Shown here piece by piece: positions 1 to 64,000 of a stretch of DNA of 64,000 nt; position 1 is the first letter of the stretch; each line of letters opens with the position of its first letter. Position numbers and translations under genes: made by a program. The notes beneath the pieces were generated by a model. The model saw nothing but the letters and a program-made list of their open reading frames with translations, was not told where the DNA came from and did not search any database. The stretch lies in NCBI GenBank assembly GCA_001599715.1, contig BCHU01000008.1, forward strand, positions 434,001-498,000, in the 5' to 3' direction. This DNA comes from Phaeotremella fagi. Lineage: Eukaryota; Basidiomycota; Tremellomycetes; Tremellales; Phaeotremellaceae.

Positions 1-302
1 GTTTGTGATTTTAGAGGGATAGCTTTGGGTGAGGTATTCCAGGTATAGGATCGTCTTGGATGTGCTGATTGGATATGAATTGGGTTATAGTTGATGAGTT
101 CAAGGTCAAGTTCAAGGTCAAGTTGATACAGAAGGTGAGATCGACAGAGAGAATACAGATATGGTGCTGGTATGGAGCCCCATGTTCTCTTGAATGGGAG
201 TATCATTTAAGCCATCCATCCCACTGCTCTTCGATAGATTTAATTACTCACTTTGCTACATTTCATTCGATACCTCAGTTATCCTTTTCCCTCAAAGCTT
301 CA
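1..302. other. Upstream region of CLP1, no gene seen
   Basis: No convincing coding region precedes the CLP1 start at 303. An open frame beginning at 69 simply runs in frame into CLP1 and its upstream part has no family resemblance, so I treat it as leader or promoter. A 12-nt direct repeat (ttcaaggtcaag) occurs twice in tandem at about 100-123. The region may also include the 5' end of a gene lying to the left. Confidence 0.4.
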
Positions 303-2628
303 ATGGCAGAATCATCTACTCAATTTCAACCTCAGACTATCATAGAGTTAGATCAAGGTTCAGAGTGGAGATTCGAACTTGAACAAGATGAGAATATAGC
401 TATAAGAGTAAGTCTAAGGTCGGAATTTGAATCTCTCCCTTTCATCCTAGAGCAACACTGTGACATATCTCATAAGCATTCGTAAGTAATCACTATAATC
501 TAAAGTGTATCACGCTGACGATATCCTTCTTCACATCTCTTCCAAATATCTTTGTTGAATTGATATCTATTCTTCTTGTGTTATTTATCGTAAATTAGAT
601 CTGTCATGCTATACAAGCCTTCTGAAGAAGTGCAATCTAGGCAGTTGCAGTGATTGTTTTACTCAGGAAGCTCTTTCAAACCTCTTTCCCGAAATTGAGA
701 TCGTCGCGAAAGCATCTCCACTGAAAAATTCACTCTTTGCAAGAATTGCAAATCTACTCACGACATTATGTTGACCAACCCTCCAGGTTCACTCTTCTGA
801 CCCAATCTACATAAACTCCGAAGAATTACCTCCAACAACTTGGTATCCGTTGTACAGACATACGAAGGGTGCAGTGTACAATCCCAAGAACAAAGCTAGA
901 TTAGAAGGTAATTCAAATCGATATACGCCCATCTCAATAGTCTACTAACTTGAATTTTTAGTAACCCAACTACCTGCATCTCAATATATCTCCACGTCAA
1001 CAACCCAATCGCAACTCACAACGCTTCATTTAGCGTTGGAACGACAAAGGATAATAGCTAAACGTAGCTTAAATACTCCAAATCATGTAGAACGAGGACC
1101 AAGGGTCATGGTAATCGGACCACCATGCTCTGGTAAAACGACAATCGTTAAAAATCTCTTAAACATGGCGTTAGGAAGTGGGATGGGATGGGAAGTTGGT
1201 GTCATAGGTTTAGATCCTGGATGTGTAAGTTGGATCTATTGCTTGAATTGGCAAGCTAATAGTTTAACTTTTAGTCGTCAAATCTCGTACCCGGTTCATT
1301 ATGTTTGTCGACACCTCATCATCCACTCCCCACACACCATCTAGCCAATCCATTAGGTGCACCACCGACGTCAATCCCATCGTCGAGTCTATCCGATGAC
1401 GTCTCGACTTTGGGATGGTGGTATGGCGGTTTGGAACCTACGACTAAAGGTGGGGCTGTATGGAATCAATTGATTGAGAATATCGGTTTGAGATGGAAGG
1501 AGAAATGTGAAAAGGATTCTATGGGTGGGTGGAGAGGTTTGATGAGAGAAAATATTCTTACTGAACCCATTTAGCTATGGTATCGGGTTTAATTGTTGAT
1601 ACTTCCAGTGCATTCTCCATCCCAACCTTAGGAACGAGGAAAGAATATGCAAAAGCCAGATACACGTATATTCAAAAAGCAGTAGAAGCTTTTGAAAGTA
1701 AGTCTGACCTCCAAAACCAAACTTTAGCCAAGCATCAACTAAAAAAAATTGTTCACAGTCGACACGATCCTAGTCATAGGCCACGAAAAACTCTCCCTCG
1801 AACTAGATAAATTATTTTCATCAAGTGCTAGCACTCACGCCAAACCAATCCAAACGATAAGATTCCCGAAATCAAGTGGAGTCGTTGATCTCGATGAAAA
1901 TTTCAATCAGATCCTTCAAGCTTTCCAGATAAGGACTTATTTCTATGGTCCACCGTCATTACCTAAGACTGTTGGTGGACTTGTTGGAAGGACGGTAGCT
2001 GGGTTGGAAGGCACGTTGAGTCCTTATAGTTTTCAAATTGGGTTTGAAACTTTATACGTGTTACGGGTTGGTGAGGGTAGGTCGTTGTTCATTCTTTGAT
2101 TCGGAGGTGGATTTGACTAATGAACGTTTGCAGAGAACGCAGCTCCATCATCTGCATTACCACTTGGATCAACTCGAATCCTCTCCCCCAAACGATTAAC
2201 CAAAGTCGACCCAAACGGTCCCGCCCATATCACAAGATTATTAAACACAGTTCTAGCACTCGTCCGAATCGATCCTGAAGACAGGATACCAAAGGCTAAA
2301 AAAGACGAAAAGGAGGTTGTCAAGGTTGAACCTGTTAAAGTTGAGAATGAAGGTGAGGGGGATGAAGTTAAGTTGGAAACTGAGAATGGTGAAGATGAAG
2401 ATGAGGATGATGATGAGGTACCGTTTGTAGAGGAGATTGGGACAAGGGAGATATTAGGTTTCATCGTCTTGTAAGTCGACTGATTAGTTTTGTACCGCTA
2501 TCTAACACCAATCTAGAACCGGTATCGACCCAGTCAAAAAGAAATATACGATCCTATCACCAAGTCCAGGTAAATTACCTTCAACAGTTGCCATAGCAGG
2601 ATCAATCGAATGGGTAGATTCAGAGTAG
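303..2628 (+). CDS. CLP1: Polynucleotide 5'-hydroxyl-kinase / cleavage-polyadenylation factor Clp1
   Basis: Clp1 is a nuclear subunit of the pre-mRNA cleavage and polyadenylation machinery (CF IA/CF II) and, in animals, an RNA 5'-kinase. The N-terminal domain contains a WRFELEQDENIAIR stretch, then TWYPLYRHTKGAVY. The Walker A motif GPPCSGKTT is near nt 1120, followed by GVIGLDPG and, after an intron, SSNLVPGS. The C-terminal domain follows, with an acidic insert near nt 2340-2420 (poly-Glu/Asp), and the protein ends in IEWVDSE. The start at 303 opens the beta domain. An upstream in-frame ATG at 69 is less likely. The first intron (408-786) is unusually long for this region at about 379 nt. 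The remaining introns are short. The 3' end faces the convergent NAA15 gene 181 nt away. Family assignment is firm; exact exon borders are inferred. Confidence 0.9.
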
Positions 2629-2809
2629 AACGGGAACAATCCTTAGAATAAAAAAAAAATGTTTTTGATCAAAAACCTTTTTATGCATGGTATAATGTAG
2701 TTAAACCAAACAAAAACATTGTATTTCTTTGAATGTTAGATAGATATGCTAAACTACAATAAAAAGAATGAACATGACCAAAAAATGCTAGGGGCGAATT
2801 CAATCAGAA

Positions 2810-5800
2810 TCAAGCACTTCCATTCTCCACAGCTATTTTCTTTCTCCCCTCCATCTCCTCTTTCCCAGCGAAAACAAAAGCCAAAGGTAAACGAGTTCTC
2901 AATTTCAATCTGAATTCCTCAATCTCCTCAGCAGTAACCCCAGGGACAGATTTTAACAATTCCAAACCGTTCTGCAAATCCTCCAATCTGGGTACTACAT
3001 CCGCTTCTACCAATCTCTTCAAAACCGCGATAACACCGTTTTTGTCGGTTTTGTTGATTTCTTGTTGGCCTCTGGCGGATCCTAAAATATGTTCGGAGGA
3101 TTTGGGATGGGTTTGGAGATAGGTTTCATTGAATTTTAGGGGATCTTCGTCCTTGGGATAGATTTTTGTGAATGTCGTTTCTATTGTTGATTTGATTGGG
3201 GCGGGGAGATCGTTGGTTTCAGAAACTGATTGAATGTTAGTTGTGACTTCTGTGCCCGAAGACAATCAACTCACTGATTCTACGGAAATGCAAGATTTGA
3301 TAATGTAAAGAAGGTGATTCCGGGTCGATCTCATGACTCTCCAAAAGACATTTCAAAGCAGCCAAATAAAGTTCTGGAGAAAACACCAATCAACACTCCA
3401 TCTTCGCAACAAAAAGACAAACAACTCACTCTGCCTAATATAAATCTCATAACCTCTAATCCAAACTTCAACACGACCACCAGCCAATTTCTCAAGTGGT
3501 TTCCAAAGTTTCAAAGCGTCCTCCAAAGGTTTTTCAGTTTTCAACAACAGTTGTCCATTCGGATCTGGATCTGGGATAGGTGCTTCCTCCTTCTTTCCAT
3601 CTCCACTTGTCAGTGCTGCTTTCTTGGCTTTCGATTCGGCCTTTTGGGCCTTCTTCAATGCTTTTTTACGTTCCGCTTCATCTTCGGGACCTACATTGGT
3701 CAGCTTGATAATTTGGGTGTGTTTGTTTACTTACTTAGTTTCTCTTCTGTTAATGATGGATCGTCGTGTAGTTTTAGGTAGATGTCAATAGCAGCTGTTG
3801 CAGATTTGAAATATCCAGGATGCGATCGTAATTGATCTTCGTATTTGATCAACCTACGACGTGTCAGCTTGATATCGCTCGAGCCGCAAGATAAACTGAC
3901 GAGATGTATGCTGATAAAGTCATACGGCGTAGACAATACGTGTGGAAATCGTATTGATCATCTTCGTAATCGTCAAACACCGTTGCTACGGCATGATATC
4001 TCTTCAAAGCCATTGCCAAATTTCCATTCCTTCTATAGGCATCACCTTCTTCTTGGAGATACCATTGACATTGCAGATCCGTCAGATCAGATGTCAGAGG
4101 AGCATCTTTCTGTTAAGAGTGGCATCATTCAGTCAAACGGTTCAAATCGACCACCCGTACATACCTTTGTGAATAAAGCCAAAATATCCTCTGCACGTTG
4201 TACTTCACCAGCCCTTAACCAATATTTCCCAGCTTTACCATTTAAGAATCTATCTTGACCATCTAATAATCTAGCTTCCTCCATCATCTCCGCTGCTTTC
4301 ATTGGATCACCAGCACGTTTGAGTACCATTGCTGTAGCCATATATATCTCCGGTAGGGTTGGGGTATGTGCCATAGCTTTGTCCAGTAGGGAGAGTGATC
4401 TGGAATATGACGGGTTTGGATGTGAAGGATGTGAAAGGTGGAGGGCAAGGTAGTAGTATGCCCATAGAAGCGTAGTTGGCGGTGCGATTGTATCTATCGG
4501 GTAGTTAGATATCGTAAACAAGAGGGTTATTTCATAAACTTACCGTCACCGTGCAAGCCTGTCTCTTGCTCCAACTTCGTTATAATCTCTTCAACGATTT
4601 CTCCAACAACTGCCATCTTCTCCGGTGTACCATAAACCCCTTTAACATCAACGAACAACGAAGGTACCCCTCTCTCCAAACCAGCAACAAGATATTTGGT
4701 AGCCAAATCCTTAAACTCGGCGTCTAAAGTTCAATAAGTATATACCCAATATACTAAAATAATCTCACTCACCTCGAGCAACATCTAAAGCTAATCTTCT
4801 CGGTGCCGCCGAACGAGGGAAACTCTCTGCGAAAGCTTCGAGAGCTTTCAAAACCTTTGAAACTGTTTCACCGTCCATCTCGGATTCTGGATCTGTCAGA
4901 CCCGCTGTCATCTTGATCAAAGGAGATGAACTCACGTATTTCTAACCCCTTTGTTCTCAAGAATCCACGATAGTATTCCAAGTTATCAGAGTTCTGCTCT
5001 AAAAGTGCTCTATATGTATCTTCTGCTTCATCCCTTCGACCGAGTTTAGTCAATATTTCAGCTAAAATCGGAATCAGCTTTGTTCTCTCCTAAATGGAGA
5101 CAGCAGCTGACCTTTTAGTTGTGTAGATTCCCCTCTGGGACTGACAATCTCCTCCCTGAAACCACTTTCCAATCTTTGCAGAGCCTCTTCATATCGTCCG
5201 ACCTCGATACACAATCTAACAACGTGAAGGACAATCTGTGATTTTTCACTTTGACTTGCACCATCTGTTTTTATCGTTGACATGTACCCGTCGTAAACTT
5301 TTAAAGCTTCATCGATATCTCCACATAGCTCATGCGAGATCATCAATCCTAACCATGAAGCTCTGATTTGAGGTCTGAGTAATAGATAATGATGTCTGGC
5401 TGCTAATGCTTGATTGTATTGTCTTGTATGAAGGGAGAGAGAAATTGCGTCTCTTATCAGTGGGATGTTGTCCTAACGTATTATTTCAGTCATTGCAAGC
5501 TCTCTTTTGAATAAGAAATGCTTACAGCATCCAACTTTCTCGCCATAGCAAAAGCTCGACTAGCTTCGTCATAATCCTTTCTTGCTTTTGCTAAAATACC
5601 CAAAACATGCCAAGTGATATGACTAGAAATATCCTTCTTGACAGCTAATCTGGCCATTGCCTCCGCCTCTTCTGCTTTCGGTTGTGAAGAAGCGGTAGCA
5701 GGTAAAGGCAAAGACGAATGTATAGTCAAAGCTTTAATCGCTAACGTTTCTATAATTTCAATCAGCTACAGTATTTGGGTAAGATAAGATGTTCTGTCAC

Positions 5801-6019
5801 TCACCACCATGGTTTGGAAACTTTTTCAGAATCGTATCAGCAGCTTTAACACCCTTTTTGTATTGTTTGAGCTCGTACTGCGTCTAAGTTGATTGGAAAG
5901 AGATCAGATCAGACCAGTTCAGTAGTATAGTGAAAGGAACGATTATTTACTAGAAGAGTTTTGAATAATTTGGCCTCTTTCTCTGGCAGTTGACGATTCT
6001 TGAGTGCAGCTGCTGACAT
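2810..6019 (-). CDS. NAA15: NatA N-terminal acetyltransferase auxiliary subunit (Naa15/Nat1), TPR protein
   Basis: This is the ribosome-anchoring TPR scaffold of the NatA complex, which acetylates nascent N-termini together with Naa10. The spliced product begins [20 protein letters not shown] and continues with TPR-type helices: [32 protein letters not shown], then [36 protein letters not shown], then the block ending in [20 protein letters not shown]. These match the family order. A basic Lys-rich segment ([22 protein letters not shown], near nt 3600-3658) corresponds to the charged region late in the family. At least nine introns break the gene. The product is about 850 aa, the normal size. 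It is divergent from the eIF3j gene with a 265-nt shared promoter region, so two translation-linked genes share one intergenic region. Confidence 0.88.
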
Positions 6020-6284
6020 GATTAATGATGATGTCTAGAGGGAGATGGTCGTCGATTGAAGATATGATATGTAAATGATTGATACCAAGATACCTAACTG
6101 ACCACCTCCTCGTCTCCTTAGTTTCAACTGTGGGATTAAATGAAATTAAATATGAAATTATATTCATATGTTGAACAAAAGAGATCTACCATACTTTTAC
6201 TCACACTATTCTTTTCCTTTATACTTGGATTATCATCCGTCAAATCAAACCCAAATTCACCTACCCAAAAGATACTAGAAAAAA

Positions 6285-7361
6285 ATGGACGACGATTGGG
6301 GTGAGCTCAAAAACCCATAAAAACTCAAATTATCATTGACTAATTTTTTTCTCAGATATTGATGACGAACCTGTTGTTTCTGGATCATCAACACCAGCTC
6401 CTTTAGCTCCACCAATCAAGCCTGCAGCTCGTACGAAATGGGCAGGAGAGGACGAAGAGGAAGATGAGGTGGGTTTCATCTATGCTTCAAATAGCATCCA
6501 TCCATAGCACCCGACTTCAATGTTGAATCCATACTGACTTTGAAATTAGGACGATTGGGATAAATCAGAAGATGAGAAACCAAAAGCTAAAGCTGTTACC
6601 GGTACCACAGCAGCACCCAAAAAGAAAATGACACTCAAGCAAAAGTTAGCTGAGAAAGAGAAATTAGCTGCTGAAGCTGTAAGTGCAGCATTGAGGTTCA
6701 CGTCCTCCGTATCACTTTTAAAGTTACTGACAAATAATGGTAGAGAGAAAATGGTGATGACGACGAACTCATGGATACGATGACTGCCCAAGAAAGAGCT
6801 CGATTGAATAAACAAAGAGACAGGCAGAGAGAATTAGATGCTGATTTGGCTGTTGCCAATGATCTAATGGGTGGCGTCGATTTGGAATCAGGTATGTCCT
6901 ACCTACAGCCTGATCCTGTATCAGTTCCAAATCTAACCTGAAACAGCTCCCGACAGTCTGAAAGAAATCCTCTCATCGAATCCAAAAACTAAACCAGATT
7001 TCGTAACTCTCTCCAATCAAATCTATGCAGCTATCATCGCCAAACACGAATCCAATCCTCTATTCCCAGGCTTCATCGAACAATTGACGAAAGATTTATG
7101 TGAAAGTTTGAACGCTGTTCAAACTAGAAAAGTTTCTAGTTCTTTGAGTGTTTTGGGTAACACCAAACAAGCTGAGGAGAGGGATAAAGCTAGTGGAAAG
7201 AAGAAGGTAGGTTGAGTTTTAGCTTTTCTTCCGTGGTTGAAACTTATTATCAATCGTTCTAGACAACTGCCAAACCTAAACTCGCCGCTGTTAAATCTTT
7301 GGGTACAAAAGCCGATACTGATATCTACGACGATGTTCTCGATGATGACGATTTCATGTAG
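6285..7361 (+). CDS. HCR1: Translation initiation factor eIF3 subunit j (Hcr1-like)
   Basis: eIF3j binds the 40S decoding centre and helps start-codon selection, recycling and rRNA processing. The product starts MDDDWDIDDEPVV after a first coding exon of only 16 nt, has an acidic N-terminus (EDEEEDEDDWDKSEDE), a Lys-rich helix (KKKMTLKQKLAEKEKLAAEA), a central LMDTMTAQERARLNKQRDRQRELDADLAVANDLMG block, and the terminal VLDDDDFM. Length, charge pattern and the final acidic tail ending in FM all fit the family. Four or five short introns are read out from GT..AG sites. No unusual features. Function is by family resemblance. Confidence 0.88.
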
Positions 7362-7924
7362 GCTGGAGGATGGGTTTGTTGGGAGAGCGTTAGTAGATAC
7401 CCATTGTTGTTTACGAGTACCATTTGGAACTTTTTGTTTTGATTTTTATCTTTATCTTTTATCTTCAACTTGATAGAGTCATTAAACAGATAGATGGGAG
7501 GGAGTACAGCATGAAGATGTTGCGTGTGTTGAGATGACCACTTCTCGGATTGGGAGAGGGCAGCATATAATTAAGTCTAAAGACAATATTGAGCGGGTCT
7601 CACCAAAATGACAAAATTAGCCTTCCCTTGCTACCGTGTGTCGAGCTTGACGTTCAAGACTTCATAACACGAGTCAAATAGTCAGACTTTTAGATCTTTT
7701 GAAGTGCTCCACTCATTTCATCCCACGGTATCATGCATGTTTTATAACCTAAACTCGACGCCGGTTAAACCAAGGAAAAATAAGTAGCATAACGATAGAT
7801 CTAGTGAAACCAAAGTTTATCCGGAATACTTAGTGGCCAGCACAAGAACCAATAAATGCAAGGTGGATCAGAAGTACGATCAAAAAGAAGGATATGTAAA
7901 GAATCAACTCTTGTCTGATATAGA
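7362..7924. other. Intergenic region upstream of the MFS gene
   Basis: It holds the 3' flank of the eIF3j gene and the promoter of the permease gene. Minus-strand open frames at about 7801-8228 overlap the permease 5' exon and have no family resemblance, so I treat them as shadows. I see no tRNA-like or repeat structure. Confidence 0.4.
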
Positions 7925-9875
7925 ATGATGAGTACCCAATCCAAAGAAAAAGAAAAAAATTCGACAACGGATATGAATAACGAAAAACCACATTCGCCTC
8001 TGATCTTTGCGAGATTGAGACGAAAGATGGATCCACCTTCTCGAACCCGACAACGATGTATCGTGTAAGTCGTCGAGATTGATACTCTGATTCTGATCTG
8101 AATAAACGAACGCAGATTGGCATTGATGATGACGATGGGATTATTAGGTTGGAACACCGGTGCCAATGGACCTCTCCTACCCTTCCTCGAAGAGTATTAT
8201 AATGTAAGCGTCCACCCTGCATCATCATAACTTATCACCGGTAAAAGATCAATAGCACTATCAGTAGGTTCCACCAATCCACAATGTATCTACCAATACT
8301 GACTGTTTCTTTCAATCAAAGTGTCAATGATCTGGGTAACGAATTTCGTTGGTTCCGTCGTAGCAGGTGCCCTAAACATCTACCTAACCGATCGACTGGG
8401 TTTCGGGATAATGGTACCCCTAGGCTGTGGATTCCAGATCATATGTTTCGCGATAAACTCCACAGGTGGTCCATACGGTCTCTTCGTATCTTCCTACGTC
8501 CTACTAGGTTTCGGATTCGGTTTACAGGTGTGTGCCCCAGCCTCCTAGCCCATCTACCGAGGCGAACTGAAATAATCTATACAGAGCGCTCAAGTGAATA
8601 ATTTGACTAGTCGACTTCCTAACGCTTCAACGAAAATGTTCCTCGTTCAAGCATGTTACGGTTTCGGGGCTACCATCTCACCCTTCATCAGTACAGCATT
8701 CGTCCAGCATATCCCATCTAGGGTTTATCTCTATTTCCTCGTGGCTATGGGTGTAGCCTTCATCCTGTTCTTAACTTCGATCTTCGTTTTCGAATTTCGG
8801 ACTGAATCTCAGATATTGGGTGAGAGGGAGATTGATATTCAATTACGATCACAGGTTTCGGGAAGGATTGATGCTGCAGACGAAATTGGTCATGAAGGTG
8901 ATCATAAAGTGGCACCTTCTGGGTTGAACACGGAAATTGATGTACCACCTCTTGTTGACCCAATTTCGAAAATCCCTGAAGGAAGTGGACTGAAACTGAA
9001 GAGGATATTAAAAACCCCAATAGTATACGTTCTACTAGCCTACAATTTCTTATACGTAAGTGAAAAAAATTTCAATTAAGCAATCATTGATATCGAAAAA
9101 GGTCGGGGTCGAAATCTCTACCGGTGGATGGTTGGTGGGTACACCTCCCCCTCAAGGGAGACACAGTATGGTTCTGATGTATGAGATTTACTCGTAGACC
9201 TCTTTCCTGATATATGAACGAGGAGCATCGACATCGGCTGGATATGCCACCACAGGATTTTTCGGTGGTCAGTGAAATTCTAGCTATGGTTCTGACCTTC
9301 ATCTAAATTGACATGTGTACATAGCAATGACGATCGGTCGACTAATCCTAATCCCAATAACAGGGAAACTAGGCTACAGAAAAGCCGTTTACATCTAGTA
9401 AGCCACCGCCTCCCAAAATACCCACTAATATCCAAAAACCCAGCTCCCTAATCTCCCTAATCCTGTTCATAATAATCTGGACGACCCATTCGGTGATAGC
9501 CAATTCGATCTGTTTCGCGTTAATCGGTCTCTTCTTTGGACCAGTTTATCCAACGGCTTTAATGGTTATCAGTGAGAGTTTGGATGATGATCTTCGAGTT
9601 GGGGTGATGGGTTTGTTTGGGAGTGTTGGGGCTTCTGGGGCTGCTTTGGTTCCTTTGTATGTTATCCCTCGACTCGGTTTGGAGAGAGCTGATATCGATT
9701 TCATAGTATTACTGGTGCACTTGCTGATCGAGTATGTACTTTGTACAGTTTATCACTGACTCACATCATTTAGTTCGGTTTCTGGATTTTACAACCGTTA
9801 ATGGTCGCTATGATTTCAGCAGATATCCTGTTATGGACCTTAGTCCCCAGGAAGAAATCACCCAAAAAGACATAG
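7925..9875 (+). CDS. Major facilitator superfamily permease, FHS/BSC6-like
   Basis: This is a plasma- or organelle-membrane permease of about 500 aa. The N-terminal cytoplasmic tail (STQSKEKEKNSTTDMNNEK) is followed by TM1 (LALMMTMGLLGWNTGANGPLLPFLEEYYN), then by FVGSVVAGALNIYLTDRLGFG (TM2 with the DRxG-type loop), further TMs around nt 8430-8780, a charged central loop (nt 8800-9000) and a second TM bundle with TGFFGAMTIGRLILIPITGKLGYRKA, FALIGLFFGPVYPTALMVISE and FWILQPLMVAMISADILLWTLVP. The GPxYPT and GR...G signatures resemble the fucose/glucose FHS family (fungal BSC6 group). The substrate cannot be read from sequence. Seven or more short introns are present. Two adjacent ATGs start it (7925, 7928). 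Confidence 0.8.
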
Positions 9876-10077
9876 GATGTCATGCCGAGAATCCAGGTTG
9901 ATACTTTAGATGATCATATGTATTTTTCTAGAACAGTGACATCGTAGATTCTCGATCATTTTTTTTTTACTTTTCCTACAAGACACATGACGTTGTCAGT
10001 GTGCAACTTAGAAGTCCATATAACCTCTCTTCACATTTATGAATATATATCCATAAGAACACAGAATACATCAAGAT

Positions 10078-11583
10078 CTACAATTTACTATCCCTCTTAC
10101 CAGCAAATGGACATCCACCTCCACCGCCAACCTTATCAAGCGGTTTACCCTCCTTAGCAGATCGATTAACAAGTTTAGCGAAACCCGTATCATCCCGTTC
10201 TATCCCTAATTCTATAAGTTTCCCAAAAGCTAGTGCGAAATCTTTGAAGAACAGTTTTTGGTCTTGAGCATATTTCTCTACCCATTCTTTGAATTTTGGA
10301 TCTTGAGTTAGAGCGATCTAATTCCGTGATTAGCGTTTATCCTGGTTTTGAAAGTGAATGGAGTTACATCTGATGGAAGCATCATAAGTTTATCTCCTGC
10401 TACTGTCGTTTCGTATCTAATTTTTTTGAGTTATGACCAAATTCTTGAAGGCAGGATGTATAACTCACTGGAATGGTCCATCCCATTTCCGCGGTTTCCA
10501 TTCTCTAGTGAGTAGCAGTTTGAAGTACTGATTCGAGAATCGAGTAGGATTAACCACCCATTTACTATGATGTCGATTGTCAGCCGAATAGTCTGTTTTG
10601 GCGCTGAACAATCTACCCGTCAAATCCACTTCTATCCGTATGACATCGTCCTAAAATTCAATCAGTCAAATTCCCCCAAAAATGCCAGCACGTACCCAAA
10701 TTATGAGCTCCAGACAGAGCAACAATCTCCTGATCCGAGAATCCCATTCTACCAAAAACGTTTCGTAAATGATCAGCACCTTGCGCGCCGTCCGGTAATC
10801 TATTTGAATTCATAGGTTATGATTTCTGATCTACAAGAAAAAAACATAACCCACCGATCACCGACGTTCCCACGATGCTTTTCAGCTTCTTCACCTGAAT
10901 TGTAATCTGTTCTTCCTGGTTGCCAAGGTACGGAGGGACCTCCCATTGCTTCTATCGCTGTTATACCAGCGAGCACTTTGGTTTTGTCAGTTGCTTTCTC
11001 TTGGAGACAAGAAAACGATAACTGACCCCATAGATCTGCGTGTGAAATCCATGGATTTGCTGTTTGGATAGGCAAGAGGAACGAGATTGCGTGGTGTAGA
11101 CCTGCGTTAGCTGGGTCGACTGACTGAAAGGCAGTTAGTCAATGAGACGATCTCATCAGGTTAACTGCCCTACCTCAGGAGCGAATCTCATTCCAGCACT
11201 GGATAGGTTAGTTTATGGTCCTGATTAGACGCAACAGAAACCTACCCGTTCGATCCACCGTTATGCTAAAGATCGTGAGCTTTTTCAAATCCATGATCAA
11301 ACCCAAACCCACCTCGACCAAAGAATAATTTCCAGATTGATGCCAAGCGAGTCTAACATTTAGAGGTTAGTAGGTGTTCCACGTCTCAGCGAACTTTCAC
11401 CTACCTCACAAGAACAGGACCGATCGAGCCATCGTCATAACCAGGTTGTTTGAGTATTTTCTTTACTTGATCTTTGATACCTGTTGAATATGATTGGTCA
11501 ATGGGTTGTTTGTAATTTTGTTGGGTGAGAATGAGAGATGGGAGGATCATACCTTGATAATCCCCTTCTTTAGTTGTTGACAT
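10078..11583 (-). CDS. Class I heme peroxidase, cytochrome c peroxidase-like (non-mitochondrial form)
   Basis: The spliced protein starts [46 protein letters not shown], giving the distal Arg-x-x-Trp-His of class I peroxidases. [22 protein letters not shown] follows, then [45 protein letters not shown], the proximal-His motif [10 protein letters not shown], then [25 protein letters not shown] and a C-terminal Gly-rich [14 protein letters not shown] tail. There is no obvious N-terminal targeting peptide, which suggests the soluble 'putative heme-binding peroxidase' paralogue rather than mitochondrial CCP1. One internal exon is only 20 nt (11246-11265). I also infer an N-terminal intron after DYQ, because leaving it in would insert about 22 residues. 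Confidence 0.85.
11246..11265 (-). other. 20-nt microexon of the heme peroxidase gene
   Basis: On the minus strand this 20-nt block lies between an intron ending ..ctttag and a donor gtaggt. With its neighbours it encodes HNGGSNG, which is needed to join SGNYSLVE to AGMRFAPE as in the family. Without it the GGSNG loop of the heme pocket would be missing. Confidence 0.8.
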
Positions 11584-11981
11584 GGTTGTGTGATGTATAT
11601 CTTGCCTTGTTGTTGGATAGATGAGAAAGAGATACAAGAGAGATAGATAGATAGGGTGGGTTACCATATACCCGGAAACTCCATTTTCCCACGGTAGCAA
11701 GGGTTATATTACTTAAATACACCCCTCATTTACACTATGCTTACTGACGTCCCATCACTGAGATCACCGCATTCATTCATTAGGATTAGGATTAGCTGAT
11801 ACTCACAACATATCACTCAAATAAAGCATTCAATCCCAATATCACTATCAAAGAGAGCCATACCAACAACAGACCACAATCTAACTCAACCTTCCCTCCC
11901 ATCCAATCCATCCAAACAATCGTAAGTTATCCCAACCCCTAACTCCGACTTGCCACTGAACCACCCTCAACAGATCCAACC
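11584..11981. other. Divergent promoter between heme peroxidase and UBC13
   Basis: About 400 nt separate the two start codons. The part next to the peroxidase start has a short tgatagatagatag-like run near 11640-11655. Otherwise I see only AT-rich promoter-like DNA. A minus-strand open frame overlapping 11881-12132 lies opposite the UBC13 exons and is not supported. Confidence 0.4.
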
Positions 11982-12697
11982 ATGGCTCTCCCAAAACGTA
12001 TAATGAAGGTAAACACCCCCCTCCCCCCCTCCCACTCCAAAACCCCACTAACCCATCCCCATCCCCACAGGAGACCGAACGTCTAATGGCAGATCCTGCA
12101 CCTGGAATAACAGCTTCTCCAAAAGACGACAATCTACGTCATTTCGATGTAACCGTTCAAGGTCCTGGTTCGTCACCTTATGAGGGTATGTATTCTTTTT
12201 ACTTCATGTGAGTTTTTTTGTTGATGGATCTGGGATTAGGTGGTATTTTCAAATTGGAATTGTTTTTACCTGAGGAATATCCAATGAACCCACCTAAAGT
12301 TAGATTCTTGACTAAGATATAGTAAGTTAATACCGTTCATCAATGAAAATACATCTAACTCATTAACTCTCAGTCATCCCAATATCGGTAAGCTTCTCAA
12401 CACTCATCCGTTTTCAATGAACATCAACTAAAACCCAGAAATAGATAAACTAGGTCGAATCTGTCTCGACATCCTCAAAGACAAATGGTCACCCGCCCTC
12501 CAAATCCGTACAGTCCTGTAAGCTCCCCCTCCCTACTCCAAACTAATCCCCAATCCATCAGTCTCTCAATCCAAGCTCTCCTAGGTGCCCCCAACCCAGA
12601 TGACCCTCTAGCCAACGACGTCGCTCAAAATTGGAAAGAGGACGAGAAAGCCGCTATAGCTCAGGCTAAACAATGGACGGCTATGTATGCGGTTTAG
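11982..12697 (+). CDS. UBC13: Ubiquitin-conjugating enzyme E2 Ubc13 (K63-specific)
   Basis: The protein reads [26 protein letters not shown]..., then [96 protein letters not shown] and ends QWTAMYAV, about 150 aa. This is the Ubc13/UBE2N pattern: HPN tripeptide, catalytic Cys in [12 protein letters not shown], and the NPDDPL segment. It makes K63 ubiquitin chains with an Mms2-type partner in DNA-damage tolerance. Six introns interrupt this small gene. One exon is only 14 nt (12374-12387). The acceptor after it must be the downstream aatag, which restores I-D-K-L-G. Confidence 0.94.
12374..12387 (+). other. 14-nt microexon of UBC13 (HPNI)
   Basis: The 14-nt exon lies between ..ctctcag and gtaagc. 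It completes the Tyr codon and encodes His-Pro-Asn-Ile plus the first base of Asp, i.e. the HPN motif next to the E2 active site. Reading the gene without it destroys the motif, so the exon is required. Confidence 0.85.
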
Positions 12698-12916
12698 CTT
12701 GGGAGGTTCTTGCTTGCGAATTTGGTAGTGCGGTTTGATTTCCTTTTTATTCTTATTGTTGGAGGAAAACACATGTATAGATTTCGTTTTTCTCTGGATG
12801 GAGGTTTTGTGAAAGGACATGACTCGTGTGACCGAGTTGACCATCCCCACACTCACACTCACACAAGTAACACTGATACATCAAACAAAAACAGTCCAAA
12901 GCACTAACCATCTACT

Positions 12917-14854
12917 CTAATGATAACCCGATTTCTCATTAACCGGTGGAGCACTAAACCCAGAACTCCCCGCCACGGCACCATAACTCGGTGGTCTCTG
13001 ACCACCAATCTCATCATCATGTAGATCCTGATCATCAAACCCGAAACTCCTACTACCCACCACCGTCTGTCTTTGTCTCTGATCAGTCGATCCAGTGGGT
13101 GAAATCGGTGAATGAAGAATGTTGGTGACGTTTGGTTGGTTGTTAATCAGATGTTGAGGGGTTGGGGTGTGGATACCGTTGGTTTGGTAGTATTGATTGG
13201 AATTCGTGTAATCTGATTCATGTCTGCCTGCGTTTGAGGTTACCGCCATCCCGATCGCTCCTAGTCCATCATCATACCCGTCGTAAGGGTCGCCAGTTGA
13301 AATTCGTTGTTGAGATGGTTGGTATGGATTGAGGCTGTTGTTCATCTCTGGTGATCTCGTTGAATATCCCATACCAGTTGGTGCTGGTGTAGGAATCGGC
13401 ATGGGTGTAGACGACGACGTGGGTGGATAGTGATCATACGAAGATTGAGATTGTGATTGTGAGAGTGATCTTGAAATCGGTTGTGGATTAGGTTGATTGT
13501 ATGGATCAGAATATTGATGTTGATTATAAGGATCTGAATAATCTTGATAATCTATCCCAAAACGTTAGCTATGATTTCACGGATTGAAAACAACCACTTA
13601 CATCCCTGTTGAGGTTCATTGGCGTAATAATTAGAACCACCATATTCACCTTGACCTTGAGGTTGACTATAATCATATTCACCTACAGCAGGTAAAGGCG
13701 GTACTGGATTTTCGACCCCAGCCCCGCCAGCTCCTACACCAACGAAATCGCCTGCATCGGTTTGAGCAGATAAACGTCTTGACGAAGGGTTATCGTAACT
13801 GTTCCCATAACCGTTATTGTTCCAATTACCAACTCCATAGCCAGCTGCACCACCAACAGCTGCACCTGCAGCTGCTGCTGCTAACGTATGACCTGAACCC
13901 TGACGTCGTCCATAACCAACACCAACCCCTTGAAGTACACTCCCATCTCTTCTCAAACCACCACCTCCAGGTAACGCCCCAGGCATAGGCCTCTCGTTAA
14001 TCGGTTCCTCGTATAGATACTTATCCTCGTTATCAGGATTCGTGAGAGGAGTTCTCTCAAGTTCTTGAAAACTAGGTAAACCCTGTTCCTTCTTTCTCAA
14101 CTGTTCGTCTCGTAGCGCGATCAACCTCATATCATCAGGATGATCACTTTGTTGTCGTTTGTAATTGTTATTAGGATCTCCGGAAGTTTGATTCCTTCTT
14201 GCTCCAACACAACATCTACCTATTCCGTAGGCGCAACCGCCTAACCCAGCTAATAGCCAGGCTGCTAAAACCAACCATACGGAGGTACCGATCGTCGCTG
14301 ACGCTCCTGATACAGCGTCGATTCTCGCTTTAGCGATGTAGAAAATGACTAGATCGAAGACTAGGGCGAGGAGGGAGAATGAACTTGCGAGTGATGCCAT
14401 GCAGGTTGGGAAGCATAGAACCGAGAGTGAAGGGATATGACTGAGTAGACCGAATACAACTGATGCAGCGGCGAATAGTAAGGCTACCAGATGTAACACC
14501 AAAGTGTAGGTTAGATATTTGGTGATGGTTTCTGGAATATCGAATACCGTCACACCAAGTAAATCATTTGGATCTATCACTGTATCAATACCCAAAACCC
14601 CAAAAGTACAGAATAGACCTACTGAATTCATAACCGACAGTTGGTCCAACACAAGTCGTCGTTCCAGAATTAGTCAAACAATAACCAAGCGTACCGAGAT
14701 TGAGTGTACCAGCATAAGTACCAGATGAATATGTTGCTTGTAAGAAATATAGTGATTTGAGTAGAGGGGTGTTGAAAGATACGATAGCTAAGAGTACTGT
14801 TGCCAGTAAACATAGGAATGTACCTGGTGTAGCTGATCTAGCACGATATCCCAT
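12917..14854 (-). CDS. RIM9: pH-response regulator palI/RIM9-like (SUR7/PalI family) membrane protein
   Basis: This is a four-TM plasma-membrane protein with a long cytoplasmic tail. TM1 is near residues 10-32 (GTFLCLLATVLLAIVSF). An extracellular loop with LNLGTLGYCLTNSGTTTCVGPTVGY carries the typical Cys pair. TM2 is LTYTLVLHLVALLFAAASVVFGLL, TM3 LSVLCFPTCMASLASSFSLLALVFDLVIFYIA and TM4 SVWLVLAAWLLAGLGGCAYGIG. The tail is disordered, rich in Gly/Asn/Tyr/Pro/Gln, and holds an Ala-rich stretch (AAAAAGAAVGGAAGYGVG). An intron after VGYEF joins to MIDPNDLLG, as expected for palI. The family assists ambient-pH sensing through the Rim pathway; the role in this lineage is inferred. Confidence 0.82.
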
Positions 14855-15519
14855 GTTTGAAAAAAGTACGTTAAACGTTTAGTTTTGAAGATGGAGGATA
14901 TCAAAATAAAGTTTTTTTGATCTGCAGTATCGAGGGTTTCCTTTGTAAGAAACAGTTTCTTTTTTGGTGGAAAGACTTGCTTTGTTCGATCTATCCTATC
15001 TTGCTTAGATGTAAAGTAAAGTGAAATAAAGTGGATTGTATCTTTGAGACCAAAGAATGAACTTCAGCTTGGATCCTCCCTCCGTCCGATGTTGTTTAAG
15101 TAAATGAAATGGATGTTACAGTTACAGGATACGCTTTAGCGCGTTTCTTGAAGTTTAAGTGTGTTGTGTCGTCGTTACTGTTTTGTTTACTTAGTTGACT
15201 TGTTGACTTGTTTACGGTCACGATGTTTGTGTAATTGTTGATTACTGACTGAGTACTGAATAAGATATAAGAAGTAACAAGTAAATGCTATAACCCACAG
15301 CCAAGTTGCAAGTTGAACGTCACTAAAGCTGTGTAGAGGATGGTCATCACTTATTACTCAATGTGGCAATTATAACGCGTCACATAGCTCATTCTCATTT
15401 CAATTCTCATCTCATTCTGGAGTTACTACCAAACCAACGGGGTATACACTATACAACCAAACTCATCGCCCCATCATTCCACGACCACTTTAGTCCACCT
15501 CCCCAATCAAATCCAAAAT
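14855..15519. other. Intergenic region between RIM9-like and HMG-box genes
   Basis: This 665-nt stretch is the upstream region of the RIM9-like gene and the 3' flank of the HMG-box gene. It contains T-rich runs and repeated gttgact/ttgtttac words near 15180-15215. No coding or RNA signature was recognised. Confidence 0.4.
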
Positions 15520-16575
15520 CTAAACAACAACATCCTTAACCTTCTTCTTCTAAGAAACAATCAGCTACAAACAACCCCAGACCTTACCTTCTTATCAACA
15601 GCCCCAGCCTCTTCTTCCTTGACCTTTCTCTTCTTCTCCTTCTTGGGTGGTGGAGCGATCTGAGCTAAAGTAGGTGGTGGCACGATAGGTTGAGGAACCG
15701 GTTTGGAGGTTGATTTAGGGAGATCGTCCAGTGAATCATCGGAATCGGAATCGGTGGTGTCGTCTGAATCGCTTTGGTTGGCTGCCGCGGTAGCGGTAGC
15801 GGCCTGATCACAAGATAACGTTTTTAGTGGAAGGTGACGGAATGAGTAGAGTTCAGACTTACCGCTGCTTCAGCAGCTAGTTTCTTGGTGTAAGCTTCTC
15901 CCTCGATGTTGTAGATTCTGTTAGCGTCCAGATAAGCATCTTCATAAACCTATAACCTATAAGTCAAACACCCAAATGTAAGAAAAAAAAATGACTGACC
16001 TTCTTCTGATCAGGAGGTAAAGTCTTCCAACGTTCCGAAGTCTGAGTCAGAATTTCCTGATAAGGAATCTGTTGATTGTTCTTCTTGATCTCAGCTCTGA
16101 TATCGTTTTGGAAAAGGATATAAGCGGAAGGAGGTCTTTTAGGTGCATTAGGATCTTTTGGTTTTTTAACCTTTTTAGGTTTCGGTGTGGTCGTAACGGC
16201 CGGCTTTGGTGGTTCTGGTTGAGAGATGGTATCTGATGGGTTGACTGTACCAGCTGCAGTGGCTGCTGCGATGGCAGCTGCTAAAGTCGCTTTAGTTGGT
16301 TTGGGTGTCTTAGCTTTGGTCGTGGTTGCTGGAGCTGGTTTGGTGGTTAGGAGACTTGGATCGATGTTCGAAGTAGTGACTGTTGTTAAGTTTGAGGGGG
16401 AGAGACGGGTGTAGTCTTCGATAACGGCTACGCAACGTGTCATGGCGGCTGCGATGTCTTTGAAGGAGGTGATCATCTGGTGTGCAAGGGTCAGCAGGGA
16501 GGATGGTGGTTGAGATATGAAAACATTTACCTCCTGCCTTTTAGCCTCCATCTCTTCCCAACTTGGAGCGGACAT
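15520..16575 (-). CDS. HMG-box DNA-binding protein
   Basis: An N-terminal segment MSAPSWEEMEAKRQE joins by splicing to MITSFKDIAAAMTRCVAVIEDYTRLSP. An Ala/Pro/Thr-rich linker follows (APATTTKAKTPKPTKATLAAAIAAATAAG). The HMG box is KKPKDPNAPKRPPSAYILFQNDIRAEIKKNNQQIPYQEILTQTSERWKTLPPDQKK and continues VYEDAYLDANRIYNIEGEAYTKKLAAEAA. The C-terminus is Ser/Asp-rich (SDSDDTTDSDSDDSLDDLP), then basic (PPPKKEKKRKVKEEE..DKKKKKVKDVVV). It is a chromatin architectural protein by family. The box resembles Nhp6/HMGB, but the flanks are longer than Nhp6. The last intron precedes a short terminal exon. The gene is divergent from the LEA2-like gene. Confidence 0.82.
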
Positions 16576-17099
16576 GGTGGTGTGGATATGGATGGTGGTG
16601 AGGTTACTGGGGGTGGGGGTTAGTGGAAGTGTTTCCTCTGCAATGTATGCAGGTGGTTATGATTGTTGAACTTACGATGCCACAGAGGATAGCCACGAAT
16701 GGAATGAGATAAAATTGGATTGATTACCTCAGGGGTTGTCAAAAATAAGGTGTAAGTAAGTTAAGAAAAGAGAGAGTTGTAAGTAAAAAGGAGTTAGTTA
16801 ACAGATTGAACGTTGGTTGATTCACTACTTATTACTAATCCCATTAGTATTTTCATTAGTAATTTTCTCACCATTTTATCCCACTCGTTCAGCCATTTCA
16901 AATAACTAAGTCAAATAATTTACAATTTACTAACTAACCAATTTGATTCCGCTAATGACAGTTGGCACGTGAAGATGAAACGTCAGGAACGAGATAGTGG
17001 CGGTGCTTGGGTTGAGTCTAATTCCAACTTTCTCACTCACTGTCAAAGCGGGATACTTGGATCAACGTTGACCACTCCTCTCTCCTTTATACCCAAAAG
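16576..17099. other. Divergent promoter, HMG-box / LEA2-like genes
   Basis: 524 nt. Contains repeated ttactaatcccattag / attagtaatttt words near 16830-16870. No gene is visible. Confidence 0.4.
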
Positions 17100-18389
17100 A
17101 TGTATTCAATAAATCACCAATCTTCATCAAGACTCAACAACCCTTCAAGACGTTCATACAATCAGACATCATCACCTGAATATCAGCTTCGGGATGATTA
17201 CTATGAACCGGGTGAAATTAGAGATGAAGGTTTTGACGTTGCTGATTTCAATGGTGATTATGGTGTCAGAGGTCTAAGGAATGGTCAGAATGCTAAGTAT
17301 GTCATACTGTAAAATGATTGTGTCACTTAAACTAAACCTACACATAGTTATCGACCCATACCTAATCCATCAACACCGCAATCAAAAAATGGAACTGAAA
17401 ATGGAAGGGAGGAAATGGTCTCAGTCCCAGTCCTAGGACCAGAGTAAGTCTGACCCTCCACCTAATTTATATTTTAATAATGAACCTATCCGTGTAGATG
17501 GGAAAAATCGGAATTACATGATTTATCACGTAGAGGTCAATCCGAACTCAAATCTGAGAAACGTCATCAAACCTGGAGGAAATGGAATAGGGATCAAATC
17601 GGTACTTGTGGAGTTAAGTGGTTAACAAGGAGATTTCTTGTGTTTGTGATCTTCTTTTTCATCGTTGGGTAAGTCAATTTTGGCATTTCTCTGTAGTATC
17701 GCTAAAACCTGGGATTTGATTTAGATTGGCTATCACCCTGTACTTCGTTATTCCACGTCCACCTTCATTTTCTTTTGATCAGAATTCACCGTTTGTCGTC
17801 GATAATTCCACTGTCCAATTCAGTAGGACACCGTCGAATTTCAGTTTTTCAGCTAATCTGAATTTGATTGGTGAGTCGGGTTGACTTTTCATCGCTTATA
17901 CCAACTTTACACTAATTTTTGTAGCTGATACATCGGCGTCATACCTTCCTACACATTTCACATCACTCCAAGCAACGTTATACGATTTCACGACGGACAA
18001 AGCGATAGCGACAGGTGACTATGGGGATCATGTGGTTTCCAAAGGGTCCAATCGGAATATCACGCTTCCCGTGACTTTTGCTTATTCAAGTCTGAATGAC
18101 ACAGATGCTACTTGTAAGTCCATCTCCTCGCTCAAACTGAGAGACGAGATTGACAAGAGCAATCAGGGCTTGATATTTATAATGCTTGCGCACACATATT
18201 CACGGGAACGACACGACCAGGTCAGTTGCATTTACCTTTCCTTGGTATAAGTAGCTGACGGAATGCACAGATCTGAGCTTCAGAGTCGTCCTTCGTTCAA
18301 CTATCGCTGGTTTGGTCACTCATCCTGAAACCTCTGCTGTTATCTCAGGAGTCGTTTGTCCCTTTGAAAGACCTGCTAATGGAGTATGA
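17100..18389 (+). CDS. Single-pass membrane protein with a LEA2-like domain
   Basis: The product has a disordered cytoplasmic N-terminus (MYSINHQSSSRLNNPSRRSYNQ...), a basic stretch WRKWNRDQIGTCGVKWLTRRF, one TM helix FLVFVIFFFIVGLAITLYFVIP, and a lumenal or extracellular domain. That domain reads FSANLNLIADTSASYLPTHFTSLQATLYD, then GSNRNITLPVTFAYSSLNDTDATWLDIYNACAHIFTG, then LSFRVVLRSTIAGLVTHPETSAVISGVVCPFERPANGV. The beta-sandwich pattern with 'ITLPVTF' fits the LEA_2/NDR1-like domain seen in fungal membrane proteins. Several N-glycosylation sites (NST, NFS, NIT, NDT) support a non-cytosolic location. Five or six introns. Function unknown. Confidence 0.7.
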
Positions 18390-18776
18390 AAATGGACATT
18401 TCCTTCCGAGCTCTCGTTATTGTTTTATTCACCATGCAGGATAGTCAGCTCTTCATGCATTTGCATGACCACCAATGGAACGAAGACTTTAATTTGTCAC
18501 GAAGACTTTATTTCCTCATCAACGCTAGAAGTCATCTGTTGAACTGAAAGCCCATCTCGGTGAGATGTTAGACTTAGATTCGCGTTGAAAAAAGTCCCGA
18601 AATGTCGAAGTGTTTACTTTCTTTGGAGCATTCGATCAGATGTCTTCTTCTTAATTCAACCTTTCATCTCCGCTTAATCAGTCGGAGTAAACAATCAGCT
18701 GATGTAACATTTTGAATCACGATCCAACTTATCTATCTCAACCATATCCCTCAACTAGCGGTTTACATATATAGCA
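18390..18776. other. Upstream region of first array gene
   Basis: 387 nt, including the 3' flank of the LEA2-like gene. A TA-rich acatatatagca element directly precedes the ATG at 18777. I see nothing else. Confidence 0.4.
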
Positions 18777-19775
18777 ATGTCAGGAGCCTGGGAATACAAT
18801 CCAAACACTCATTTCTTAGAACCTAGAAATCCACTTTCACCAGGATCGACAGCCTCCGGTTCTGGATCAGGTTCAGGTTCAGGCTCAGTTTCAGGAGTCT
18901 CTGAACCGTCTACATCAAATGTCTATTCACCACACAGGCCACAAACCGAGTCACCTATCTACTCACCACACCAACCACAACCCGAACCATCGTACATGGA
19001 AGACCTCAATGCCTGGAGTCGTTCAAATCAACTGAGAAATTTAACTTTTTCAGATGGATCGAGTTATACCTCTCAAGATTCAGGTTCAACTTCTTTAGCT
19101 TCAAGTTCGACTTTGGTTCCTCCACCCTCTGAAGCTGTTCTTCCACCTTCTGAACCTTTTACTCAAGGTAGAAATCTAGCTATGAGGGGATATCATCAAG
19201 AATTGCTGAAGAATCCTGATCTCGTCAATCAACCAGCAACTCTCGTCACTCAACCACCAGATCTCGAGACTTGGCCATCAACCTTACTACAATATTTCGC
19301 TGATAACCCCAAACCTGAATTTCGAAATCTCATAATCTCAAGTCGACTGTTCAGCGAGATGAACCGAGAAACCGATGAAATCAAGACTACCATCATTCGT
19401 TTCCATAACTGTAAACAACTCCAAAGCGAGATCTCCGGTTATCATTGGTCACATAAATTCATCGATACCTTGATGACCCAAACGACTTTCAGGAAAATGA
19501 GAGAGGTAGCTCAGTTTGATTATCAAGAGATGATGGCGGCGATTAATAATAACGAAATTGAAGATGCTAATCAACAATGGATCATTTGGTTTCAGGAACG
19601 TATGAAGATGTTGACTGGATTTTTCAACGACAAGGGCGGGGAGGTTGATTGTGTTTTTCAAGAATGTGATGATGAACAGTTGTCTTTGGCTAGAGCTTAT
19701 TTGAAATGTGGAGCACCTACTAGGGACGTTAATACGAGATTACAGAGTTGTGAGTATGTTAGGGGTCAACTGTAG
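18777..19775 (+). CDS. Array protein 1: unknown family with HxC / WxxW / C-33-C core
   Basis: The 332-aa product is not a family I recognise. Residues 1-135 are low complexity: a Ser-Gly run (SGSGSGSGSVSG) and two near-copies of a YSPHxPQxE motif. The C-terminal half (about 180-332) is the shared core: H210-N-C212, W224, the helix EDANQQWIIWFQ with W268/W271, C292 in EVDCVF and C325 in LQSCEY. The spacing C292-C325 equals that of array proteins 2 and 3. No signal peptide or TM segment is visible, so it is probably cytosolic or nuclear. No intron is needed, which is unusual in this intron-rich region. It is the most diverged member; the segment RNLAMRGYHQELLKNPD resembles RNRAMMEYLHRANSDP in array protein 2. 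Function unknown. Confidence 0.75.
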   Translation: MSGAWEYNPNTHFLEPRNPLSPGSTASGSGSGSGSGSVSGVSEPSTSNVYSPHRPQTESPIYSPHQPQPEPSYMEDLNAWSRSNQLRNLTFSDGSSYTSQDSGSTSLASSSTLVPPPSEAVLPPSEPFTQGRNLAMRGYHQELLKNPDLVNQPATLVTQPPDLETWPSTLLQYFADNPKPEFRNLIISSRLFSEMNRETDEIKTTIIRFHNCKQLQSEISGYHWSHKFIDTLMTQTTFRKMREVAQFDYQEMMAAINNNEIEDANQQWIIWFQERMKMLTGFFNDKGGEVDCVFQECDDEQLSLARAYLKCGAPTRDVNTRLQSCEYVRGQL

Positions 19776-20182
19776 TCAGGCTGTGAGAATAGATTGTATG
19801 CTGTATGTACAAGTACTGTAAAGTGAATTGTCAAATTGCCTCCGAACGAAAGTGTAGACATTTGGGGGATGCAGCGTTGTTTGAAATGTTTTGTACGTAG
19901 TTGCCCCATTTGGCACCAGAGGATTAGTGCAGATGAGAAGGCGACCGATGACAGTCCCGAGTCTTTCAAATTTCCTTTCAGAGGTATATGTACAGTAGGC
20001 TATCAGCAGACAGCATGGGACCGTATGTAAACCTATGCGTCGGAAGTTGAAATCTCCTACAATCCATTGATTAAGTCGTGCTCGACATGTCTATTTCTAT
20101 TTTTCACCTTATCAAGCAGTTGACCCTCAAGAATACAGCACACTAACATACACAACACACACGCCGTTAACGTAGGAGACTC
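19776..20182. other. Spacer between array genes 1 and 2
   Basis: 407 nt. Short open frames on both strands have no resemblance to the family. The spacer carries a gtatgtacaagtactgta word near 19803. No gene is supported. Confidence 0.4.
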
Positions 20183-21145
20183 ATGTCAGAGCGAGATTTT
20201 TCAACTTGGCGGCAAGAAGGTGGATTCTTGCAACCGGAACGCAGTGTATCTTCAAGTGGTTCCACTCCCTCAGTTCAATCTGTCCAATCACCTTCGTCAG
20301 CTTCTGTTCATTCTGATGGTAGTCAATCTGGGGTTCCTCAAGGTCATAGAAACAGGGCCATGATGGAATATCTCCACCGAGCGAATTCTGATCCAAACAC
20401 GCCAGTTGCTGTTGCTAGTACATCCACATTCGGTGGCCAGGGTTCAACTTCATTGCAGCACACCAATCCTGCGACTGGAAACCTTCCAAGAGAGTATCAA
20501 AGGGCTCTTCCGATTAGAACGAATCCTTTCACAGGAAACACACACACGCCAATCGCTGGTATAGCCACACTCGGGCGTCAAGGGTCAACCTCATTAACAC
20601 CAAACGCTACTACACCCACACTCGGAGGACGGGGCTCAACTTCATTACAACTTACCGATCCTTCAGCTGATGACCTTTCAAGAGGGTCTCCAAGGATTAT
20701 TCCAATTCAAGTCTCCGCTAAGTTAATCGGTATCTACCACGACAACGATACTCACAATCTCTACCCTATCACTGCTCACGATTGCCAATCAATCGATGAC
20801 GAAGTCAATCGATTTACAGCTCACATCTTTTGGGACTGGTTAGAAGCGATATCAGACGTCAAATATTTGGAAAGAGATCAACCTGAGACGTATGCGGTTA
20901 TGCGTACGAGGGCTTCTGAGGAAGATATCGATAGTGCAGATCACGTTTGGAGGGAATGGTTCAATTCTAGAAGAGCTGAATTTATGGGTTTATGGAATAC
21001 TGAAAGACCTTTGGGTTTACCTTTGATTGATTGTACTTTGGTCGAGATGTCTCAGGAGAGGATAGATATGATTACGAGAGAGATCTTGGTGGATGACGAT
21101 GAAATGAGGTTAAAAGATCTTGCACAACAGTGTATTGGTAGATAG
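20183..21145 (+). CDS. Array protein 2: unknown family with HxC / WxxW / C-33-C core
   Basis: The 320-aa, intronless product is of unknown function. Residues 1-165 are Ser/Thr/Gly-rich and contain three copies of a short repeat: FGGQGSTSLQ (83-92), LGRQGSTSLT (130-139) and LGGRGSTSLQ (147-156). The core starts near 172 (RIIPIQVSAKLIGIY) and holds H199-D-C201, then AHIFWDWL (W217), YAVMRTRASEEDIDSADHVWREWF (W256/W259), C284 in LIDCTL and C317 in AQQCIGR. The order and spacings match the neighbouring three genes, so they are paralogues by tandem duplication, although pairwise identity looks low. No TM segment or signal peptide. Confidence 0.77.
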   Translation: MSERDFSTWRQEGGFLQPERSVSSSGSTPSVQSVQSPSSASVHSDGSQSGVPQGHRNRAMMEYLHRANSDPNTPVAVASTSTFGGQGSTSLQHTNPATGNLPREYQRALPIRTNPFTGNTHTPIAGIATLGRQGSTSLTPNATTPTLGGRGSTSLQLTDPSADDLSRGSPRIIPIQVSAKLIGIYHDNDTHNLYPITAHDCQSIDDEVNRFTAHIFWDWLEAISDVKYLERDQPETYAVMRTRASEEDIDSADHVWREWFNSRRAEFMGLWNTERPLGLPLIDCTLVEMSQERIDMITREILVDDDEMRLKDLAQQCIGR

Positions 21146-21435
21146 GCTTCACGGATGGAAGAGTGAGGTGTGAGGTGGGGCGGGGTTATGGCTTTAGGAG
21201 ATTCGGGTTTTGATGTTTAGATTTATTTTTTTTGGCGGACTTATTTTACCTCCGAGGTACTGATTGTTATGGACGGTAGATGTATTCGCTCCATTGTTTT
21301 CGTCAAGTAGTTAACCTGGAAAGTAATCGAAGACTCGCCTGGCTTCAGACCCAGATGTCAGCGTTCCTTTGGTTAAGTGCAATTTCACAATCGAGATGTC
21401 AGTAACTCATTCAATCCTGCCTTCTTGTATGAATT
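21146..21435. other. Spacer between array genes 2 and 3
   Basis: About 290 nt (383 if array gene 3 starts at 21529). It begins with a G-rich gtgaggtgtgaggtggggcggg stretch just after the stop codon, then a T-rich run. No gene seen. Confidence 0.4.
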
Positions 21436-22164
21436 ATGACATCAACTACAAAGAAGCTTTTCCCATCTCCTAAATCGTTTTCTTTTGAGCTTGCTCAACT
21501 TTCCAAGCCCTGCGCAAAAACCATCGTCATGTCCCGATCACCTTTCGACTTTAACGAGGAAGAGTTCATCCTTTGGTTGATAGCCAACGATCGGACTCTC
21601 ACTCAAATTCATTCGGGAGATACTGAACAAGAGATTAATGGTAGAACATCAGAAACGTCTTCGAATGTTACATCCTCGCCAAGACCAACAATCGTCTCCA
21701 ACGACAGTAACACCACAACTTCCACCGACACCCTTCGTATTCTCGTCTCCACAGTCTTGTTGAACGAAGATCAAACGCTTTGTGGTCACACTTGTTGTTT
21801 TACAGCAAGAGATCCCGGAGAAATTCGTAGAGCCCATGAATTTTGGAGTGTCGTGAGAAGAGAGATCACGTTACGACACATGGAAGCCAGTAATGGACCC
21901 CTTTTTGTGAGATTAAGAGAAGTAGTTAGAAGTGGCCAAATTAATAGAGCCAACTCTATTTGGAGACATTGGTTAACGACGGTTATTGGGTACTGGCAGA
22001 GTCAGGTTAATTCTTTGGTACCGGAGGGGGAACGTAAAATCGATTGCGTTCTTACTTCACAGATTAGTTCTTGGGAGGAAGGGGTTCGTCAGCGTTGGGA
22101 GGCGAATCTTGATGATGGTGAATTGGGGTTTTATGTGGGACAATGTCCTTATCCTTATCCTTAG
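21436..22164 (+). CDS. Array protein 3: unknown family with HxC / WxxW / C-33-C core
   Basis: The 242-aa frame is intronless; the start is uncertain. The internal Met at 21529 begins MSRSPFDFNEEEFILWLI, which aligns with ISPFDFLDDDQLVEFF near the N-terminus of array protein 4, so a 211-aa product is equally plausible. The core is TLRILVSTVLL, H118-T-C120, AHEFWSVV (W137), the helix NRANSIWRHWL (W176/W179), C204 in KIDCVL and C237 in VGQCPY. Residue numbers are from the first Met. The Thr/Ser-rich linker (65-98) is much shorter than in array proteins 1 and 2. No TM or signal peptide. Function unknown. Confidence 0.75.
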   Translation: MTSTTKKLFPSPKSFSFELAQLSKPCAKTIVMSRSPFDFNEEEFILWLIANDRTLTQIHSGDTEQEINGRTSETSSNVTSSPRPTIVSNDSNTTTSTDTLRILVSTVLLNEDQTLCGHTCCFTARDPGEIRRAHEFWSVVRREITLRHMEASNGPLFVRLREVVRSGQINRANSIWRHWLTTVIGYWQSQVNSLVPEGERKIDCVLTSQISSWEEGVRQRWEANLDDGELGFYVGQCPYPYP

Positions 22165-22557
22165 TGAAGTTTGTTTCGTAGATAAATAGATTATGAAGTG
22201 TTAAAGTTGCAGCAGGATCAAAGTGGCGAAAATTGTTTTGCCACACCACGGTGACCATTGAAAACAAAAGCCAGGCTATATCATCCTGTCTTCCTTGCGA
22301 GCGCTCGACTTTGACACCACTCTGTGACTTGACAGCTACGCCCGACAATAAATTACCTGACTCGATCGCAAGAAGAGTTTGGCCTTCCTCCGAGACAGCT
22401 GACTGTGAATGTGACAGAAAGGAGGATTTCCCGTCCACTTTCCAATTTCAATCGAAAGCTACAAACTGGAATAGTATATTTCGTTATCTTATACCAAAAC
22501 GACTTCCTTATAGTCTCTCTCATTATCAATAATCTTATACTCTGAACTACAATCAAA
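22165..22557. other. Spacer between array genes 3 and 4
   Basis: 393 nt. Open frames of about 80-125 codons on both strands cross it but lack family resemblance and overlap the array genes. A palindrome-like gcgagcgctcg occurs near 22297. No gene is supported. Confidence 0.4.
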
Positions 22558-23202
22558 ATGTCAGATAACGAACCTGGCAGTGCCAGTACTAAAAACCTCA
22601 TCTCACCTTTCGACTTTCTCGACGACGATCAATTAGTTGAATTCTTTTTTCACAACCACCCAATCCCAGAATCGACTTCGATCACTGGCCCAGATCCAAC
22701 CGCCAGTACCCAGAACTTGGTATCCGGACCAGATTCAACCCCAATAATTTCAATTAGAGTCAGAACGGTTTTGGTAGCTGGGGAAAACGGTAATCTTTAC
22801 GCAGCTTCCGGCCACTCTTGTACATTATACGAGATGGAGGAAGATCAAATCTCACTCGATCTAAACCTAGCTCATGGATTTTGGGACGATCTACGAGGAA
22901 AGTTATCAGTCACTCAAATGGTGACCTACGATCCCTCTTCATACGCCCAATTACGAATGGCTTATTGCACGAGTTTAGAAGATGCTACTCAAGTTTGGCG
23001 AAGTTGGGCAGAAAAACATATTCTGAATAGTCAGAATACTTTTAATTCACAACTTGCGAGACAGGGGAAAAGTATACGTTGTGAGTTGGACGAAAGAGAT
23101 TTAGAATGGGAGAAGGAGGTTAGGAAGCTTGTTGGTCGAGAATATTATGAAATGCGGACGGAGGCAGAGAATTGTTCTTATTACAGATTGAAGTCGGGTT
23201 AA
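22558..23202 (+). CDS. Array protein 4: unknown family with HxC / WxxW / C-31-C core
   Basis: The 214-aa, intronless product is the shortest member. The N-terminus has two copies of a SAST.NL.S motif (8-15 and 49-56) and the SPFDF segment shared with array protein 3. The core is IISIRVRTVLVAG, H86-S-C88, AHGFWDDL (W109), YAQLRMAYCTSLEDATQVWRSWA (W147/W150), C175 in SIRCEL and C206 in AENCSY. The last spacing is 31 rather than 33. No TM or signal peptide. The ATG at 22558 follows an A-rich context (caatcaaaATG), typical of an efficient start. Function unknown; it marks the right end of the array. Confidence 0.76.
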   Translation: MSDNEPGSASTKNLISPFDFLDDDQLVEFFFHNHPIPESTSITGPDPTASTQNLVSGPDSTPIISIRVRTVLVAGENGNLYAASGHSCTLYEMEEDQISLDLNLAHGFWDDLRGKLSVTQMVTYDPSSYAQLRMAYCTSLEDATQVWRSWAEKHILNSQNTFNSQLARQGKSIRCELDERDLEWEKEVRKLVGREYYEMRTEAENCSYYRLKSG

Positions 23203-23716
23203 GATGGAATCATGGACTTGAGTGCGGTACAGTATATATTATACGAGTACATCTTGCAGTAGTTCTTCAGTCAGTTCACTATGAATGTGATGAGTGGTGT
23301 ATAGGGCTTGAATAATCCTTTTGCAGCTACTGGAAAACCTACAGTATTTAACGTACTGTACTGTATACTTTCGCACCCAAAACATCTACTAGGACGTGCA
23401 AGCTGGAAATGCCTTCTTAGTTTTGTGGGTCTTCGATATGAGTAGTTTCTGACAGGAGACAAGAAGGAAGAAAGGAGCTGGACACTTTGACATCACATCA
23501 ATTATCCCTGGAATACCTTGCTCATAGGTCTTTTTAGTCTTTGTTGTGATTGCACTATGCCATCTTTTCAGATGTGGTTTGTCAAGTACAAGTACTTGTA
23601 TGTTGTTCGCCCAAACGCCACCTTCATTTGCCACGAACACAATCGAGTAGATTGTCAACAATTACTCCTCCTTCAAATCCACTCTACATTCTACTTCTTT
23701 ATTTACAACTCTCAAA
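23203..23716. other. Region between the array and the HAD gene
   Basis: 514 nt. Repeated gtacagta / tactgta words occur: ggtacagtatatattatac near 23226 and acgtactgtactgtatac near 23350. They are partly complementary to each other. No coding or RNA gene recognised. Confidence 0.4.
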
Positions 23717-25251
23717 ATGCTAGCAGGACCATCAAGAACGACACAAAGGAGGGTATTGGGGAGGAATCAGAGCTTGATCACTCAGTTGTCAAGATCACCG
23801 AAGACGTTTCATAGACCTTTAAACAGTTAGTACAGGTCCAAATTTTTGAAAATGTAGATTGACCTTTAGCACAGCTCAAACCATACGTTATCCCAATGAA
23901 CTGGCTTTCGCTTTTGATATTGTATGTCCTCCATGTGTTTCTGGAAATGGCACTAATGAGATGACCCCAGGATGGAGTTTTGAAACAAGGTCATCATAAT
24001 GTTTTACCTCAAGCGAAGAGAGTGCTCAATTTGTTAACGGGGAAGAATGGAAGATTTGAAAGGTGTGTACAAGAATCACAATTTGAGTTGTGAGACTGAT
24101 TTGAATTCAGACCTATACCTTTTATGTTAATCACCAATGGAGGTGGCGTACCAGATGCAGAAAGAAGAGCAGCGTTATCATCAGAGTTGGGTGTTGAAGT
24201 GAGTCATTTCATCCCCCCTGACAGGATTTCACACTAAACAACCGACCATCTAGCTAGGACCAAATCAGCTAGTTCAATCACACACTCCACTTCAATCCTA
24301 TGTTCATCAGTATTCCGATAAACCAGTGTTGATCGTCGGAGGACATGGTGATTCATGTAGAAGAGTCGCTGAATCCTATGGCTTGAAGCACGCTTTTCTA
24401 CCTCAGGATGTTATCGCTTGGAATCCATCTATCTGGGATAGAACTACTTTAACGGATGAGGAAGAAAGTTTTGTCAAGGTAGGTATAATTTCCAGATTGT
24501 AGTTACCTAGCTGACTAACTATCAAAGAGAGGTGTCGATTTCAGTCAGACACCTTTACACGCCATCTTCGTTTTACACGATACGCACGATTGGGGGAGGG
24601 ACGCTATGATAATAACAGAACTCTTGTCATCAAAAGGTGGACTGTTGGGTACACAACGTGATAGAAGGGATCAACAGAAAGAGAATGGTGAAATACCTTT
24701 GATATTCAGTAATCCAGATCTGGAATGGCGATCGTATGTCCAAACAGATTATTCTGGCTGATAGTGCAGTGATTATCCATTACCACGTTTCGGAATGGGT
24801 GCTTTCAGATTATCAGTGGAAAGCGTTTATAAAGCTACCACAGGTCTGCCTTTACCTTTTGTTCAATATGGGAAACCTCACAAGGCAACTTATCAATTCG
24901 CCGATGCAATGTTGAGACGGCATTTAGAATCTTTAGGCAGAAATCCTGGTGATCCTCTAAACGTGTAAGTGGTATTCAAACCACATGTGACGATACGCTA
25001 ACAATCGTTATGTAGATACATGATTGGCGGTAAGCTATTTAATCTTTGGTCGGAAATCTAGCTGACATGTCGAAAAAGACAACCCCGAGTCGGATATTGC
25101 AGGCGCTAATGCTCATGGATGGAATTCTATTTTATTGAAAACTGGAGTCTATCAAGGTGGGAAACCTACTCATGAACCTACGACTATTTCTGCGGATGTT
25201 GAGGAAGGTGTGATGTGGGCCATAGAAAGGGAGTTGGGTAGATTGGGTTAG
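23717..25251 (+). CDS. HAD-superfamily class IIA hydrolase, CECR5/YKR070W-like, probably mitochondrial
   Basis: The N-terminus MLAGPSRTTQRRVLGRNQ continues SLITQLSRSPKTFHRPLN. It is Arg/Ser-rich without acids, like a mitochondrial targeting sequence. HAD motif I is split by an intron: FAFDI|DGVLKQGH (DxDG). Motif II is FMLITNGGGVPDAERRAALSSELGV. The cap region includes VLIVGGHGDSCRRVAESYGL and LHAIFVLHDTHDWGRDAMIITELL. Motif III is YGKPHKATYQFADAML, and motif IV is VYMIGDNPESDIAGANAHGWNSILLKTGVY. The late GD/N segment is joined across a short intron. The family is of uncertain substrate (phosphatase-like). All catalytic motifs appear intact. The gene is convergent with the oxidoreductase gene, 118 nt apart. 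Confidence 0.85.
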
Positions 25252-25369
25252 ACTGGATAGACAGGATCTTGGATGGGATTTTTTAACAGGACCGTGGAAG
25301 AACGACATGCGCATTATTTCAACTGCATACGGATAGCAACTCTTGAAAACACCAAAACATCTAAGCTAC

Positions 25370-26658
25370 CTACTTTCCTGCAACCAAATCGTCCAAAATA
25401 ACTGGCTTCCCATCGGACGTCAAACAAGCTTGAATGAAAGCCAAATCCCACAAAGCACCTCTCGGTTCACCGTGATTCACCTCTGTTTCCTTTTGACCAT
25501 TTTTCAAGACCGAAACAGCCTGAGAGAAATGTTTGATCTCAGTCTCGACACCAGAGCCTTTACCTTCTTTAGTGAAATCCTTAACACCTGAACCTTCAGC
25601 ACCAGTTAGAACGACTTTGAAAATTTGACCAGCAAGTTGATAAATGTTGAGAGAACCGTTTAAACAAGTGATGAACAATCCGTTGGGTAATTTACCTTCT
25701 TGACTCAAAGTTGGTGTTGCCCATGTTAAGAGGACTGTTCCTTGGATATTTGATTTTCCGAATTCGGTGGGGACGATTTCGACACCTTGAGTGGTTTTTA
25801 GGGTGGTAGGTTGACCGTGGGGTTCGACTGTTGTTGATGGTGCCGAAGAGGCTATGGCGATTACTGTATCGTGTGGAAGGAGATGTTGACGATGGAGAGT
25901 CGCTTGAGAGATTATTTGATGGGGTGCAGAAGGGAGGACGGTACGTAGCATCGCTGCTGAGTGGACACCACCGTCTAGAATGAATCCACCTTGATAATCT
26001 GTATTTTGTTAGTGGGGATTGAGGGATTTATAACGGGACCATCTGGGATTTACCTGGAATTGTACGCCAGGAGGTCGCGTGCCAATGACTTCCGTCGACT
26101 ACTGTGGATTCAGTTCTGAGTTGATAAAAGAGAGCTGGACCTAGTTCGGGAGTTTGAAGGAGATCTTTGGCGATGTGAAGTAATGGTTCATGAGCGAAAT
26201 CTGGAGTTCAATGTTTAGTGATAATTTCAATGATGTCAATCGAACTTCAACTCACTCTCTGCAACCCTCCAAATCAATCCTTTGGGTTTATAAACAGTTT
26301 CGTATTCCTCAATAAGCTCGATTGCACCTTTAACATCCTTAGCCAGAGGTTTCTCACTGAGAACATGTTTACCAGCTTTGAGTGCCGCACGAACTATATC
26401 AGGTTGAACACCGATCGGTAGGACTAGAGATACACCGTCGATGGTAGGATCAGACAGCACATCTTGAAGACCTTGATCACCGAATTTTTGGACTGGCGAT
26501 AAACCTAGTTCTTTGGCTTTGGCTACCAAGTTCGATGAGGATTTTTCGGATCTGGACCAGATGGTGTGTAGGTTGGTGTTGGTTTTGTTGGCTAGGAGAG
26601 CAGGGAGATAAGCTCCTTCGGCGAACAGTCCTGATCCTAGAAGTGCTATGTTGGCCAT
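25370..26658 (-). CDS. Gfo/Idh/MocA-family NAD(P)-dependent oxidoreductase
   Basis: The Rossmann fold opens with MANIALLGSGLFAEGAYLPALLANK (GxGxxA-type) and continues IDGVSLVLPIGVQPDIVRAALKAGKHVLSEKPLAKD, with the EKP motif of the family. The second domain has IWRVAEDFAHEPLLHIAKDLL, DGSHWHATSWRTIPDYQGGFILDGGVHSAAMLRTVL (GG..D.G.H motif) and a C-terminal ILDDLVAGK. About 390 aa in three exons. It resembles fungal dimeric dihydrodiol dehydrogenase or sugar oxidoreductases; the substrate cannot be told. No targeting signal. Confidence 0.85.
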
Positions 26659-27572
26659 TGTGGATTAACGATTAATTGGGATTGGGGATGTTGATGTGAA
26701 TTTGAGGTAGGTGGATGATAAAATGAAGATAGTTTAACAGTTGCGTAATACTTGTCTCCCTTATATACCCTTGGTGGAGTTTATGGTCCTTGGCAAAGTA
26801 TCCACTTTCGTCAACTGCCGAGTGAATATGAGTGAGAGAGATCTGACTTCTGTACGAGTACCTATACTCCCTTGGTCTACCTCTACAACTACCACTTAGT
26901 ACTCCCCTCTATCCTGCCTTGTCCTGTCCTATCCTATCTCGTCCGAGATATCCTTGACAGGGATCCATATGCCATAGGGTTGCTATGATGACTTGGCTGG
27001 CGAAGAATAATCCGAGAAATCTCCGACACCTTTAAGTTGAATAGATACGACTTTGTTCAGTCACTGTTTTCTATCTCTATCTCCATCTCTATCTATACTT
27101 TCTACTGTTTACCCAATGCTCATTGTGAAATGGATCAGTTCACAGTATCAATTGATCAATAATGAAGAGATGATCTGATCAGTTTTTCATTGTAAATTTA
27201 ACTTACTTATAGCCACCAAATGATCCGTGCATCTTTACAATACAATACAATGGACGTGTGAGGTGAGGAAAGGGATGCTTTGATTTGAGTTGATTTGATT
27301 TCATTTTACTCATCTTTATATTAACATTATCATTATCATCAATTACTGACATTGACTCTTCATGTCATGTCTTTCTTATCATAGCATATACTAATACAAT
27401 AGAAAGCAATAACAATAGACTTCAAACGTCATAAAAGTAACTTACACTACGACTACAACTCGCAACGATCTGAAACGAAACCAACTTCTTAACGACCAAA
27501 TTCATGGAGCACAAGTAAGTCTTCTTTTTCACATTGAAGCTTCTCCAACGTATCTAACCTCATCTAGTCATC
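26659..27572. other. Long divergent promoter region with pyrimidine repeats
   Basis: This stretch of about 0.9 kb separates the oxidoreductase start and the giant coiled-coil gene. It holds polypyrimidine blocks: cctgtcctatcctatctcgt near 26925 and a tatctc/tatctcca run near 27072-27098. An attatcattatcatc run lies near 27325. An upstream ATG at 27504 and a probable leader intron (27515-27567) are in its right end. No separate gene. Confidence 0.45.
27504..27567 (+). promoter_or_regulatory. Upstream AUG and probable 5'-leader intron of the coiled-coil gene
   Basis: ATG at 27504 is followed after 11 nt by gtaagt (27515) and ends in ..catctag (27567). Unspliced, it is a 4-codon uORF (M-E-H-K-stop). 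Spliced, it becomes about 24 codons out of frame with and overlapping the main start at 27573. Either form could reduce translation of the main frame. Whether the transcript includes 27504 is not known. Confidence 0.5.
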
Positions 27573-30500
27573 ATGTCAGGATATCAAAATCACAACCATT
27601 TCCCACATTCCCCTCATTCACCGCAATCCTTTAACAATAATCCAACAGGGGCCTATAACTCAAACCCACAGTCCTTTCAACAATTTGGTAATTATAACGA
27701 AAACCCCTTCATCCCACCTTCGAACGATTATCTGACCACCAATCGTCATATCTTGCAACATGGATATTCGTCTCCTGAATGGACATCTCCTGGTACAGGC
27801 AGTTCCCAATTTTCACCACCTCAAAATTTAAATCTTTTTCATCAGGGTAAAGTGTATACCCCAAACGCTATGGGACTTGGATTCGGTTATGTTCAAGGTG
27901 AAAATCCGTTTTCTTCTCCTCTTTCTCAAAACAATTTCGCTTCTTGGACTCCTCAATCGGTTACTCACAATTCGAGAGAGAATGTAGATCAATATCGTCA
28001 ATATCAACAACATGCACCACAAGCACGGCCCATTTTCTCAACTCATGTTATTCGACCATCAACGTCGTTCACAAATCTCGAACAGAATCCAATTCCAATC
28101 TCACGTTCCAGATCTCTAGACCCAAATGAAACTCAGAGTCCCAACACCTCAACCTCGCCCAAGCCCACACGGCCAATCTCAGCTCAAATGTATAGCATCT
28201 CACTGCCAGCTCAAACTCAAACTCGTCCTACAAATCAAAGACGACAATCGATGTACGGAGACGATGTCTTCACATCAAGTCCCAAAGAATATCAACCGTT
28301 GAAACTAGATCAGCTGCGTGGCAGGAAAGGTGGACCTCCTAAAGCAGTACTCGGTGGCCCTGGTGGTAAGACGTATGAAGAATTGAGAAGTGCAAGTGAA
28401 GGTACACCGAGTAGTTTAAAGATTGTCGATACCCCACTTCGAGCCGTCTCTGATAAAGGCAAAGAAAGAGATCCCGAGGAAAGAGGTGGAAATGTGACCA
28501 CGGTGACAGAGACCAAACGAAGATTGAAAGGACGAGTTGTGGTTTTCAAACTTCCCCCCAATCGTTACTCTCCACTGAATTCACCAGTCATTGATTCGAT
28601 GACGTTGTTGGATTCAGACACCCCCAGGGATACTCGACCTCGTAAAGAACGTTTTCCTTGGCCGGAACTACGAATCATTTCAATCCCAGAACTTCTTCCT
28701 TTGCCCCTATCGCCACCAACCGTTTTGAAGGATCTGGTTTCTCCGGTGGAAAGTCCCATTGGCAATCAGCATCCTGGAATCCCATACTTTAAAGGGAAAG
28801 AAATCAAAGTTGTCATTCCTGTACCTGTGAGTGAAGTTTTTGTCGAGCTGAACGTAAACTGATCGATTGACTTTTAGGGGTGCTGGATTAAACTATTTGA
28901 AGAAGCTGAGCAGAGGCGATTGGAAGCGGAGCGACTTTTGGAAACGGATCGAGAGGTCGAATATGTGAAGTCACCTCTTGAAATCGAATCAACGGTGGTG
29001 AAACAAGAGACATCGTCAGATTTCAACAACCCTCCAGTTGACGATCATCAGATTGCGAAGGAATCAGATGTTGACATCGTTGCAACGCTTACACCCCTAC
29101 CGCCAAGTCCGACCAATCAAGCGTCAAGAAAAGTGCATCCACTCCCCAACCGTCCGTTAACGAGGGAACTGGATATGGTCATGGACAACACTCCAGTGGA
29201 GGGGGACAACAGCCCACCTCGTCGACGTATCGTCAACGATCTTGGAAACAGTGCTTTCTTAAAACGACAACTTGGCGGGGCGCTGAAAGGTGTAGCTGAG
29301 AAAGGTGTACAAAGTCGAACGCCCAAAAGGAGCTTCTCTGAGCAAGCTGATACTGTTGCATTAGATGATGCCGCAGCGGATCAGAGTGAAGAGATGGAGG
29401 TGCCGGAACCTTCATCTCCACTGGGTATGTTTGGTATACCCCTATCAGCAGGTATACGATCTGGAAGGGACGAAGTTGTTGATGTGTCTCTAGGAGAGAA
29501 ATCAGACTTAACGACAAGACACCTCAACTCGTCCTCGCTGGAAGATGAGATCGATGGTAGAAAGAGGAAACAATCACCTGACGCTGACGCTGTTGAGAAT
29601 GCAGCTTCTTCAAGCAAGACTGTAAGTGGTTTTGGCACCTCATTTACTAACCTCGTAGCCTGAGCTGTCTTTTGATACCAGTTCTCAATCGAGGAGATCG
29701 AACGGAACTCCAATTACACCCCCAAAATCAAGATTCACGCCTTATCTCCAAAGACAGCTTCAAGGGTTCTTAAGAAGCGCTGCTCCGTCTCCAGCGAGTG
29801 TAGTTTCAAATGAAGACGTTGTCAAATCGGAAGAAGCTGTTCCCGTGTCACTCCTACCAGTAACTATCAACGCTTCCGAAGACGTAATACCAGACGCATC
29901 TATTGATGAAGTTGTTTCATTGGAGGTCGAGGAGGAACGAATTCAAGAGGGACCATCTACGCCCCCAGCCTCGAAACGGTTACGACCACTGGCCAAACCT
30001 TGGTTACCTGTCAAACTCCTTCCCACGGCGGATCCAGATCCATCCACAGTAATATCCCCATTGATCCTCGATAGTCTCTTACCGGCAAAGGCGGACCACG
30101 GGGAACCTCCAAAAGAAGATCTACCAGATCGAAGTAAAGCACTCCGACCAACAGCCAAACCATGGGTACCAAATTTCGTTTCGAGGTCGACGTCAATCAG
30201 TAGTATCTCATCTGTGGATGGTAAACTTAGAGCTGAGGCTCCGGTATTCGAACCATCATTCAGTAATCTGGCTTCAGCCACTTTCTCTATTGGCACTGGT
30301 CGCGAGAGTGGGGCTAAACGATCTCAATTAAGACCTGTGGCTCCTGTTTTCAAACCTGGTGGCTTTGGTATGTTTAGCTCGGTCAAATCCTCTCTGTTTG
30401 CAAATACGGGTGAAAGCTCTCCAACGAAGAAATTACGTCCTACAGCCAAAAGCTTCAGTCCTGGAAGCAGTGTGATTTCCACCAGCGTTCATTCATCACC

Positions 30501-33500
30501 TGTCAAAGCTCCCTCAACCTTGCGTCAATCAAGTTTATTACCTGAACTTCAAGTTGAAGCTTTGGATCAAAACTCCAATGAAGTTGAAGAAAGACCACTC
30601 GCGCGAACTGTCTCCACCGTATCCGACATTCTAAATAGACATCCACCCCAGGAACAACCAATTTTACCAATCCAAGATACTGAACATCAGGTTGTGAACG
30701 ACTGGGAAAGACGTGGAAGTAAAACATTCGGTCATCGACCTACGACATCTGCGCCGTCACTCGCATCGGCTGTTCAGGAAGGTTCGATCACTTTCGACGA
30801 TGAGAAAGGGGTGGAGAGTCGGATAAAAGATGGTAGTTTCGATTTATCGGGTTTGTTCTATCAACCACCTAAAACTTCTGTTGGTAATAGTAGCGATATC
30901 TTCGCTTGGAGGGATCAAGCTTCTCCCAGACCTTCTCGATTTATTAGAGAGAGAACTCCTTCTGAGGTGAGCTGACGATCCCAGATTCGGATTTGTAAGC
31001 TGACTATAATTTCTTGATCAGAGTTATACACAAAGTGATGAAGAGAAACAGTTCGATGAAGAAAGATCGCCACATCGTCTCAAACGTCGAACTGCCGTTC
31101 GAAGATCTCAAAATTCGTGTTTATCAAAACAATGGAATTCGGATCATTCATTTTCGCAATCTCGTTCGCCTGACAAGCCATCTGCTACGTTCAGATACGA
31201 GGATACGCCTGATGTACCGTTATCTGTGTTGACTCATCTACCGTCTGAATCGTTTGGGTTACCTTCGCCTATCGGTCGGATTCATACTGTTACTGGTGAT
31301 GAAACTCCGATAGCTCATTTACCTCAGCCTGAGAGAAATTCTGGGACATTGAGTGCTGATGCACCACCTTTCGTTTTTGGTGATAATCAATTATCTCATT
31401 CATTCGAACCGACTGTTTCTCCGGGCAGGAATGCGGTGGAGCATGTGACAACAACTGCTCCTCCGAGTACGGCTGATTCAAGAATCGAACAATGGACGAC
31501 AGTCGATGGATCACCGCTCATACCTCATCAAGCTGCTACTACAACCATCCGACCATCAACAAGACTGATCCGTCCCTTACCAACCACACCTACCAAACAA
31601 ATCAGAGAAAACTCGAATCCAATCTCGTCATCATCGGATTCATCGTTTTCAGCAAGGAACGAAAACATTTCGCCCTTGTTGAACGTCCAAAGAACTCCTG
31701 AAATCACTATCAATCCTGTTGATGATGTTTGGAAATTACGTCAATGGGTGTTCCCAGTTAGTGATCCACGACATGGTCATTTACCTAGTAGGCCCTCGTT
31801 ATCTAGACGACATACTATGCCTTATGAACGGGATGGTGAGGGGTATATTGGATCTACGAGATCTGAATTTGGAGTAGCTTCATCTGGTGATGATGAGATT
31901 CCAAGGAATTTGTTCCAAACTTTTATGAATCAATCGCAGAACCAAATTCAAACCAATCATGGTCAACCTCTTTTAACATCTGGTATAGCTTCCAACAGGA
32001 CATCAGTAGAATTTCCTTTACGTCAAGAAATACCTCGAAAACTTGAAATCGTTAATGATACCTTGGCTCGGGTTGATGATAACAATAACGATAACACATT
32101 TAGGAGATCTTTAGCACCCTCACCAATCTTCGATTTACCTTCCAGATCTGGGAGTTCGGGGGTTGATAGGTTGGAAGAGATTTTTGGGATTTTACGGGAT
32201 CAAGGGAAGGTTTTGAGTGGGTTGGTGGATAGGATCGATGGGTTGTCGGATGGACGGGAGGAGGTTTACGAAATTAAAGAGGAGATTGAGAGAAGGTTGT
32301 TGAATTTCAATGATGGTGCGTGTGTTTAATTTGGATAAAATGACTGACGAGGGTGTAGATACCAATCTCGAAAGAATCACTCAGATCTTGGAACAACATT
32401 CGATAATCCTTCAGGAGATTAACGATTTCAACCCACATTTGAATGAGGTGGTTACGGGGATAACTGTACCCGATCCAACTTCAAATACGGAAGAAATGTT
32501 TAGAGCCATGTTATCAGGTCAACATGCTATTCTTGAAAAGTTTTCCGAGATCACTGAAAACGAAACGAACGTCGATAAAGATCGCACAGACGGTCAAGGG
32601 ATTATTGAAGTAGTTGAAAAGCTGAGGACGGAATTCAATGATCGATCCCATGATTCTGTGGGATTGGATGTTTTGGAGGAAATGCGGGATCTTAATGGAC
32701 GATTGAAGATTCGGGAATTATCTGATGTCGAGGAGGGTAAGAAGAAGATGGAGGAGATGAGGAGGATGGAAAGTTTGGTGGAAGAATTGAAAATGTCTTT
32801 GAAAGCTTCTTTGGATCGGAATGGTGTTTTGATAGATGAGAATCGTGAGATTAGACTTAGGGAGGAAGAAAGTCGAAAAATGATGGAGGAGAAGAATTTG
32901 GAAATGGCGTTATTGAAACAAGAGGTGAGTGGTTTCTGACGATTGAAAAGCCTTTTTTGTTTGAGTACTAAATGTTCGTAGTTGTCAGACGAAAAGGACA
33001 AAGCACAACAATCTTCTGTTGTTCAGGAAAACCTTTCTTTGGAGTTGAACGATACGCGCAAAACGTTACACCAAAGATTTACGGAGAACGTTGATCGATT
33101 GGAAGAGATCATTTCACGGCTCAATGAGAAGAATGATCAAGAGGTACAGATTCAGTTGGAACGTCAACGTCAAGTTGAACTTGAGAATCAAAATCTTCGT
33201 GATCAGGTGAGTACCAATTGTATATCTCGAAACATGCAAACTCATTCTATCAGCTCGACCAATTGACGAGATCGTCGAAAGAGTTCGAATTGTCTTCAAA
33301 GATTTCTTGTTCGAATTTTGAGAATGAAATTATTGGGTTGCGATCTCGTTTGGATGTTGAAAAACAAGATAAGGAAAAGTGGGAAAAGAGAGTGATTGAG
33401 TTGGAGAATGAGTTGAGGGGATCTAGAGAGGATGGGATGAATTGGAGAGTTGTGGCTTCACAGCATGAAAGTCTTAGTCGAATGTCTGAAGTAAGTCAAA

Positions 33501-33810
33501 CATATGTTATTGGAACATGGACGATATACTGATTGTAAACAAATAGATACGAATCCAAACTCTGATACAAGAAAATGGATATTGGAGACAATTCGCCATC
33601 GAATCCGATAAGAAAAGGTTCAAGAGATACATGGCATCACATCCTTTTCATAACGATAACGGCCATGGTATAGATACCAACAACGGCGAACATAACAAAG
33701 AAGATAGTTTTAATTCTGGGTCTGGTTCGGGACCTTCGGAGAGAGTCAAGACTCCTGAGGGAGAGGGGAGATGGTATGTCAGTCATGTTGAGGGTGTGAA
33801 ACCTTTGTGA
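27573..33810 (+). CDS. Giant disordered and coiled-coil protein, function unknown
   Basis: About 1,900-1,950 aa in nine or so exons. The N-terminus (MSGYQNHNHFPHSPHSPQSF) is Asn/Gln/Pro/Ser-rich. A conserved-looking patch reads FKLPPNRYSPLNSPVIDSMTLLDSDTP. After an intron comes GCWIKLFEEAEQRRLEAERLLE, a short helix. The middle (nt 29650-31700) is disordered and holds five copies of an LR(P/A)xA..(W/F)xP motif. A patch VDDVWKLRQWVFPVSDPRHGHLPSRPSLSRRHTMP follows near nt 31710. From about nt 32150 to 33530 it is coiled coil (heptads in LEEIFGILRDQGKVLSGLVDRIDGL, MRRMESLVEELKMSLKASLD, and so on). It ends with GEGRWYVSHVEGVKPL. The layout suggests a scaffold or cytoskeleton/nuclear-periphery protein, but I recognise no family. 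Confidence 0.75.
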
Positions 33811-34203
33811 GGAGTTTTTAGGTTCTTGTGTGGAGGTTTCGTTTGTTTTTGTGATGATCTTTGACGAATTGTAACGAGACTGTGATCAATTGAATGAATA
33901 ACATTTTCAGATCTGCAGTTCAAGTACTTGGATATGGATGCCACAATCTCGACGTCATTTTTGCCACTCACTTAACCACTCACTCCTTCCACTTTCGGCT
34001 TTGAAGTGAACTACGGGAATCAAGAAAGCTATCTTACTTATCTACAATTAATTCAACATTTTATAGTCATATAAAGGCATAGTCAGTACAACACTATAGG
34101 AAGTACAGAGGGCAGAGTAGATCAACGATTTCAATCTCGGTACACCAAAGGAGAAACACAGCTACTAATCGATCTATCAACTTATTTTTTGTTATTCCAC
34201 GAA
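33811..34203. other. Intergenic region upstream of the ARL8-like gene
   Basis: 393 nt of 3' flank and promoter. No gene or repeat of note was seen. Confidence 0.4.
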
Positions 34204-35070
34204 ATGGCTTCAATATTCTCAGGATTCTTCAGTTGGTTAACTTCGTTATTCTTTTCAAAGAAATTAGAAGTTACGATAGTGGGATTACAAGTATGTAAAC
34301 CGTTTACATTTGATGATCAAAAGATACTGACAAAAGTCTTAGGCAAGTGGTAAAACATCGTATGTCAATTTGGGTTCGATTTTTATACTAACTTTAACAG
34401 CCTGGTTAACGTACTTGGATCAAATCAATGGTCGGAAGATGTAGTGCCTACAGTTGCTTTCAATTTACGTCAGGTTAGGAAGGGGAACGTCACGATGAAA
34501 GTCTGGGATGTAGCTGTGAGTGGTGGTTATATTTGTTTTTATACTTTGCTGATATTTTAACTCTTTAGGGTCAACCTAAATTTAGAGGAATGTGGGATAG
34601 ATATTGTAGAGGTGCAGATGCTATCGTGTATGTCAACCTATGCTCTCATTTGGAGTTGAGCTAATTAGTCAAATCGATAGTTACGTGGTCGACGCAGCTG
34701 ATGTAAGTTTATCTTTCAAATACTTAGAAAATACAAATATTGATTTATTCGATCAGTTGAAATCATTACCCACGTCAACGTCCGAACTTCATTCTCTACT
34801 CGCGTTACCCGCTCTTCAATCCGTTCCGCTTTTGGTGCTTGCCAATAAAAATGATTTGGAAGGGGCAATCGGGGTTGATGATTTGATCAAAGAGATGAGA
34901 TTAGGTGAAATCGGTGGGAGAGTGGTTTCTGTGAGTCAAGTCCTGAAATATTAACATTCGATTAGTCGATTCGTTCACTAATACCGATCTATTAGTGTTA
35001 TTCAACAAGTAACAAAACTAAACATAATCTGGATATCGTACTCGCATGGCTTTCGCAGCGAGCTCATTAA
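34204..35070 (+). CDS. ARL8: Arf-like small GTPase, ARL8-type
   Basis: The spliced product runs [45 protein letters not shown], then [62 protein letters not shown] and [24 protein letters not shown]. The amphipathic N-terminus without a myristoylation Gly, GQPKFRxMWxRYCRG and the final CYS...NIDI-type block are ARL8 hallmarks (lysosome/vacuole-associated trafficking). The switch II motif reads DVAGQ rather than the usual D(I/V)GGQ. The P-loop ASGKTS is encoded by a 17-nt exon (34343-34359). A 54-nt stretch (34703-34756) is stop-free, in frame and bounded by gtaagt..cag; splicing it gives a length equal to human ARL8 here. Confidence 0.85.
34343..34359 (+). other. 17-nt microexon encoding the ARL8 P-loop
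   Basis: The exon lies between ..gtcttag and gtatgt and encodes A-S-G-K-T plus two bases of Ser. The GTP-binding P-loop is otherwise absent from the gene, so the exon must be included for a working product. Confidence 0.85.
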
Positions 35071-36605
35071 GGAATGATACCAGATCGCCAATCTATTCAT
35101 TATTCATTTCAATTTCTACAGACTTGGTGGGAATAACCTGTAGCATACCTTTTACATTAGGATCACTTTCACGTCCATGTCTCATTATGGATAAATAAAT
35201 GCATGTTGTAATTATCCCAGTTCGGGAATTTTAATAGGACCAGGTCACTTGGAAACTCGTTCTTTGATTGTTTCACAATAACTTCTGACTAAAACGTTAC
35301 CGTTTCACGTTCACTAACAAGTCATAGATTGTCTTTCACAATGGATCAATGGGGTCTGCCTGTACTCTTACACGTCGTACTACTTCAAGACTCATGTGAC
35401 TTGACTTATACATTAATTCTCTCGGAGGTATACCCCACTACTAAACCTTATTTGACGACAACACACTGTCAAGCTGACGTCATTTTAATCTAACGGTTGT
35501 CAGGAGGAAAAGGGTGTATCCTTTGAGAAGAAAAGAAAGGAGCATCAAGAAAAAGCAGTGCGAGTTGCATCAAAGATCAATATAAGCGGGAAATGGAATT
35601 AAGACATTATGGATGAAAGATACCTTTCGATGGTTGGAGGGTTTAATAGGATCGATGACTAAGGATCAAATCGAAATCGAACGTCAGTGAATATGTGATA
35701 AAATCAAGACGAATTAATACCTCAATTCTGGAATCAAAATTACACGTTTTCCGTCAAGTGTGCAAGTGATGCAAGCGCAATCAATTCAAAGGATGTATCA
35801 GATTTGAGTACTCGCTTAACTATCTCAAAATCCCCGACGGTAACGGTCAAATGTAATTGATTACTTGACTAACCTCTTTTTCTAGGTCATCTCAATGGAT
35901 TCATTCGGGGGTATTAGGATTCCATTTTTCCATAGTGTCGTTTTAGAATGTTTTGCTTTTCAAACGTCAATCAATCGTCGTTTCACTCTTTCACCAGGAT
36001 ACGATGGAGATTGCTTAAACGATAATTGATTGATGGTGCTTTCTGCGTGACAGGTTGTCAATTTCAGTTCAGAAGCGGATCTCAACTTAATCTTATTCCT
36101 CGGCAGAAATTGCTACTACGAGTGAGTAACCAGTATAGTATCCAAGATGTTCAAAGAAACCAGACTAACAAATAATAAATACCGAGTTGACCAACGATTT
36201 ATTCCCTAAAGGAGTTTTTACGATCAGACCAACTTAAAATCTATTGTGTATCAAGGAGTCGTTTGTTCAAATCAATCACTCATCACAATCAAACCATCAA
36301 GATCATCAAAAATTTCTCGGGCGTAATGTTATCTTTAACCCCCCGTTGTGTATTTAATTTGAGTAATGAAAAGGAGGGATCAATGGGAGTAAAATGTGAA
36401 AAATACTACTTTGGGTTTAAGAAGTTTCGAGAATCAGTTTAAAGCGAAGGTGTAGCTGAGGAGAGGTGAGGTGAGGTGAGGCGAGGATGGAGCGTTATTG
36501 CTTTGTCACCGAGGATCTTGAGAGAACGTACATATAAAAGGGATATGATCTTTTGAATTTTCTTTCTTTTTCTTCAACTTATTATCAATATTCATTTACC
36601 ACTGG
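35071..36605. other. 1.5-kb gene-free region
   Basis: The longest stretch without a gene in the window. No open frame of note, no tRNA-like fold and no transposon ends recognised. It includes an aggtgaggtgaggtgaggcg repeat near 36465-36485, and TATAAAAG at 36533-36540 about 65 nt before the next start codon. It probably holds a long promoter or an unannotated non-coding transcript. Confidence 0.45.
36533..36540 (+). promoter_or_regulatory. TATA box of the AT-hook-like gene
   Basis: TATAAAAG is a canonical match located 66 nt upstream of the ATG at 36606, followed by a pyrimidine-rich stretch (ttttctttctttttcttc) typical of a fungal transcription start region. Confidence 0.5.
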
Positions 36606-38768
36606 ATGGATATCGATAAACTCATAACCAAAGATCCCCGTATCCGGGGATCACCTCCAACAGATGGTCCACTTCCCAACCAACGTCGACCATCCACACC
36701 TCTATCCCTCCTTGATCCCTCCCCATCACCCTCCCCATCTCTCCCATTCTCGCCATTACCACCTCTTCAACCCTCATCACACACTCCCCTTCTATTCCAA
36801 TCGCTTCCATCACTCTCTTCGATGAATCTATTAAACGTTTCATCGCCAGTGGCGGCATTCCATTTATCGCCGCCACTCATCCAACCTCTCGATAGATATG
36901 GAAGAGATCTCCCAAGGGATTTTCCACACCTATCTAATCCTTCAACAACATCCGAAACCTCTTTACCTCCTCGGTAAGTTATTTGTTTTTGTTTGAGATC
37001 AAAAACTGACACTCGGCTGTTTCAGGAGTAGTGCTCCAAACCCCCTCGCCACCACTACTCAACCCCCAACATCAACCGCAACCTCCACCTCCTCGAACCT
37101 CCAACTTCCAGCTTCCACCCAAGAATTAACTTGGGTGACTTGGGTACCACCAGAAGCTTTCCGGATCCTCAAACCGGAAGCCGTACCCACCAAAGATACA
37201 CCTTCTCAAGCTGGAAATCTTTTCGGAACTTTTATCAAGAAAGAAATTCCTGAAAAGAGGGTTCAATCTTCCCCTTCCACTTCCACATCCACTGGTAACG
37301 TCGACGGTCTAATTCGGACGATCTCCCACAGAGATCAACGTATCCCAATATCATCACCGTCGACAAACCTATTCACCTTATCATCCAATCCAAACCCACA
37401 TCCCTCCGCCTCATCCTCCACTTCCACTTCCCCTTCCACGACCAGACCCAAACCCTATTCGAGGCCGTCCTCGAATAAGCATCAGAAATCTTCTGCAACA
37501 ACAACAACATCAACCCCAACATCCACAAAACCATCGTCTCATTCGACCACCCCAGAAAAACAACTAAGACTCAAACCGGGTGGTCGACCTAAAAAAGATT
37601 TCTTCCCAGCCAATCGACATCTATCGTTCGTCTCGTCATCTGCCAAAATGGTCTCACCGTTCACTAGGGAACCTCTACGATCATCTGACAAAACGATTAC
37701 TACTGGTATAGGTAGTAGTTCAACTTCGATAGTCAGAGCTCGATCAGGTTCTTTGGCAGATATTAGGGGTGGTAATGAGGATCCATCGGTTTTAATGAAG
37801 GAATATACTAGATTACATCCAACGATCTCAGCATTTCCTTTTCCGATCCCTCAATCGTCTCAGTTGATTGTTTCACCTTCAATCGCACAATCTTCTTTGA
37901 CGACTAAAATTCATCCACCACCCCAGACTTATCAGCCGCTCTCACCAATCCGAGAAACAAGTGAACCACCACTACAAGATCATGGAATTGACGAAGACAG
38001 TCGAAATAGGTTGGGAATGAGACGAAGATGGTCATCGGGTGATGATCGAGAAGAAGATTTCTCTTTGGAAGGGGGAACAGATAGGAAAGGTAAAAGGAGG
38101 TAAGTCGATTGTCATTCTTTTCCAGAGTGATACCGAATTGATTCGTTGACAGTGGTCGCGAAGAGCGATCTGATCAGAACCAAACAAACCTGAATCAGGT
38201 CGTCAACTCTCGTATCGATAAAAAACAAAAACTTCAAATCGATGATAGAGTTTTAACATTGACCGCTCCTTTCACCTTGACGAAAAATCCTTATCCTCAT
38301 CCATTACCGCATCCTCAACCCGACCTCCCCACCTATCCCGATATTCAACCTCAATATCGGACAATCGCTGATGACCTGTTATCCATCTTCCCAGGTCATC
38401 AAAATCCCATCTTCTCATATCCACAACCCCGAACCCAGCAACATCAACAGCAAATGATCACCACCATTCTCGATCCACACCCCGATGAAACCGCGAAACC
38501 CCCGTATATCCTTTCACCATTCACGACTTCGTTCGATAGATCGACCAGCGATTCCCAAGAGGTTCATCCTCCTCCACCTCCAATTAGTAGTGAAGCTATA
38601 CCAAAAACGAGAGTTAGACGTAAATCAAAAGTTAACGCCACGTCTATCTCTCAAGCTTCTATCATGGGAATCGGTCGTGAATTGAATAAAGAAGAGAAAA
38701 GGAGGATATACGAATCCATTGGGTTACCCAATCGTGGTAAGGGGTTGAAAAAAATGGATCATCTTTAA
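36606..38768 (+). CDS. Disordered Ser/Pro/Thr-rich protein with AT-hook-like motif, function unknown
   Basis: About 680 aa in three exons; splices are at PPR|SSAPNP and GKRR|SGREERS. The N-terminus is MDIDKLITKDPRIRGSPPTDGP, followed by a very Pro/Ser-rich segment. A possible ordered patch is TWVTWVPPEAFRILKPEAVP. A basic LRLKPGGRPKKDFFPANRHLS contains a GRP core flanked by Lys, like an AT-hook. The C-terminus has VRRKSKVNATSISQASIMG and KEEKRRIYESIGLPNRGKGLKKM, again basic. The composition suggests a nuclear regulator, but no DNA-binding domain is certain. I do not recognise a family. Confidence 0.65.
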
Positions 38769-39208
38769 ATTCATTCGATAACAATTTATGGTGACATCTT
38801 TGGGTTTGGTTGTGGTTTTGGTTTCTCTCTCGGTTTCGGTTCTTGGTTTTCGTTTTCGTTTTCGGTTTCAATCAATCAATTTCATCTCTCAAATCATCAT
38901 CTCAACACGGCATCAAGTGCGTTATAATTCTTTCCAATTCAAATTTTCTCCAAACTTGTCTTGGTTCATTCGCATAACTATACCCTACATCTCAACTATA
39001 CCTCGGTGAGATAACAACTCACGATAGATTTTGGGTATTCGGATCATCGTTTTTCCGTTCGTTTCCAAGAATTCTTTTCTGTATCGATAGTAAATTTGTA
39101 TCTATAGTAAACTTGTATCGATAGTCAACCAAAAATGCACAATAACAATGATATGCATATGCATGAGGCATGAGAAAGCTTGAGCGATTACTGTATCCAC
39201 AGTTTAAT
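38769..39208. other. Convergent intergenic region with simple repeats
   Basis: It lies between the stop codons of the AT-hook-like gene and CRY-DASH. It contains a ggttt/cggttt/cgtttt simple repeat (about 38805-38870), a three-copy 17-nt tandem repeat (39080-39130) and an atatgcatatgcatg palindrome near 39153. No gene. Confidence 0.5.
39080..39130. repeat. Three tandem copies of a 17-nt unit
   Basis: Units tgtatcgatagtaaatt (39080-39096), tgtatctatagtaaact (39097-39113) and tgtatcgatagtcaacc (39114-39130) follow each other without gaps and differ at one to three positions. The core TATCKATAGT is self-complementary in part (ATCGAT in copies 1 and 3). Confidence 0.85.
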
Positions 39209-41550
39209 TCAAGTTCTCTTCCCACCTCGTCCACCACCACGACCTCCACCCCCACCTCTCCTCTTGAAAGAATTCCCAGGTTGACCACCACTCCTACCAT
39301 AATGTTTCTTCCATTGAGGTTGTTCAATAACAGGTTGACTCGGATAATCACCATATTGTTTTCGAGTCACTATACCAACATCAATACTATCGTACGACTA
39401 AAACTTACACCAAGGGGTTTGGATCGTCTCGTCACTCAAATCTTTCAGTTCTGGTAGCCATAACCTTACATAATCACCTTGGGGATCGTAATCCGCTGCT
39501 TGCTTTATGGGATTGAATTGACGAGATGATCGGGGATCGTTACCGACTCCAGCTGTTTGTTTCTGTTAACGTCTAGAATCCTTTTTGGATGGGTGACTTA
39601 CCTTGATATTGCCTTTAAAGTGTCATAGAGATTAACGCTATTCGATGCAAACTACATTGAACTTACCAATTACCCCAACTTTTATATGTTAGCATATGAA
39701 AACCAAAACAGGGTTCAAACGTCAAACTCACTTTGAACAAGTATCATAATCGATAAGATGAGTTTCGAAAAACTCCGCTCCGATCCTCCAATCGACATAT
39801 CTATGACCAAAGCGTTAATCCTCATCCCCACCACTAAAAGCAGAACATACAAATCCTTGACCAAGAAACTCGCAACATTCTGTCTACCTCTATTACTCAT
39901 CCAACCAGTCTCTCTCAATTCTCGAATGTTGGCATCAACAAATGGAACTCCAGTACGACCTTCACACCATAATCTACCTTTATCGTTTGGATCGTTAAAG
40001 TCTGGTGAATGCCATTCTGAAGGTTTAGGTCTCTCGCTGGCTGGATAGGTTTTCACTTGTTCGGAGAATCCGGTGGGGTTGAATAATGTTGACGAGGGGG
40101 ATTGGGTTTTTGAATTGGAATATTTTAGAGTTGTGTATTGGAAGAAATCTCTCCAAAGTAATTCAAAGATTATCCCTATTTGAATTCAACCATTTAGCTG
40201 TGTACATTTGGCGAGTGATCATCGACCAAACTCACAATAGACATTATTGTAGTCTTCCTTATTCCTACCGACGACGTGTAACAATTGTCCAACCCTCCAA
40301 CCAGCCTCTCTAGCAGATAACGAACCTAGACTCAACCAAACCGAAAATTTCGTACTGAACCCTTCACCCACTAAACCGTTTCGAGTAGATTTGTAAGATT
40401 TAGCTTTGCTACCACCAACCCATTTATCACTTTCTTCATGTCCGACATAATCTTCCAATCTACTTAGAGCATGTTCTTCACCTCCAAAGAATGGAATTGC
40501 GGAATTAGGATGAAGTTTGGGTGGAATTGATTCGGTAATCGTTGATGACCATCCGCCTATCGGTGGATTATCCAAAATCGGTTTAACGAGTTTCGAGTAT
40601 AATTTATCGACGGTTTCGACATCTTTGTTGATCCACCCACCTTTTCCGTTCTCGATTTTGGATTGATCAGAAGATACTTTTGGATATGGTTTGAGATTCT
40701 TCCCATCTTTCCCAACAGATACAACAATCTCTTGAACGTCCTTCCCATTAGTTCTCCATTTAGCAGTCTGCAAAGGAGCTTCCAACATACCACCCCCAAG
40801 TCCCAATCCCAAACCTTCAACAGATTTCCGAAAGCTGGTATAAACGTCAGGCGTCGATGTTCGAGGATCAAAAGGTAATTTCCCGCTTGGAACAAGTGTT
40901 TTCGAATCGTTCAGATGTAATTTAACATCAACAAGATTGTTTTTTAAATTGTTGATCATTGTTTTCTCTTCAACTGTATATTCATCTTGTGCCCAAACTC
41001 CTTCAATGGTGTTACCCTCTTTAGAGAGTTGCGAGATCAAGTTCGGTAGTAGGATTTCCGGTTTACCATATCCTATAAGTAGGTCTCCGCCTGATCTTCT
41101 GTATGTATCGCGTAACGAGTACACTGATTGTATAAGATGTAACAGTCTGTGTGGAGAGGTTCTAGTGAATTTACCAACTCGTGAAATAGGTGTGTTTTGT
41201 GATTTGGACGGTCGAGGATGATTTGGATTTTGGGGTATATCGTCATCCTCTGTAGAATCGGATTGGTTTTGAAGAGTTGATGAAATATTGTCTAGAGGTG
41301 TCAAATCAATCTGTCTCTGATCAAATATATAGATCGGTAGAAAATGTGTTACATTCTTCGATATTCTACTTGATTCATCGTGTGATAAAGAAAGTGAAGG
41401 TGAATCGTGAACTCTCAAGTCCAGAGTGTGGAGATGGATGAAGATGTTGTTCTTTGACATTGTTGTTGTTGCAATCGTACGACGGTAATGATGTTGAGAA
41501 TGAGTTTTCAATTTTCCAAAGATCATTCGTTGGAATGTAAATCGATTCAA
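39209..41550 (-). CDS. Cryptochrome DASH (CRY-DASH), photolyase family, with RGG tail
   Basis: The N-terminal photolyase domain begins [22 protein letters not shown], with [22 protein letters not shown] and [11 protein letters not shown] (antenna-binding alpha/beta domain). The FAD domain includes [155 protein letters not shown]. These fit CRY-DASH (blue-light flavoprotein, single-strand photolyase or signalling). The C-terminus is a basic Gly-rich [21 protein letters not shown] tail, suggesting RNA binding. An N-terminal extension of 30 residues before MSKNN could target mitochondria. At least four introns lie in the C-terminal third. Confidence 0.9.
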
Positions 41551-42069
41551 GAGATGGAAATGGTAAACTTTTCATTTTTCACGATCGGATTACGAAAATC
41601 AAAACCCAGAATGTAACGAAACGTCAGTCGCGTAAGTTTAGGCAAACGATCGGCTCAACCCTTAAAATGTAATGTTGGAAGCAGAGGAAGACATTGCGGA
41701 TTGAGCTGCGATTGGCATAGCTTCAAGAGAACTGCGAATTTAGATAAGATAGTGAATGAAATAGATTAACACAACCATAACACTCTCTTGTATGCGACCA
41801 CATCATCAATCTAGACCTACATGAATGGTCAAAATGAAAATATTCTTCCATTTCCACAACATCAGTGATGACGTCAATGTTATCTTAGTTAGCTCTAGTT
41901 CCTGGCGGATGTCTGTGCGTAAGGTGGATGGTAGGTCCAGCAAAGTGATGCGGTATAGTATAGTTTGGAGCTACTATTAATAAATCTATAAGAGTCAGAA
42001 GAATCTGTGAGAATTATCAAAGAATGAAGAGAACATCTCTTCCTCGCCACTGAAACCCAAATTATCACC
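41551..42069. other. Divergent promoter, CRY-DASH / DUF7330 genes
   Basis: 519 nt; includes gcggtatagtatagtttgg near 41951 and AT-rich ctattaataaatctataagag near 41974, probably core promoter of the DUF7330 gene. No gene seen. Confidence 0.45.
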
Positions 42070-44195
42070 ATGGCACTCTCTTCATCCTATCAAGCTCGAC
42101 ACTCTCTACCCAGTCGATCTCCCAGATCAAAACCGCTCTCGTTATCGTTAAACGAGTATCAACCACTAACCCTAGACAGAGAAGCAGTTGAAGCAGCTTA
42201 TCAACAATCTCTGCGTTCACCATCAGATATCTCCCTAGCGTCAATATCAACATCTGATCATTCGATCCGAACCCAATCAACCGGTGTCGGACTCGGATTC
42301 CATCTCCCACATTCCCAATCGACACTCTCCCAACATCTGAAAGCTGGTGAGAACCCTCATGTAATTCGATCTTCCACTTCACCGAATCTCGCTGGTATAG
42401 GCGCAGGTCATTCCATGTCACCTTCACCTACACAGTATTATCCGAAATTACCTTCCACCCAAGATCTCCATACTCCACTTTCACCTGTACCCGGTTCACC
42501 CGGAAGTCCTGGTGTTCCCCCTCGACCTTCTATCCCGTATGGTGAATCTTTGATAGGTCGATTACAGGGTAATCAGGTCCCTGATGAACAGTCTGTCGTT
42601 GAACAACCAAATCCTATGTCGATGGATGTAGACGAAGGTTTTTCTAGTGGTGGCGAAGGTTCTAGTCAGATGCATAACAATGCCAGAGGTAAAAGAAGAG
42701 CTTTACCACAGGTTCCAACTAATGTACCTACAGCAGTAAGTTCTTTCTAGACCGACGGTCATTGTTAAACTCAACTAATAATGCTCTTAGGAGCCACCAC
42801 AATGGGAGTAAGTGAACAATGTATTTCAACAACATAAACTGACATGACCCAGACCTGATTACAAATCCACCATCCCAAATTCACTTACATCAGCATCAGC
42901 TCAGAACGCCTACGCCCAATTATCAGCTCCACCACCGAATCTGCCACCCCGTCGAACACAACCATTCCGACAAGCAGCCCAAAATCGCGATTACATCTCA
43001 CAAACCAGACCTGGTATGAGTACAAGATATTCCGGTAGTCAAGCGACTCTCCCTCGTTCATTGAGTCAAAACATAGTGACTGGTAATAATGGTGACGTAG
43101 TTCCTGGACCTACTTTCATGAATTTACCAAACGGTGCACCAAATGGTAATAGTGAAAACATGGATATCTCAGAAACTGAACAGAATCTCGATCAAGCACA
43201 ACCCCCTCGAAACCGACCTCAAGCAGAGAAAGAAGTTTCATTGAGAGCAGAAGGGAATACCCCAATTTGGTCAACGCATTATTTCGATCCCAGTCTCTCC
43301 CAATCTCTAGTTTTCCTTCCACCAGTTATAACATCAGCCGCGAACCTAGCTTTATCAGCAGCGTCTTCCGGCAAAAGAAAGAGATTCTCGACGACTACCG
43401 GCGCACCTCTCGACGGTGTCGCCAGGGAATTGAAGGAATGGATCGTTCCACCTGATGGACGATTCGTTGGTGAACACGGTGGGATCGAGTTGGGGATTGC
43501 TGTGGTTGATTCTGGTGGGCAGGAATGGGGTCAGGAAGCTGGTAGGAAGAAGGGCAGGGTTGAAGTTGTTTCGAAAAGTGGTGGTGTCAAGATTGATTTG
43601 GTAAGTGGTTCGAATATAGATTTGGGTTCACCTTCTGACATGTTGTAGATTGAAGTTGACGCTAATCGTCAAATTGATCTTCGAGTGGAAAGTAAATCTG
43701 GAGACGTTTTGATTCTTCTGTAAGTCGACTCTTCAATCCCATGCTGACCAATATAGACCTTCTACTTATCACGGACCGATCCATGTGACCAATCCGTCCA
43801 ATCCACCTAAATTCCTACCAATCCTCTCAGCCCAACTGAAACAACAGGCCAACCCCTATCAAGCCTTCCATTCAACTTTCGTAGTCCCACTCCACCACCA
43901 ACAAAATCCCCAAAAGAACAACACGATCGAACATCGGATGATCTCGAAAATCCAGAAATTCGTTCCACCAGCTCTGAGAGAACAGGACGATTATGTCGAC
44001 ATGGCGAAAGACGGTTATTCGTCTTTCAGTCGGGGTGAACATAGTAAGATTAGTGTTCAGTGTTCGAAAGGGCGTGTTGTTTTCGGGTATAGAGAGAGTT
44101 TGGATGAGAATATGGTGGAGGGTTTGAAGTTGGGTGTTGGGGTGCAGAAGTTTATTGGTGGGAAGAAGGGGAAGAAGAGATGGTGGAAATCTTAG
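42070..44195 (+). CDS. DUF7330-type protein with disordered N-terminus
   Basis: The N-terminal half is Ser/Pro-rich (MALSSSYQARHSLPSRSPRSK, PVPGSPGSPGVPPRPS, PPPNLPPRRTQPFRQ). The C-terminal domain is a beta-repeat of the type assigned to DUF7330: FVGEHGGIELGIAVVDSGGQ, GGVKIDLIEVDANRQIDLRVESKSGDVLILLPSTYHGPI, and FSRGEHSKISVQCSKGRVVFGYRESLDE. It ends in a basic GGKKGKKRWWKS. Such proteins are common in basidiomycetes and have no assigned function. The exon at 42791-42807 is 17 nt (EPPQWE). No TM or signal peptide. The C-terminal basic Trp-Trp tail might bind membrane; this is inference. Confidence 0.78.
42791..42807 (+). other. 17-nt microexon of the DUF7330 gene
   Basis: The exon lies between ..gctcttag and gtaagt and encodes E-P-P-Q-W plus two bases. 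It keeps the frame between VPTNVPTA and PDYKSTIPN. Confidence 0.7.
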
Positions 44196-44452
44196 TGCTG
44201 GTTTGGTTTTGTTTTGATTGGGATCTGTATACACGACTCGTTACGTTGGTTTGATATTCTAGGATACGGTGGTTTATAATGATTATACACGAGGATTCGG
44301 TCTAATGAATAATAATGATACAAGAAGGGAGGTGATTGTTTTACGACTTGATATGATTTAATGCATAAGTGTGATGATACAGCTGTTGACAAATCAGCTC
44401 ATCCCCATATCAAAAATTGGAAGCAACATACCAATAACAAGCCAGCAGCCCC

Positions 44453-45079
44453 TCAGAAACCTAGACAAAAGGTTAGTTCAAGCCTTGTAAAAAGAGGAAA
44501 AGACATACAACAATCACAATCAAACGGACATAAAGGTGTACCCCCAGCTTCAGGATCAATCCCCAATTCAGCTTCTTTAAAGATCAAAAATCCTTCTTCA
44601 GTTTTCCGACCTCACCACCATTGGTAAGTACTATTTAACACAAAAGAAAAATTGGAATGAAACCTACGAGGTCCATCACCACGACTATCTCTGAACAGCG
44701 CTTCGTCCTCGATTTCTTTCCTATCCCGCTTTTTGACTTTATTCGTGGGTTGGGAATCAACTTTTGTAGTGGGTTTGGAAATTTGGACGGAAGGATCGAT
44801 GATTTCTACTACCTTGGATGTGGGAGTTGTTGTTTGTGCTTCAGGGATGAAGGATTGGATAGTTTTAGTTTTAGTCTTTTTCTTGGTTTTCGAGGTGGAG
44901 TCGTGGGTATCTGACGATATCGAGGTTGGTTTTGAGTTTGATGGACCAGCAATTGGTTTCACCTCTTTGTGAGATGTTGGTTTAGGTTTTTTGGTATTGA
45001 AAATATCATCTATCGAAGATTTCACTTCAGTTTCTTTTGTTGGTTTGGTTGAGCTGGACGTAGATGTTTTCTTTGCCAT
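44453..45079 (-). CDS. DUF1764 family protein
   Basis: MAKKTSTSSSTKPTKETEVKSSIDDIFNTKKPKP begins a Lys/Ser/Thr-rich disordered protein of about 180 aa. The conserved C-terminus is spliced as DSRGDGPRRKTEEGFLIFKEAELGID followed by PEAGGTPLCPFDCDCCF, which is the diagnostic DUF1764 ending. The final exon contributes only 8 coding nt (44453-44460: end of Cys, Phe, stop). Reading through instead would replace the terminal Phe. The family is eukaryote-wide and uncharacterised; the IDDIFN motif and basic composition hint at a nucleolar role, as inference. It is convergent with the DUF7330 gene. Confidence 0.85.
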
Positions 45080-45253
45080 GCTGCGTGGTTTCTTTTATTC
45101 CAAAGAAAAGGTGAATATAAATGTAAATGGAAGATGAAATGTGAACGATGAAAAAGGACACGAACTCGAATTTTTTTGTTGACATTTAGTGGCGGACTAA
45201 TGCGTCACTGTGCACTGTTGCTGCTTCACCAGATACATCAGACATCACACAAA

Positions 45254-48200
45254 TCATAACAGCTTCAAATAAGCCACCTCCATCAAATCCAACAACTCAA
45301 TCTCCCTCTTGTTCCACTGCACCGAAACCTCCTTCCTGACAACCTCCATCCTACCCCCATCAACACTTTTAATTTTGATATCGAAACCAGCCGAAATAGG
45401 TCGATGATCAGATGCGGTAATTTCGTATCTTCTATAATGAGTCGATTTCAATCTATCACATTTGTTGTACAACACTCTATCGCACCTGAAGTAAAGATCA
45501 TTCAGTGTATGCTCTGAATTGGAGTCAGGTCACCTACCAAGCTGGAATACGTCGCTTTTCGCTTGAATCGTATTCGTTGGAATTCGGTGAATATTTATAA
45601 GTCGGATTAAAAGTTATAGGTGCTTCTTCGAATTTCCTTAATCTAAACGCGTGGTTGTTTTTAATCTCTTTACGTAGTTGATCGTGTTCCAACAGATAAT
45701 TCAATTCTCCCGCTTGAATGTTTGATAAAACGTTTTCACGTCTTTGATCGATTCGATACTATACTAGATCAGTTCACTCTCCTCACTTCGAGAGATAACT
45801 AACATTGAGATCACCTGACAGAATCACCATCTCATGATCTAAGATCCCACTACCATTTCCACCGTTCACAAAAGGTAAATCATCATCTGTAATCGGTAAA
45901 ATCCCTTTATCTTCCATTATCGCTGCCAAATCGGCGTTTCGACTAGCTTTGCCCGACTGACCAGCGGCCAAATGGACATTAATGAAACATATCGAGGTGT
46001 CTTCTATTGTCATTCTAGCTACGATAGCGCCCTTGGAAAGGTCAACAATCATGAATCCGATAGTAGACCCACCTTGTTACCGTATATCCCCCCTATTCCT
46101 CTTTTCACAGTGGTGATATCCACGTCCCTCAAATGATCTTTTTTCGAGGCTTTGACAAAAACACACGAGAGCAAACCGACAAGATTCTCGGATTGCACCA
46201 TGACATAGGGACAATCCGTTGGCATATGAAGACGAAGAGCATAAGTAAGCTTATCCAACCATTGGCGATAAGACGCAGAAACTTTATCTGAAATTTGACC
46301 GGATTCTTTAGATTTACCACCGAAGAGTAAGGTTTCTATACGTCGTCAGAAAACCCCCGTGTCAATGAAAAACGTACTGGCTGTCAGTTTCTTATCGGTC
46401 AACGGGATGACTTCCTGGAATCCGAAAACGATGATATCAGGTAATTCGACCGAACTAAACAAGTCTTCCAGGAATTTGGCGTTCTCAGCTGAACCAGCTA
46501 AATCTGATGGTTTGGCGCTATCCATGTTCCAAGAACAGATCAACAACTTTGCGTCTCTGAAATCACAATAATCAGGTTGACGAAGTGTCATTTGTTTCTC
46601 TATGACATGTTAGTGTCGACATGGCGTCTAACTCACCAATCCAATCTACAGATAACAGACCGTCCCAAGCTCGTATCGATTCACGAGACGCCGACCATAA
46701 CGTGAAGCGACCGGACTGATATCAGTGTTGTCTAAACTTGATTCTTACCTGTTCAATAGACCAAGGATCTATCACAAGCGAAGAAACAGAGTGCTCCCTG
46801 TTGATAATTAGCACCATCCGATGACACGAACTCACCCATGAGCTTGCCATATATTAGTAGTTTGCCAAGGTTTATCCGTAATATCATAAACATGAATCTG
46901 ACCTTTCCTATTCCCAGCCCATAACCTCTCTCCAACACCTTCCAAAGCCAAGATATCACTTGTCGAGATTTTCAAAACAGACACGCAAGCTTCATCAATC
47001 CAGATCGAAACGTAACCACCTTCATGACCTAGATAAACCGTTTCCGGTGATAGAGGTAGAATGGTTGCTGAGGTCACTGCACCTGCCCATTCACTCGTGA
47101 ATAAAGTTTTTCCACTGGGTGAGGAGTTTGGATTACATGGATCGTAAATCCTTACGGTTGGTCCCTTTGCCGCTGTGTTAGTAGTGGATCGATTAATCGG
47201 CCCTGAAGAAGTCCATAATTTCCCATTGATCATCTTGGCAAAAGTTTGTTTATCACTGGTTCGTAATGTTTTACTTATCGTTGGTATATTCGCGTCTAAA
47301 TCGTCTGCACCAATTTCGAAAACATATAATTTACCACTTTCTTCCAATGACAGTAAAAAGTTCTTGTGTCGGTAGATACCCACAACCGCTGAACTATGTG
47401 CGAAAGCTCTTGTATCAGTGACCAAACCAGTTTTGAGATCTAGTTCCCATAGATGACCGTCCTTAGTTCCACACCACAGATATCGTCCCCTATCAGAAGT
47501 CTGTAAAGCAGGTCTGAAACACATGGCAGTAACTCTAGGTTCTTTCACTCTAAAATCTAAACCCGTTTCTTTGAGATCAACGATGAACATTGCGTTCTCT
47601 GACATTTGGGTATCGTAGACGCGAACATGATGACAACCTATGCAAACGTGTCTTCCATACACAGCGAAGGATGTCACGGCGTGATTGGTATTGACTCGAA
47701 TGTCTGGTTTGAAGGTTGGAGGTCGTCGATTGGCATGGGTGCTATCTGGGTAATCTTCGATTTTCTTACTAGACGTCGTGGCCGTGATGGAAGCCGTCTC
47801 CTCGTCGTCCTCCTCTGATGACATTTCTGCTGAATTCCCTGAAGCTCCTGATGCACCTCTACGTGGAGATGAGGTCGTCGCTACTGGATTAGCGGTTCTG
47901 GAAGGTGGAGGGGGAGGGAGGTAATTGTCATTGGGTGGATTGATTTCTTTGGACCGACTTGGTGAAGATTGGACGGGTGTGGTTGTACTGATCGTAGTCT
48001 GTCTGACAGGTAATCGAGGTGGAGCTGGAGGTAAATCCGCTCTTCCTACAGTTAACGCTCTTGATCGTTCAGGTAACCGAGGAGGCAGCGGAGCAAGATG
48101 ATCATCAATCGAAGCAGGTGACAGAACGGGTTTGTTGCCTGGTATAGGAGGAGGTCCAGATTGTACCTCTGTTGCTGTCGTCGTCACCTTCCGCGCAGGT

Positions 48201-49075
48201 ATCCTCGGTGGTATCGTAGGTAAAGGGTCTGAAATATCGATAACAGTAGCAGTGACTGCGGGACTGTCACCCGACTGCGATCCATTCGGTGACGGCTGTG
48301 GTGAAGGTCGAGGTGAAGGTTTCGTAGCTCTGTTAAGCGGGGGAGGGGCTGGTGACATGGATCTAGGAGCTGGAGGCGGAGGTGGAGTTTTAGTTCTGGA
48401 AATCGATGCAATCGATGTGAGCTCTAGAGCTGCTGGTGATGACGATAACGGTGTCAACCCTCCTTCCACAGGACCACTATCTGACACTTTCAACCCTACG
48501 TCGCTCGACCCTTTTATCATAGGAGATGAACCCCGCCTGCCAATGTTCACAGGTACTGAACCCTCCACCAATGGAGCTTTCAACAAGCCTTTACCATCCT
48601 TAAAAGAAGGTCCAGCGATTGCGTTACTATTAGACGAAAATCTCTCCCGTAAAGACTTAACAGAGGTTACATGTCCATCATCCTCTCCATCCGACACGTT
48701 TGGTGTTGAAGTCGTCGATAAACTCTTTGGTGGGACGGTTGGAGCTGGTCGTCTGGGTTTCGGTGATGAAGGAGTTGAGCCTGAGAGTATCGGTGGAGAT
48801 AAGACTGAGTTGGGGATGTCGATTGGATGAGACGATTTAGGAGGTGTGGGAAGGTCAATTTGGACTTGGGGAGTGGGTTGTGTCGAGAGTGGAGGCAGAT
48901 ATGTAGGTTTCGGTGTTTTAGCTGACGAGAAATCTACGTTCTTCGACGAGTTCGAGACAGGTTTAGCGGGTTTGGTATTCTTGGAATCACTTGCAGCAGC
49001 CAGATTCTCGAATCTAGATCGTAGCGATGAGATAGATGGAATCGTCCCTTCGTCTACTCCTTGATAATCTGACAT
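45254..49075 (-). CDS. WD40 repeat-containing inositol polyphosphate 5-phosphatase
   Basis: About 1,150 aa. Residues 1-430 are disordered and Pro/Ser-rich with many PPP(A/R)xP motifs (SH3 ligands such as PLPPRLPERSRAL). A WD40-like beta-propeller follows: VTSFAVYGRHVCIGCHHVRVYD, YLWCGTKDGHLWELDLKTG, VYLGHEGGYVSIW, ERLWAGNRKGQIHVYD, with blades up to FTLWSASRESIRAWDG. The C-terminal phosphatase has LLICSWNMDSAKPSDLAG, PDIIVFGFQEVIPL, RGIGGIYGNKGAIVARM, ICFINVHLAAGQSGKASRNAD, VILSGDLNYRID, RIPAWCDRVLY and SDHRPISAGF, all catalytic motifs of the 5-phosphatase family. It removes the 5-phosphate of phosphoinositides or inositol phosphates. A WD40-5Ptase fusion is known in plants and some fungi; here no Sac1 domain is present, so it is not Inp51-53 type. 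Confidence 0.88.
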
Positions 49076-49628
49076 GGTGAGAGCTGTTGTGAGCGAGAGA
49101 CGACGTTTAGACTTTGTTATTCATTTTCAGTTTTGAGAGAAAAGTTGGCTTTTCCTGGCGGTAATTCGTCTGATGCGGTACGTTACAAAGGGATGCCTAT
49201 TCTGTCGAGGAAAGAATAAAACGAGTAATGAAATATTTAATGGAAGTGGAACGATTATTGTTGTTGTTGTTGTTCATCTTGGTGATCTGTACTCAGCATT
49301 GCGGGGTAAATCGTGGCGGTGAAAGGACGTCATTTAGAGGTGACATGGGAATGCTCTCTAATGACTCTATGCATACGTCGCTGGAGGTGACTGTGACTGG
49401 GCTACTTATATCACAGCAAGCATGCATGCAGCTCATCTTATTCATCTATCATGTACACTAGTTCTTGTAGAAAGTCACTACTTGACGATGTCAATTGTCG
49501 ACGAAGTTACTTGAGAGGACTAAATAAGTTTCGTTGAAGTCTAGAAACGTTAATGTGCATGTTTTATAAACTCCCAAACGACAGACATAAACTCAGAGAC
49601 AGCTCAAAACGAGATCAACAAACTGGAG
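49076..49628. other. Divergent promoter, 5-phosphatase / cyclin L genes
   Basis: 553 nt. Contains a ttg trinucleotide run (attattgttgttgttgttgttc, about 49254-49275) and agcatgcatgcag near 49419. No gene recognised. Confidence 0.45.
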
Positions 49629-50791
49629 ATGGCTCATCCACCTCATCCACTAGCGAGTCTATCTCAAATCCTATCCACTCCATCACATCAAGATGGAATG
49701 TCAACAGATGTTGAAGAAGATTTGAGAGTTGTTGGATGTATGTTGATTCAAGAAGCTGGAATCATGTTGGATCTGTAGGTTTCTGTCGCAGTTCTAATAC
49801 TAACCTTCAGGCCGCAGAGTACGATGGCAACAGCCCAAGTCCTGCTTCACAGATTTTTCTACGTCTCATCAATGCTATCGTTCGGAATCAACGTAGGTAG
49901 ACTCACCCCGACTCAACTGACAATCTAGGATATCTCAATCTCATGTCTCTATCTTTCATCAAAACTCTGCGAAACTCCTCTGCGACTAAGAGACCTAATC
50001 AACACCTACATATTTCTTACTTCAAGAACGAAACATCTGTTGACTTTCCCCGCTAATGAGCTTCTACCGAGAGGTACGGAGGATGGTTCAGGCAGTGGGA
50101 TATCCAACCTATGGACTGGATTGGATTTCAAAGTTCCAAGTTTCCATGCTGAGATTTTTTGGGAGTGTGAGTTTATTTTTGAGATGGAAGCTCATTGTCC
50201 CAGGGAAAGACGTTATTGTCGTTTCTGAAGTTCAGATACTGAAGAGATTGGGCTTCAACATGCAGGTGTGTTCTTGATCTGAATCCACTTTTGAGACTAA
50301 TGTCGTAGGTCGACTTACCCTATAGTCATGTAGTGAATTACTGTAAAATCTTGGATTTAGTATTCCAAGACGATGTCGTTCAGACGTGTTGGTCGATCCT
50401 CAACGATGCGTAAGTATCCCGTGAAAACCCCACTGATACGCCAAGTCTTCTTACACCGCTGTACGCCCAACATCCTCCCCACGTTTTGGCGGTATCGTCA
50501 ATCCTCCTAACCACCAGATTAAAACGTATCCCCCTTCCAAAAGATTGGTGGATTCTTTTCGACGTTGATTATGATGATCTATGGATTTGTTGTGGTAGGG
50601 TTATGACTTTATGGAGAGATTGGGGTGATGGGGAAACGGAAACTGTCGACGAAACGAGTGATGGACATCAGGAGAAAGAACGTAAATATGAGACGTTGGA
50701 TAAAGAGAGTAGATGGAGGAGAGCATGGATATTGAGTGAAGGTAGAAGATCAGTTAGGAAATGGGTTCAAGAGAGGGAATCCAAGGACTGA
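49629..50791 (+). CDS. Cyclin L-like protein
   Basis: Cyclin L pairs with CDK11-type kinases and acts in transcription and splicing. The first cyclin fold includes LRVVGCMLIQEAGIMLDLPQSTMATAQVLLHRFFYVSSMLSFGIN, DISISCLYLSSKLCETPLRLRDLINTYIFLTSR, then FHAEIFWEWKDVIVVSEVQILKRLGFNMQ (joined by a gtgagt..cag intron that restores W-K-D). The second fold is VDLPYSHVVNYCKILDLVFQDDVVQTCWSILNDA, HPPHVLAVSSILLTTRLKRIPLPKDWWILFDVDYDDLWICCGRVM. About 320 aa; no RS tail, unlike animal cyclin L. Six short introns. Confidence 0.87.
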
Positions 50792-50843
50792 AGAATAGTA
50801 GTTACAAATACCATGCACTATGATACCCATGAAGTTGATACAA

Positions 50844-51280
50844 TCATTCACCCGTGTCCAAATCAATGCTCTCAGGAAACCAACCATACTGTCGCAAATC
50901 AACCTTCTCACCCCCGTTGCCAGCAAGCGTCAAAACTTCCACACCTTCACGTTCCAATCTATCTTTCTGTCTCGCAACGCCCTGACCTAGATCACCTCTA
51001 GGTGAGATAAGACCCTTGGACGAGATCACCCTCTGGCCATCAGTCTCATGTTCAGACTGGATACCTACCTGCCATGGGATCTGTGAATCTGGCGGTAGAG
51101 CTTTTAAAGCGTTCCCAACATGACGAGGATATTTCGGATAGCCTGCTAATTTCGCTATATGCCCTGGTAGGTTAGGATCAAGATGGTAGTAGATTACTCA
51201 CCATACGTTGTGACATTTCCTATTGGTATTAATCTAGTTATCTCATATGTCTTCGCTGTTAAATCTGCTATATCACTCAT
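50844..51280 (-). CDS. ATL1: Alkyltransferase-like protein (ATL), MGMT DNA-binding domain
   Basis: The protein begins MSDIADLTAKTYEITRLIPIGNVTTYGHIAKLAGYPKYPRHVGNALKALPPDSQIPWQ and continues RVISSKGLISPRGDLGQGVARQKDRLEREGVEV. The alkyl-acceptor Cys of MGMT (PCHR) is replaced by Trp (IPWQR), as in ATL proteins, which bind O6-alkylguanine and recruit nucleotide excision repair without transferring the alkyl group. A 36-nt in-frame, stop-free block (51033-51068) bounded by gtaggt and cag separates PWQ and RVI; splicing it restores the family motif. About 120 aa. The gene is divergent from MIA40 over only 164 nt. Confidence 0.87.
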
Positions 51281-51444
51281 GATACATACTAGGATCATTC
51301 GAAAGACAGTCCAGTCACTTTATACCATGGTGGAGGTAACGATGCCACGTGGTGAAATCGGCTGAAACTGTAAACGCTTATTCAGAAAAAAAAAGTTAAA
51401 AACTCAAGACCCATCAATCAACCACCAATCAATCCACAATCAAA

Positions 51445-52297
51445 ATGTTCACAAGGGCACTCAGACCACTATCAAGATCAACTAGGATAATATCGAATAG
51501 ATATGTCTCGTCAACAGCTTCATCTTCCGGTAACACTTTGAGACAGAAATTGGTTTACGTAGCTCCTTCAGCGACGATATTACTTCTTGCTGGGTCTTTG
51601 ATAGCTTTAAATAACGATGACAAAAAACTACATTTGGATACCAAATCTACTACCCCATCACCGAGAGAATCAGTTCTTGATCAACCAAGTTTAAAGAAAC
51701 CTATACATAAACGTGAGCTCTTCGATCAAGTTTATCCAATGATCGAGACTGATGCTTAATCCGATCGTACTGCAGAAACCGAATCGCAATCGATAGAAAC
51801 ACCTGAAATAATAGAGACTAAATCTCAAGAAGCTGAAGAAAGTGTTAACACCGATACCGTCACCGAAACCGATCCAGCTCAAGCCGCCAGTCAAGGTGCG
51901 TTCAACGAAGAAACCGGTGAAATCAATTGGGATTGTCCTGTAGGTCTAGTCTCAATCATATTGCAACGTAAATAAGATTATCTCGTTGACCATATCATCC
52001 AGTGTTTAGGCGGGATGGCAGACGGTCCATGTGGAGAGGAATTCAAAGCCGCCTTCTCATGTTTCGTGTTCTCAGAAGTCGAACCTAAGGGTATTGACTG
52101 TGTTGAGAAATTCAAGCATATGCAGGATTGCTTTAGGGCTCATCCTGATGTCTACGGGGAGGGTAAGTCAGAAATCTTCTCCTTGGATGGTTGAGAACTG
52201 ATCGTTACGTTCAGAAATTGATGATGAAGAACAATCTGAGGATGGGGCTGCTGTCGAGTCCGAAACTCCAGCAGCACCAACTGAGGAGAGTAAATAG
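51445..52297 (+). CDS. MIA40: Mitochondrial intermembrane space import and assembly protein 40
   Basis: The oxidoreductase of the IMS disulfide relay. The N-terminus [23 protein letters not shown] is a presequence, followed by a TM anchor [18 protein letters not shown], an acidic linker, then [63 protein letters not shown] is the redox-active pair; the two Cx9C pairs ([22 protein letters not shown]) form the helical hairpin. An in-frame TAA at 51757-51759 lies in an inferred 63-nt intron (51713-51775, gtgagc..ctgcag with a cttaatc branch-like site), so the gene is intact. The CPC motif is split by another intron (51940-52002). The tail is acidic. Four introns seen. Confidence 0.9.
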
Positions 52298-52405
52298 AAT
52301 AGATCTAGCATGCATGGCAACACCGCTCCATATAATGAAACTGAACATTAAAACGTAAATGCTTGGTAATACGATAATCACAAAACTTCTAACCTGGACT
52401 TCGGA

Positions 52406-52721
52406 TCACGATCCCCAAACCCACTCATCAAGATCTACAACATCAACAGCTGATCCACTAGTGTAACCCCTGGATCCACCTCTGTACGAACAGATCTTGC
52501 GCATAGTCGGACGAAACAGACATTTACCTTTTGGAGGACACAACGAGATCTTGTATCCCTTCACAGCAGTGTTTGAGCGTTTACATTGAGGTGTATTGAT
52601 CTGATTCCATCAGTATCGTAGCGAATGATGTTAACCCACGATATATTGTTGATCTGTCAACGATGTTTTACCGTTTTCATTCCATTTCCCTATATCATCT
52701 GGATCCTCTGGATCCGGATCA

Positions 52722-52756
<35 letters not shown>

Positions 52757-54346
52757 ATCACCTTTCTTCGGTTTAGCACAGAGTTGTTCAACCCTAACTT
52801 CCGTGACACCAACTTCCAAAGCTTTAGCCAGAGTGGCCGGCGAAAGATAGAACGTAAAGGTCGATTGGATGGTTGTAGTCGTTGATTCGACCAAAGGTGC
52901 GATCAGACACTATAATTCATATCAATATTCAGTGGGACCATGGGATAACTTACATCTGGTGGAATCGAAAAGTCACGAATAGGTCCAGATGGAGCGTCAA
53001 CCAACTATGTCTCGTTAAGGATGATCCATGAATCCAAGAAATAAGTCCAACACCTACCTGACAAATACTAACCAATCTATGCCACCAACAATCGTTTTCG
53101 CCCTTGTTACCCCAATGACCGCCAAAGTTCATCCAAGACCTTTCACCAACTTGATGAACTTTTTCACGAGTTTCGAAATCCCAATATCTGCTTGCAACAA
53201 TGTTATCCTTGGTATCCCAAACAGCACCGAGATCATCGGTGACATCGGTGAGAGTGAATACGTCTAGTACCTTGGGATGATTAGTTCATGTGCAGCGACT
53301 GGACTTACATCTGCATAGACGTGTCGACCTGGTGTTGGCCAGATTCCGTGGCTGCCTGCTGCGGCATATGCTACAGGTCGATCATCTATTTTTTCAACGT
53401 CGATCCATCGGATTGTTCTGGGGTCAGTCCTAGCGTTAGAGTTACCTACCCAGCACCGAGATTCCCAGTGTGTGTGTCTGGATTCAGTTCAGTTCTTACT
53501 TGGAACTCACCGAAATCTGCAGAAACGGCTGTACCGTTGATGGTACGAACACGCAGGTGCTAAGACGATTAAGGAAATGATCACGGTAATAAACCAGCCT
53601 TACCTCCCAGTCGCCAACGTCTGTGGATGTCAGATTAAGAATCACAACCGGACGTACGATTACCCAGGACACCGAACGGTCCAACCAATTTCCCAAGGTT
53701 ATAAGGGTAGAATCTAAAGAAATCAGTCTGCAAAATGTTGATCACCCTTACGTCCAATACCACAAATCCTAAACACGACGATTAACCAAAGACCCAAATA
53801 GATGACAAGGACATACCACGACACCCCTCCCCAAATCCACCCAAAACCCGTAAACCTCCTGATGAATCTCCCTTGGCCAATCTTCACCAACTCCATCGGG
53901 ACCTAACAGATAATCCGCCTCCTCGTCCATAAAAAAAGGTTGAGCATTGTGTTCTTCCTCTATGGACATGAACACATCTGATTCAGTCGATATTTGATCT
54001 AGAGTCGATGGGGTAAGGAGAGATTGGTTGAGTGGTTGGAGAGTGCCCTTGGAATCTGTTAGTCGTTGGTAGTGGGATAACATGTATTCTATCGAACTTG
54101 GGAAGAAGGCTTCTTCGATTCTTTGTGGGGTTAGTTGGTGAAGGTGGGCATGGGAGGGACATACGATAGTTTGATTATTGGAGCGTTTTTGTTTAGAAGG
54201 ACTTCCATCTGGTCTTCGGTTGTCATGGGTGGAGCTTCATCGTCGGATGGCTGGAAAGTCACTTGTTGAGAGTGACTGCTGATTGGCGATGCTAGTACCG
54301 ACGGTACCACTATGCCCAGCAGAACCACAAGGATATACCTCTGCAT
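52406..54346 (-). CDS. Secreted or vacuolar VPS62-like (DUF946) protein
   Basis: A signal peptide (MQRYILVVLLGIVVPSVLAS) precedes IIKLSYVPPMPTF.... The VPS62/DUF946 pattern follows: RIEEAFFPSSIEYMLSHYQRL, later LGNWLDRSVSWVIVRPVVILNLTSTDVGDWE, VAYAAAGSHGIWPTPGRHVYADV, and AVWDTKDNIVASRYWDFETREKVHQVGERSWMNFGGHWGNKGENDCWWHRL. A poly-Asp run of 11 residues encoded by (GAC)n sits near nt 52721-52752. After the last intron the C-terminus is Cys-containing (SNTAVKGYKISLCPPKGKCLF..YRGG) and ends in VWGS. The family is named for a yeast vacuolar sorting phenotype; the biochemical role is unclear. About 500 aa, ten or so exons. Confidence 0.8.
52721..52752. repeat. (TCG/GAC)n trinucleotide repeat encoding poly-Asp
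   Basis: Uninterrupted tcg repeats of about ten units on the plus strand read as GAC codons on the minus strand inside the VPS62-like gene, giving 11 consecutive Asp. All the codons are GAC apart from the last one, so it is probably length-variable. Confidence 0.85.
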
Positions 54347-54937
54347 CGTTAGTCAAGTCTTCAATGGATTTCACTCACCATCGCGTAAACGTGTAGATGT
54401 AGATCTTTATGAACGTTTCATCATGAAACAACAGTCGTTAAGGTAAGTCAGGGCGTTCAATCTGATTCAAAGGCCGGTGCTTTGGTTCACTGTCGGCCTT
54501 TACAGCTGTCGATGAGGTCCTAGAGAGAAAGATGTTGGTTGACGTTTAGATGGAAAGGTCAAATGGCTTAATCTTATCTCAGTCGGACGACTACCGGTTT
54601 TACGTCATCCAAATTGGATCTCAACTTCTATGACTGGGCGTGTTTCTGTCGATAACAAAATGGGTTTCTCGCGCTCTGCAAAATCATCTCCCAACGGTCA
54701 TTGGTCTCAACTGGCAGCCTCTGTTCATACTGAGAGCTTCAAATTCACACTACCACTGCCTGACAACCTCCAAACGTCTTTTCCACATGCCACTTCCACT
54801 CCTTCTACCCTCTCTCCGTCAATCCGCCTCTCCCTTCAGACCACCCAATGAAACAAACCCATCGACCCTCCCAGACATCCAACAGACACCCAAAACAAGG
54901 CCCCCACGTTCCAATACACCTCAAAAAAGTACAAAAA
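54347..54937. other. Region between VPS62-like gene and U2 snRNA
   Basis: About 590 nt. Plus-strand open frames (54630-54948) are Ser/Pro-rich and extend into the U2 gene; no family resemblance. It holds the VPS62-like promoter and the U2 3' flank. Confidence 0.4.
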
Positions 54938-55125
54938 CGATGCCTTGACAACAGAAGCCGGTAGTGAAGGGGCAACGTCATCTTGTGACCCATGAAGCAA
55001 GCTACAGAGGGGTACACAGGCCTGAAAAATGATATGAGAATGATCACCCGTAGGTGAGTTATACTTCTCACAGTATAAAGAACAGATACTACACATGATC
55101 TTAGCCAAGAGAGGCCAGAGAGGAT
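54938..55125 (-). ncRNA. U2 spliceosomal snRNA
   Basis: On the minus strand the transcript begins around 55125 with aucCUCUCUGGCC, then CUUGGCUAAGAUC, then GUGUAGUAUCUGUUCUU, which is the universally conserved U2 5' domain including GUAGUA that pairs with the intron branch site. Stem IIa is uuauacu/aguauaa (55059-55078) and stem IIb ucacc-uacg-ggtga (55044-55057). An Sm-like AUUUUUCAG follows (55021-55030), then the 3' stem-loops. A gaugacguug / caaggcauc pairing suggests a 3' end near 54938, so about 188 nt, as in human U2. Ends are estimates (a few nt at the 5' end, up to 10-15 nt at the 3' end). The 3' half is less conserved. Confidence 0.93.
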
Positions 55126-55481
55126 GCAAGCAGAAGCATTTATTTCGAACAAAATCCACCGTTTTGACGGTGACCGGACTTTGAAAACGCGATTTTATGC
55201 AATTTCGGCGTTTTTTTGTAATTTTTTTTATATTTCCTTTTTATTTTATCGCTTTTCTCCAGCTCGGATGATTTTTGCCGAGATTTCGATCTCAAATTTG
55301 CCAGCATTGGATTGAATTCTGATGGTTACATAGTCGGAACAATAGTGGCAGCTATTGGTATCAGTGTGTGTTCACACGCTTGTCAATACGACTTCTGCAC
55401 TTGCTTACGTCGGGTCAGGATGCTAGTAATGATGATAATCATCTTTGCTGTGATCTTCACTTCGACGCGCTCGTCGTATAG

Positions 55482-55514
55482 TCCCCTGATCCCCTAATCC
55501 CCTAACCCCCTAAC
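55482..55514. repeat. Interstitial telomere-like repeat (CCCCTAA)n
   Basis: Four consecutive units on the plus strand: CCCCTGAT, CCCCTAAT, CCCCTAA and CCCCCTAA. The reverse complement is TTAGGGG-like, matching the TTAGGGGG-type telomere repeat known for Cryptococcus relatives. It lies about 357 nt upstream of U2 and 268 nt upstream of FMT1. Confidence 0.75.
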
Positions 55515-55551
55515 CTGGAGACGCGGGGATTCTAATTTGCCACATGGATAA

Positions 55552-55583
55552 ACTTATTCGTACCGCCACTTATTCGTACCGCC
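55552..55583. repeat. Perfect tandem duplication of 16 nt
   Basis: acttattcgtaccgcc is present at 55552-55567 and again, identical and adjacent, at 55568-55583, within 40 nt of the telomere-like block. Confidence 0.9.
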
Positions 55584-55781
55584 TCAAATGTAATCCGCCA
55601 ACAATGTTGGTATCGCTGTATTACTTCAAATCATGCTTACATATCCTCAGCTTGCATATCAGGTAACCTAGAGTCACTGCTCCTATCTAGCCTTGATATC
55701 TAGGTAGCCAGCTTGGACCTAATCGCAGCAGCGCTCCAAATTATCTAAGACAATCGGCCATAGAGATCCTATTGTCTATAT

Positions 55782-57127
55782 ATGAGCCTCCTTCTCATGG
55801 ATCCACTGGTTGTCTCTCGGAACTTACCAAGATGGATAACTAGGGGGTTAAGACTACGCAACAGAAGTCGGAAACTGTCTACGTCGAATGTGCGTCACTC
55901 TAAAGGGCCCTTCGATATACTGTTCTGTGGGTCCGATGAATTCTCGGTAGCTTCTCTAAAAGCCGTGCTTGATGCTCAAGGTAAGTCATTCGTCAGGAGA
56001 CATCTGTCCCGAGGAAAGTTTAACATGATTTGATAGATGTGTGGCGCAGTATACAAGTGTTGACACCTCGGGAGAGGAGGATAGGTAGAGGTAAAAATGG
56101 AGAAACTTACGTCCGTACGTCTACTCTACAGTGTATTTGATGATGTTCTCTGACCGGGTTAACAGCTGCTTTAAAGATATTCGCCGAAGAGAATTCATTA
56201 TCAACCACCACCATCCCGGCAGACGGTATCAAGACTTATCAACCACCTGAACCGTTCACTCAACCAAACCCGACAAATGTATTGTTAACAGCTTCATTTG
56301 GTCAAATCATACCGAACGATTTTCTGTCAAGATTCCAATCACTCCATCGGTTGAACGTTCATCCATCCTCGTTACCGTTGTACCGAGGTGCGGCACCTAT
56401 CCAATGGTCTATTATCAATGGCGACGGAGCAACTGGCGTCAGTGTACAGACTTTGGTTGAGAAAGGACAGGGTATTGATGGAGGCGATATCTTGGGCCAG
56501 GTTAACGATATCGTATGCCTTTCCACTGGACTATGTCGTGGGCTGATTTTGGGATAGGAGATACCTTCGACCGTGACTTATGAGACTTTGCTACCTGATT
56601 TAGCTAAGATTGGTGGGGATCTCGTTGTAAAGGTTTTAAGAGAGATTCGGGATGGAACGGTGAGCTGTCAACTTTGATTCATTATTGATACAATCTCTCA
56701 GATCGCCCCCAAGTCTCAAGACACGAGTAGGATCACCAAGGCACCTAAAATAACTCATGAACTTGCGAAAATCCATTGGGACTCTCCACAGTATACCTCA
56801 CAAACCATCTACAATCTTTCACGAGGTATATCCCACCAAATTCCATTATGGTGTTATTTCAATGAATCTCCCATTCAGATTTGGCTGAATCATTCGGAAA
56901 ACGGTCTTTTGGGTAGTTCAACGCACCAGATATCAGGAAACACAGCAGGGACCGCATATCTAGTCAAAGAGAACGGAAAGAAGCGATTGATAGTGTGTTG
57001 TTCTGAGGAATCTTGGATCGAGATTGAGAGGGTTAAATTGGCTAACAGAAAGGAGGTTGCTGTTGGAGAATGGTGGAATGGACTGCCAGATGAGATAAGG
57101 AAACAGGGTTGGATTCGGTTCACGTAA
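55782..57127 (+). CDS. FMT1: Methionyl-tRNA formyltransferase, mitochondrial
   Basis: It formylates initiator Met-tRNA for mitochondrial translation. The N-terminus (MSLLLMDPLVVSRNLPRWITRGL.., or from the second Met at 55797) has Arg-rich targeting character. The catalytic domain shows FDILFCGSDEFSVASLKAVL, VLLTASFGQIIPNDFLSRF, and LNVHPSSLPLYRGAAPIQWSIINGDGATGVSVQTLVEKGQGIDGGDIL, with the Asn-His-Asp (N..HPS..D) active-site pattern of formyltransferases. The C-terminal domain follows: IAPKSQDTSRITKAPKITHELAKIHWD (TYAxKI-like) and a divergent tail to GWIRFT. About 360 aa. Four or five introns. Confidence 0.9.
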
Positions 57128-57689
57128 ATACCTTGTTTTCGAGTTGTACATCGCAACTGTCTAACGAACTTCACGCCTGTAATGCAATCGCGATAGTCGA
57201 TCGCCACCAAAATGTAGAAATTCATGGGTGACGAAGGATGCAAGGAAGTTGGATACACAACCGTTCACAGAGGATACTATGATGACTCAAGTGACTCTCC
57301 AATCTAAGACCTTCAAAGCTAGATTTATGACTTGCGGACTTTTCGCCGTAGTGTGAGAAGACATTGTTTTTATGATAATTCAGATGGCCATGATTGATTC
57401 CGGAACAATTCAAGACCTGATTTCAGCCAATTCACCACACCGTATTCACATTCATTAGTCTCATCTTTTCATCCTTTCACTTCTTATTTTCTGTACGTAT
57501 TCGACAAACCTACTCAACTTTGACAGTTGCCGATAACGCATAAATACTGGATTGCCTTGGGTCTGAAGTCAAGACCGAATTCCCATCGCACGCATCGCCT
57601 TGTGACCTCTCTTGTTGATAACCTATAACTCCACACTGTATACATTATAATTCGATACAAAAGCCCAAATGCTATCATAACGACCCCTT
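57128..57689. other. Intergenic region upstream of the RING gene
   Basis: 562 nt; minus-strand open frames here are antisense shadows without family signal. No repeat or RNA gene seen. Confidence 0.4.
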
Positions 57690-59689
57690 TTGAAATCTAT
57701 CAACATGGTCAAACGATATAAACCCCTCTTAATACCTTGGCTCATGGTGATTTCAGCTTCAATAACATCAGCGTATATACCAGCACAACCAGTTAACGAC
57801 ACTACGAATCTGAATCTCACGGATCCATCGACAATCCGTGTATCATGGGTCAATCCAGGATCTCCATTAGGTGTATACGATGGTAAAGTGTGAGTCCATC
57901 TCTAATTCCTCGCTAAATCCTTCAGATCGTATCAATTAGAAGCCGATGTTAGGACCGGTGGAATGACTCAAGGAGCTCTAGTTCATTTTGCAGAATCTTC
58001 AATGGGAAGAAACCAAACTTCTACAACACCTTGGATAGCTTACATCAATTGTGACGCTAACGAGACGATCGCTAGTGAAGAATGGGGTGGGTTTGGGCAT
58101 GCGATGGGTGTGAGGTTGTTTACTAATGGGAACAAAATAGATATTTTGACTCTGGCCAGAGATCGGGGCGCAGTTTCCGCAGTGAGTGATCATCTCGACC
58201 AAGCTCTAGGAGCCACCAGCTTACATATGCAGCTTCTATATACCACCATTGGAGAGGCATGCGCGATGAATCAAGAATACGTTCAAGAATTCGAGAAACC
58301 CCTGGACGTGTTCACAATCAGAACCAGACAGGATGCCATGTATGTATTATATAGGGGACATTCTGACATTCAGAACCATAGATTCTCAGTTCAATCACAC
58401 CAACGCTACTTTTTACACCTACAACGGAAGACAACTTGACATGGCGTAAGTTACAATCAACATACAAAAACTAATCTACAGTGGAAGCGCCGTCAACATG
58501 TCATTAACAGGTGTATCATCAACCAATCTAACCTATCTAACAGCAACCCTCACAGCCAAAAATTCGACCGGTCAAGCTACCTCAACTACAATCCCAAATT
58601 CAAATTCTTCAAACGGAACGCCGAAAATAAGTACCCAAATGATAGTGGTTTACGTCTTCGTCGGAATAGTGTTCTCAGGTATACTAGTTATTCTGACTTG
58701 TTGTTTCAAACGATTTTTCGGAAGGACACGGCGTCGTTACATTCCCCATATTCGTGGTCAACCTATCGTTCTTTCAACAAGATATGGTCAGAATGAGGGG
58801 ATTGCGCAGAATATATTGGATACGTTCCCGGTGATCAAATTTTGTCGGAAAGATGTTGGTGATGATTTGGAGAAACAGGAATTGGATTCGGAAGAGCAGG
58901 AAAAGCGATTTAGTTTGTTTGAGGATTCGACGATCGCTGTATCAACTTTGGACACTAAGACTTCGCTGGAGAACCGACCTGAGGATAGTGAAGATAACTC
59001 TAACAACCTTGAAACAATTGCTGAGATCCAGAGGATCAGACAAAAGATCTCATCGCAATCATCAGATCTCCCTGGTCCAGAGGGGGAAGCTTCATCCTCC
59101 AGAACAAATTCTATACCAGACATCAACGCACAAATTGAAAACTCTGAAGATCACTGTCCGATATGTTTGATAGATTTTGAGAATGGGGATGATTTAAGGG
59201 TTTTACCTTGTGAAGGTGAACATATGTATCATCAAGCTTGTATTGATCCTTGGTGAGTGCTTGGGTTGGATGGTTGGGTTAGTCTAATGACCACTTTTGC
59301 AGGTTACTTGATGTTTCTCCCAGTTGTCCACTGTGTCGAAAAGGTATGCCAATCAATAGTTGGGAGTTTATTAACAATCATTACCAGATTTCAGACCTGA
59401 GAGTAATACTCTACAAACTTCAGACTCAACCACACCACTCGTCCATGGTCTCAATGAGTCAACAACACAGCTCCCACCAATGGAATCAACAAGCGAATCT
59501 CCACAAGTGGTACCAGAAACGACGACTACTGCAACATCGTCCAGATTTACCAAATATCTAGCCATGGTACGACGAGAAAGAGGCAGTGAAAGGCGAAGGC
59601 AAGGTAGATCAAATAGAAGAAGTCAAGAACGAGAACCGAGACCGAGACGTAGAAGGGAAGCTGATCAGACAGGTCCAGGGGGTTATTAA
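57690..59689 (+). CDS. Transmembrane RING-H2 E3 ubiquitin ligase
   Basis: A signal peptide (RYKPLLIPWLMVISASITSAY) starts a lumenal domain with several N-glycosylation sites (NDTT, NLT, NQT, NET, NHTNAT, NMS, NLT). A single TM is near TQMIVVYVFVGIVFSGILVILTCCF, followed by RTRRRYIPHIRGQ. The cytosolic RING-H2 finger is HCPICLIDFENGDDLRVLPCEGEHMYHQACIDPWLLDVSPSCPLCRK. It has the C-x2-C, C-x-H-x2-H-type, C-x2-C pattern split by an intron after DPW. The tail is Arg-rich (RRERGSERRRQGRSNRRSQERE). It resembles PA-TM-RING ligases of the endomembrane system. The start could be 57690 or 57705. Confidence 0.85.
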
Positions 59690-59936
59690 TCGTTCACGTT
59701 CAAGGTTTGTATTTTTGGGTTACGATTAGAACATAGAGTATGCCTTGTCTTGTATTTGTATACATGTCTGTACCATTCGCTCACGATTTTATCATGTATA
59801 CCTAATGATTCAACAACCCAATTGGATATTAAACGATCAATCTGCATGAATAACCCATGTATAATATCCATATTCAACCGAGTAACCTAAAATCCCGTTG
59901 TTATACATTCCATTCCAGAACCCCACACCCATCCAT

Positions 59937-60276
59937 CTAAGTCTTCTTGAAATAATCAGAAGTAACAGCCTGACCAGCAATCAGATTGAAAACAGTCTCA
60001 CCGGTTCCAAGATATGTATCAGCTATTGAACGGAATGAAGAATCGGGTATGAGATTGGAGTTGGGTCTGGATGAGAGTGTCAGAAAATTCGGAGGGTCAC
60101 ACGATGAATTCTGGTTGGGACCCACGTAAATCCGGTTGATTTCTTGACACCAGCTAAAACAGTTGAGATCGCTATCAAATCAAAGGCGTAATGTGCTAAT
60201 CGACCTTGTTGGGTTGTTAGCATTGGTAACATGAAATTGTTTTCTATTGGTAGGATGGAAACTTACCTAGAACCAT
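59937..60276 (-). CDS. ATG44: Mitofissin (Atg44/Mdi1-like, formerly DUF1748), 72 aa
   Basis: Splicing two introns gives MVLGRLAHYAFDLIAISTVL, AGVKKSTGFTPNSNLIPDSS, FRSIADTYLGTGETVFNLIA and GQAVTSDYFKKT in order, 72 aa. This matches the DUF1748/PF08520 pattern (LxHYxFDxxxxSTxLAGxKxxTGxTP .. YLGxGExxFxxxxxxxxxSxYF) and the 73-aa size of yeast Atg44. The protein acts in the intermembrane space, where it cuts mitochondrial membrane for mitophagy. The first coding exon is only 10 nt. The second intron (gtgggt..tccag) is required: reading through gives an unrelated Asn/Ser-rich frame. No other gene in the cluster suggests co-regulation. Confidence 0.85.
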
Positions 60277-60633
60277 TGTTGTTGAGATTTTTGAAGTGGA
60301 ACTTATGGGTCAGGTCTGAGATGTTCTGGGGTCTGAGGTTTGTTGATCTTCTCTCTGGGTGTTGTTGCGATAGATGATGTCTATGTGGATGATTGATTGA
60401 ATGGGTGAAAGAGAGAGAAAGATATAGTGGTACAGACTGAACTGGGTTAGATGTCTGTGTGCCGGAACGCGTTTTCCTGTGGCAAATTGTCAGTAAACCT
60501 TGAGCCAAGGCGCACGAATCACCTCCAATTAATGCATGAAAGATTAAATTACTAATGCAAGAACAACTCAATAAAGCAAATGGCTACAATAACAGCGTAC
60601 AATAAAGGAAATACAGACCACCCCCAGTAAGAG
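60277..60633. other. Promoter of the mitofissin gene and 3' flank of the lipase
   Basis: About 357 nt. A minus-strand frame here (60263-60571) merely overlaps the ATG44 leader. No other feature. Confidence 0.4.
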
Positions 60634-63600
60634 CTACAGTTTCCCCTGTCCCAACCCATCAAACAATAATTGAGTCGACCGCTCATACCTAGAAGGTAAA
60701 TGATCGTTTAACATGGTTTTGGTGAACAGCGCTATACGAAGAGATCAATAATGACTTTTGTGATTGATAGAGCAATCAACTGACGCTCTCTAAACCTTTC
60801 CTCCACCGAATTACACTGTCGAAGTATAACTCTATGTGCTTGTTTATGCGAAATCTTCCTTTTCCCATTTTCCTTTGATGGTTCTTGACCAGAAACGAAG
60901 ACTTCAAAATGTTCCTAATCCCTCCAGTCAGAATTTTTCACAAATAAGTTGACACAACACGTACCATGATGTAAACCATACCAGGTGGATATAATTTCTC
61001 GTTATCCATATCAGCTCGCATGGTCTTGATCAAACTCATCATCCAATCGTTCAATTCTTCTTCGTCCGAGACTTCTTCTCCAGGCTCAATTGATAAACTC
61101 GGATCGACGTATGTAGCATCGTTAGCTAAATTATGACTATGACCTTGAATCATCTCCTTTGATGTAACTTTGATTTCTGGTTGCGCATGATTGGTTTTCG
61201 TTTTGCGACGATAAATTCCAATTACCTGTAGTCAAAGTCAGCTTAACTCTTAACAACAAAGATCCTCCTACCCTGCCAACAATCTCTTCCGCGACATTCC
61301 CTTCCTCAGCCAAAGTAATAGCGATATTCTTTAAATCCCTCAAAACCCCTAAACTCAAAGAAGGTACAACGTCAGAATTCTGAACAACCGAAGTGATCAA
61401 ACCACTAGAATATCTAGCCAAATCAATAGAGGTAACAGCAGGTGGTCCATAAGCATAACAATGAATTGGTCTACCAGGTGGTAAACCACTGGAAACGCTT
61501 GTAACGAAAGGTGTAGATATCGTAGGATGTTGAAATGGTGAATCTAATTTAGAATTACTCTCCAAAAAGTTAGAACTTGGTTCTGAAGATATTATTGAGA
61601 GTAAAGCAGCGACTCCACCACCTAGTGAATGACCTGATAGGACCAGGCCATATGTTGGGTATTGATTTAAAGCCTTGACTAAAGTTTGATGGACCGTACT
61701 CTGTTTCGCTGTGAGTTGAATAGCCGAATGATACATTCCAGAATGAACATAATATTCTTCATCTGCTCTACCACCTTGAACCTCGATTGACTTATAATCA
61801 CAAGTCAAATCAACCAAAACATCGGAAAGCCCTAGTGTTCCTCTGCAAGTTAGCACGATAGCTTTCAAAGCATGTTCGACAGCAATGTAATGGACTAAAG
61901 GTGGTGCTTTTTGTTGAATAAGTGTAGATGATGATTCAGTGTATGAGGAAAGTAATAAACAATCAATTGGTATGTTCGTATGCTGCGCAAAAGCCCAACT
62001 GTTGGCATGATGTTTCCCAGTGGTTGGGAAATTATAATCCGAATTACCTAACCCAAGAATACGTAAAAACGATTGACCATAAGCCGCAGAGGAATATCTC
62101 ATGAATCGATGAGCGTTTCTGATCAACGAATCATGTGGGAAAAGATGACTTGGTGATCCGTCACCGTCGTTAGGTAAAGTCTGTTCCGTCTGCGTTCGAA
62201 CTCTATGATCGGACGTATGAAAAGATTCGCGGGTTGACGAGTTGAAGTGTTCCTGAGGTAAATCTCGCTTGGTCTTGAAATTCTGTGGTGAAGGGGGAGG
62301 AGCGATTGAACCAGTAGGTTCAGGACTCGATGCCCTGGACGATGCTCTACTTTTAAATGTGATAGGTTTGAATGCAGTTTTCATCGTTTGCCCGATAGAA
62401 GATCGACGTGAAGGTGTAGATATCGGTGTAGGTGTTCTGGTAGGTGAACTAGAGATTCCAGGTCTTTTGAACAGCTTTTTACTCCTTGGTGCGGGAATTT
62501 TCGAGAGCGAGTCCGACGTTGTACCATCTCTTTCCCAAGCAATCTGCCTGACGTCAGGTCGACCAGATACCGATCTATCACTGAAATCCTCCGTGACCTC
62601 CGTCTTGACTCTTCTCACAGTTCTTTTTCTAGTCATCAATTTCTGAGTCATACTTTTCAGCACCAATTGGATTCTTTCCGTATTGGCAGATGGGTGTTCC
62701 AGTGCGTTTCTGTACGCTAGATTACCAACTGAGTCCCCATTAGGTGCAGACGGGGCATTAATATTATCTTGACCATCGAGTATCTTGTCAACTTCAATCC
62801 AATCATTTTCATCCTCTTGTTTCGTAACGGAAACTTTCACCTCTGGTTCATCTTCGTTTTCAATCTCACGAACAGAGATATCAGGAAGAGTCATACTTTT
62901 CCTGACTGTCGAATTCGAATTAACCTGTTCGAGAAGTTGAGTAACAATGGTTGATTCCGATAATTCATCTGTTATCTCGAAAAGATCATCTCGAACTCTT
63001 TTAGTTCTTCTTTCTCTACATGAGGTGTTTCTTGATGCGTTTGGTCGATTCTGTTCATCCTCCTCTTCCTCGTCATCGATTTGACCGACTAGATTTTCGA
63101 ATTCTAATAAAATGTCTCGATCCATGTTTGGAGATGTCGGTGGGGAGTTGTCTTCTGATCTGGTACGATGAGATAGTTCTTGTGTAGATGGGCCTGGTCC
63201 AGCAATAGCCTGATTGTTGACATTCCCATTTAGTGGTACTCTCGGAGAAGTGAATTTGGATCCAGGGTCATAACTTTCATCTTTTTCCGAAACAACAGTG
63301 CAATCATACAATCTATCCTAGTCAGTCACACCTTTCAATCAATCCTCATAGAACTCACACTTTCATCTGTAATCTCTCTGAAGTTCTTTTCCAAGTGGCC
63401 GACTGTAAAACACTAAAAGCCGTCAAGGCTTTCGTCAAAGCAGTCAAACTAGAAATCCGACCCGTGATCCCACTTCTACCGTTCCCATTAACTTCCGATC
63501 CATCATTGAAAAACTCTTTGCTCAGCAAAGCAATGATCGAAGCCAAAGCTCTTGAAGATTCGTTGGAACCAAATAAAGAATCGAACAACGAAACTGATTC

Positions 63601-64000
63601 TTGAGCGGCGAAATGAGCAGATTGAATTAAATTGGTTGTTAAGTAGAATCCTGACATTGTGAACAGCTCTGCCATGGTGAATGTTGAATGTATAACGTAG
63701 ATACCCAAATTGGTATATTTATCTAGAACCGATAAAAAAGAATCTGTCGACAGAGCCTTGTGATTGTTGTCATCACCGAAACCAATCATTCCCAATAAAT
63801 CCCCTTCCAAAGCAGAATTCGACATCAGATACATTCTCCTAGCTGATGAGATAGCTGTGATCAAGAGCCTTCGTGTGTATCCTAAGGAAACATGGGTCGA
63901 ATATTGCAGTGATTCGAGTATACATTCAACGATCCATGCGCTGGCTCTAAGAGATAACCTAGCAGATGTTGCGACTGTCGTTACTAGATTAGCTATAGGT
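60634..64000 (-). CDS. Class 3 lipase, sn-1-specific diacylglycerol lipase-like (5' end beyond window)
   Basis: The part in the window is about 1,050 aa; the N-terminus continues past 64000. It begins with hydrophobic helices (SLRASAWIVECILESLQYSTHVSLGYTRRLL) and ALEGDLLGMIGFG. A large disordered Ser/Asp/Glu-rich segment follows (SEVNGNGRS through nt 62500). The catalytic domain contains FMRYSSAAYGQSFLRILGL, LVHYIAVEHALKAIVLTCRGTLGLSDVLVDLTCDYKSIEV and YGLVLSGHSLGGGVAALLSIIS (nucleophile Ser in GHSLG). The acid motif is probably VVQNSDVVPSLSLGVLRDL and the late His-containing block is HKQAHRVILRQCNSVEERFRE. It ends LFTKTMLNDHLPSRYERSTQLLFDGLGQGKL. The HRVxLRxCxxVEERF and DHxPxxYE blocks are DAG-lipase C-terminal signatures. 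Membrane lipid signalling or turnover is inferred. Confidence 0.85.

What the first reader, a model, noticed from the sequence alone, without database searches (positions are those of the whole stretch)
18777..23202. Tandem array of four intronless genes of an unrecognised protein family
Four consecutive same-strand genes encode proteins of 332, 320, 242 and 214 aa, with spacers of about 290-410 nt. All are intronless, whereas nearly every other gene in the window has several introns. They share a C-terminal core with conserved order and spacing but little overall identity, so this is an old, fast-diverging tandem expansion. Nothing in them matches a family I know. Intronless, fast-evolving clusters often have lineage-specific roles (stress, conflict, self/non-self). 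A retrogene origin followed by tandem duplication would also explain the lack of introns.
Basis: partly seen in the sequence, partly recalled or inferred. Interest (0 to 1): 0.88.

Follow-up and report, generated by a model that had tools for sequence, protein, structure and literature searches.

The report
Four intronless orphan genes in tandem
Four side-by-side genes without introns, in a fungus whose neighbouring genes have several introns each, encode old, highly diverged copies of one protein family that the libraries searched here do not recognise and whose predicted shape closely matches no solved structure found.

Summary
Four same-strand open frames (18777-23202) are homologous: profiles of any three find the fourth at E 7e-18 to 3e-10, against 0.3 for the best of 1000 shuffles each. 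One correction: gene 3 more likely starts at 21529 (211 aa), since all four then begin ATG-TC. Each protein is a Ser/Thr/Pro/Gly-rich tail plus a core of about 150 residues with 11 invariant positions, 5 of them His or Cys (realigned shuffles: mean 2, at most 6). AlphaFold predicts the core confidently (pLDDT 89.7, pTM 0.84); Foldseek finds no significant match. No match reached a family threshold. The protein database gave none, although it holds ten Kwoniella photolyases (control). In the 22.6 Mb genome only this locus was found. Models elsewhere in the window average 4.0 introns; the array has no credible one. My reading: an old orphan family, probably intracellular binding or adaptor proteins with a His/Cys (perhaps zinc) site; the function is inference. 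Retrogene and self/non-self ideas remain open. No transcript or orthologue could be examined.

The parts
18777..19775 (+). Gene 1, 332 aa: Ser/Gly/Pro-rich tail (about residues 1-165) plus core domain; the most diverged member
   Evidence: ORF; left-out profile E 2.9e-10; invariants
20183..21145 (+). Gene 2, 320 aa: tail with internal repeats plus core domain; its only three Cys are the three invariant ones
   Evidence: ORF; E 1.2e-13 and Cys count; core model pLDDT 89.7
20405..20707 (+). Internal repeats in the tail of gene 2: 102-nt unit twice (20414-20515, 20606-20707, 75% identical) and 51-nt unit three times (GSTSL-type peptides)
21529..22164 (+). Gene 3, 211 aa from the preferred start (ATG-TCC); the longer 242-aa frame from 21436 is open too
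   Evidence: E 2.3e-14
22558..23202 (+). Gene 4, 214 aa: short tail plus core domain
   Evidence: ORF; E 7.1e-18; model
19311..19772 (+). Core domain of gene 1
   Evidence: alignment A4
20675..21142 (+). Core domain of gene 2
   Evidence: alignment A4; AlphaFold model
21712..22161 (+). Core domain of gene 3
   Evidence: alignment A4
22732..23199 (+). Core domain of gene 4
   Evidence: alignment A4; AlphaFold model
17100..18159 (+). Left neighbour (context, not part of the family): model of 266 aa with one hydrophobic stretch seen by eye, 5 predicted introns; its 3' end is uncertain
23717..25251 (+). Right neighbour (context): model of 369 aa, 8 predicted introns; looks like a HAD-superfamily hydrolase by its DIDGVL motif, recognised from memory, no family search run

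Best explanation
Shown: the array is one protein family of old tandem copies with uninterrupted frames, found at a single locus in this genome. Predicted: each member is a disordered tail joined to a compact domain (two strands, four helices of which the last is long, one strand, then two or three short helices). Inferred: one ancestor without introns was duplicated in tandem, so that all four inherited the intronless state. Inferred: the proteins are soluble and intracellular and act as binding or adaptor/regulatory proteins, in which the domain, stabilised by or presenting His/Cys residues (H-x-C at the end of strand 2, H in helix 1, C in strand 3, C near the C terminus; possibly with zinc), binds a partner, while the variable Ser/Thr-rich tail is a flexible, perhaps phosphorylated, linker. 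The copies have diverged in partner or timing.
For: Homology. Eleven invariant columns, 5 of them H or C; 100 shuffles that were realigned give a mean of 2.0 and at most 6 invariant columns, and at most 1 H or C. The three Cys of gene 2 are all invariant. Similar topology predicted for two members: (same four sequences in both). Tails 50-58% S/T/P/G/N/Q against 25-35% in the cores; no 19-residue window above 0.75 on the Kyte-Doolittle scale, so no transmembrane segment or obvious signal peptide. Codon position 2 is the best conserved in 6 of 6 pairs, and position 3 agrees at 31-41% where base composition alone gives 27%. Only this locus found in the genome. No sense-strand intron candidate scoring 4 or more in 18400-23202 (best 3.3); the right neighbour reaches 6.2.
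Against: No function, metal, partner or expression was measured. Enzyme activity is not excluded. Position 1 exceeds position 3 in only 2 of 6 pairs (2 ties, 2 lower). My splice score also finds strong candidates (to 5.8) on the antisense strand of the array, so it is crude. UTR introns are not excluded.
Confidence: 0.45

Rival explanations
1. Retrogene: a spliced mRNA of an ordinary intron-bearing gene was copied back into the genome, then duplicated in tandem and diverged beyond recognition.
For: All four lack credible introns in an intron-rich setting; duplicates inherit the intronless state.
Against: No intron-bearing parent was found in the genome, also not with consensus pieces at E up to 10, though short exons could be missed. 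No run of 9 or more A or T in 18000-24000 and no long flanking repeats in 17000-24500, though such marks would be gone at this age.
Confidence: 0.25
2. Captured or domesticated gene of a virus, transposon or bacterium, intronless from the start.
For: Intronless, orphan, single locus.
Against: No relative in viral contigs (one peptide pattern), in prokaryote genomes (close relatives of gene 4 only), in PHROGs or among viral structures (best E 0.079). Inverted repeats in 17000-24500 do not exceed 28-nt arms at 75%. G+C of the genes is 43-46%, within the window's 37-48%.
Confidence: 0.15
3. Conflict or self/non-self family (allorecognition, antiviral), diversifying by tandem duplication.
For: Low identity, variable repeat-bearing tails, tandem arrangement.
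Against: No match to PADLOC models (those are anti-phage) and no recognised domain. Old duplications and strict invariants fit a stable function as well. No population data.
Confidence: 0.12
4. Enzyme using the invariant His and Cys (for example a thiol hydrolase).
Confidence: 0.1
5. Not real genes: chance or decayed frames.
For: No transcript data.
Against: Four homologous frames without stops although their third codon positions are near saturation, each with a start in a similar ATG-TC context.
Confidence: 0.02

Closest known systems
RNase J C-terminal domain (PDB 7pcr, 3zq4 and others)
   Different: Below the tool's guide level of 8; no sequence link found; it is one part of a large nuclease; the best Foldseek E of either model to any PDB chain is 0.31.
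DUF4047 (PF13256)
   Same: Weak match: gene 1, 15.9 bits, E 0.014; one of the four cores, E 0.003 (member not named there, presumably gene 1).
   Different: Below the curated cut-off of 22.1 bits; 1 of 4 members in both calls.
RbcX (PDB 4gr2, Arabidopsis)
   Different: Not significant; as I recall an all-helical chloroplast assembly chaperone.
The 35 expressed intronless genes of Cryptococcus neoformans var. grubii (review PMC5851062, passages seen)
   Same: Intronless genes in an intron-rich tremellomycete.
   Different: The identity of those 35 genes was not examined; I do not know whether any is related.
Lineage-restricted tandem gene families (general kind, from knowledge)
   Same: Tandem copies, low identity, no recognised domain.
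   Different: All four intronless in a group where that is rare.

Membership tests
One homologous family (the four genes) | Each member is found by a profile of the other three | tested here: met
   4 of 4, E 7.1e-18 to 2.9e-10
One homologous family (the four genes) | Shared fold | tested here: inconclusive
   Similar topology for the gene 2 core and gene 4, but both models used the same four sequences; genes 1 and 3 were not predicted
Intronless genes | Coding region without introns | tested here: inconclusive
   Uninterrupted frames, no strong sense splice candidates, the two weak ones would delete invariant residues; no RNA data
Retrogene | Intron-bearing parent gene | tested here: inconclusive
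   None found in the genome at E up to 10 with consensus pieces; a six-frame search could miss short exons
DUF4047 (PF13256) | Whole-protein score above the curated cut-off | tested here: not met
   15.9 against 22.1 bits, 1 of 4 members
RNase J C-terminal domain fold | Significant structural similarity | tested here: inconclusive
RbcX | Significant profile match to the solved chain | tested here: not met
   E 0.15 and 0.022
Mobile element or viral gene | Relatives in viruses, or terminal repeats | tested here: inconclusive
   None found, but these searches reach mainly close relatives
Zinc-binding protein | Ligands close together in space; metal bound | not testable with these tools
   Model coordinates not given; only the invariance of H, C, H, C, C is known
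Self/non-self or immune family | Diversifying selection or presence/absence between strains | not testable with these tools
   No relatives of this genome are held

The most novel reading that the evidence does not exclude
A previously unclassified protein fold and family, confined to a narrow group of Tremellomycetes, that arose as an intronless gene and spread by tandem duplication while escaping the intron dependence of gene expression known in Cryptococcus: a natural test case of how intronless genes are expressed in an intron-dependent genome.
Probability: 0.25. Interest if true: 0.65.

Novelty: new variant of a known kind. Interest (0 to 1): 0.45.

Why it matters
In C. neoformans more than 99% of genes carry introns, about 5 each (passage in PMC5006051), only 35 expressed genes of var. 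grubii are reported intronless (passage in PMC5851062), and removing introns often strongly lowers expression, depending on the gene (passages in PMC3744415 and PMC5851062). If the same holds in this related fungus, four neighbouring intronless genes kept over a long time must either be expressed by a route that does not need introns or be kept low. The family also offers a confidently predicted domain with no clear match among solved structures, and so a concrete target for structure work.

Tried and rejected
Family libraries: Pfam with the four whole proteins and the four cores, NCBIfam with alignment A1, PHROGs with A2, PADLOC with A4. Nothing reached a cut-off; the PHROG spanin match (E 0.023, 1 of 4) is taken as chance. 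Protein database: the alignment of all four (the 7990 candidates sharing most words were scored, none at E 0.01 or better; the low-complexity tails may have crowded that list) and gene 4 alone (240 candidates, none at E 1 or better). Genes 1, 2 and 3 were not searched singly, because the third and last search went to the photolyase control. Distant relatives that share few 5-residue words would be missed. Own genome: a match of gene 1 at C2:1798803-1799090 (E 0.54) lies mostly in the tail and is taken as chance; the tool scores only its best candidates, so counts are lower bounds. Foldseek and VIA lists: no significant match; ribosome-binding factor A, Prp8 RNase H-like, foamy virus, stomatin and organic-hydroperoxide/redox entries are at noise level, and families not listed are not excluded. 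The quartet tree favours (1,2),(3,4) but rejects neither other order (AU p 0.83, 0.17, 0.17). Similarity of the tails of genes 1 and 2 is weak (2 of 500 shuffles reach it). My first attempts to splice the neighbours by hand gave no open model; the gene finder replaced them. Its scores were set by me and not calibrated on RNA. The row shuffles were not realigned and are too lenient; one search replaces them. A product of frequencies for four independent intronless genes (printed) is the wrong model for duplicates and is not used. Papers: listings; passages of PMC11185503, PMC5006051, PMC5851062, PMC3744415, PMC8022950; the first and the last gave nothing used here. The family has no name to search by, so I make no claim that it is absent from print.
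Full report
WHAT IS THERE. The window lies in a 22.6 Mb genome of 24 contigs (C8:434001-498000). In gene 3 the start at 21529 is preferred: then all four genes begin ATG-TC(A/C), the protein is 211 aa, and the three spacers are 407, 383 and 393 nt, with stop codons in every frame. Such spacers are also far longer than the introns predicted in the two neighbours (44-75 nt), so the four frames are not exons of one gene.

THE FOUR ARE ONE FAMILY. Leave-one-out profiles of the core find the missing member at E 7.1e-18 (gene 4), 2.3e-14 (gene 3), 1.2e-13 (gene 2) and 2.9e-10 (gene 1); the best of 1000 shuffles in each test lies between 0.3 and 1.2. By direct pairwise alignment 5 of 6 pairs beat all 500 shuffles; genes 1 and 3 do not (6 of 500 reach their score). 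Core identities are 15-26%. Eleven columns are invariant: in gene 4 numbering L72, H86, C88, H106, F108, A143, W147, W150, N163, C175, C206. In 100 shuffles that were realigned the mean is 2.0 invariant columns and the largest 6; H or C makes up at most 1 of them, against 5 in the real cores. The four cores together hold only 15 His and 17 Cys, of which 8 and 12 sit in invariant columns.

INTRONS. A two-strand gene finder that I wrote, trained on long frames with the array left out, gives 32 models outside the array with a mean of 4.0 introns; 3 of 32 have none: one whose HMG-box match ends short at the exon end, one that I suspect is a piece of a larger gene, and one of 53 aa. The left neighbour model has 5 introns and the right one 8. 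In the array, genes 2 and 4 get none. Genes 1 and 3 get one weak in-frame candidate each, at 19600-19662 and 21907-21999, which would delete invariant N and C, and invariant A, W and W, respectively; I reject them on that ground. No sense-strand candidate in 18400-23202 reaches a score of 4 (best 3.3, in a spacer), while the right neighbour reaches 6.2; but only 3 candidates of the left neighbour reach 4, and the antisense strand of the array reaches 5.8, so the score is only a guide. UTR introns cannot be excluded.

AGE AND SELECTION. Third codon positions agree at 31-41% between copies, where base composition alone would give 27%, so silent sites are near saturation. Second positions are the best conserved in 6 of 6 pairs; first positions exceed third in 2 of 6, tie in 2 and fall below in 2. 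Spacers share nothing beyond words of 9-13 bases, and a DNA search of the genome finds only the array itself. So the duplications are old and the frames have stayed open. In contrast, the tail of gene 2 holds younger internal repeats, 75% identical in DNA. The best order of the four is (1,2),(3,4), not significantly; the tails agree with it by eye: long GSTSL-bearing tails in 1 and 2, SPFDF near the start in 3 and 4. Without orthologues, 'fast-evolving' cannot be told from 'old'.

WHERE ELSE. In the own genome gene 4 (E up to 0.001) and genes 1-3 (E up to 1) find only array members, apart from one E 0.54 match mostly in the tail of gene 1. Hand-made consensus cores find all four and nothing else at E up to 5 and 10; a piece of gene 4 finds 3 of the 4 array members and nothing else at E up to 10. 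The tool scores only its best candidates. The protein database gives no hit for the alignment or for gene 4. As a control, a photolyase exon of the window found 73 proteins, among them ten named as Kwoniella and one each of Tremella, Kockovaella, Naematelia and Cryptotrichosporon (named ones 46-56% identical), and many unnamed metagenome proteins, up to 62%. So Tremellomycetes are in the database, and intronless genes conserved at that level should have been found; much more diverged relatives could still be missed. In a tree of 20 of those 73 proteins with the window, the ten Kwoniella rows form a clade (100/98) that excludes the window, whose own position is weak. Viral contigs (one peptide pattern) and prokaryote genomes (gene 4) gave no relative.

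HOW IT MAY WORK (inference). No transmembrane or signal-like segment suggests soluble, intracellular proteins. The tails are 50-58% S/T/P/G/N/Q. The invariant His and Cys residues suggest a metal or structural site. By strand alternation, read by eye, C175 points to the hydrophobic side of strand 3 and H86/C88 to the other side of strand 2, so perhaps only some of them form a site. I take binding or adaptor function as likeliest, at moderate confidence; an enzyme is not excluded.

CONTEXT IN PRINT. Passages read: in C. neoformans more than 99% of genes have introns, about 5 each (PMC5006051); only 35 expressed genes of var. grubii are intronless (PMC5851062); intronless alleles are often poorly expressed, with Pab2 and exosome nucleases involved in their decay, though this varies by gene (PMC3744415). 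Whether this fungus obeys the same rule is unknown.

VERDICT. Interest is moderate: the unusual gene structure in this lineage and the confidently predicted, unmatched domain make it worth a follow-up, but orphan tandem families are common and no function is shown.

Noticed in passing
window 54940-55125 (-): U2 spliceosomal RNA gene, full length, 103 bits.
   Followed up: no
window 39209-41575 (-): Photolyase/cryptochrome gene model; several named relatives are called cryptochrome DASH. Its long exon was used as control and to place the organism.
   Followed up: partly
window 19600-19662 and 21907-21999 (+): Weak in-frame intron-like stretches inside genes 1 and 3 that would remove part of the most conserved segment; regulated splicing there could switch the domain off. 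Speculation without RNA data.
   Followed up: partly
window 20405-20707 (+): Young internal repeats coding GSTSL-type peptides in the tail of the otherwise old gene 2.
   Followed up: partly
window 15964-16578 (-): HMG-box protein gene (PF00505).
   Followed up: no
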